Part shown: positions 1 to 30,495 of the stretch, one piece after another | Numbering within the stretch: the first letter of the stretch is position 1 | Layout of the letters: each line of letters begins with the position of its first letter | Source: a virus | Length of the DNA: 30,495 bases | Direction: 5' to 3' (one strand) | IMG/VR virus record: IMGVR_UViG_3300042890_000882 | Span: 1 to 30,495 of that record | The notes under the pieces: generated by a model | The model's database searches: none | What the model was told of the DNA's origin: nothing | Seen by the model: the letters and a program-made list of their open reading frames with translations, nothing else | Translations under genes and position numbers: made by a program

Positions 1-1113
1 ATAGATATAGCAACTGAAGATGTAGACTTCAGAGGTGTTAACTTCAAGAAGATTATTATAGGGGGCAGAGAGACTTCGTTGACTACTGACATGGGACCTC
101 AATGGCAACCGTGGATGGCTATTCGTGAATGGGTTTCCAACAGCATAGACGAAGGGGGTTACAATCTTATTCAAGAGACTGATACTGTTCAAGGTAGAAA
201 GGGACATACTAGATTCTTTGTAGAACATGATCCTTTGTTGGATGACATACTATCTAACTGGAACTCTTACTTTGCTTTTGACAGAGAGGATTCTTTGTAT
301 ACTGAGAGAGGCGGTAAGATCTATCCCCAGACAGATCCAGAGAACAATGTTATCTTGTATAGAAAAGGTATCAGGTGTTGGTTTGACGAAGGCACTAAAT
401 CTTTGTTCGAGTATGATTGTGCAGAGTTTGAGATCAATGAGAGCAGGTTGATTGACAGTCTATTCAATGCAGAGTACAAGGTAGCCAAGATGTTGAACAG
501 ATGTACAAGTGTTCACGTAGCATCTACCATACTAGAAAAAGCATTTGTTGACAACACTTGGGAGTCTAGACTTCCTTGGAGATGGGGCATCGGTGGTATA
601 CTCAGCCCTACTTGGAGAGAAGCTATTGATAACAAGTGTATTATTGTAGACAATGTATCTGGGTATTTCATGGAGATTCAACAGTCCAAGCCTTGCTACA
701 TCGTTAGCGTAGAGATGGCAATGGCTATCAGAAATGCTTTCCCTGATGTCAAGATCTATGGACTAGATGATTCTGGATTTGCTATAGGATACAAAGCAGT
801 TACTCCAACTAACAAGCAGCAGTTCATACTGGATGAGGCGACTAAGTTCTGTGAAGAGTGTCAGTATCAAGTAGGGTATCCTATACAAGTCGTAGAGTTT
901 GAAGAGAGGGAAGTACTTGGCAGGGCTCATCAAGGAACAATACTATTGTCTACTAGAATCTTTGACATGGGTAGGAAACAAGTTGTAGTTACTCTTATAG
1001 AAGAGAACGAGCATCTTAAGACTGGTCTCAAGGATTGTTCAAGGGCATTTCAAAATCATCTATTCAATCTATTCCTTACAGAGAAAGAAGAAAGGTTTGG
1101 ATTCTTTCTATAA
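1..1113 (+). CDS. GHKL-like ATPase, 5'-truncated
   Basis: The reading frame is open from base 1, so the gene enters from the left and only its C-terminal 370 residues are seen; the TTG at 79 is internal. The segment REWVSNSIDEGG fits the N-box of GHKL ATPases (E-x-x-x-N-x-x-D), which binds Mg-ATP. Further on, ILYRKGIRCWFDEGTKSLF followed by EINESRLI resembles the part after the ATP-lid in phage proteins annotated as ATP-binding. The glycine-rich G1/G2 boxes cannot be clearly placed. The N-box is what I see; the family assignment rests on it plus the downstream resemblance. Role in the phage is unknown. A/C-rich spacer and a small gene follow. Confidence 0.5.
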   Translation: MDIATEDVDFRGVNFKKIIIGGRETSLTTDMGPQWQPWMAIREWVSNSIDEGGYNLIQETDTVQGRKGHTRFFVEHDPLLDDILSNWNSYFAFDREDSLYTERGGKIYPQTDPENNVILYRKGIRCWFDEGTKSLFEYDCAEFEINESRLIDSLFNAEYKVAKMLNRCTSVHVASTILEKAFVDNTWESRLPWRWGIGGILSPTWREAIDNKCIIVDNVSGYFMEIQQSKPCYIVSVEMAMAIRNAFPDVKIYGLDDSGFAIGYKAVTPTNKQQFILDEATKFCEECQYQVGYPIQVVEFEEREVLGRAHQGTILLSTRIFDMGRKQVVVTLIEENEHLKTGLKDCSRAFQNHLFNLFLTEKEERFGFFL

Positions 1114-1132
1114 CAAATAAAACAAAAACAAA

Positions 1133-1255
1133 ATGGGAACTCCACTACTACACTCTAGATCCTCAGTAAAGAAATACGGAGGAGAGATTAAAGAAAGTAC
1201 ACAGAGATCAGACAAAAAATCAGTATTAGTACGCATCTACATGGCTTGTATTTAA
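1133..1255 (+). CDS. 40-residue short paralog of the DUF6915-like protein N-terminus
   Basis: A short frame preceded by the A/C-rich leader (aacaaaaacaaa) common in this genome. It begins MGTPLLHSRSSVKKYGG, which matches the start of the gene at 3586 (MGTPLLHARSSVKKYGG) except for one residue. The DNA differs at many third positions, so the peptide itself seems conserved. After residue 17 the two diverge and this copy ends after about 23 basic residues with no resemblance to the longer protein. It may be a truncated, still translated duplicate or a decayed gene. No function can be assigned. Confidence 0.55.
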   Translation: MGTPLLHSRSSVKKYGGEIKESTQRSDKKSVLVRIYMACI

Positions 1256-1306
1256 AATAACTTTATGTTTTAAAACCTTATGGTGTATAGGCAACCAACA
1301 ATTATT

Positions 1307-1510
1307 ATGACTTCAGTTTATAAAACAACTACAGAAATAGTTAATGGAGATTATTGTCCGCTACCTATTGGAATCATACCAAATCAAATGGGTATTAATC
1401 TATGTTCTGTTGCTGGTGTTTCCTGGGAAAAGAAAGATGACGGCCAATTGATAAGCCTTAAAATTCACTTCATTCCTGCTTCCCCTTTAGATAACAATCA
1501 AAATAATTAA
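1307..1510 (+). CDS. hypothetical protein, 67 aa
   Basis: Not recognised. I chose the ATG at 1307 (protein begins MTSVYKTTTEIVNG) over the in-frame ATG at 1280 because it follows an AT-rich stretch (aacaattatt) like other starts here, while 1280 follows a poor context. The protein is neutral, with one cysteine pair spaced widely and no membrane segment. It ends in an Asn/Gln-rich tail two bases before the next gene, so the two are probably cotranscribed. The gap from 1256 to 1306 holds no clear promoter. Confidence 0.5.
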   Translation: MTSVYKTTTEIVNGDYCPLPIGIIPNQMGINLCSVAGVSWEKKDDGQLISLKIHFIPASPLDNNQNN

Positions 1511-1512
1511 TT

Positions 1513-1743
1513 ATGGGATACAGAATTATTGAAAGGCAAGATTACAAAGGTAGATGGAATTTTATTTGTGAAGAACACAATGGTAGGCTTTGGACTGAAG
1601 CAAAAATATATAAGAAGAATCCATCTTGGTGGGATGTATGGGCTGGTACTCATGTTAGGATTGCAGCATTTGATACTCTTGAAGAAGCTAAGGCTTTTAT
1701 AAAAGCAGAAAAAGAATCAGAACCTAAGGTACATTACGTTTAA
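1513..1743 (+). CDS. hypothetical protein, 76 aa, Trp-rich
   Basis: A compact frame starting two bases after the previous stop, with the leader aataattaatt. It has a basic N-terminal half with several tryptophans (GRWNF, NPSWWDVWAG) and ends in a helix-like acidic stretch (TLEEAKAFIKAEKESE). The pattern of short beta-strands followed by DTLEEAKAFI is common in small phage proteins, but I do not recognise a family. No signal peptide or membrane segment. It precedes a TAA triplet array and the gene at 1776. Confidence 0.6.
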   Translation: MGYRIIERQDYKGRWNFICEEHNGRLWTEAKIYKKNPSWWDVWAGTHVRIAAFDTLEEAKAFIKAEKESEPKVHYV

Positions 1744-1747
1744 AAAA

Positions 1748-1765
1748 TAATAATAATAATAATAA
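1748..1765 (+). repeat. TAA triplet microsatellite
   Basis: Six consecutive TAA triplets lie directly after the stop of the gene at 1513 and before the leader of the gene at 1776. It places stop codons in one frame and could vary in length by slippage. No function is implied. Confidence 0.85.
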
Positions 1766-1775
1766 AACAAATGTT

Positions 1776-2300
1776 ATGAAAAAAGTTTATAAATATCCAT
1801 TAAGTAGTCATGATTGTATTTTACAATTACCTAAAGATTCAGAAATCCTAACAGTAAAATTACAAAATGAAATTCCAACTCTTTGGGCTTTAGTAGATCC
1901 AAATACATCTGAATTAGAAGAAAGATATATTTGTACTATAGGTACTGGGTGGGATGCTGAAGATGATATGAAATATATTACAACATATGTTGATGGACAT
2001 TTTGTATGGCATGTACTTGAATTAATAAAAATAAAAAACAAACAAACTATGACACAACAAAATCAAAGCAAGACAGTAGAACTACCTGAAGAAATAAAAA
2101 ATGAGGTAATAAAAGATCTTGAAGGTAAAGTTTTTGATATAGAAGAGGAATATACAGTACATATTTTGACTCCTAGAGAGCGAGCGAGATTGTGTTTAAA
2201 AATTAAACCAGGAGTAAAATTTGCTGCTCATGTTGAAGATAATGAAAAAGTGATGGATTATCATAATATTCCCAGATACATTTTACTTGAAAAAAATTAA
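1776..2300 (+). CDS. DUF7352-like domain fused to a second small domain
   Basis: The first 85 residues (MKKVYKYPLSSHD..., LPKDSEIL, LWALVDPN, GTGWDAEDD, ending near HVLEL) have the order seen in the small phage family DUF7352, usually a free-standing protein of about this length. The link after HVLEL is encoded by an A/C-rich stretch (aaaaacaaacaaact) identical in style to the intergenic leaders here, followed by an in-frame ATG at 2049. The second part, MTQQNQSKTVELPEEIK onward, then looks like a separate gene of 83 residues. Two genes probably became one frame by loss of a stop; translation may still start at 2049 too. Family call is by pattern only. Confidence 0.6.
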   Translation: MKKVYKYPLSSHDCILQLPKDSEILTVKLQNEIPTLWALVDPNTSELEERYICTIGTGWDAEDDMKYITTYVDGHFVWHVLELIKIKNKQTMTQQNQSKTVELPEEIKNEVIKDLEGKVFDIEEEYTVHILTPRERARLCLKIKPGVKFAAHVEDNEKVMDYHNIPRYILLEKN

Positions 2301-2310
2301 AGAAACAATC

Positions 2311-2481
2311 ATGGACCCAGTGATATTAGCATTAACATCATTTGTAATTTTATTTTTAGCAGTTAGGTTATATCAACATATTCGTGTGTATTATTTACGA
2401 TGGAAAGTTAATAAACTTGAACGAGAGATACAACAATTAAGGAATAGAATAAATAAAACAAGTAGACTATGGCACATCTAA
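2311..2481 (+). CDS. single-span membrane protein with coiled coil, 56 aa
   Basis: I start at the ATG at 2311 (MDPVILALTSFVILFLAV) because the upstream in-frame ATG at 2287 lies inside the preceding gene. Residues 3-20 form one hydrophobic segment, followed by a basic stretch (RWKVNK) and a heptad-like helix (LEREIQQLRNRINK). This is a type of small inner-membrane protein found often in phages. It could be spanin-like or a host-membrane effector, but nothing specific shows which. It overlaps the next gene by 13 bases. Confidence 0.6.
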   Translation: MDPVILALTSFVILFLAVRLYQHIRVYYLRWKVNKLEREIQQLRNRINKTSRLWHI

Positions 2482-2708
2482 CATCGATGGAATTATTATT
2501 CAAAGAATTCAAAATTCTATCAGAAAATATGAGAAAAGCAGGAGACGAAGCTTCCGCTAACTTAATTGACTTCCTGTGTGAGAGAAAAGATGCAGCAATC
2601 ATTGCTGAGAGAGAGCAGCGTATAAAAGATTATAATGCAGGTTATGACGATGCACAATGTAATCACATAAACGATGCGGAGAATTATGTTAATGAATCTA
2701 AATATTAA
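2469..2708 (+). CDS. hypothetical helical protein, 79 aa
   Basis: Begins MAHLTSMELLFKEF and overlaps the membrane protein before it by 13 bases. It is predicted mostly helical and charged, with two cysteines. The C-terminal part contains GYDDAQCNHINDAENY, a type of ending seen in small phage proteins whose function is unknown. No family recognised. Confidence 0.6.
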   Translation: MAHLTSMELLFKEFKILSENMRKAGDEASANLIDFLCERKDAAIIAEREQRIKDYNAGYDDAQCNHINDAENYVNESKY

Positions 2709-2723
2709 TGATAAAGAAAAACT

Positions 2724-2888
2724 ATGATACACAAATTAGTTAAAACCGACAACTACTTATTTGTAGTAGTATATGATTCAAACCGTAAAAAAGGTCACCA
2801 TTATTATGACACCTTTGAAAGAATCATTGCCCACCTTCCACTCAACGGTGCACCTATAATTGAAGGTGTACTCTTACTACCTGAATAA
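2724..2888 (+). CDS. small conserved phage protein, 54 aa
   Basis: A short gene starting at the ATG at 2724. It runs MIHKLVKTDNYLFVVVYDSN and ends AHLPLNGAPIIEGVLLLPE. The start (K-T-D-N-Y-L) and end (AHLPLN.AP..EGV.LLP) are both recognisable as a small protein recurring in Bacteroidota phages and prophages, where its role is unknown. Likely beta-rich. It is the last gene before an intergenic region with a promoter. Confidence 0.65.
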   Translation: MIHKLVKTDNYLFVVVYDSNRKKGHHYYDTFERIIAHLPLNGAPIIEGVLLLPE

Positions 2889-2951
2889 GAAAGATGGGTT
2901 AATACAAATAGAGTAAAACAAATAAACTTAGGTAACTAAATAAAAAGATTA

Positions 2952-2959
2952 TACTTTTG
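2952..2959 (+). promoter_or_regulatory. Bacteroidota-type promoter -7 box
   Basis: TACTTTTG is an exact match to TAnnTTTG. A weak -33 candidate (TTAG at 2928-2931) lies 20 bases upstream. It sits in a true gap and faces the HNH gene at 2993. Confidence 0.5.
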
Positions 2960-2961
2960 TA

Positions 2962-2985
2962 TATTTATTTATGTACAAATAAATA
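2962..2985. repeat. inverted repeat at the expected transcription start
   Basis: TATTTATTT and AAATAAATA form perfect 9-base arms around a 6-base spacer. The repeat covers the expected transcription start of the promoter at 2952 and ends 7 bases before the HNH start codon. It could be an operator or a weak 5' hairpin. Confidence 0.6.
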
Positions 2986-2992
2986 ATCTATT

Positions 2993-3643
2993 ATGAAAAA
3001 AAAGTATGTTAGACACGAGTACTCAGCTGGCGAAATAATAAAAACCAGAGATGGCAATGACACTAAGCTTACTTACATTAGAGAAGGGTCGAAGAATGTA
3101 AAGAGAAGGGTAGTAGTTAGGTGTGTATGCGGAAGAGAGTGGGAATCTCAACTTGGTAACATAGTAGCTGGTAAAGCAATATGTTGTGGTAAAGGTTCTT
3201 GTAGAGTGCCTATTACAAAAGGGGATAGAGATCCTGAGGTAGGTTACAAGGCGTTGTTATACGTTTACAAGAAACATGCTAAAGAAAGAGGGTTCGAGTT
3301 TCATCTAACATATGATGAGTTTAAAATTCTATTGACCCAAAACTGTCATTACTGCGATTCTCCTCCTAGCCAAGTGTATCAACTTTTTAAACCTGGTACT
3401 AGAGAAGTTAGGACTGGTGTACCTGTTACCTACAATGGTATTGATAGGGTTGACTCTAAAGAACACTACACTGTAGATAACACTGTTACAGCATGTAAGA
3501 GATGTAATGTGGCTAAGATGGATCAAAGTTATGAAGACTTTTTAAAACAAGTAATAAAAATTTATAACAATTTAAAATTAGAAAAATGGGCACACCTTTA
3601 TTGCACGCAAGAAGTTCCGTTAAAAAATATGGAGGAACAATAG
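2993..3643 (+). CDS. HNH homing-type endonuclease
   Basis: A free-standing HNH endonuclease, expected to nick or cut phage DNA at a specific site. The N-terminal part has an RCVCGREW motif (C44, C46) and a CC pair (64-65), likely a zinc-binding DNA-recognition module. The HNH core has C118-x-x-C121, then GIDRVDS around 149-155 with aspartate in place of the first histidine, N163, and C168-x-x-C171. This is the phage type of HNH protein (NGIDRVDS..YT.DN). It has its own promoter-like box. Its last 19 residues are encoded within the next gene, so the original end was probably near residue 196. Confidence 0.88.
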   Translation: MKKKYVRHEYSAGEIIKTRDGNDTKLTYIREGSKNVKRRVVVRCVCGREWESQLGNIVAGKAICCGKGSCRVPITKGDRDPEVGYKALLYVYKKHAKERGFEFHLTYDEFKILLTQNCHYCDSPPSQVYQLFKPGTREVRTGVPVTYNGIDRVDSKEHYTVDNTVTACKRCNVAKMDQSYEDFLKQVIKIYNNLKLEKWAHLYCTQEVPLKNMEEQ

Positions 3644-3975
3644 AAAATTATATACACATTCACCGATGGTTTGACTCAACCAAAGGGCACATGCCAGTAT
3701 TCAAACATCGTGCTATCTTACATAACTCTTTTGGTATGTTACTAGCAGAGCAAGTGTTTGGTGACTACATCACTAACTCAGATGGTAAGATGGTAGAGGT
3801 TAGACAGATCGCTTACGATCATATCTTTGAAGACTGTGGGTTTGTACCTACGGTAGAAGATTGGTTGAAAGGTTTACAAGTCCAACCTTGGATGATGAAA
3901 GCTGATGAGACTAGGAAAGTAAAAGCATCTCTTGATTTATCAGAAATAAAAGAAACAACAAATGAAAGACCTTAA
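3586..3975 (+). CDS. DUF6915-like phage protein
   Basis: A 129-residue protein whose order of motifs (VKKYGG, HRWFDSTKGHMPVFKHRA, LHNSFGMLLAEQVFGD, TVEDWLKGL, QPWM) matches the DUF6915 family known from phages and some bacteria; function unknown. Length fits the family plus a short tail. The start overlaps the HNH gene by 58 bases, yet the leader (taaaattagaaaa) is a normal one for this genome. A short relative of its N-terminus lies at 1133. It overlaps the next gene by 14 bases. Confidence 0.75.
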   Translation: MGTPLLHARSSVKKYGGTIENYIHIHRWFDSTKGHMPVFKHRAILHNSFGMLLAEQVFGDYITNSDGKMVEVRQIAYDHIFEDCGFVPTVEDWLKGLQVQPWMMKADETRKVKASLDLSEIKETTNERP

Positions 3976-4621
3976 AGAAAGATTAGACGAATTAGTTAAA
4001 GAAGGTAATGAAATCAGAGTAACTTGGGATGGAGGTAATGATAGTGGCACCATAACTGTCTATGTTGGAGATAAAGAACTTGACTATGGAGATAGTCTAG
4101 AGTCTGAGATATCTGGTGTGATAGACGATGCTTTAGATTATGGCAGTTGGGCTGGAGACTTTAGCGCTCACGGAGAAGTGCTTTATGACTCAGAGCAGGG
4201 CGCCTTCGTTGGAGAGGGGGAAGAAATTACTAGTGACTATACAAGTACAGATTGTGAGATAGAAGTTAAAGTTCCTAAGGCTTTAAACTTCGACAGTATC
4301 ACTATAGAATCTACTGGTGACTGGGAGTACGATCCTATCCACATTACATGCAGATTCAATATCAGTAATGGTCCTGTATTTGAGGAACACATAGATTTAC
4401 AAAGGGAAATAGAGGAGTCCATAGAACATGCTGTAACAGGTGAGATAAGTAATTTGAATTGTACTGTTGGCAGTGTGTATAATGACTGGGTTATAAACAG
4501 AGACGAGATGAAAGAAGTTGGAGAGTATTTGGTATATGTTATAGACTCTTTAGGATATGAAGATAAAGTATCCCACTCTAAGGAACATGAAATATCTGTA
4601 GTAGGTAGAGAAATGTATTAA
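3962..4621 (+). CDS. acidic protein, tandem paralog A
   Basis: 219 residues, strongly acidic. It shares a layout with the following gene: helical start, then VTWDGGNDSG (ITWEGGNDDG in the neighbour), then GSWAGDFSAHGE (YSFAGDFSCSGE), then VPKALNFDSI (IPKDLWFDSI), then ISNGPVFEEHI (ISNGPVSEDHI). The first part resembles DUF6878-like proteins. No catalytic motif is evident. The acidity might suggest DNA mimicry or a scaffold, but that is speculation. Cotranscribed with its paralog. Confidence 0.75.
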   Translation: MKDLKERLDELVKEGNEIRVTWDGGNDSGTITVYVGDKELDYGDSLESEISGVIDDALDYGSWAGDFSAHGEVLYDSEQGAFVGEGEEITSDYTSTDCEIEVKVPKALNFDSITIESTGDWEYDPIHITCRFNISNGPVFEEHIDLQREIEESIEHAVTGEISNLNCTVGSVYNDWVINRDEMKEVGEYLVYVIDSLGYEDKVSHSKEHEISVVGREMY

Positions 4622-4640
4622 AAAAATAAAACAAAACAGT

Positions 4641-5315
4641 ATGACTAGAAAAGAACTAGTAGAAGCCCTAGTAAAAAAGCACGGCACTACTGACATTAAA
4701 ATTACATGGGAAGGTGGTAACGATGATGGGTGTTATGACCTTTTCATAAAAGGAGAATCTATCGATTGTTATAGAGATAGAGAGTCTTTAGAGTATAAAC
4801 TGATTGATCAAATATCAGAAGACATAGGATATTATTCATTTGCAGGAGACTTCTCTTGTAGTGGAGAAGCAAGTCTAAGTGATGATGCTACTGCTTTTAT
4901 AGGGGAGGATTCTTACACAGAGAATCAGGACTATAATCATTCGTTTAAATCTCCTCTCAAAATCAAGATACCTAAAGACTTATGGTTTGATTCTATTGCG
5001 ATCCACGTTCATGGATATGGTGAGGATGTTGCAGCAGAGGTTAGACTTCTAATAAGTAACGGACCAGTATCTGAGGATCATATAAAGTTTGAGAAAGATA
5101 CTGAAGCCTACCTTAGAGGGGAAGTAGAAGCAGCTCTAGATAGCCCAGAGGTATGTAGTGATTACTGTGAGGTAAATAACATATACATGGAACTAAATCA
5201 AAGTGCTTCACAATTAACTCAAGATAGTGAAGGAAACTATGAAGTACTCATAGAAGATTTTAGTTACTCCAGATACACAGACGAAGATAAAGATATACGC
5301 ATTCCAATTTCATAA
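4641..5315 (+). CDS. acidic protein, tandem paralog B
   Basis: 224 residues, paralog of the gene just upstream with the same blocks in the same order (ITWEGGNDDG, FAGDFS, IPKDLWFDSI, LISNGPV.EDHI). Sequence identity looks moderate, so the duplication is old and both copies have been kept. The leader aaaataaaacaaaacagt is typical here. It is acidic, with no signal peptide or membrane segment. A DUF6878-like N-terminal part is possible. Function unknown. Confidence 0.75.
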   Translation: MTRKELVEALVKKHGTTDIKITWEGGNDDGCYDLFIKGESIDCYRDRESLEYKLIDQISEDIGYYSFAGDFSCSGEASLSDDATAFIGEDSYTENQDYNHSFKSPLKIKIPKDLWFDSIAIHVHGYGEDVAAEVRLLISNGPVSEDHIKFEKDTEAYLRGEVEAALDSPEVCSDYCEVNNIYMELNQSASQLTQDSEGNYEVLIEDFSYSRYTDEDKDIRIPIS

Positions 5316-5338
5316 TCACAAAACAAAAAAACAAAACA

Positions 5339-6088
5339 ATGAAACAGTTCGATTTCAGAAAAGCAAACTACACAGTTTCAGGAGTCGCTGGCATGTCTTT
5401 GGACGAGGCTATGCGACTTTGGAAAACCAAGTTCCCAACCTATGAACACTTCAGAAGGGCAGTGATAAAGTCAGATGCCTTGTTGGAGTTTGGATCTTTT
5501 GTAAAAGATATGTGGGACGACATCAATCCTATTACAGTAAAGGAAGCCTTCGAACAGAAGAACGCAGAGATGAGAAGAATCTTCTTTGATTGTATTGGTG
5601 TGGTTGAGTTATTCAAAGCAGCTAATCCAAAGCTGTTGGACAAGCAAGTACTTAAGAAACATCGTAAGCGTTGGGATGACAAGAATGACATCTATGACTA
5701 TGAGTTCGAAGATGTATATGAGTTGTACTCAATTGATCCTAACGAACTTTACAAAGGTACAGAGACTGACAACTCTAGATGGAGAGCTAGGTCTAAGTAC
5801 ATTGCAGTACGTTGCTGGTGTACCACAACCAATCGTGAGTATTGGATCTATGTTCCAGAAACAGCAGCTTTGACTGATGGCTATAGAGAGTGGGATGAAG
5901 ATGATAAAAAGAGGTATGATGCTATCAAAGCTATTGCGTGGACTATCAGACTAGACATCGACAAGCCTGAGAGAATCTATCGTCAAGGTGATATCATCAT
6001 TGCTAAAGAGGGGCCTAACTCTAAGAAAGTGAATCAGTACCATCTATCTAAAGATCAGTATCTCAGCTTGATGTATTCTGAAACCTAA
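5339..6088 (+). CDS. conserved phage protein, 249 aa
   Basis: Not assigned to a named function. The C-terminal half has a distinctive order: DVYELYSID, KYIAVRCWCTTTNREYWIYVP, IKAIAWTIRLD, ERIYRQGDIIIAKEG and the ending YHLSKDQYLSLMYSET. I recall proteins with these blocks from Bacteroidota phages and prophages as hypothetical. The N-terminal half is basic and helical. No membrane segment. The leader is strongly A/C-rich (acaaaacaaaaaaacaaaaca). The gene ends four bases before the next. Confidence 0.75.
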   Translation: MKQFDFRKANYTVSGVAGMSLDEAMRLWKTKFPTYEHFRRAVIKSDALLEFGSFVKDMWDDINPITVKEAFEQKNAEMRRIFFDCIGVVELFKAANPKLLDKQVLKKHRKRWDDKNDIYDYEFEDVYELYSIDPNELYKGTETDNSRWRARSKYIAVRCWCTTTNREYWIYVPETAALTDGYREWDEDDKKRYDAIKAIAWTIRLDIDKPERIYRQGDIIIAKEGPNSKKVNQYHLSKDQYLSLMYSET

Positions 6089-6092
6089 TCAA

Positions 6093-6545
6093 ATGACACA
6101 AAGAAAAAAGAAACCGACTCACTACTACTTAATAAAGACTATTGACTACCACTCCAAAGATTGGTATTCATACGTACCAGATAAGGTATTACTTGTTTTT
6201 AGTAATGATGATATAGAAAAAATAAAGTATCTAACGGAGTATTGCAGTGATGATATGGGTGTATATAATAGGAACGATGAGGGAGTACATATATCTATAA
6301 ACTATCCTATAGAAGTTGAGGAAATATATTTCTCAGATCCAGAAGAGAATATGGAGGATGATGGCTGTATCTTTAATCCCTCAGGGTCTAAGATAATCAT
6401 TCATCCAGGATACTTATATTATAAGGCAAGTGATGATTCGGATCCATCGTTCTTTATAGAAACTGAGATACTTCTTAAAGATCTTAAACCTGTGGAAGAG
6501 TGGGTATTCGAATTTAAACAAGAAGAAAATTGTTTGGAAAATTAA
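6093..6545 (+). CDS. hypothetical acidic protein, 150 aa
   Basis: Begins MTQRKKKPTHYYLIKTIDYH, basic at first and strongly acidic later (PEENMEDDGC). Alternating beta-strands are likely, with an aromatic-rich middle. No family recognised and no catalytic motif seen. Four-base gap from the previous gene, so part of the same operon. The downstream gap carries two copies of TTATTAAC four bases apart (6553-6572), too weak to call an operator. Confidence 0.65.
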   Translation: MTQRKKKPTHYYLIKTIDYHSKDWYSYVPDKVLLVFSNDDIEKIKYLTEYCSDDMGVYNRNDEGVHISINYPIEVEEIYFSDPEENMEDDGCIFNPSGSKIIIHPGYLYYKASDDSDPSFFIETEILLKDLKPVEEWVFEFKQEENCLEN

Positions 6546-6590
6546 AAATTAATTATTAACTTCGTTATTAACAATCAAAAACAAAACAAA

Positions 6591-6884
6591 ATGGCAAACA
6601 AGAAAGCGTCTAACAAGACAAAGAAAACAGCAAAGCGTCTCTGTCTCGGTGAAGGTGAACACGTATCAGCAGTAACTGGACAGATGATCAAGCACATCCT
6701 TGATTCTAAATCAGAGATCGAGTACGATGCAACAGCAGACAGCATCACCTTCATGCTTAAAGATATGGGAGTTCTTACCCATGATGAGCATGATAGGATG
6801 GTGTTTGAGAAAGGAACCTACCACTCTTACAATCAGGTAGAGTTCAATCCTCTTGACCAGACTATCTCAAGAGTGTTTGATTAG
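6591..6884 (+). CDS. hypothetical protein with lysine-rich N-terminus, 97 aa
   Basis: The first 16 residues (MANKKASNKTKKTAKR) are lysine-rich and could contact nucleic acid; the remainder is a compact alpha/beta sequence (EYDATADSITFMLKDMG). It lies last before a terminator, and it prefers C-ending codons (atcacc, aagcac, ctcggt) more than its neighbours, which may reflect high expression. No family recognised. Confidence 0.65.
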   Translation: MANKKASNKTKKTAKRLCLGEGEHVSAVTGQMIKHILDSKSEIEYDATADSITFMLKDMGVLTHDEHDRMVFEKGTYHSYNQVEFNPLDQTISRVFD

Positions 6885-6910
6885 TTTTGGTTGATTGTTG
6901 TTTGTAGCTA

Positions 6911-6938
6911 GGGGCAGGAGAAATCTTGCCCCTTTTTT
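6911..6938 (+). terminator. Rho-independent terminator
   Basis: GGGGCAGG, loop AGAAAT, CTTGCCCC (8 pairs, one G-U), then TTTTTT. It ends the transcript of the gene at 6591. Confidence 0.88.
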
Positions 6939-6958
6939 ATTACTCTTAAAAATAAGTT

Positions 6959-7528
6959 ATGGAAGCAGTAGAAACAAAACGTATAGGAAAATACGAGATA
7001 GAAATTATTCCAGATAGTGATCCAGAATCTCCAAGAGAGTGGGACAACTTAGGTACAATGATATGTCAACATCGTAGGTATTATCTAGGAGATAAGCACA
7101 CCTATGATCTCAGTGATTGTGGTAGCTGGTTTGATATACAGAAAAAATTAGATTACCCTCCTATCATACTTAGTCTTTATCTATATGATCATGGAGGTAT
7201 TACTATGTCTACTAAACCTTTTGGTTGTCCATGGGATAGTGGCCAAGTAGGATTCATCTTTGCTACCAAAGAGACTTTGATTAAAGAGTACGGTAGAGCA
7301 GACGAAGATATTATTAATAAAGCTAAAGAGATATTAGAAGCGGAAGTAAAAGTATATGATCAGTATCTTACAAGAGAAGTATACGGATATAGAATATATG
7401 AAGTATCTACATGTGATCATGGACATGAACACAGGGAAGAAGTAGAATCTTCTTGGGGATATTACGGAGAAGATATTTGTCTGAAGGAAGCAGAGAGTGT
7501 TGTTAACTGTATAATAAAAAAGAAATGA
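6959..7528 (+). CDS. conserved phage protein, 189 aa
   Basis: Contains ESPREWDNLGTMICQHRRY near the start, then LYLYDHGGITMSTKPF, PWDSGQVGFIFATKE, and a C-terminal E..SSWGYYG. This order marks a family common in phages and phage-like elements, where it is annotated as hypothetical; function is unknown. The C-terminal CDHGHEHREE segment could bind a metal. It is first in a run of tightly packed genes after a terminator. The next gene overlaps its end by 4 bases (ATGA). Confidence 0.75.
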   Translation: MEAVETKRIGKYEIEIIPDSDPESPREWDNLGTMICQHRRYYLGDKHTYDLSDCGSWFDIQKKLDYPPIILSLYLYDHGGITMSTKPFGCPWDSGQVGFIFATKETLIKEYGRADEDIINKAKEILEAEVKVYDQYLTREVYGYRIYEVSTCDHGHEHREEVESSWGYYGEDICLKEAESVVNCIIKKK

Positions 7529-7731
7529 AAAAATTAATAACAGATTTTTTAGAGAAGTATTGTACGTTAGTTAAAGATGATGATTCAGATGCCTACGTTG
7601 ATTTAATGGTAGACAATCATTCTTGTGTTTTGTTTGAAGATATAGAGTGGTACGTACCAGACACCAATTCACTCTGGAGTGAAGACGAATCTTTACTGCA
7701 AGATTTTATTGTTTACAGTTATGGAATATAA
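7525..7731 (+). CDS. hypothetical acidic protein, 68 aa
   Basis: Starts in an ATGA overlap with the gene before it, so translational coupling is likely. Acidic (VKDDDSDAYVD, WSEDESL) with two cysteines. No recognised family, signal peptide or membrane segment. Confidence 0.6.
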   Translation: MKKLITDFLEKYCTLVKDDDSDAYVDLMVDNHSCVLFEDIEWYVPDTNSLWSEDESLLQDFIVYSYGI

Positions 7732-7742
7732 AAATACAAAGT

Positions 7743-7946
7743 ATGTCAACTAAATCAAAAATATCCCACCTTGATGATTACGATCTATTAATTTGGATAT
7801 TCGAACAAGAGCTTCCTTGGAGGGAAGAACTCTTTAAATTAACAAACACTAAAAGCCTAATAGGCTTGGTCAAATTTGTCAGAAACAATTACGAAACAAT
7901 TAAACAATTAGAAAATGAAAAAGCAAGAACTAATCGAAAAGCTTAA
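7743..7946 (+). CDS. hypothetical protein, 67 aa
   Basis: MSTKSKISHLDDYDLLIWIF onward; helical, with a basic tail (NEKARTNRKA). The tail is encoded over the start of the next gene (32-base overlap). No family recognised. Confidence 0.6.
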   Translation: MSTKSKISHLDDYDLLIWIFEQELPWREELFKLTNTKSLIGLVKFVRNNYETIKQLENEKARTNRKA

Positions 7947-8268
7947 AGCAGCAGGCACATTATCATCAAGTGCTTTTATTCCCGTATCAGATGTAATTAA
8001 GATGGTAGAAGATCTAGAAGACTCTCAGCCATATGAAGTTTCTGATGAGGACATTGATCACATCGTAGATGAGATAACAAATCAGATTGAGGATTCCTCA
8101 GAAGATATCATAGACGACTTTGAAATATCTGCTGATGCTAACCGTACAAAGATAGACGTGTCTATTTCATCCATAAGATTCGACTCTTGGAAGCTAGACA
8201 ATATTATACGTGATGCAGTAGGTAATCTAAAAAATAAATATAAATTTCAAGAAGTAGATAATAACTAA
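7915..8268 (+). CDS. acidic helical phage protein, 117 aa
   Basis: Starts MKKQELIEKLKAAGTLSS, a common beginning of small phage proteins with a predicted coiled N-terminal helix (SDVIKMVEDLE). The middle is very acidic and helical (DEDIDHIVDEITNQIEDSSE), and the end is a short beta/helix unit. Role unknown. The ATG at 7915 is supported by the leader aattaaacaattagaaa, despite the 32-base overlap with the previous gene. Confidence 0.65.
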   Translation: MKKQELIEKLKAAGTLSSSAFIPVSDVIKMVEDLEDSQPYEVSDEDIDHIVDEITNQIEDSSEDIIDDFEISADANRTKIDVSISSIRFDSWKLDNIIRDAVGNLKNKYKFQEVDNN

Positions 8269-8273
8269 TAACT

Positions 8274-8810
8274 ATGGGACAATATTATAAAGTGGTATCT
8301 CTAGATGCAGAGCAATACATATCTCCTTTTGGAGCCAAGCTAATAGAACATTTCTGGGTTGATAACACCTATATGAAACAAGTAGAGAGGCTCTTATCTC
8401 CAGGAGGATCTTGGCACAAGACTAGATTAGTTTGGGCAGGAGACTATGCAGATGAAGCATTATTTGTACCCGAAGGTTTTGAAAAAGAGACTCTATATTC
8501 TTATGCTTATGATAACTATACCCTCCCTTCTGACAGCAAAGAAGACGGTCCAGATATTAGATACATTGTAAACCATTCTAAGAATCTGTACATTGATATG
8601 GGAGACATTCCTAATTTAGAAGGAGAGGTTGGAGTCTTTAAGATCCACCCACTACCCATACTAACTTCATCAGGGAATGGTAGAGGAAGTGGAGACTACA
8701 GGGATGATGATGATACTAATGTAGGATCTTGGGCAGGGGATGTAATATCTACAGAGTTTATAGAACCTGATGGTATGGAGAAGTATACAGAATTTTTCAC
8801 TGAATATTAA
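8274..8810 (+). CDS. conserved phage protein, MGQYYKVV type, 178 aa
   Basis: The opening MGQYYKVVSLDAEQYISPFG and the following GAKLIEHFW are typical of a phage and plasmid protein family of unknown function. A central WAGDYADEALFVPEG and a late SWAGDVISTEF are also present. Aromatic and acidic, with no membrane segment or catalytic motif that I can name. The AGD blocks recall the SWAGDFS motif of the paralogs at 3962 and 4641, but alignment is too short to claim relation. Confidence 0.7.
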   Translation: MGQYYKVVSLDAEQYISPFGAKLIEHFWVDNTYMKQVERLLSPGGSWHKTRLVWAGDYADEALFVPEGFEKETLYSYAYDNYTLPSDSKEDGPDIRYIVNHSKNLYIDMGDIPNLEGEVGVFKIHPLPILTSSGNGRGSGDYRDDDDTNVGSWAGDVISTEFIEPDGMEKYTEFFTEY

Positions 8811-8816
8811 TAACAT

Positions 8817-8996
8817 ATGACACAACTACACGAAACCTTAATGGGTAGAAAACTTATAGAAGGAACTCTACCAGAGATAGCAAGAAATCTTAAAAGAATA
8901 GCAGATGCTTTGGAGAAACAAACCAAAGAAGAAAAGGTAGATACTCCACAAACAGATGATCTAACAACACTTATACGATATGAAAAGAATAATTAG
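8817..8996 (+). CDS. small helical protein, 59 aa
   Basis: A frame with ATG at 8817, six bases after the previous stop. MTQLHETLMGRKLIEGTLPE is followed by IARNLKRIADALEKQTKEEK, an amphipathic helix of the kind seen in small phage proteins. The end overlaps the next gene by 17 bases. Function unknown. Confidence 0.6.
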   Translation: MTQLHETLMGRKLIEGTLPEIARNLKRIADALEKQTKEEKVDTPQTDDLTTLIRYEKNN

Positions 8997-9084
8997 TGTT
9001 ATAAGTAAATTCTTTAAAGATATATTCTTAGGATTTAAAATATCAGAAGAACTAAAAAAGAAATCTAATTGGGGAAAATTTTAA
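8980..9084 (+). CDS. small basic amphipathic protein, 34 aa
   Basis: A short frame, MKRIISVISKFFKDIFLGFK followed by ISEELKKKSNWGKF, overlapping the previous gene by 17 bases and ending 10 bases before the next. The hydrophobic and basic alternation suggests membrane-surface binding. Its only support is spacing and composition, so it may not be expressed. Confidence 0.4.
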   Translation: MKRIISVISKFFKDIFLGFKISEELKKKSNWGKF

Positions 9085-9094
9085 AAAATAAACT

Positions 9095-9361
9095 ATGGAA
9101 CAAGAAAAACCTGTATTACTTGTAAACAGATCTTCATTCTTAAACTGGTACTTTGATGAGGATATTATAGAAGGTTTCTTTAATCACCACTCTGTCTTCA
9201 GGGACTTAGAGGAAGATGGAGAATTTAGTATAACTGCACAATCTCTGTTAGACGGAGTAGGGTATCTGCCTGATCACGTTGTAGAAGAAGGGCAAGAGAT
9301 ATTCTACGATGCTTTGGAAGAGGTGGACATGGGAGCATACAGTAAAATAATATTCAGCTAA
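9095..9361 (+). CDS. hypothetical acidic protein, 88 aa
   Basis: MEQEKPVLLVNRSSFLNWYF followed by an acidic body (FRDLEEDGEF, HVVEEGQEIFYDALEE). A likely mixed alpha/beta fold with no recognised family. The leader is aaaaaataaact. A 19-base gap precedes the DnaA-like gene. Confidence 0.65.
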   Translation: MEQEKPVLLVNRSSFLNWYFDEDIIEGFFNHHSVFRDLEEDGEFSITAQSLLDGVGYLPDHVVEEGQEIFYDALEEVDMGAYSKIIFS

Positions 9362-9380
9362 ACATTTAAAACAAACAAAC

Positions 9381-9680
9381 ATGTCAGAAAAACAATTTCA
9401 AAAAATTGTAGAGATCATCTGTGAAGCCTACGGGATTACCAAAGAACAGTTGCTGTCAAAACTAAAAACAGGAATGGTAACTTTGGCTAGGCACAATTTG
9501 TATAGAGCCCTAACTCATATGGGATTAAATCTATCTGAGACTGGGGATAAACTTGGTAGAGATCATGCTACAGTTAGACACGGTATACAAGTGTACCAAG
9601 ACCTGTATAAGACAGATGAGACATTCAGACTAAGGGCACAGGCAATCAGAGACAAAATAAAAGAAATACCATATGAGTAA
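9381..9680 (+). CDS. DnaA domain IV-like DNA-binding protein
   Basis: 99 residues. The segment TLARHNLYRALTHMGLNLSE, then GDKLGRDHATVRHG, matches the helix-turn-helix of the DnaA C-terminal domain (LARQ.AMYL...SL.EIG..FGRDHTTV.H), including the D-H-A/T-T-V-R/L-H signature that contacts the DnaA box. The N-terminal 30 residues recall the usual lead-in helices. The ATPase domain is absent. It may bind DnaA-box-like sites in phage or host DNA, to regulate replication or transcription; that is inferred. It overlaps the GP88 gene by 8 bases. Confidence 0.82.
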   Translation: MSEKQFQKIVEIICEAYGITKEQLLSKLKTGMVTLARHNLYRALTHMGLNLSETGDKLGRDHATVRHGIQVYQDLYKTDETFRLRAQAIRDKIKEIPYE

Positions 9681-10407
9681 AGAAAAGAACACACTACTAA
9701 AGTTCGGAAAGGGTAACGCTAAATTATCCAAGGACATCTACACGTTCTCTCTACCGGCAGGACATAGCTGCCCTTTTGCATTTGAATGTAAGGCTTCGGC
9801 GGATCGATCCACAGGAAAGATCAAGGATGGTAAGGACCAAGTATTCAGATGCTTCGCTGCTTCACAAGAGGCATTGTACACTAACACTAGGAATGCTAGG
9901 TGGCACAACTACGATCTACTGAAAGGGCTTAAGACAGTTAGTAAGATGACTGACCTTATTGTAGATAGCCTTCCTCCTAAAGCTACTACGGTTAGAGTAC
10001 ACGTATCAGGAGACTTCTTTTCACAGGCTTACTTCGATGCTTGGATGGCTGTAGCTAGGATATATCCCAAGAAGAAGTTCTATGCTTACACCAAGAGTAT
10101 TCCTTATTGGCTAGAGAGGAAGGACACTATCCCAAAGAACTTCAACCTTACAAGCTCTAAAGGAGGTAGGACAGACGAGTTGATTGATCTCAATAAGCTT
10201 AAGTACGCTGAGGTTGTATTCACTGAGGAGGATGCTAAGGAACTTAAGCTAGAGCTAGACCACGATGATAGCCATGCTTACAATGGTAAGAAGAGCTTTG
10301 GCTTATTGATTCATGGTTCTCAGAGGAAAGGATCAAACGCATCTGTAGCCCTAAGCAATCTTAAAAAGAAAGGTATCAAAGGTTATTCTAAAAAACAAAA
10401 AGTATGA
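9673..10407 (+). CDS. GP88-like phage protein
   Basis: 244 residues. TFSLPAGHSCPFAFECKA (C33, C39) followed by FRCFAAS (C60) and W..Y is the signature of the phage GP88 family, named from a mycobacteriophage gene product and of unknown function. The conserved cysteines may bind metal or an Fe-S cluster. Later, TVRVHVSGDFFSQAYFDAWM and KKFYAYTKS recall the middle of that family. Basic C-terminus. It starts within the DnaA-like gene (8-base overlap), pointing to coupled expression. Confidence 0.82.
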   Translation: MSKEKNTLLKFGKGNAKLSKDIYTFSLPAGHSCPFAFECKASADRSTGKIKDGKDQVFRCFAASQEALYTNTRNARWHNYDLLKGLKTVSKMTDLIVDSLPPKATTVRVHVSGDFFSQAYFDAWMAVARIYPKKKFYAYTKSIPYWLERKDTIPKNFNLTSSKGGRTDELIDLNKLKYAEVVFTEEDAKELKLELDHDDSHAYNGKKSFGLLIHGSQRKGSNASVALSNLKKKGIKGYSKKQKV

Positions 10408-10574
10408 CAGACTCACAAGTACTTGCTATAAGGTGCGCCTATGCAGACTTACTAGGGGCATTGCAAAACTATGAACAGGGTTCTTATGCAGACCATGATT
10501 GGGATGCACATAGAACAACTATAGAAGAAATGGAAGTTGAATTTTCAGACATACTTAAAAAACAAATATCATGA
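10404..10574 (+). CDS. small helical protein, 56 aa
   Basis: Starts at the ATG at 10404 overlapping the GP88 stop (ATGA) and ends overlapping the next start (ATGA), so it is coupled on both sides. MTDSQVLAIRCAYADLLGAL then a His/Asp-rich middle (YADHDWDAH) and an acidic helix. The overlap pattern makes it a convincing gene; function unknown. Confidence 0.65.
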   Translation: MTDSQVLAIRCAYADLLGALQNYEQGSYADHDWDAHRTTIEEMEVEFSDILKKQIS

Positions 10575-10801
10575 AAGTATCAGAATTAAAAGAAGGTTAC
10601 CACATGTTTGGTAACAAAGGTAATGTATGGAACAACACAGCGCACATTGCTAAGTCAGGATTCCACGGCACTACACTATGTGAGACTCCTATGTTAAGTA
10701 GAAACTGGGCTAAGATAGAAGAGGTTCAGGAGATAGGGTGCCCAGATTGTTTAAAAATTTATAAAAAATTAAACAATGGAAGTACAAGTACTATCTCCTG
10801 A
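10571..10801 (+). CDS. hypothetical protein with possible zinc-binding Cys/His, 76 aa
   Basis: Starts in an ATGA overlap. The sequence GFHGTTLCETPMLSRNWAKI and then IGCPDC gives a C-x(n)-C-x-x-C set that resembles small phage proteins with an unpaired zinc-binding knuckle. The C-terminal Ser/Thr tail (NNGSTSTIS) is encoded over the start of the next gene (26-base overlap). Function unknown. Confidence 0.65.
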   Translation: MKVSELKEGYHMFGNKGNVWNNTAHIAKSGFHGTTLCETPMLSRNWAKIEEVQEIGCPDCLKIYKKLNNGSTSTIS

Positions 10802-10973
10802 TGGGATTACCATAGAATTTGATAAATGGTCATACCCATCTAATAAGAAAGCGAAGGAAGCTTTCAATAAGTGGAAGAGCTATTACGAAAGACAAGGATA
10901 TTATAGTTCATCTACTCATGGTAAAATACCTCTAGATGAGTTGGAATATTATTGTAAATTTAAAACAATTTAA
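10776..10973 (+). CDS. small conserved phage protein, 65 aa
   Basis: MEVQVLSPDGITIEFDKWSY, then KKAKEAFNKWKSYYERQGYYS and PLDELEYYCKF. This arrangement is a recurrent small protein of Bacteroidota phages and mobile elements, often annotated as hypothetical. It folds probably as beta-hairpin plus helix. Overlaps the previous gene by 26 bases. No known function. Confidence 0.7.
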   Translation: MEVQVLSPDGITIEFDKWSYPSNKKAKEAFNKWKSYYERQGYYSSSTHGKIPLDELEYYCKFKTI

Positions 10974-10974
10974 A

Positions 10975-11205
10975 ATGGTACAAGATCTTTATTTTAAATA
11001 CGACAGCACAGCTCGTATTAGGTTTAAGAAAAAGAATGTATTCGAGAATGATATGATGCCAGGTATCTACAGGATCAAAACAGAGAAACTAGATTTCATG
11101 ATCCCTAGTAAATTAGTTCTCATAGAAGAAGATAACGTATTCATTCCTAACACATTCTATCAGAGAGTACTAGAGAAACTATACTTTCAGAGAGCAGGGA
11201 TGTAA
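10975..11205 (+). CDS. hypothetical protein, 76 aa
   Basis: I use the ATG at 10975 (MVQDLYFKYDSTARIRF) rather than 10936, since the earlier start lies within the preceding gene and the later one follows a normal leader (aaatttaaaacaatttaaa). Basic, probably beta-rich. It is last before a strong terminator. No family recognised. Confidence 0.65.
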   Translation: MVQDLYFKYDSTARIRFKKKNVFENDMMPGIYRIKTEKLDFMIPSKLVLIEEDNVFIPNTFYQRVLEKLYFQRAGM

Positions 11206-11234
11206 ACTTATGTTTTATTTGTGGTTAGTCATAC

Positions 11235-11267
11235 CCCGCCGTGTTTCTACGTTGGCGGGTTTTTTTA
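11235..11267 (+). terminator. Rho-independent terminator
   Basis: CCCGCC pairs with GGCGGG across a 13-base loop, followed by seven T. It separates the GP88-containing run from the next transcript. Confidence 0.85.
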
Positions 11268-11283
11268 TTTAAAAAGAAATTAT

Positions 11284-11291
11284 TATATTTG
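11284..11291 (+). promoter_or_regulatory. possible Bacteroidota -7 box
   Basis: TATATTTG matches TAnnTTTG and lies just after a terminator, which is a natural place for a promoter. No -33 TTTG is visible. It is only 2 bases before the ATG at 11294, so transcription from it would start at or inside that gene. Confidence 0.4.
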
Positions 11292-11293
11292 TA

Positions 11294-11437
11294 ATGAAAA
11301 AAAATAAAGACTCACAAGAAGACAAAAAAGAATCTACTAAAGACAAGAAGGCACACGAAGATTTGATTAAAAGGTTACAAGACAAAGGTCTTGTTCTTAT
11401 CAAAGGAGTGTGGCAGAAGCCGAACTCTAAAAATTAA
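11294..11437 (+). CDS. highly charged small protein, 47 aa
   Basis: MKKNKDSQEDKKESTKDKKA, then a helix, then LVLIKGVWQKPNSKN. Lys/Glu/Asp-rich N-terminus and no hydrophobic core, so probably extended. The start is uncertain because the only promoter-like box is 2 bases upstream; no other ATG exists in the frame. Function unknown. Confidence 0.5.
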   Translation: MKKNKDSQEDKKESTKDKKAHEDLIKRLQDKGLVLIKGVWQKPNSKN

Positions 11438-11447
11438 AACACATAAC

Positions 11448-11660
11448 ATGGACTACGAATTTTATTTGTTTTCTAGACTATATCAGCATCATTATGAAAA
11501 GGAACTTAGTGATATCCCTGTAGATGAAGAGTTTGAAAGATGCTGTGTTCTGTACAACAAGTTTGAGAAATCTCCTCATAATGATATGAACAAAGGTCTA
11601 TATGAATGTATAGAAAATTTTTTAACCGACTCTAAGGAAATAATAATATCTTACAATTAA
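11448..11660 (+). CDS. hypothetical protein, 70 aa
   Basis: I take the ATG at 11448 (MDYEFYLFSRLYQHHYEKEL), since the in-frame upstream ATG at 11391 lies within the preceding gene. Aromatic and acidic, probably helical, with two CxxC-less cysteine pairs. No family recognised. Confidence 0.6.
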   Translation: MDYEFYLFSRLYQHHYEKELSDIPVDEEFERCCVLYNKFEKSPHNDMNKGLYECIENFLTDSKEIIISYN

Positions 11661-11671
11661 AATCAAACAAA

Positions 11672-12001
11672 ATGAAAAAAGCAACAGCAATTATCGCAAT
11701 CGTATTGTTAGCAGGGTGCGGTCTGTTTAAAAACAGTTCTGTAAAGAAAGCCCCTAAATCAGAATTTGAAGTTAACAAAGATGTAGTGTTACACAAAGGA
11801 AAGCCTTATGCAAAACTACAAGCAATGACTTGGTCTCTAGACAATGGAGAGCTTGTTAAAGAAATGAACTTCAAGTTGTTAGACAAAGAGGATCTATCTG
11901 TAATAGGAGGTATGATAGACTTCTTATCAGACAGACATCAAGGGGATGAGATAGAGATTGAATTTGAGGTACCAGCTGGTAGTGGCGAATTTAAATTATA
12001 G
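11672..12001 (+). CDS. phage-encoded lipoprotein
   Basis: 109 residues with a textbook lipoprotein signal: MKKATAIIAIVLLAGC, lipobox LAGC with C16, so a lipid-anchored envelope protein is expected. The mature part is short and beta-rich, with an acidic C-terminus (GDEIEIEFEVPAGSG). In phages, such lipoproteins often block superinfection or act as outer spanins; it is far from the lysis genes here, which favours an exclusion-type or host-envelope role (inference). Leader aatcaaacaaa is normal. Family not recognised. Confidence 0.8.
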   Translation: MKKATAIIAIVLLAGCGLFKNSSVKKAPKSEFEVNKDVVLHKGKPYAKLQAMTWSLDNGELVKEMNFKLLDKEDLSVIGGMIDFLSDRHQGDEIEIEFEVPAGSGEFKL

Positions 12002-12004
12002 TGT

Positions 12005-12214
12005 ATGAAAACTATTAATGAACTTATCAATGCATGGAAAAATAATGTACCTCTTGTATGGAATGATCCAGATCCAATAGAATCTAACGACTATACAATT
12101 ACTTACATTGAAGAATTATATGAAGAGGACTTTGATAACTATACCCCCATACTAATTCAATACGGACAGGGTAGCGAAGCACAGGTATTTTTACACGAAA
12201 TATTATATAAATAA
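12005..12214 (+). CDS. hypothetical acidic protein, 69 aa
   Basis: Starts 3 bases after the lipoprotein stop, so cotranscribed. MKTINELINAWKNNVPLVWN, acidic later, with a terminal FLHEILYK. Soluble; no family recognised. A partner or regulator of the lipoprotein is only a guess from position. Confidence 0.6.
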   Translation: MKTINELINAWKNNVPLVWNDPDPIESNDYTITYIEELYEEDFDNYTPILIQYGQGSEAQVFLHEILYK

Positions 12215-12242
12215 AAATCAATCAAAAATCAAACAAACAGTT

Positions 12243-13220
12243 ATGGCACACAATCTTAATGAAACAAACGGTAAGGTATCCTTTGCAGCTCGTGGTGAGA
12301 AAGCATGGCATGGTCTGGGACAGTACGTATCAGAAGCAATGACTTCAGAACAAGCTATTGAGTTGGGAGGATTGAATTACACGGTAGAGAAGCGTCCTCT
12401 GTACGCACCAGGTTGGGCTGGTACAATGGTAGAGGCAGAAGGACATTACGGTAACGTAAGGACAGACACAAACGAGATCTTGGGTATTGTAAAAGGTAGG
12501 TATCGTATTGTACAGAACAAGGATGCATTTGGGTTCTTCGATACTATCATCGACAAGGGAGAAGCTATCTTTGAAACAGCAGGAGCATTGGGTAAAGGAG
12601 AGAGGATATTTGTTACTGCTAAGCTTCCAGAAGATATGTTAGTTCGTGGTGAGAAGGTTGAGAAGTATATCATGCTTACTAACTCTCACGATGGTAGCAG
12701 TACTATCATTGCAGGGTTTACTCCAATCAGAGTGGTATGTAACAACACCCTCACAGCAGCTCTTAAGAACATCGATAACAAGGTCAGCATCTCTCACACT
12801 GCATCAGCCGAGAGTAGATTAAGAGAAGCTTCTAGGGTCATGGGAATAGCTTCTAGGTATATGGACGAAGTTAACTTAGCTTTTGAAGGTATGACTACTC
12901 GCAGACTGTCTGACTTGGAATTAAAACACTACATAGAAACTGTGATGAAGTCAGCTACTAAAGAGGATGAGTCTGATAAAGAGGCTTCTACTAGAATGAA
13001 GAATCTAGTAGATCAGGTTTACTCATTCACTATCACACACCCTACTCAGACTACTGAGGCTGCTTATCGTACACTGTGGGGGGCTTACAATGGCATCTCT
13101 GGGTTCTACAACTTCATCAAGGATTACAAGTCTGCCGATCAGAAGATGAAGGATATGAACTACGGATATGCTAATGACAAGATCTCTAAAGCTTTTGATC
13201 TAGCTGCTAGAATGGTGTAA
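12243..13220 (+). CDS. DUF932 / TIGR03299 phage-plasmid-like protein
   Basis: 325 residues. The start HNLNETNGKVSFAARGEKAW, then HGLGQYV, is the signature of TIGR03299 (DUF932), abundant in phages and plasmids. Other family blocks are RYRIVQNKDAFGFFDTII, ETAGALGKGERIFVTAKLP, and ITPIRVVCNNTL-like TPIRVVCNNTLTAAL. The length is usual. The biochemical role of the family is unknown; single-strand DNA annealing or recombination has been proposed in general. C-ending and AGA codons dominate. Leader aatcaaacaaacagtt. Confidence 0.92.
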   Translation: MAHNLNETNGKVSFAARGEKAWHGLGQYVSEAMTSEQAIELGGLNYTVEKRPLYAPGWAGTMVEAEGHYGNVRTDTNEILGIVKGRYRIVQNKDAFGFFDTIIDKGEAIFETAGALGKGERIFVTAKLPEDMLVRGEKVEKYIMLTNSHDGSSTIIAGFTPIRVVCNNTLTAALKNIDNKVSISHTASAESRLREASRVMGIASRYMDEVNLAFEGMTTRRLSDLELKHYIETVMKSATKEDESDKEASTRMKNLVDQVYSFTITHPTQTTEAAYRTLWGAYNGISGFYNFIKDYKSADQKMKDMNYGYANDKISKAFDLAARMV

Positions 13221-13250
13221 TCTATTTAATCATTAATAAAAATAAAAACT

Positions 13251-13562
13251 ATGTACAAAACATTTGATGATTTAGAGTTTATTAAAGTAGAGGCTATAGA
13301 GGGTATTGAAGAAGAAGTTAATATGTTTTACAAGGGAGTTCGTTGTAAGATTCAATTTGACAATGGATACGGAGCAAGTGTAGTTAGTCATAACTACAGT
13401 TATGGAGGTAAAGAAGGTCTCTATGAACTTGCTGTTCTAGATGAAAATGGGAATCTGCACTACGATAACCCGGTAGCAAATGGAGACGTTATAGGTTATT
13501 TAAAACAATCTGACGTTACAGAGTTAATGAAATCCATACAAGACCTACCCCACAGACAGTGA
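13251..13562 (+). CDS. conserved phage protein, 103 aa
   Basis: The central KIQFDNGYGASVVSHNYSYG, followed by GGKEGLYELAVLDENG and later VANGDVIGYLKQSDVTELM, is a pattern seen in a small phage protein of unknown function. Beta-rich N-terminus, helical end. It lies 30 bases after the DUF932 gene and 3 bases before an HNH gene, so likely in one operon. Confidence 0.7.
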   Translation: MYKTFDDLEFIKVEAIEGIEEEVNMFYKGVRCKIQFDNGYGASVVSHNYSYGGKEGLYELAVLDENGNLHYDNPVANGDVIGYLKQSDVTELMKSIQDLPHRQ

Positions 13563-13565
13563 TAG

Positions 13566-13943
13566 ATGAACAAGAGAAAGTTTAGCCAAGCTCTATACGA
13601 TCAGTATAAAAAGCAAGGAGAGTGCTGCTACTACTGTAAAGTGAAAACGCCATTTGAAGATATCACTAGAGATCATTTCCTTCCAATATCGGAGGGAAAT
13701 ACTCTGGTGAATAACAAAGTCTTTGCTTGTAGGAAATGTAACAGTCTAAAAGGCCACAAGTCTATGGATGAGTTCCAACAGTTTCTCATAAATAAATTAT
13801 GTGACATCTTAAAAAAAGTAGTAGAAAATGATTGGAAGATTTCAAAACAAGACGTAGATTTGTTTAAATGGTACTCTAAAGTACTAGTAACTGTAGGAGA
13901 TATAATAAAAAACGGCTACAAACCATCGCACATATTTACCTAA
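13566..13943 (+). CDS. HNH endonuclease
   Basis: 125 residues. Small HNH module: C21-x-x-C24 (CCYYCKVK), D36-H37 (TRDHFLPIS), N49/N50, then C55-x-x-C58 with NSLKGHKS. D-H followed by N and H is the beta-beta-alpha metal catalytic layout. C-terminal 55 residues are helical and basic, possibly for DNA contacts. No long N-terminal DNA-recognition domain, unlike the HNH protein at 2993; this type is often a small nuclease or restriction-like enzyme. Target unknown. Confidence 0.85.
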   Translation: MNKRKFSQALYDQYKKQGECCYYCKVKTPFEDITRDHFLPISEGNTLVNNKVFACRKCNSLKGHKSMDEFQQFLINKLCDILKKVVENDWKISKQDVDLFKWYSKVLVTVGDIIKNGYKPSHIFT

Positions 13944-13952
13944 ACCAATAAC

Positions 13953-14273
13953 ATGAATATCCTAAATTTTGACTCAACCGAACAAGAACAAATATTAGAT
14001 GAGATAGGGGCAGACCCAGATGCTTTAAAAAGATTAAAACAAGAACTTGATAGCTCTTATGAATCTCTTTTATTTCTGGGAAAGAATCTGTTAGAAAATG
14101 ATTTACTAAACTCTGCTATATTCAATATAAGATTGTTGTTTACATTATACAAAAGAGAGGAGAACTATGAACGATTAGCAGAATTAAAAAAGCTAGTTGA
14201 TTTAATAGAAAACTCTAATGTGTCTGTGGTAGACAAAAAAATTATTGAAAGCTTAAAAGTAAATCTAAATTAA
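13953..14273 (+). CDS. hypothetical helical protein, 106 aa
   Basis: MNILNFDSTEQEQILDEIGA onward; all-helical, with repeated leucine heptads (LLFLGKNLLENDLLN, LAELKKLVDLIENS) that may form a TPR-like or coiled-coil bundle. No family recognised. Its stop shares a base with the next start (TAATG), so the two are translated together. Confidence 0.65.
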   Translation: MNILNFDSTEQEQILDEIGADPDALKRLKQELDSSYESLLFLGKNLLENDLLNSAIFNIRLLFTLYKREENYERLAELKKLVDLIENSNVSVVDKKIIESLKVNLN

Positions 14274-14917
14274 TGGATGATCTAATATTAAATGATGAAT
14301 TTAAAAGTGATAAGTTTGAAGTTTCTATAAACGAACTTTTATTTTCTAGATCTTATAAACCTACGGTACAGTCTATATCTAAGCTATTAGATAACAACGG
14401 GTACTTTGGTAGATACCAAATAGAAACCTTAACCAGTAAAAAACATGGGACAGATGTTTTAATTAAGATACATTTTTATCTTTACGATAGCAGGTTTACT
14501 TACACGTGGCCATACAGTACTTTCTTTAACATAGATAAAAAGATCTACGGACACTGCAGAAAAATATCTAGGGGCGTGCTTAGTAATGGCTCTATGCTTC
14601 ATTATGTTTTCATACTATTAGCCTCGATCTTTAGAATAAAGATTAAAAATCAAATAGAAGAAGATAGTTTATTTGATGTGTATTCTGATATTTGTTTAAA
14701 GGAAATATCTAGTAAAAAAATTCCTGTTAATGATTGGGCATTTATAATCTGCAAGATCCATGGTAACCCAGGCCAAAGAGATTATCTAGATAAAGCAATT
14801 CCCTTTCTATGTAGAGTGGGTTTGATTTACAATCGAAGATTTAAAATAGGAACAACAGATGACGCTGATGAAGTGTATAGAAATCTATTTGATATAAATT
14901 ATTGGCACAACATTTAA
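14273..14917 (+). CDS. hypothetical basic protein, 214 aa
   Basis: Starts one base into the previous stop. MDDLILNDEFKSDKFEVSIN, then a basic and aromatic body (IKIHFYLYDSRFTYTWPYST), and helices (HYVFILLASIFRIKIKNQI) that may be buried or membrane-associated. The late FIICKIHGNPGQRDYLDKAI has no match that I know. Function unknown. The A/T-rich codons differ from DUF932, suggesting a different origin or lower expression. Confidence 0.65.
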   Translation: MDDLILNDEFKSDKFEVSINELLFSRSYKPTVQSISKLLDNNGYFGRYQIETLTSKKHGTDVLIKIHFYLYDSRFTYTWPYSTFFNIDKKIYGHCRKISRGVLSNGSMLHYVFILLASIFRIKIKNQIEEDSLFDVYSDICLKEISSKKIPVNDWAFIICKIHGNPGQRDYLDKAIPFLCRVGLIYNRRFKIGTTDDADEVYRNLFDINYWHNI

Positions 14918-14927
14918 AACAAACTAT

Positions 14928-15089
14928 ATGCACCCAGTAGTATTAGTAGTTATCACAGGGCTTTCGTTGTTTTTAGTAGTAGCCTTGATAGAAGATAAGT
15001 TAATGCCTATTCTTAAAGAAGACTCCAAGTTCAAGAAATGGTGGAGGAGTCATATTATTGCTGAGTATAAAGGACCTGGTAATCTCTAG
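14928..15089 (+). CDS. small membrane protein, 53 aa
   Basis: MHPVVLVVITGLSLFLVVAL is a hydrophobic segment at the N-terminus, then IEDKLMPILKEDSKFKKWWR and the end HIIAEYKGPGNL. One transmembrane pass with a basic cytoplasmic tail; phage proteins ending K-W-W-R are common. It is the last rightward gene, and its 3' end overlaps the 3' end of the opposing gene by 35 bases. Confidence 0.65.
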   Translation: MHPVVLVVITGLSLFLVVALIEDKLMPILKEDSKFKKWWRSHIIAEYKGPGNL

Positions 15090-15462
15090 ATGGGTCTATT
15101 ATGGATAGCATGTTCTGTATTTGGTTTATATATAATACAGTTGTGTTGCTAAAAGTCCATATATTTTTATCTTCGTAAACTATACCGTGCGCATTGTAAT
15201 GCTTTCCGTGTATAGTTATGGACATAGAAAACTTTGTATGGTATGGATTTTTAAATGTATTAACTACTTCGAATCCCATCTGTCTTAGAAGATCTACAGT
15301 TATGGGGAGAGGTTTTATATCTCCCCATACAACTTCCTGTAGAGATCCGTCTTCAAATCTAATCAACACTGAATCTTTTTTTATTTCTTCTATAGACACT
15401 ATATCCCCCTTCCAATGTTTTACATGGTTTCCTATTTGATATCTCTTCTTATCTACGTTCAT
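15055..15462 (-). CDS. conserved phage protein, 135 aa
   Basis: 135 residues. The N-terminal half (IGNHVKHWKGDIVSIEEIKK, SLQEVVWGDIKPLPIT) looks like a KOW/SH3-type beta domain, with a variable tail ending TTVLYINQIQNMLSIID. That ending corresponds to the I-x-Y-L/I-x-Q-L/I-Q-N motif of a small phage protein family without known function. Its 3' end overlaps the convergent gene by 35 bases. The gap upstream (15463-15565) has the 11-base motif CAAAAATCTAT shared with the helix-turn-helix gene's upstream region. Confidence 0.7.
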   Translation of the reverse strand: MNVDKKRYQIGNHVKHWKGDIVSIEEIKKDSVLIRFEDGSLQEVVWGDIKPLPITVDLLRQMGFEVVNTFKNPYHTKFSMSITIHGKHYNAHGIVYEDKNIWTFSNTTVLYINQIQNMLSIIDPSRDYQVLYTQQ

Positions 15463-15565
15463 AAAATCCCTAGTAAATCCTAAAAAATCAAAGTCTGTTG
15501 CAAAAATCTATGTAAAAACGTAACTACGATTTTTTAGTTTAGATGTCAAAAAGTATATAGGTGAT

Positions 15566-15850
15566 TTAGAAAATTTTTGTACCCCCCTCATAATCCCCAT
15601 AATAGACAGTATCGTCTGCCCATATAGGAGTCTTCTCACCCACATAAGATCCTTCCACATTGTAGTAAAAATGTTCTAGGGCATCCTCCTCATTCATACC
15701 TTCGTCAATCAATATGTCAATACACTTTCTTATTGAATATATAAGCCTTTCAGATGGTTGATGATAACCTATTACAGCATCATCAAAACCGTCTGCTATA
15801 AGAAACTCTGTCTCTGGATAAGCCTCTATCAATGCTTGTAATAAGTTCAT
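15566..15850 (-). CDS. small conserved phage protein, 94 aa
   Basis: FDDAVIGYHQPSERLIYSIR and EDALEHFYYNVEGSYVGEKT followed by PIW are the hallmark of a small protein found in many phages and prophages of Bacteroidota and others; function unknown. Start has leader aaaaaataaact. Three bases after the stop of the methyltransferase gene that precedes it in transcription. Confidence 0.78.
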   Translation of the reverse strand: MNLLQALIEAYPETEFLIADGFDDAVIGYHQPSERLIYSIRKCIDILIDEGMNEEDALEHFYYNVEGSYVGEKTPIWADDTVYYGDYEGGTKIF

Positions 15851-15853
15851 AGT

Positions 15854-16546
15854 TTATTTTTTTATGAAACATCCCCACATATAGAATAGGAATTTTTCGT
15901 ATTCAAATTTTTCTAGACTGTTCTTTTCTACAGCAGACTTTATTGAGTCATAGGAACACTCAAACATATAAGGCCACTGCCAATATGTTTTAGCTTCAAA
16001 GAACATATCTTCATAGCTCTCATCCTTATAGTCATGAAGCATTATAATATCCCCAGGTTTTAAATACTCTGAAAACCTTATAAACTCATCAGTCTTGTGT
16101 CCCCCATCACAAATCATTAGAGTCCTTCCTTCTTTAGATATTTGACTGGATATCTCTGAGAAAATCTTCTCATCAAAACAATCCCCAATTCTAAAATCTA
16201 TCTCTGTTCTCTTACGATCGTTCTTAGCCATGTTAATTTCAGGAGCTATATCATATGAAACAAACGATGCTCCTTCTTTCTTGCTATCGTATATATAACT
16301 AGATAGGCCTCCATTGTAAGATCCTATCTCCACAATGTTATCAAACTTGTCTAGCCAATCTTTGGAGAATGCCAAATAGATACCTAGAACCTGTGATATT
16401 TGAATGCCATCATAATAGTTTAATCGGTAGTAAGGGTGGGAGTCGTGCCACTTAGTTATTTGAGTAAACTGTATTTTAGGATTACAATGTCTTACCAACA
16501 AGTGGTTTAACATTTGAGAATTAAAATCATATAGTTGCTGTTCCAT
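15854..16546 (-). CDS. class I SAM-dependent methyltransferase
   Basis: 230 residues. VEIGSYNGGLSSY (72-84) is the SAM-binding glycine loop; SYDIAPE (97-103) ends the second strand with an acidic residue; FRIGDCFDE is the third motif; TLMICDGGHKTDEF (142-155) with DGGH and GDIIMLHDY (165-173) resembles the CmcI/cephalosporin hydroxylase-type methyltransferases that also occur in glycan and surface polysaccharide clusters. Substrate is probably a sugar or nucleotide, not clear which. No target recognition domain of a DNA methylase. In one operon with the gene at 15566. Confidence 0.78.
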   Translation of the reverse strand: MEQQLYDFNSQMLNHLLVRHCNPKIQFTQITKWHDSHPYYRLNYYDGIQISQVLGIYLAFSKDWLDKFDNIVEIGSYNGGLSSYIYDSKKEGASFVSYDIAPEINMAKNDRKRTEIDFRIGDCFDEKIFSEISSQISKEGRTLMICDGGHKTDEFIRFSEYLKPGDIIMLHDYKDESYEDMFFEAKTYWQWPYMFECSYDSIKSAVEKNSLEKFEYEKFLFYMWGCFIKK

Positions 16547-16557
16547 TTATATTATTT

Positions 16558-17760
16558 TTAGTCGCAGAATATAGGCGCTTTTATTGTCATTCCCCATCTA
16601 GAATCTAACAATTGAAATGATTGCATAGGAGGTTCATATGTACATCCTATACTCATAGCATAAGGATCATAACCTACTATAGATCCATTTACAGTTGTTC
16701 TAACTGTAGGATAACTCAAATTGTGATAGTGGTGTACAAAATTGTAAAAGGCTTTCTTAATCTGATCCATCCTCATTACGTACTTGTTTAAAGGTACAGT
16801 TAATCCTCCAACACCTCCTTGAAACTTTATCTGGTGTCCATGCACTACTCTAAGCATTTTATCGTACACTTCAACCTCAGCAATCTCTGAATCAGGGATA
16901 GTCCACTCAATCTTTTCTTTTACGAAATCGTCTTTTAATATGCTATACAAGATAGTCTCGTAGTTCATTCTGTAGTCTACAGACGCTACCATTCTGTGAG
17001 TTATCCTAGAGTGGTTACCACGTGTACAAGCTATAGCTATCTTTTTAAAGTTTCCATACTCGCAAACAGTCCTTATGTATTTATGCAACACATCTCTAGA
17101 AAATAGAGTCTCTTCCATAGGAGACATACTAGTTGTCATTTCACTATGGTTATGGAGTTGACTGTTCTCCAAGAAATCTCCCCCTAATATCAAGACAAGG
17201 TTATCTATCTTCACATCCTCTCTCTCCTTCCTTATCAGTTTAATTGTATTCTCTGCACACTTCAACATTCTTTTTTTAGCAATGTCTGGGTTGTACTCAT
17301 TCAATCCATTGACTGTTGATGGCACAATCATCTTTCCGAAGTGTCCATCACTAATCTGTACTATAGCAGTAGCCTCATTAGTAGATTTTTTATTTGCTTC
17401 TATTTTTGGTATTGCATAGTTTACTTTACTTGTCTTAAGATTCAGAGCTATATCGTATGCATCTGATAACTGTTGATAGTCCTGCACAGTCCTCTCTAGC
17501 TGTTTCTTAAGACTCTTTATCTCTGCTTGTTCCCTTCTCATCATGATCAAATCATCTATCTGAAAAGGAGCCACTTCCTCTTCTTCTTTAACGGCTGGTG
17601 GTGCCTTAGCTACTGAGGCTCTCATTCTTTTCGCTACAGCCCTCACAGCCTCCGCAGTTGTTTCAAATTCCTTTGCCGTAAGTTCGTAATCGCATCTAAG
17701 TCTTTCTGGGTTATTAAATAGGAAGACTCTTAGCTTGTCATTTCTTTTTTTACTACTCAT
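16558..17760 (-). CDS. calcineurin-like metallophosphoesterase with N-terminal HTH
   Basis: 400 residues. N-terminal 1-50 holds a possible helix-turn-helix (ELTAKEFETTAEAVRAVAKR), 75-105 a coiled coil, and then the phosphoesterase core: D138-G-H140, GGD (193-195), GNH (248-250), HGHQ (307-310). These are the dimetal ligands of the calcineurin family. The length and N-terminal module match phage phosphoesterases of the T5-like type. Probably acts on nucleic acid or nucleotide. Overlaps the DUF3310 gene by 8 bases, so coupled. Confidence 0.88.
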   Translation of the reverse strand: MSSKKRNDKLRVFLFNNPERLRCDYELTAKEFETTAEAVRAVAKRMRASVAKAPPAVKEEEEVAPFQIDDLIMMRREQAEIKSLKKQLERTVQDYQQLSDAYDIALNLKTSKVNYAIPKIEANKKSTNEATAIVQISDGHFGKMIVPSTVNGLNEYNPDIAKKRMLKCAENTIKLIRKEREDVKIDNLVLILGGDFLENSQLHNHSEMTTSMSPMEETLFSRDVLHKYIRTVCEYGNFKKIAIACTRGNHSRITHRMVASVDYRMNYETILYSILKDDFVKEKIEWTIPDSEIAEVEVYDKMLRVVHGHQIKFQGGVGGLTVPLNKYVMRMDQIKKAFYNFVHHYHNLSYPTVRTTVNGSIVGYDPYAMSIGCTYEPPMQSFQLLDSRWGMTIKAPIFCD

Positions 17761-17989
17761 TTGTTTTTGAATTTTCTGGTTGATATTCGTGTTCTATTAG
17801 TAAGTCTATGTAGTGCTTGGCTTTCTTTAGATCCTCCAAGCCGTTCTTCTGTTTGTGCCTAAGCACATACTTTATAATGTTACCTTCAATAAAAGGTATA
17901 CCGTTCTTGTGTATAAACTCTACAGGTTGTATTGTAAAAGTTTTATAATGAGAACCCCCTTCTTGACGATCACTTGCTTTCATACTCAT
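17753..17989 (-). CDS. DUF3310 family protein
   Basis: 78 residues. GGSHYKTFTIQPVEFIHKNG and GNIIKYVLRHKQKNGLEDLK followed by KAKHYIDLLIE is the DUF3310 signature, common in phages and sometimes annotated as nucleotide kinase. Function is not proven. The start could be either of the two close ATG codons (Met1 or Met3). Upstream of it lies the terminator of the helix-turn-helix gene. Confidence 0.9.
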   Translation of the reverse strand: MSMKASDRQEGGSHYKTFTIQPVEFIHKNGIPFIEGNIIKYVLRHKQKNGLEDLKKAKHYIDLLIEHEYQPENSKTNE

Positions 17990-17995
17990 AGAAAT

Positions 17996-18031
17996 TAAAA
18001 AAACCGAGAGGGTTTTTCCTCCCGGTTTTTT
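17996..18031 (-). terminator. Rho-independent terminator
   Basis: AAAAAACCG with GAGG pairs with CCTC and CGGTTTTTT around a 6-base loop, one mismatch. A/T tracts on both sides make it usable in both directions; it follows the stop of the leftward helix-turn-helix gene. Confidence 0.85.
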
Positions 18032-18034
18032 GTT

Positions 18035-18295
18035 TTACATAAATGCGTTAACTACATAAGTAACTGTACGAGGGTTTCTTGGGTTACGAACTGATTCGAT
18101 CTCCCACCCTTGCTCACGCAAATTAGTGATCCTTGCACGAAGATTCTTAGTTCCAAACATCTTCTCTGCTTGCTTAGCAGTGATCTTTCTATTTCTACGA
18201 AGGTAGTTAAACAGCTTTTGCTGCTGACTCTTTGTAGTCGTAGTAGACCTTGTTGCTTGTGTTCTCGTTTGGCTTCTTGTTGTTTTTGTTGCCAT
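18035..18295 (-). CDS. helix-turn-helix DNA-binding protein (HTH_39-like)
   Basis: 86 residues. First 25 (Thr/Arg/Gln/Ser-rich: TKTTRSQTRTQATRSTTTTK) form an extended basic tail; then LFNYLRRNRKITAKQAEKMF and NLRARITNLREQGWEIESV, a winged helix-turn-helix of the HTH_39 type (ItA..A...fG...L..RI..LR..G..I). The tail may give non-specific DNA contact. Own terminator and a promoter-like upstream region suggest an independent, perhaps strong, transcript. Probably a transcription regulator. Regular upstream leader (caattaaaatccaacagtt). Confidence 0.85.
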   Translation of the reverse strand: MATKTTRSQTRTQATRSTTTTKSQQQKLFNYLRRNRKITAKQAEKMFGTKNLRARITNLREQGWEIESVRNPRNPRTVTYVVNAFM

Positions 18296-18325
18296 AACTG
18301 TTGGATTTTAATTGTTAACAAAAAT

Positions 18326-19447
18326 CTATCTGCCAAATCCTATTTGAGGCCTCTCCGCTTGTTGCACATACTCTTCTTCTTCAGAATTGTATATTTCACT
18401 CAGAGTCATAGGTTTATTGGTTTTTATATCTTTTCCTAAACTGGATAATAATTTATTTGAGTCTTCTACGCTAAGTGCATCAAACTTCCATTCTGCTATC
18501 AATCTTCCCTTCCTAAGCAAAGCCTTATCTATTCTATCTCTAGATGTATTAAAGGTGGCTAGTATTTGAATAGATAAACAATCACTAAGTATTCCATCTG
18601 TAAGATTTAAAAGGTTAGCCACACTCTGTCTGCTGCTATGTTCCCCCTCTCTATCTAAAACAACTTTCTCCGCATCTTCTATTACTAGGATCGAATTAGT
18701 ATGTTCCAGAAGGAATGTAATAAAGTCAGGACCAGATATGCTCTCTGCCATTGACGGAGGCAAGAAGATGATCTCTTTCCCCAACACCCCACACAAGTGT
18801 CTTATGTAATTTGTCTTACCTGTTCCAGGAAGTCCATGAAGAAGAACAAGACCCTTACCCTTATCTTCAGATAGTTTACTTACTATCTTCAAATGAACTG
18901 GGACAAACCCTTCTCCGTAGTGAGATGATATGTCTACATCTACATGCTTTATCTCTTGCTCCACTGTATCCATTCCCATCCTAGTAGCTGTAAGAAGAGA
19001 TATCTTAGATTTGGATTTAGATGTGTATACTTTACCTTTTATTTCCTCCACTACCGCATCCACATCTTCTTCTGAAGTGTACCAGCCTGTAACGATCACG
19101 TACTCTTCTTCAGAGTCTATAGGCTCAGTACTAAAGAACTCAGGATAGTCTTTGTACCCTTTGTCCGATTTAAATTTTAAATGGAATAAGTTTGTACCCT
19201 TTTCAAATACGATAGCGGAAGTCCCTATTTTAGATTTACTACTAATCTTCTTAGACTTCCATACTACTTTGTATCCTTGTTCTTTAAAGTACTCTACTAC
19301 ATTTAGAAGATACTTCGCTTTAAAGTCCACATAAGAAGGCATTACCCCGTGTACGTGCAAATAGTAATTACCTGCGGGAAACTCGTTTGGGTATTCAGCA
19401 TCGTAAAACACATTACTAGACGTGCTTACACTAGTTAATTTCATCAT
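18326..19447 (-). CDS. AAA ATPase, BCS1-like
   Basis: 373 residues. Walker A GLPGTGKT (205-212), Walker B ILVIEDAE (253-260), sensor ATFNTSRD (297-304), and an arginine region (LLRKGRL, 311-317) give a complete AAA module. The first 190 residues are a distinct N-terminal domain. Architecture resembles phage and bacterial BCS1-like AAA proteins (ILVIEDAE..., ATFN). I start at ATG 19447, not the in-frame GTG at 19480, since AAGGAGG precedes it at good spacing. Likely remodels a phage or host protein. The SD overlaps the previous gene's end. Confidence 0.85.
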   Translation of the reverse strand: MMKLTSVSTSSNVFYDAEYPNEFPAGNYYLHVHGVMPSYVDFKAKYLLNVVEYFKEQGYKVVWKSKKISSKSKIGTSAIVFEKGTNLFHLKFKSDKGYKDYPEFFSTEPIDSEEEYVIVTGWYTSEEDVDAVVEEIKGKVYTSKSKSKISLLTATRMGMDTVEQEIKHVDVDISSHYGEGFVPVHLKIVSKLSEDKGKGLVLLHGLPGTGKTNYIRHLCGVLGKEIIFLPPSMAESISGPDFITFLLEHTNSILVIEDAEKVVLDREGEHSSRQSVANLLNLTDGILSDCLSIQILATFNTSRDRIDKALLRKGRLIAEWKFDALSVEDSNKLLSSLGKDIKTNKPMTLSEIYNSEEEEYVQQAERPQIGFGR

Positions 19448-19451
19448 AGCT

Positions 19452-19856
19452 CTACTCCTCCTTATTTTTACTTTTCTCACTATTTTTTATTTCTAGTCGA
19501 TACTCACTGTTTAATGTAACAAATATAATATAATTTTCTGTCTGCTCCAAAATATTTGTTATTTTAGTTGTCATCCACTTAAAGTTCCCTACTTTAAAAT
19601 CTACTACCAAATTAGTCCCTACTTTAAATTCTCTACTGTAGTTTGCGTATCTACCGTCTTCTCCAAACTCTACGTAGATTACATCGTTCCCTTCTACTAC
19701 CTTTCCATCTTTTTTTCTAGTTAGTACAAACTTATTAGGCACACCTCCATGTTCTTCACAGTATAGATCATCTGTGAATCCTTCTCTTATTATTTTGCTA
19801 CATTTGTGACAAAGTGTAGCTCCTATGCCTCCATTAAATTTGTGTATGGGTTTCAT
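19452..19856 (-). CDS. zinc-ribbon-like phage protein
   Basis: 134 residues. The start MKPIHKFNGGIGATLCHKCS with IIREGFTDDLYCEEH gives C16-x-x-C19 and a later C-x-x-H, a zinc-ribbon-like pair at residues 16-36. The opening is a well-known recurring phrase in phages (IHKFNGG.GATLC..C). Remainder is beta-rich. The role is unknown; nucleic-acid binding is plausible. Overlaps the following membrane gene's end by 4 bases (ATGA). Confidence 0.8.
   Translation of the reverse strand: MKPIHKFNGGIGATLCHKCSKIIREGFTDDLYCEEHGGVPNKFVLTRKKDGKVVEGNDVIYVEFGEDGRYANYSREFKVGTNLVVDFKVGNFKWMTTKITNILEQTENYIIFVTLNSEYRLEIKNSEKSKNKEE
19457..19463 (-). promoter_or_regulatory. Shine-Dalgarno sequence for the AAA ATPase
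   Basis: AAGGAGG on the minus strand, 9 bases before the ATG at 19447. It decides the start and is unusual because most genes here lack such a site. Confidence 0.8.
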
Positions 19857-20041
19857 CCTACCAAAGCTTTTAATATCATTAACAAAACTTCTATAAGTAA
19901 AAAAACTAGAAATATTCCTACAAAAACAACTATAACAGAATATACAGCTTTTACAACTCTTGCTATAACAACTCCTATGAGAAATGCCATTATCATGAGT
20001 ACAACTATCCCTAGAACAATCATTGCTAGTGTCTGTAACAT
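19853..20041 (-). CDS. two-span membrane protein, 62 aa
   Basis: Almost entirely hydrophobic: LAMIVLGIVVLMIMAFLIGV and VVFVGIFLVFLLIEVLLMIL with a short polar turn (ARVVKAVYS). Hairpin of two membrane helices. Holin or host-membrane effector are possible. Stop overlaps the zinc-ribbon gene start (ATGA). Confidence 0.65.
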   Translation of the reverse strand: MLQTLAMIVLGIVVLMIMAFLIGVVIARVVKAVYSVIVVFVGIFLVFLLIEVLLMILKALVG

Positions 20042-20050
20042 GTCTATATA

Positions 20051-20464
20051 TTAAACTGTATGCTCTATTTTAACTCTTACGCAGTCTTGATCTAACTTGT
20101 GGATATGTTTGTAGTTATTTATATACCCCATAATATTTGCACTGCCGATAGCATTTGCTGAATGTGTTACTACCTCTACTACAGGCTCCCCCTCCATCCA
20201 TCTCTCCACTAGCCACTTAGCGCAGTCATATCCTGTCTTTTCCTGTATATTATCGTAATTTAAGGAATAGTTGTGATACACATTACTGTGCCACTCCTTT
20301 ATAGCTGTAGGACCCAGATCATGGTCTAAGGATATAAGTCTTATGTTTCCCAACCCAACCTCAGTTACTTTAGCAACAAATTCATCGTAGCTTCTCACAA
20401 CTGTCCAAAATTCAGGAACTGTAGGAGTTCTTATGTCGTCTAAGTATATATTTATCTTATTCAT
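20051..20464 (-). CDS. cREC (cyclic-phosphate processing receiver-like) domain protein
   Basis: 137 residues. NIYLDDIRTP with D9-D10, ISLDHDLG (45-51), TGYDCAKWL (77-85), and HSANAIGSAN (101-110) match the cREC family, a single-domain receiver-fold protein found near phage and defence genes. It is proposed to process cyclic or NAD-derived phosphate compounds. The conserved Asp pair and HSAN are the expected active site. It lies between thyA-linked genes and a membrane gene. A counter-defence role is possible but not shown. Confidence 0.85.
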   Translation of the reverse strand: MNKINIYLDDIRTPTVPEFWTVVRSYDEFVAKVTEVGLGNIRLISLDHDLGPTAIKEWHSNVYHNYSLNYDNIQEKTGYDCAKWLVERWMEGEPVVEVVTHSANAIGSANIMGYINNYKHIHKLDQDCVRVKIEHTV

Positions 20465-20465
20465 A

Positions 20466-20717
20466 TTATAACTTTTCTATTTCTTGTTTTACTTTTTGCC
20501 AATAATCTAAATAAGTTTTGAACTCATCTCTATTACCTGCATACCCTTGTTGGATTATTAATATTTCATCTACTGCTATTAATGCACACTCTTTTGCATT
20601 TTTCCAGCTATTATATTCCCAAGACAAATCACCATCAGTAGTTGTTACATACATTTCTAATGGTAACTTTTGGTAAAATGCATCGCATAGCTGTGTTGCT
20701 TTTTCTTTTGGTGTCAT
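20466..20717 (-). CDS. small conserved phage protein, 83 aa
   Basis: MTPKEKATQLCDAFYQKLPL, then NAKECALIAVDEIL, and the end YWQKVKQEIEKL. This is a well-known short phage protein (TPKEKA..L...F.., A..CALI.VDEIL, W..VKQEI..L), with an insertion of about 15 residues relative to most members. Function unknown. It starts one base before the ThyA stop region (1-base gap). Confidence 0.75.
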   Translation of the reverse strand: MTPKEKATQLCDAFYQKLPLEMYVTTTDGDLSWEYNSWKNAKECALIAVDEILIIQQGYAGNRDEFKTYLDYWQKVKQEIEKL

Positions 20718-20718
20718 A

Positions 20719-21699
20719 TTAATTACTTAAAGGTGCTTTAATTGCTGGGTGTGATTGATAGTTTTCTAAAGTAAAATCAGCTATTTCCATGCTGTTAACC
20801 CAACCATCAATTGTTTGGTACTCATGATTCCAAAACTCATTATTAATGATTAGTTTAGGTAATTCAAATGGAGTTCTTGTGATTTGTTCTTTAGCTTGTT
20901 CAATATGATTGTTATATAAATGTACGTCACCTAAGTTGCCAATCAAATCTTCAGGAACCATATTTACTTCTTTAGCAATGATCTCAAGTAACAATGCATA
21001 TGAAGCAATGTTGAACGGTAATCCAAGGAATGTATCCACTGAACGTTGATTCCACATTAGAGAGATTGCTCTATATTTTCCAGGATTAACTATCTTCTCT
21101 TCTCGTGTAGTTTTTCTAGTATAAACTTGAAAACCATAATGACAAGGTGGAAGTACCATTTGATTTAACTCGCCTACATTCCAAGCACTAACCATTAATC
21201 TTCTACTATCGGGATTTGTTTTGAGTTCGTTAATTAAGTTTTGTATTTGATCTATACCACCTTTATTAATTTCATTTGGAATATTCAACCAACTTCTCCA
21301 TTGCTTACCGTAAATTGGACCTAATTCACCCCACTTACTAGCAAACTCATCATCGGTTTTAATTAAATTAATGAATTGCTCTTGATTCCAAATCAAATCA
21401 GGATCACCAACACTTTTATTCATAAAGTTTTTGAATGCGTCCCCATCCCAAATATGACAACCATTATCAACAAGGTATTTGATATTAGTATCACCTCTTA
21501 GGAACCACAACAACTCAGTTACCATAGTTTTCCATGCCATCTTCTTTGTAGTAAGTAATGGAAATCCTTCACCCATCCTGTGACGGATTTGCCAGCCAAA
21601 GATTGATTTAGTTCCTGTACCAGTACGATCTGATTTATCTACTCCAAAGTGTAGAATGTAGTCAAGCAGTTCTTTGTACTGGCGATCTATATTGTTCAT
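20719..21699 (-). CDS. thyA: thymidylate synthase ThyA
   Basis: Converts dUMP to dTMP with methylene-tetrahydrofolate. 326 residues. SDRTGTGTKSIFGWQIRHRM at 23-42 holds the phosphate-binding Arg (R25); FPLLTTKK follows; SRRLMVSAWN (165-174) contributes the arginines; PPCHYGFQ holds the nucleophile C186; then NQRSVDTFLGLPFNIASYA. Longer than the E. coli enzyme (264) by an insertion at about residues 90-120. Starts in a 4-base ATGA overlap with the Tat-signal gene. It supplies dTTP for phage DNA. Confidence 0.97.
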   Translation of the reverse strand: MNNIDRQYKELLDYILHFGVDKSDRTGTGTKSIFGWQIRHRMGEGFPLLTTKKMAWKTMVTELLWFLRGDTNIKYLVDNGCHIWDGDAFKNFMNKSVGDPDLIWNQEQFINLIKTDDEFASKWGELGPIYGKQWRSWLNIPNEINKGGIDQIQNLINELKTNPDSRRLMVSAWNVGELNQMVLPPCHYGFQVYTRKTTREEKIVNPGKYRAISLMWNQRSVDTFLGLPFNIASYALLLEIIAKEVNMVPEDLIGNLGDVHLYNNHIEQAKEQITRTPFELPKLIINNEFWNHEYQTIDGWVNSMEIADFTLENYQSHPAIKAPLSN

Positions 21700-21974
21700 A
21701 TGTCTAATTTTCTCACTTGATGTTTTGGTGCACTTATATGAAATTTAAAAGTCCCGTGTTGATCTACTCTTTCTTCTATTTCAGTTTCATCTGCTTTAGT
21801 TCTAGCTACTACAATAGGATGATACTCCTTTCCGTGATCATCTCTAACAGTTATTTGATTAGTAACCAACAATTGTTCTTCTTTCTTTGGAGTGTATGAT
21901 GCTACTTTAGCTGCTACTACTCCACTAGCGAATGCTGCTAGTCCTTTAAAAAATGATCTACGATTGTTTTCCAT
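21696..21974 (-). CDS. small protein with twin-arginine signal
   Basis: 92 residues. MENNRRSFFKGLAAFASGVV has NRRSFFK, close to the twin-arginine consensus S-R-R-x-F-L-K, followed by a weakly hydrophobic segment to about residue 27 and YTPKKEE. So export by the Tat pathway of a folded protein, or a fake signal, is predicted. The rest (QITVRDDHGKEYHPIVVART) is short and beta-like. Its end overlaps thyA by 4 bases. Function unknown. Confidence 0.7.
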   Translation of the reverse strand: MENNRRSFFKGLAAFASGVVAAKVASYTPKKEEQLLVTNQITVRDDHGKEYHPIVVARTKADETEIEERVDQHGTFKFHISAPKHQVRKLDI

Positions 21975-21985
21975 TGCTTTGTTAT

Positions 21986-22369
21986 TTACTTGTATTTAAT
22001 ATACTCTTTTACTTCTTTGATCTCAGATGAAGTTAAGCTGTTAATTTTATTTTTAAGTTCAAATCTTTCATCGTTGAGATAGTATACTTGTCTTGCTAAA
22101 TCAATAAACTCACCTTCAAATCTTTTCTCAGTTTCTATTACTCTAAGTCTATCTTCAACATCCCAAAGTTTAGAGTTAACTTCAATCAATTGTTTATATA
22201 AGTCATAGAGACTTGGCTGTCCAAAATAAGGTATGGATGTGTTGTATAGTAAACTAAACTCATGAACAACTAGTTTTAGTTTATCCTCGTCTTTTATTTT
22301 ATCTAGTTTAATTTGTAGAATAGATAATTTATCTATTAACTCGCCAACACTAATTTTAATTGTAACCAT
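21986..22369 (-). CDS. DUF6165 family protein
   Basis: 127 residues. KISVGELIDKLSILQIKLDK, later LWDVEDRLR and DLARQVYYLNDERFELKNKI match the DUF6165 family in order (SVGEL.DKL.IL.IK, vN..LWDIEDxiR, LAR.VY..NDeR...K..IN). Members often sit in polysaccharide or glycosyltransferase clusters in bacteria and phages. Function unknown. A glycosyltransferase-like gene is two genes away. Confidence 0.85.
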   Translation of the reverse strand: MVTIKISVGELIDKLSILQIKLDKIKDEDKLKLVVHEFSLLYNTSIPYFGQPSLYDLYKQLIEVNSKLWDVEDRLRVIETEKRFEGEFIDLARQVYYLNDERFELKNKINSLTSSEIKEVKEYIKYK

Positions 22370-22370
22370 T

Positions 22371-22922
22371 CTATTGATCTGTTTTCTTTGTCCACTTTGA
22401 ATTAGCTAATAGATCATCCCAATCTTTATATCCTTGACCACGAGCAAACTCATCATTCTTTTTTCTTCTGTATTCTTTAACCTTCTCAGGATTTCTCATA
22501 TCCTCATCATTCTCAAACCCAAGAGATTTAGCACATTCATCTGCACACCACTTATGTGAACCTATGTTTATCTCAATTGGTAGATCTGTTTCTATTGATT
22601 CGATGAAGTCTTCAAACTGAGACGCTGCCTCGTGAGGCATAGTGTATATCCCTTCATGAACTTGATATCCTGATTCATCTTCTCTATCAAACACTTCTAT
22701 CCTACCCATCCTATACTTCTCACCAAACAAGCTCATTACACCATAACCTACAGTTGAGTATGAATACCTACCGGTTCTTGCCACGCCATTTACATCAATA
22801 CAACCAGGATTCATCTCAATGTAATTAGCAAGATGATCAGCAAACTCTTCTGATGTTGAGTTAGGATAATTGCGCTTAACATTGTCTATGTACCATTTAA
22901 GGTCTTGCCTATTTACTTTCAT
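22371..22922 (-). CDS. hypothetical protein, 183 aa
   Basis: 183 residues, mostly hydrophilic. A tail-like C-terminus (EYRRKKNDEFARGQGYKDWD) and a possible CxxxC pair (WCADECA). No motif that I can place. It sits between DUF6165 and the GT-like gene, and its start overlaps the latter's end by 4 bases (ATGA), so all three are coupled. Confidence 0.6.
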   Translation of the reverse strand: MKVNRQDLKWYIDNVKRNYPNSTSEEFADHLANYIEMNPGCIDVNGVARTGRYSYSTVGYGVMSLFGEKYRMGRIEVFDREDESGYQVHEGIYTMPHEAASQFEDFIESIETDLPIEINIGSHKWCADECAKSLGFENDEDMRNPEKVKEYRRKKNDEFARGQGYKDWDDLLANSKWTKKTDQ

Positions 22923-23389
22923 TCACTAAGTCTATGAGTTACAGTAATTATATTTATTTGAGTAGCGTTATCTGTTGTGTCATTATTGTAATTAACACAA
23001 ATAGATGATCTAATAACGCTGTCTTTATTGAATGGCCTCTCATCGTAGAGCTTATCAGTAATTCTAGGAACCTCGTCTTCAATACAACAAGCCCCTCCAC
23101 AATCTTTATATCTAACTACTTTAGAAATAGTATAGATGTATTTTGTTTTTGTTAGCGGTATTGCTTTTTGTATTGTTTCAATATGGTTTGGTAGATAGTA
23201 ATCATAGCTGTCTAGACAACAAACATATTTAAATCCATCATTTAGTACCTCTTCTAACTTAGCATCAAAAGATGCTTCGTCTGTTTCGTATAACTTAAAA
23301 TCCTGATTAGTTTGTTGAGTAAGAGACTCTAGACATTTATCTAACAATCTATCTTCCCCTTCGTACTTTGTTAATAGTATTGCTATCAT
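22919..23389 (-). CDS. glycosyltransferase-2-like small protein
   Basis: 156 residues. MIAILLTKYEGEDRLLDKCL and ESLTQQTNQDFKLYETDEAS resemble the start of a GT-A fold (S.i...Y.....L..CL.SL..Q...d.e), then GFKYVCCLDSYDYYLPNHIE has a D-S-Y-D-Y-Y segment in the place of the DxD region of family 2 glycosyltransferases. It is short (most are over 220 residues), so it may be a reduced or non-catalytic version. Function is inferred from fold resemblance only. Confidence 0.55.
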   Translation of the reverse strand: MIAILLTKYEGEDRLLDKCLESLTQQTNQDFKLYETDEASFDAKLEEVLNDGFKYVCCLDSYDYYLPNHIETIQKAIPLTKTKYIYTISKVVRYKDCGGACCIEDEVPRITDKLYDERPFNKDSVIRSSICVNYNNDTTDNATQINIITVTHRLSE

Positions 23390-23397
23390 ATAAAAAA

Positions 23398-23640
23398 TTA
23401 ACTGTATAGTTCATCAAAAGATACGTGCTGATCGTTCATAACTTCATACAACTTTTCTCTAGCTTTATCCAAAGCTTCGTATGCTTCATTAGTCAAATTA
23501 TCCTCATTGTACTTTAACTGAGACCTCAGGTACATATCAAACTCCCACAACACACTCATTATATTTAGTGATTTGACAGCCCTTAAATGATCTGTACGTT
23601 CTTCTGGTTCGTCTAAATTAAATTCTAGTATTGCTTTCAT
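23398..23640 (-). CDS. small conserved phage protein, 80 aa
   Basis: MKAILEFNLDEPEERTDHLR, then VLWEFDMYLRSQLKY and a helix ending. This corresponds to a common short phage protein (MKAILEFNLPEE...., W.....LR...KY). Function unknown. Its start abuts the next gene's stop (no gap). Confidence 0.8.
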   Translation of the reverse strand: MKAILEFNLDEPEERTDHLRAVKSLNIMSVLWEFDMYLRSQLKYNEDNLTNEAYEALDKAREKLYEVMNDQHVSFDELYS

Positions 23641-23961
23641 TTACTTAATAATGGTTTTAAAGTATATATCAAACTGTAGATCATTGACTTCATGTACTGT
23701 TTTAGATCTTGTATTATAGATCTTATAAGAATTAATTCTTTGTGCACCGGAGAAGTCTGGGACTGAAGTATCGTACTTTTTATAAACAAAGTGAGAGTCT
23801 ATAATATCTCCTTCATAGGATATATGGGACAAGCTGTTCTTACCAACTGCCCTTACCTTATCTCCGACATTATACAACATAGGGTTTTGTAAATCAGCTA
23901 CCCTTTCCGATAGATACTCTAAAGCCGCTTCTAGCTTTGCTATTTTTTGATTATTCATCAT
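23641..23961 (-). CDS. hypothetical protein, 106 aa
   Basis: N-terminal amphipathic helix (NQKIAKLEAALEYLSERVAD) followed by a beta-rich domain beginning LYNVGDKVRAVGKNS, which is like a small SH3-type fold. The helix could form a coiled coil. No family recognised. It is adjacent to the small membrane gene at 23972. Confidence 0.65.
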   Translation of the reverse strand: MMNNQKIAKLEAALEYLSERVADLQNPMLYNVGDKVRAVGKNSLSHISYEGDIIDSHFVYKKYDTSVPDFSGAQRINSYKIYNTRSKTVHEVNDLQFDIYFKTIIK

Positions 23962-23971
23962 AGTGTTGGTT

Positions 23972-24139
23972 TTAATCTAATTGATATATGGTATCAGCTA
24001 TAAACATACCTAAAGATATCCCAGATAGCACAACCCCAAAAAAACTCCCTGTTCTTTTATTTTTAATCAATAAAGGAACGCACCAAGACATTATAAGCAA
24101 TGCCCAAGCTACTGACAATATAAGTTGGTGTTTATCCAA
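23972..24139 (-). CDS. small two-span membrane protein, TTG start, 55 aa
   Basis: Frame running from a TTG at 24139 to TAA at 23972: (M)DKHQLILSVAWALLIMSWC, then a basic turn (LLIKNKRTGSFFG) and VVLSGISLGMFIADTIYQLD. Two hydrophobic segments. A TTG start is preceded by the usual A-rich leader (aacaaaattattttaaa). There is no ATG at the right place. The tRNA-Met lies upstream. Confidence 0.5.
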   Translation of the reverse strand: MDKHQLILSVAWALLIMSWCVPLLIKNKRTGSFFGVVLSGISLGMFIADTIYQLD

Positions 24140-24158
24140 TTTAAAATAATTTTGTTTG

Positions 24159-24232
24159 TGGATCCTGTAGGGCTTGAACCTACGACCCCCTGATTATGAG
24201 TCAGGTGCTCTAACCAACTGAGCTAAGGATCC
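24159..24232 (-). tRNA. tRNA-Met (CAU)
   Basis: Acceptor GGATCCT pairs with AGGATCC, then TA, D-arm GCTC/GAGC, anticodon arm CCTGA CTCATAA TCAGG (anticodon CAT), variable GGGTC, T-arm GTAGG TTCAAGC CCTAC and discriminator A. CCA is not encoded. CAU could also be lysidine-modified Ile2, but the body with the anticodon stem CCTGA/TCAGG fits elongator Met better. Confidence 0.9.
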
Positions 24233-24265
24233 GGAGCTGTTGTTCTAATGACTAATTTTTATTTT

Positions 24266-24508
24266 TTATTTTTTAGTAATTAATTTGTTTTCTAATTTAT
24301 CACAACGTGAGTCTAACGATCGAATGATATCATCATCTCGCTGATTCGTGTGTCTATACACTTCTTCTATGTTTTGACACATGTCTCTTTGCATGTCATC
24401 TAACTCTTTTCTAACTTGTTTCACCTTAACAAAAGCATAAACAGAAACCATTGCTACAGCAATGACCACCACAAATGCAATTCCTAAACTAAATGATAGT
24501 AGTTCCAT
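24266..24508 (-). CDS. membrane-anchored coiled-coil protein, 80 aa
   Basis: Start at ATG 24508, favoured by AAGGAG at 24518-24523; the longer frame from 24532 has no support. MELLSFSLGIAFVVVIAVAM then VSVYAFVKV is a membrane segment, followed by a charged heptad helix (VRKELDDMQRDMCQNIEEVY, and RSLDSRCDKLENKL). Typical of small phage inner-membrane or spanin-like proteins. It lies between two tRNA genes. Confidence 0.7.
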   Translation of the reverse strand: MELLSFSLGIAFVVVIAVAMVSVYAFVKVKQVRKELDDMQRDMCQNIEEVYRHTNQRDDDIIRSLDSRCDKLENKLITKK

Positions 24509-24517
24509 AATTTGTTT

Positions 24518-24523
24518 CTCCTT
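24518..24523 (-). promoter_or_regulatory. Shine-Dalgarno sequence
   Basis: AAGGAG on the minus strand, 9 bases before the ATG at 24508. It decides that start; one of only two clear SDs in the window. Confidence 0.75.
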
Positions 24524-24545
24524 ATATGTCAAAGAACAACAGCTG

Positions 24546-24632
24546 TGCCCCCAGCGGGAATCGAACCCGCACTCGCTTTTTCGGCGAACAGGATTTTAAG
24601 TCCTGCGTGTCTACCTATTCCACCGCAAGGGC
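24546..24632 (-). tRNA. tRNA-Leu (UAA)
   Basis: Acceptor GCCCTTG pairs with TGGGGGC (several G-U), D-arm GTGGAATAGGTAGACAC, anticodon arm CAGGA CTTAAAA TCCTG (anticodon TAA), long variable arm TTCGCCGAAAAAGCGAGT, T-arm GCGGG TTCGATT CCCGC, discriminator A. The class II variable arm and anticodon define Leu-UAA. CCA is not encoded. Confidence 0.93.
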
Positions 24633-24755
24633 TGGTCGGGACTCTCCCCGTCTGTCACTTGCTGAGATCTTTACCGGCGGTCGCACTGTACATAGCCTAG
24701 ATAAGCTTTACAGATTCTCCATTTAGGGCTCTCTTTAAGTTACATTCCCCAACAG
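24633..24755. other. noncoding stretch between tRNA-Leu and the tRNA-like element
   Basis: No convincing gene. Small paired elements occur: CGGG/CCCG (24637-24650), ACTGT/ACAGT (24685-24689 with 24752-24756) enclosing AGCCTA/TAGGGCT (24694-24699 with 24724-24730). These may belong to processed RNA spacers or an unrecognised structured RNA. Nothing assignable to a known tRNA. Confidence 0.4.
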
Positions 24756-24838
24756 TAGTCAGGACAGGATTCGAACCTGTATAACCATTAACGGAATCAT
24801 GACACTTAGGTAGGCTCCACCATTTCCGTCACCTGACT
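24756..24838 (-). ncRNA. tRNA-like element without recognisable anticodon arm
   Basis: Acceptor AGTCAGG pairs perfectly with CCTGACT, and the T-arm ACAGG TTCGAAT CCTGT is perfect; the discriminator is A. The part between, where D and anticodon arms should lie, starts with a D-like GGAAATGGTGGA but folds differently: ACGGAA pairs with TTCCGT, enclosing a hairpin GGTGG/CTACC with a 3-base loop. I find no 5-bp stem with a 7-base loop and anticodon. It is 83 nt, in the class II size range. It could be a degenerate tRNA or a tRNA mimic. Confidence 0.6.
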
Positions 24839-24967
24839 AAAGAGTGGGTCTTTCCCCACAGTCAACAGAGCTTCTTTTTTACCTACGCACTGTGAGGTAC
24901 TCTGTGCGATTGTGCGCATTGCCTAAGCAGTGACATGTATGCCTTCGGTTGCCGTGCGTGTCATTAT
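24839..24967. other. noncoding stretch with several hairpins
   Basis: No gene. Three hairpins: GTGGG/CCCAC at 24844-24859; CGCAC..GAG/CTC..GTGCG at 24886-24908; and an 11-bp stem at 24931-24963 (TGACATGTATG/CGTGCGTGTCA) with a loop containing TTCG. The last has three G-U pairs only in the rightward RNA, so a rightward transcript is favoured there. No consensus promoter is evident. Confidence 0.45.
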
Positions 24968-25288
24968 TTATAATCTCTTTCTTTTTCTTTTTGGAATTAA
25001 ACTTATTGCTTTGTCATACTTTCTTTGCATCTCTGATAAATCATATTCAGCAACTGCTATTACAGAATCTAATTTACTTAGTCTGCTCTCAAATTCTATT
25101 TCTCTTTCTACTAAAGCTATTCTAAGTTGTTCTACTTGATTATTACTGTACTGTAATCTTTTCTCCAAAAGTTTACAAGCTTCTATTCTTTTTGTTAATC
25201 TAGTAACTCCTTGTCTGCTTAAGTATACCCCTTGCGAAAAAGATTCGTAAGAAAAAAAACAAATTATAACAGATAAAAATAATTTCAT
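24968..25288 (-). CDS. secreted coiled-coil protein, possible spanin subunit
   Basis: 106 residues with a short signal sequence (MKLFLSVIICFFSYESFSQG), in Bacteroidota style with Q at the mature end, then a long charged coiled coil (LLEKRLQYSNNQVEQLRIAL, VEREIEFESRLSKL) and a very basic end (PKRKRKRL). Follows a lipoprotein gene by 8 bases, with holin and endolysin genes nearby. The pair could act as spanin-like envelope disruptors: periplasmic coiled coil plus lipoprotein. Inference from context and composition. Confidence 0.6.
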   Translation of the reverse strand: MKLFLSVIICFFSYESFSQGVYLSRQGVTRLTKRIEACKLLEKRLQYSNNQVEQLRIALVEREIEFESRLSKLDSVIAVAEYDLSEMQRKYDKAISLIPKRKRKRL

Positions 25289-25296
25289 AATATTTT

Positions 25297-25512
25297 CTAA
25301 CGTTTTGATTTATAAGGTTTAGTTGGAGCTACCCATCTTGTTTTATACTTAGTTCCTGTATTTCTTTGGTAGTAATAGTTTATAGGATCATTAGTAGGAC
25401 ATTTAGAATATCTATAGCTTTGTCTTCTATAAACATTTGATTTACTGTAGAACATGCTACAAGATTGTAGTAGTATGATTGTTAATAAAGCCAGAAGAAC
25501 TTTCTTTTTCAT
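25297..25512 (-). CDS. small lipoprotein, possible outer spanin
   Basis: 71 residues. MKKKVLLALLTIILLQSCSM has a lipobox LQSC with C18. The mature part is basic, Tyr-rich (NVYRRQSYRYSKCP, NYYYQRNTGTKY) and proline-containing near the end. Lipid-anchored in the envelope. With the next leftward gene it forms a two-gene unit near the holin and endolysin. Other roles, such as exclusion, are possible. Leader aaacaaa is regular. Confidence 0.75.
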   Translation of the reverse strand: MKKKVLLALLTIILLQSCSMFYSKSNVYRRQSYRYSKCPTNDPINYYYQRNTGTKYKTRWVAPTKPYKSKR

Positions 25513-25569
25513 TTTGTTTAATATTTATATACGTACTAAGGTACTATTTTTTAACTAAAAACAATTAGT

Positions 25570-25737
25570 ATGAAAGATCAAATTTCAGGCCTTGTTAGAC
25601 ATGGATTAACCGCTATAGGTGGTTTCATTGTAGCTAAAGGTCTAATTGAAGACAGCCTCGTCCAAGATGCCATCGGAGCAATTATGACTTTAGTTGGTAT
25701 CATCTGGTCTGTAGCTGCAAAGAAAAAAGCTGCATAA
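25570..25737 (+). CDS. holin-like membrane protein (Pam3-gp28 type)
   Basis: 55 residues on the opposite strand from all neighbours. MKDQISGLVRHGLTAIGGFI, VAKGLIEDSLVQDAIGAIMT and LVGIIWSVAAKKKAA correspond to the Pam3-gp28-like holin family (R..L...GG.L..KG......G....G..WS...K). Two short membrane segments. Its own terminator follows at 25763, and promoter-like AT-rich DNA (TTTG at 25513) precedes. It would make membrane lesions for endolysin release. Confidence 0.8.
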   Translation: MKDQISGLVRHGLTAIGGFIVAKGLIEDSLVQDAIGAIMTLVGIIWSVAAKKKAA

Positions 25738-25762
25738 TCTTAATTGCTTTTTTATTTTTAAT

Positions 25763-25788
25763 AGGTCGGTTAACGCCGACCTTTTTTT
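25763..25788 (+). terminator. Rho-independent terminator
   Basis: AGGTCGG, loop TTAACG, CCGACCT (7 pairs) then six or more T. It ends the holin transcript. Confidence 0.92.
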
Positions 25789-25841
25789 ATTTCAAAGATC
25801 TGTAGTAAAGGTACGGAGCATATAACAATTTTCAAAACACA

Positions 25842-26570
25842 CTATCTTATATCTATCCTCTTTTTTTCCACATCGTATTTGAATATCATAGGATCTCCTT
25901 GTTTCTCATATGAATTATCCATTATAGAAGCATTAATATAGAAAGTGTCTGTTCCCATATAAATACCCCTGCCTGAATGAATGTGTCCACAAATAAACAC
26001 AGATGGCTTTATAACTCGCAATCTATCATCTAAAGCAGAACATCCTGTAAATTCTCCAGACTCTGGTACATAATCTAACTTGCCTATTGTAGGGCCGTGA
26101 GTAACAACTATGTTCACATCTTCTGGGATTCTATTCCAGTAGTGTTCAATATCATTGAACCTCTCTGCATTAAACGCCCACCTGTTTCCAAATCTAGGAG
26201 TAATAGGACTTCCCCATATCTTCACACCTTCAACTATGGTATCAGAGTTTTCTAGATATGTTAGATCACTGTACTTATCTAAAAACTCTAACAACCAGCC
26301 AGGTTTTCCTTTAGCTTGATTCTCTTCAAAGTTTTCTAGATCTTTCTCATACTCTCTAAGGAATTTCACATCGAACGATCTATCATGGTTACCAGCAATA
26401 AAAATCTTATGTTTGCATTGAGACTGGCTATTATACCATTTAAGAAATCTTTGCACCTCATCTTTATACCCATAAGAAGTTGCATCACCAGCAAATATGG
26501 CAATGTCACACTCAGGTAAAGTTATCTGCTTGTGTTTATTATGGGTATCACTGAACGCTACTAGTCTCAT
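25842..26570 (-). CDS. calcineurin-like metallophosphoesterase
   Basis: 242 residues and all core motifs: SDTHNKH (7-13, D8, H10), AGD (27-29), GNHD (60-63), VTHGP with H158, CGHIHSG (194-200). It is the compact form without extra domain, different from the larger one at 16558. Such proteins may act on phosphorylated nucleotides, nucleic acids or proteins; substrate not predictable. It overlaps the following gene by 23 bases (26548-26570), in the operon with the 26548 and 26831 genes. Confidence 0.92.
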   Translation of the reverse strand: MRLVAFSDTHNKHKQITLPECDIAIFAGDATSYGYKDEVQRFLKWYNSQSQCKHKIFIAGNHDRSFDVKFLREYEKDLENFEENQAKGKPGWLLEFLDKYSDLTYLENSDTIVEGVKIWGSPITPRFGNRWAFNAERFNDIEHYWNRIPEDVNIVVTHGPTIGKLDYVPESGEFTGCSALDDRLRVIKPSVFICGHIHSGRGIYMGTDTFYINASIMDNSYEKQGDPMIFKYDVEKKRIDIR

Positions 26571-26829
26571 CTATAATCTTCTTTTTATTCCTTTCTCTTA
26601 TGAGTAGAGTATTCAATCTAGTCCAAGATAGACCTTTAGAATTTTCTACAGGAGTTCCAACCCATAGCATACCGTACCTATCTCTATTGATGTTGACAAA
26701 CCCTAATCCATAACATACTATGGGATAGTATCTATCAGGAAGAACATCCTTCATTACCTCTTCTATACTAAAGTCAGGGGTACGTTCTGGATCCCAAATC
26801 TCACACCATTCTTTTGAAAACTTTGCCAT
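26548..26829 (-). CDS. hypothetical protein, 93 aa
   Basis: I start at ATG 26829 (MAKFSKEWCEIWDPERTPDF), since it is one base from the stop of the gene at 26831; the longer frame from 26862 would overlap that gene. Typical phage features: WCEIWDPE, YYPIVCYGLGFVNINRDR, and TLLIRERNKKK tail. No family recognised. Overlaps the metallophosphoesterase gene start by 23 bases. Confidence 0.65.
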   Translation of the reverse strand: MAKFSKEWCEIWDPERTPDFSIEEVMKDVLPDRYYPIVCYGLGFVNINRDRYGMLWVGTPVENSKGLSWTRLNTLLIRERNKKKIIDETSSVQ

Positions 26830-26830
26830 A

Positions 26831-27004
26831 TTATTCAGTAAATAGTTTGCGTACTGTTGCACCTAATTCATAGTTATTAGGCAGTTCTTTAATCAAGGTT
26901 CTAAATGTACTGTACAATAGATCTTGTTCTTTTAGTAGAGTAAGACTAAATTCAAATCTGTCTACAGCATTTTGTTGTTCGGTAGTCAATTCTGGGGTGT
27001 TCAT
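26831..27004 (-). CDS. small helical protein, 57 aa
   Basis: Frame from ATG 27004 to TAA 26831: MNTPELTTEQQNAVDRFEFS, then helices (LTLLKEQDLLYSTFRTLIKE) and LGATVRKLFTE. Tight spacing on both sides (1 and 3 bases) supports it. Function unknown. Confidence 0.6.
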   Translation of the reverse strand: MNTPELTTEQQNAVDRFEFSLTLLKEQDLLYSTFRTLIKELPNNYELGATVRKLFTE

Positions 27005-27007
27005 AAC

Positions 27008-27199
27008 TTACATTTTATTGGTTCGGTAATCAGCTAAAGCAGCTATAAATAAAGACATAAAACAAATAGGCCACATAAACATCCATAGAGGAGCTAGGAA
27101 CCATCCTTCTCCATGTTCGTTCTTTGTGTGCAGCTTTCTAATAAAGATGTTTACGGCCCAATAAGCCATGCCTATTAAACAGTAGAGTAGTACAATCAT
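27008..27199 (-). CDS. two-span membrane protein, 63 aa
   Basis: MIVLLYCLIGMAYWAVNIFI, a polar turn (RKLHTKNEHGEG), and WFLAPLWMFMWPICFMSLFI. Two membrane helices. First gene downstream of a leftward promoter-like box at 27250. It may be part of the lysis or host-membrane functions, not determined. Confidence 0.65.
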   Translation of the reverse strand: MIVLLYCLIGMAYWAVNIFIRKLHTKNEHGEGWFLAPLWMFMWPICFMSLFIAALADYRTNKM

Positions 27200-27249
27200 A
27201 ACAAAAATTTAAGTGTTTAGTGCAAGCTAATAACATTATTTCAAATGCC

Positions 27250-27257
27250 CAAAAATA
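27250..27257 (-). promoter_or_regulatory. possible Bacteroidota -7 box
   Basis: TATTTTTG on the minus strand fits TAnnTTTG, 50 bases before the start at 27199. The nearest TTTG upstream is 26 bases away, longer than usual. Confidence 0.4.
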
Positions 27258-27296
27258 TTTTTTAATACCTATTTATATGTAGACAAACAACAACCA

Positions 27297-27458
27297 ATGA
27301 AAGAGAAACTTTTAATTTATGGCTTAAAAGCTATGACTTACTATTTGCTTATTGTATTAGGATTAGGTATGTTAACAGCAATAGCAGATACCTTTTCCGA
27401 TAGAACTATCTATAAGGCTCTGCTATCACTGCTATATACCGTTACCTTATCTAATTAA
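27297..27458 (+). CDS. small membrane protein, 53 aa, rightward
   Basis: A frame in the opposite direction from its neighbours: MKEKLLIYGLKAMTYYLLIV, LGLGMLTAIADTFSDRTIYK, then LLSLLYTVTLSN. One or two membrane helices. Leader acaaacaacaacca is the typical A/C-rich one, which supports translation. Its last four bases overlap the stop of the opposing endolysin gene. Role possibly related to lysis, by position only. Confidence 0.55.
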   Translation: MKEKLLIYGLKAMTYYLLIVLGLGMLTAIADTFSDRTIYKALLSLLYTVTLSN

Positions 27459-27922
27459 GCGTAAGGTTCGTATACCGTTTTACCGTTTACTTTCTTAGCT
27501 CTAAGGATTTGCTTACGCTGAGGCTTAGAAGTCTCGTAACTTACGTGTACCCAATCAGGCTTAGCTTTGTCTCCAAATTCCCAAATCAACTGATCGAACT
27601 CTAGGTTATTTTTAATGTAGTTAAACACATCTGTGTTAGATACTCCATTAGCACTTCCATCCATGTCGATATCAACAGCCTCACCGGAACAGTGTTGGCT
27701 TGTCAAACTTCCTCCTATGGCATCATTCAAAGCCTTAGATCTGTAACCAGAAGAGATTAAAATAGGTACTCCGAAATGTTCACGAATTGGTTCGAAGATT
27801 TTCTCAGCCAACTTCTTGAAATTCTCAATGTGTTCTGGAGTCGGCTGATTGCTGATTCCTTTTCTTTTGGCAGAGTCACTTCTAGTAACTTCTGCTAAAC
27901 TTAAGTGTTTTGATAGTTGCAT
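27455..27922 (-). CDS. M15-family peptidase endolysin
   Basis: 155 residues. Zinc-binding and catalytic pattern: SQHCSGEAVDID gives H77 and D84, and DWVHVSY gives H126; VPILISSGYRS (52-62) is the conserved core lead. Matches Peptidase_M15_3, a common phage endolysin that cuts peptide bridges in peptidoglycan. No signal peptide, so a holin would be needed for release. N-terminal QLSKHLSLAEVTRSDSA is a family start. Single-gene spacing from its neighbours. Confidence 0.92.
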   Translation of the reverse strand: MQLSKHLSLAEVTRSDSAKRKGISNQPTPEHIENFKKLAEKIFEPIREHFGVPILISSGYRSKALNDAIGGSLTSQHCSGEAVDIDMDGSANGVSNTDVFNYIKNNLEFDQLIWEFGDKAKPDWVHVSYETSKPQRKQILRAKKVNGKTVYEPYA

Positions 27923-27964
27923 GTTTTACGTTTATTATAAATATTACATGCCAATAAAATCAGG

Positions 27965-29095
27965 CTAATTGGAGGAGTGGGAAAGGTTTACATCCCCTAG
28001 GATGCAGTACTTAATATTCTGAGTTACATTACTTGTGACGACAGAAACTGTAAACGATTGTTGAGGCGAAACTACCCCAAAGTTTGTTTTATTTATTATA
28101 TCATAGTTAGCAGCTGTGAACCAAAGAACTTGGTTTACAGGACGCAATCCAGAAATATGTGCAGATATTAAAAATACATCTCCCATATCCAGTATACCGT
28201 TTTTATTTACGTCAGAGGCTTTCCATTGTTTAGTACCCGTCATTATCAATCCAGAGGCCAAATTAGTCGGTATATTGACATTTTTAACCTCTCCCCAGGC
28301 TAGATTGAAATCTGCCAGTGTTACGCCTTGAAATGAGAGTGAGGGGTATATTTTATACGTGGAATTGTTTGCAGGCACTGTAAAAGAGTAGTTGCCGTTT
28401 GTAGCCACTGTTTTGGTTTCTACTAGGGTTTCCGTAGTTCCTACAACTCTGTACAGACTTAAGATAGGATAGGATGTCAGTGTTGGGACTGTTACTGTTC
28501 CACTTATAGTAGCAGGAGGTAATACTATACCAAGCTCTGCTGGTTGTAGTGAGTACCCTCCTTGTGAAGGTCTTTTCCATACAACTGCCATCCCGTCACC
28601 TCCTCCGTACTCTTGCATCCTTGCCATGAAAGTATAAGAAGTTCCTGCTACTAAACTAATTGATCCGTATTGGTACCCACTCATACCATGACCTCCGTAA
28701 TAAGAAGTTACTAGCGTTCCGTTTATAAGTAAGTCCGATCCATCATCAGAGTTAATACCGAAGAAGTATGTTCCGGTTTCTACAGGAGTAAATACGCCAC
28801 TTACTTCAACTGCATAAAAATCTCCGTTATTAGGAATGCTGGCTCCTGCACTTGTCATGGTTGTCCAATTAGTGAAGTTTAAACAAGTAGTAGCATTCAT
28901 AACACCGCTCCACCATAGTGTAGTGTTAGAATACGCTGTACTAGTCATGATATCCATTTGGCTACGATTATTAGCAAAGTTTGGATATTGAGATGTATTA
29001 CCATTACCAGCGTGAGTACGAAACACTTTTACATTTAGAGTTTGTCCAAATGTTATAATCGGGATCATTAACAGTATCGTTAACAGTATTCTCAT
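27965..29095 (-). CDS. secreted PA14-domain protein with dockerin-like motif
   Basis: 376 residues. Signal peptide MRILLTILLMIPIITFGQ with cleavage near Q18. PA14 domain from about 60 to 180 (ETGTYFFGINSDDGSDLLIN at 106-125; FMARMQEYGGGDGMAVVWKR). Residues 195-250 look like an Ig-like/SD-repeat beta-domain. DVNKNGILDMGD (295-306) and a second GDVNLS (367-372) resemble EF-hand-like dockerin calcium loops. PA14 binds carbohydrates. It may be a virion protein or an envelope effector. Coupled to the barrel gene by a 4-base overlap. Confidence 0.85.
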   Translation of the reverse strand: MRILLTILLMIPIITFGQTLNVKVFRTHAGNGNTSQYPNFANNRSQMDIMTSTAYSNTTLWWSGVMNATTCLNFTNWTTMTSAGASIPNNGDFYAVEVSGVFTPVETGTYFFGINSDDGSDLLINGTLVTSYYGGHGMSGYQYGSISLVAGTSYTFMARMQEYGGGDGMAVVWKRPSQGGYSLQPAELGIVLPPATISGTVTVPTLTSYPILSLYRVVGTTETLVETKTVATNGNYSFTVPANNSTYKIYPSLSFQGVTLADFNLAWGEVKNVNIPTNLASGLIMTGTKQWKASDVNKNGILDMGDVFLISAHISGLRPVNQVLWFTAANYDIINKTNFGVVSPQQSFTVSVVTSNVTQNIKYCILGDVNLSHSSN

Positions 29096-30330
29096 AGATT
29101 GACTTTACTGCCAATTAAAAAGAAAGATAATACTGGGATTTCTGGATTGGTGCTTAGGTTCGCTTTATAATTAAAATTGAATTTAAATCTCTTGGTTATC
29201 TTGTAATCAAATCCCGCACCCACAAAGGCACCAAAGTTTCTATCTGTTGTGGCAATCTTTTCTGATGATGAATATATAAGTGGAGTAGACATTATATATA
29301 GTTCTGGGGATATGATTAGCTTCTTGCCGTATGGAAAAGGTTTCGTGTAGAAAGCTGTGAAAGAGGGGCTGAGAAACATTCCTTTGCTATCCGACACTTT
29401 AGTGAATGCTGCGCTAATATTGAAACCAGTAACTCCATATTTATCCAGATTTATTATGCCACTGTACCCTCCAAACCCTATTAAATTTCCGTACGAATAT
29501 ACGCCAGTTAAACTTAAATTGCTAATGTATTTTAAAGCTCCCTTCTTATTGAATATCATTTTGGTATACCTACCAGATAAAGCGAACTGTTTGAAGTTCA
29601 TCCATATCATTCCTGTTAGCCCCCAACTAGAAGCCCCAGTCATAGAGGACTGAGACATTCCCAGATTTAGTATTGGAGTAAAAGATCCATCTAGATTTTG
29701 CGCAGTAGTAAAATCAGAAGATACTATCATCGGATTTGAATTAGAAGCCTTTGCTCCCCCGGATTTACTTTTACCTCCGCCTCCTCCAGAACTGCTACTT
29801 TCTCCTCCCTCTTTGTTTCCATCTGTGCTTTCAGTCGTAGACGAAGCTACTTCTTCTTGTTTAGATTCAGAAGACTGGCTTTGAGAACTACTAGAGCTAG
29901 TTGTTGATGTAGAAGCTCCTGCGCTAGTAGATACGCTAGCACTACTACTTACTACGCTGGAAGTGGTAGAAGATACGGCAGAAGATTGTGCTGAACTCAT
30001 CACGCTTCCTACTACACTTTGCACAGCTCCACTTACAACTTGAGATGTTATTTGGTTTTGAGTTACTTGTCCTGACTGTACTGAACATGGAGATACCTTT
30101 CTATAATCAGCGTATACTTGATTTATCCATACAGCTAATGTTCCATCGGCTACATCGTTAGCTGTGAAGCTTCTAGACTTGTTTAAAAAAACAATTACGG
30201 TACCTGTTGCTGGTACCGTAAACACACTAACTTGCTTTGTACAGGGGTCTATGAAAGTATACGCAAGAATTTGACTCTTAGACTTTAGTCCAAGTATAAG
30301 AAATAGTATTATGTATAAAAGTCTTTTCAA
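29092..30330 (-). CDS. Ser-rich exported protein with outer-membrane barrel-like C-terminus
   Basis: 412 residues. Start is TTG at 30330, since TGA TGA lies directly upstream in frame. Signal peptide MKRLLYIILFLILGLKSKSQ. Residues 108-200 are a Ser/Gly/Thr low-complexity stretch; 201-412 shows alternating aromatic/hydrophobic strands with glycine turns (TGVYSYGNLIGFGGYSGIIN, FGAFVGAGFDYKITKRFKFN), ending in a strand SFFLIGSKVNL, fitting an outer-membrane beta-barrel. A role in host-surface change or superinfection exclusion, or as a virion component, is possible. Ends in an ATGA overlap with the PA14 gene. Confidence 0.8.
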   Translation of the reverse strand: MKRLLYIILFLILGLKSKSQILAYTFIDPCTKQVSVFTVPATGTVIVFLNKSRSFTANDVADGTLAVWINQVYADYRKVSPCSVQSGQVTQNQITSQVVSGAVQSVVGSVMSSAQSSAVSSTTSSVVSSSASVSTSAGASTSTTSSSSSQSQSSESKQEEVASSTTESTDGNKEGGESSSSGGGGGKSKSGGAKASNSNPMIVSSDFTTAQNLDGSFTPILNLGMSQSSMTGASSWGLTGMIWMNFKQFALSGRYTKMIFNKKGALKYISNLSLTGVYSYGNLIGFGGYSGIINLDKYGVTGFNISAAFTKVSDSKGMFLSPSFTAFYTKPFPYGKKLIISPELYIMSTPLIYSSSEKIATTDRNFGAFVGAGFDYKITKRFKFNFNYKANLSTNPEIPVLSFFLIGSKVNL

Positions 30331-30336
30331 TCATCA

Positions 30337-30495
30337 TTAAGATTTGAATACACCTTTCTTGATCATTCTAGTTAATATTCTAGCACAAGCTATATCAAGA
30401 GCTTTCTTAGTAGCGATTGAAACTGTTGACTGATTGAACTTAACAGGATCTAGAGTAGCATCGTTAAGCAGAGTAAGCTCTCTAACAGTCTTAGC
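30337..30495 (-). CDS. hypothetical protein, 5'-truncated by the window
   Basis: Only the last 52 residues are present; the frame is open at the right edge. It reads AKTVRELTLLNDATLDPVKF, then a helix (IATKKALDIACARILTRMIK) ending KKGVFKS. No family recognised. The stop is 6 bases before the TTG start of the barrel gene, so probably the same operon. Confidence 0.7.
   Translation of the reverse strand, partial: AKTVRELTLLNDATLDPVKFNQSTVSIATKKALDIACARILTRMIKKGVFKS

Follow-up and report, generated by a model that had tools for sequence, protein, structure and literature searches.

A tRNA-like gene without an anticodon arm

Phage tRNA clusters are usually read as codon-supply devices, yet in Bacteroidota phages many of the "tRNAs" of such clusters cannot decode. 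What such a gene may do instead is the question raised by a tRNA-like (TL) element in the window, by which we mean the whole stretch analysed, a 30.5-kb fragment of an uncultivated virus. We examined this element with ARAGORN, Rfam and an alignment of six homologues. It is 83 nt long and lies on the minus strand (24756 to 24838; the original prediction gave no strand), where it reads AGTCAGG TGACGGAAATGGTGGAGCCTACCTAAGTGTCATGATTCCGTTAATGGTTAT ACAGG TTCGAAT CCTGT CCTGACT A.

The outer parts of the element are those of a canonical tRNA. The 5′ strand of the acceptor stem, AGTCAGG (24832 to 24838), pairs at 7/7 positions with the 3′ strand, CCTGACT (24757 to 24763), followed by A73 (24756) and C74 (24755), and an eighth pair, U-1:A73, is possible. 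The T-arm ACAGG-TTCGAAT-CCTGT (24764 to 24780) has a 5/5 paired stem and a loop of the TTCRANN type. The perfect 7-bp acceptor and 5-bp T-arm first noticed in the sequence were thus confirmed. The region from U8 to G19, TGACGGAAATGGT (24819 to 24831), resembles the 5′ half of a tRNA-Leu D-arm, with A14, A15, G18 and G19, but the 3′ partner of the D-stem, GACGC, which is typical of the class described below, is missing; no D-stem is found in the family of the window element, yet 271/319 class elements have one among the matches listed. The interior or payload module GGAGCCTACCTAAGTGTCATGATTCCGTTAATGGTTAT (24781 to 24818), whose last base is U48, replaces the anticodon and variable arms.

ARAGORN made no call for the element, though it called tRNA-Met and tRNA-Leu(UAA) on the same strand. 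The Rfam tRNA model scored it at 30.1 bits (gathering score 29) in a permissive search only, and did not list it with fast filters. In the Rfam alignment the acceptor and T-arm align, whereas pairing of the D-stem is disrupted and no anticodon arm is aligned; a canonical arm (5 bp, 7-nt loop, U33, R37) is absent from the window element. These analyses agree with the original prediction that the anticodon arm is missing. As no part of the element is able to serve as an anticodon, the suggestion, made in that prediction, of an unusual functional tRNA is unlikely to hold for decoding. Both predicted inner helices are present in the sequence; RNAfold forms ACGGAA/TTCCGT (approximately 8 bp) but not GGTGG/CTACC. 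The RNAfold z-score of the element is -2.3 to -2.8, and an inner helix in a single sequence is weak evidence by itself.

The element belongs to a minus-strand array ordered as block A (24962 to 24840), the TL element, block B (24755 to 24633), a canonical tRNA-Leu(UAA) (24632 to 24545; ARAGORN; 50.3 bits with Rfam), a small gene, and a canonical tRNA-Met(CAU) of the same cluster (24232 to 24158; ARAGORN; 74.1 bits), the tRNA-Leu being co-directional with the element. Among phages, the region is best matched by Leptolyngbya phage Lbo-JY46, whose tRNA-Leu shows 89% identity to the tRNA-Leu(UAA). Block A, which lies on the 5′ side of the element, was aligned with its counterparts in the syntenic contigs L004 and L005 and also occurs in L347. 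It is noncoding, with a covarying helix (CAGAG/CTCTG to GAAGAA/TTCTTC) and a hairpin, GTGGG-GAAAGA-CCCAC. Rfam searches with the flanking blocks gave nothing above chance level (RAGATH-36, with a gathering score of 70, reached 15.5 bits), and no family was found for block B. In L349 (which is L004), a second TL element follows block B where the window and L005 carry tRNA-Leu(UAA), indicating that a TL element and a genuine tRNA-Leu gene can take one another's place.

Compensatory changes in the outer stems

We selected relatives of the window element (L114, L310, L311, L312 and L315) by interior patterns alone, ignoring the scaffold. A run of 33 to 35 nt of the interior is identical in L310 and L312, and the interior is near-identical in the other three. 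The shell around it differs: L312 has the acceptor CATCGGG/CCCGATG and the T-stem GCAGG/CCTGC, and L315 the acceptor GGCAAGG/CCTTGCC. The original prediction named two refuting outcomes, an anticodon arm identified by a covariance model and random loss of acceptor pairing among homologues, and neither was observed. Acceptor pairing is 7/7 in all six homologues; five of the seven acceptor pairs change on both sides, always in a compensated manner, as do two of the five T-stem pairs. Altogether, 9 pairs are changed on both sides in the six-sequence alignment, a level of covariation matched by 0/500 shuffles.

The absence of an anticodon arm and the low tRNA score might suggest a degenerate tRNA pseudogene. 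The compensated changes in acceptor and T-stem, together with the conserved interior and hundreds of relatives, refute this reading, to which we give practically no weight; they also back the earlier argument that perfect outer stems speak against simple decay.

The inner fold is less firmly established. In the ACGGAA/TTCCGT helix, four pairs (C-G, G-C, G-C and A-U) and U9-A51 are invariant among the six homologues, another pair changes from G.U to G-C, and L312 has lost one further pair. The helix is thus conserved but mostly invariant, and the data are consistent with it rather than proving it. GGUG/UACC is invariant across the six sequences, and positions 23-24 and 38-39 co-switch between GA/UC and UG/CA. 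As the usual D-stem partner is absent from this family, its inner fold is unlike that of a tRNA; the alternative helix would use the nucleotides of U8-A14, and the elbow of the window family may therefore be non-canonical.

A large class sharing a tRNA scaffold

The class was defined by two pattern scans of IMG/VR, using a 24-nt acceptor/T-arm string and the leucine-type 5′ part, respectively, plus neighbours; prevalence is given as a lower bound. The string occurs in at least 120 IMG/VR stretches, some of which hold up to 6 copies. Among the matches listed, C74 closes almost every copy and the leucine-type TAGTCAGGTGGCGGAATTGGTAGACGC opens many of them, with a hypervariable stretch in between; the scan using the 5′ part agreed with the first. 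An acceptor and T-arm scanner identified at least 369 unique elements with the scaffold AGTCAGG...CCTGACT, A73 and C74. Because this scanner requires acceptor pairing, pairing statistics were taken only from sets chosen without that criterion: among the matches listed, the acceptor was 7/7 paired in 141/154 elements (the total being a lower bound) anchored by D-arm and T-arm only.

For comparison we used the remaining tRNA-like genes of these loci (n = 503 among the matches listed). An anticodon arm was found in 39/369 class elements (10.6%), compared with 6.2% of shuffled interiors and 422/503 (84%) of the other tRNA genes of the same contigs, among the matches listed. ARAGORN gives odd anticodons to some class members, which might point to working tRNAs with an unrecognised or expanded anticodon arm. 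The near-chance frequency of the arm, interior lengths that range from 23 to 112 nt among the matches listed, and the lack of an anticodon common to families largely refute that explanation, which we consider highly improbable. Features of the shell, A73 included, are about as frequent in the class as in the canonical tRNAs that accompany it on these contigs, among the matches listed: U8 (96% versus 94%), the A14..G18G19 pattern (93% versus 99%) and C74 (99% versus 100%), with an A-rich trailer common to both groups. Of the 255 elements considered among the matches listed, 227 have A-U and 8 have G-C as the Levitt pair 15-48, the commonest exceptions being A-A (10) and A-C (9). Compensatory changes preserve this pair as well as both outer helices, acceptor and T, and the tRNA shell is under selection.

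Among the matches listed, 99% of the elements have the same orientation as the closest tRNA or TL element, from which the median distance is 137 nt. The elements are intergenic: 14% overlap an ORF, compared with 68% of random positions. The variable, tRNA-shaped and phage-borne nature of the elements is what a decoy for tRNA-cutting defence nucleases, as proposed originally, might look like. However, the anticodon loop read by anticodon nucleases is exactly the missing part, and this role appears improbable.

The string was found in six bacterial-genome contigs, four of them in MAGs labelled Flavobacterium, Sediminibacterium, Saprospiraceae and Chitinophagaceae, all Bacteroidota; a search for host rRNA in the carrier MAGs found none. 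No match spanning both arms was detected in 50,697 phage records, just short tRNA-arm matches, and a search for plasmid homes of class elements gave no match. A family of TL elements of approximately 150 nt (L003:1859-2014; L019, L094, L116, L127 and L297) has the acceptor TGTCAGG/CCTGACA or variants of it, a variable D-loop hairpin and a conserved core, CGTCTCGTGGGCGC..GGGTTGACCACAAAGCCGGC.

Structured and exchanged interiors

A second family, chosen by its interior in 32 contigs, gave an alignment of 23 sequences with an H-type pseudoknot and 98.6% of cells paired. Ten pairs are changed on both sides (0/500 shuffles); two of these belong to the pseudoknot helices, and most of the ten to the acceptor, D and T stems. 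The acceptor, which was not used in the search, is paired in 25/25 unique members, including AGTGAGG/CCTCACT, TTTAGGG/CCCTGAA and AGTAGAG/CTCTATT. Taken over all class elements, the predicted folding of interiors is a little more stable than that of shuffled sequences, with a mean z of -0.60 compared with -0.13 for flanking DNA among the matches listed, pseudoknots being uncounted in these values.

The gene-content relatives L004 and L005 have the TL scaffold and both neighbouring blocks, A and B, in common with the window, but their interiors are unrelated. A scan for block B, the constant neighbour RNA directly 3′ of the TL element, identified eight contigs, including these two, which together with the window make nine loci. 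Across them, mean identity is 91% for block B (with a minimum of 83%), 81% for the scaffold and 39% for the interiors, which equals the shuffled value, and 0/36 pairs of interiors are related. RNAalifold predicted 28 pairs in block B from the nine contigs, 7 of them changed on both sides; compensations include GGCC/GGCC to GGGG/CCCC and CTGTA/TACAG to CTCGT/ACGAG. The interiors recur elsewhere: that of the window element in L310 and L312, that of L346 in L092, and that of L343 in L247 and L254. L344 and L327 share a D-loop insert but differ in their interiors, indicating that the insert is a second module. Among the matches listed, about half of the elements (198/369) have no detectable relative in the sample. 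As judged from these alignments, the interiors are many unrelated, partly pseudoknotted modules that form conserved RNA families.

In all nine contigs, block B follows C74 of the TL element without a gap and extends up to the tRNA or tRNA-like unit that comes next. Together with the location of the elements between genes or other RNAs on one strand, this arrangement would suit transcript punctuation as in mitochondria, in which the shells are cut sites that part neighbouring RNAs or mRNAs and what lies inside matters little. We consider it rather unlikely, since interiors are conserved over at least 30 nt between unrelated neighbourhoods and one family has a covarying pseudoknot of its own, both needless for pure cut sites. 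That interiors move between places might also reflect an element acting as DNA, perhaps a recombination hot spot or an attachment site, with ends that merely resemble a tRNA. The tertiary covariation of 15-48, C74 and the single-strand orientation are RNA features, however, and a reverse transcriptase is lacking from 16 carrier records, making this proposal very doubtful.

Other ideas about the interiors were examined and rejected. Diversification by a DGR was one, no RVT_1 gene being present in the 16 carrier records, which may be fragments. Against the E. coli 16S, 23S and 5S rRNAs, on both strands, interiors matched no better than shuffles, as would be needed for rRNA mimicry or antisense, and a likeness of the interior to 23S H69-H71 spotted by eye was not significant. 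Neither similarity nor antisense matches to the surrounding phage DNA were found, and none of the nearby genes had an antisense match; no target emerged from these comparisons.

Leucine-identity determinants in the shell

The determinants of leucine identity in E. coli are A14, A15-U48, G18G19, A20a and A73, and editing requires the anticodon arm (PMC9976931, a review). The full set is found in 61% of the class compared with 24% of canonical tRNAs, among the matches listed, making recognition by the synthetase plausible. Moreover, E. coli tRNA-Leu variants that lack the anticodon and variable arms are still aminoacylated; these minimal variants retain the same parts as TL elements, namely A73, A15-U48, G18G19, A20a and the contacts between the D and T loops (PMC9976931). 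They are laboratory constructs studied in vitro, whereas TL elements are natural and have a payload added.

The TL element might thus be a leucylated non-decoding RNA, in which the shell is kept for charging by leucyl-tRNA synthetase and the RNA either distracts that enzyme as a decoy or donates leucine to reactions other than translation. This possibility is a minority reading, though the strongest of the alternatives. The window element has A73, A15, U48 and GG but carries G rather than A at 20a, A73 is found in 289/319 class elements (91%; approximately 9% are without it) among the matches listed, and L312 has G73; given this G at 20a and the G73 of L312, leucylation need not be general. 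The leucine set may also be mere inheritance from a tRNA-Leu ancestor, and leucylation leaves the conserved and diverse interiors unexplained.

A probable tRNA-scaffolded small RNA with an exchangeable payload

We propose that the element is probably a phage-encoded, tRNA-scaffolded small RNA that carries an exchangeable payload inside a shell derived from leucine tRNA. The shell would comprise the acceptor stem, T-arm, D-loop/T-loop elbow and A73, and a structured payload would have replaced the anticodon and variable arms; of this proposal, the scaffold-plus-payload architecture is well supported by the comparisons. The units may be excised from array transcripts by the tRNA maturation machinery of the host (RNase P, 3′ processing and CCA addition), with the elbow conferring stability on them once excised, and many units may be leucylated. 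Turnover affects the payload and spares the shell, which leads us to prefer a role in which it would bind and block fast-changing host factors, most plausibly related to defence or translation; this role is a guess based only on turnover, and we hold it tentatively.

A broader conjecture, equally tentative, is that Bacteroidota phages carry banks of effector RNAs on a leucine-tRNA chassis, processed by the host and perhaps leucylated, with targets set by horizontally exchanged payload modules (and separate D-loop modules), and that the species 1 RNA of phage T4 is a distant example. If so, these banks would be the RNA counterpart of anti-defence gene islands. The non-decoding "tRNAs" of clusters do resemble a modular platform for small RNAs; the examples run to hundreds, and covariation supports their structures. 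All the evidence is comparative, and most contigs are fragments of uncultivated origin. The scaffold model predicts ends at +1 and 73, dependence on RNase P, leucylation without an anticodon, and payload swaps.

Comparison with known RNAs

In our searches of full-text literature, which left preprints and most subscription papers outside their coverage so that earlier work is possible, no description of arrays of anticodon-less tRNA-like elements was found. TL elements thus apparently form an undescribed class, and tRNA finders overlook their genes or assign false anticodons to them. The array organisation, leucine shell and payload exchange are without precedent as far as the literature covered shows.

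tRNA-like ends have a precedent in T4 rnaC, which carries the annotation "small, stable RNA; species 1 RNA", closes the tRNA cluster of T4, and whose function is still termed unknown in recent papers (PMC9697503, PMC3014915, PMC12685909). Like TL elements, rnaC has tRNA-like 5′ and 3′ ends with a T-arm (CCGGG-TTCGAAT-CCCGG), no anticodon arm, and a location beside phage tRNA genes; the adjoining 3′ strand pairs with the 5′ end at 5/7 positions (CGATTCG/CGTTTCG). In Enterobacter and Edwardsiella phages, A3-U70 of rnaC is replaced by G3-C70, and two of these phages also have CCTGG/CCAGG instead of CCGGG/CCCGG as the T-stem. This is the same kind of tRNA-like end with compensatory changes. Unlike the TL class, rnaC has two U.U acceptor mismatches and no leucine-type D-arm, and it is a single RNA per phage that is mostly conserved inside, with no array of exchangeable payloads. 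Only generic tRNA arms are common to both, which does not indicate common descent. In the rnaC homologue of Edwardsiella phage PEi20 (L353; NC_028683), the ends and T-arm are conserved and much of the 5′ half of the interior is different. The TL class offers a route into the 50-year-old puzzle of species 1 RNA, which dates from the 1970s and whose function could be tested in E. coli by comparison.

tmRNA (ssrA) also combines a tRNA-like acceptor and T-arm with the absence of an anticodon, internal pseudoknots and, in its own case, RNase P processing. TL elements differ in being much shorter, in having leucine- rather than alanine-type identity and in their unrelated interiors. ARAGORN made no tmRNA call for the window or any class element examined, Rfam shows tRNA only, and neither the reading frame of a tag peptide nor the tmRNA architecture was found in the TL element. 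In the viral contig L005 (3163-3572), ARAGORN called a tmRNA with the tag DEMSTMTFDDLMAFVGADEATFA, possibly falsely.

The mascRNA and menRNA and the tRNA-like structures of plant viruses are tRNA-shaped RNAs that serve processing and not decoding. They occur outside phages and, unlike TL elements, have no exchangeable interior modules. The "tRNA-Undet" genes of Tenacibaculum phage pT24, a cultured Bacteroidota phage, resemble TL elements as tRNA genes without a readable anticodon; they differ by another scaffold and by a short hairpin in the place of the anticodon. Two such genes, nearly identical to each other, are present in pT24 (L313; LC168164, 192032-192477), with the hairpin GGGTATATTACCC at that place, and further noncoding sequence lies between the tRNAs.
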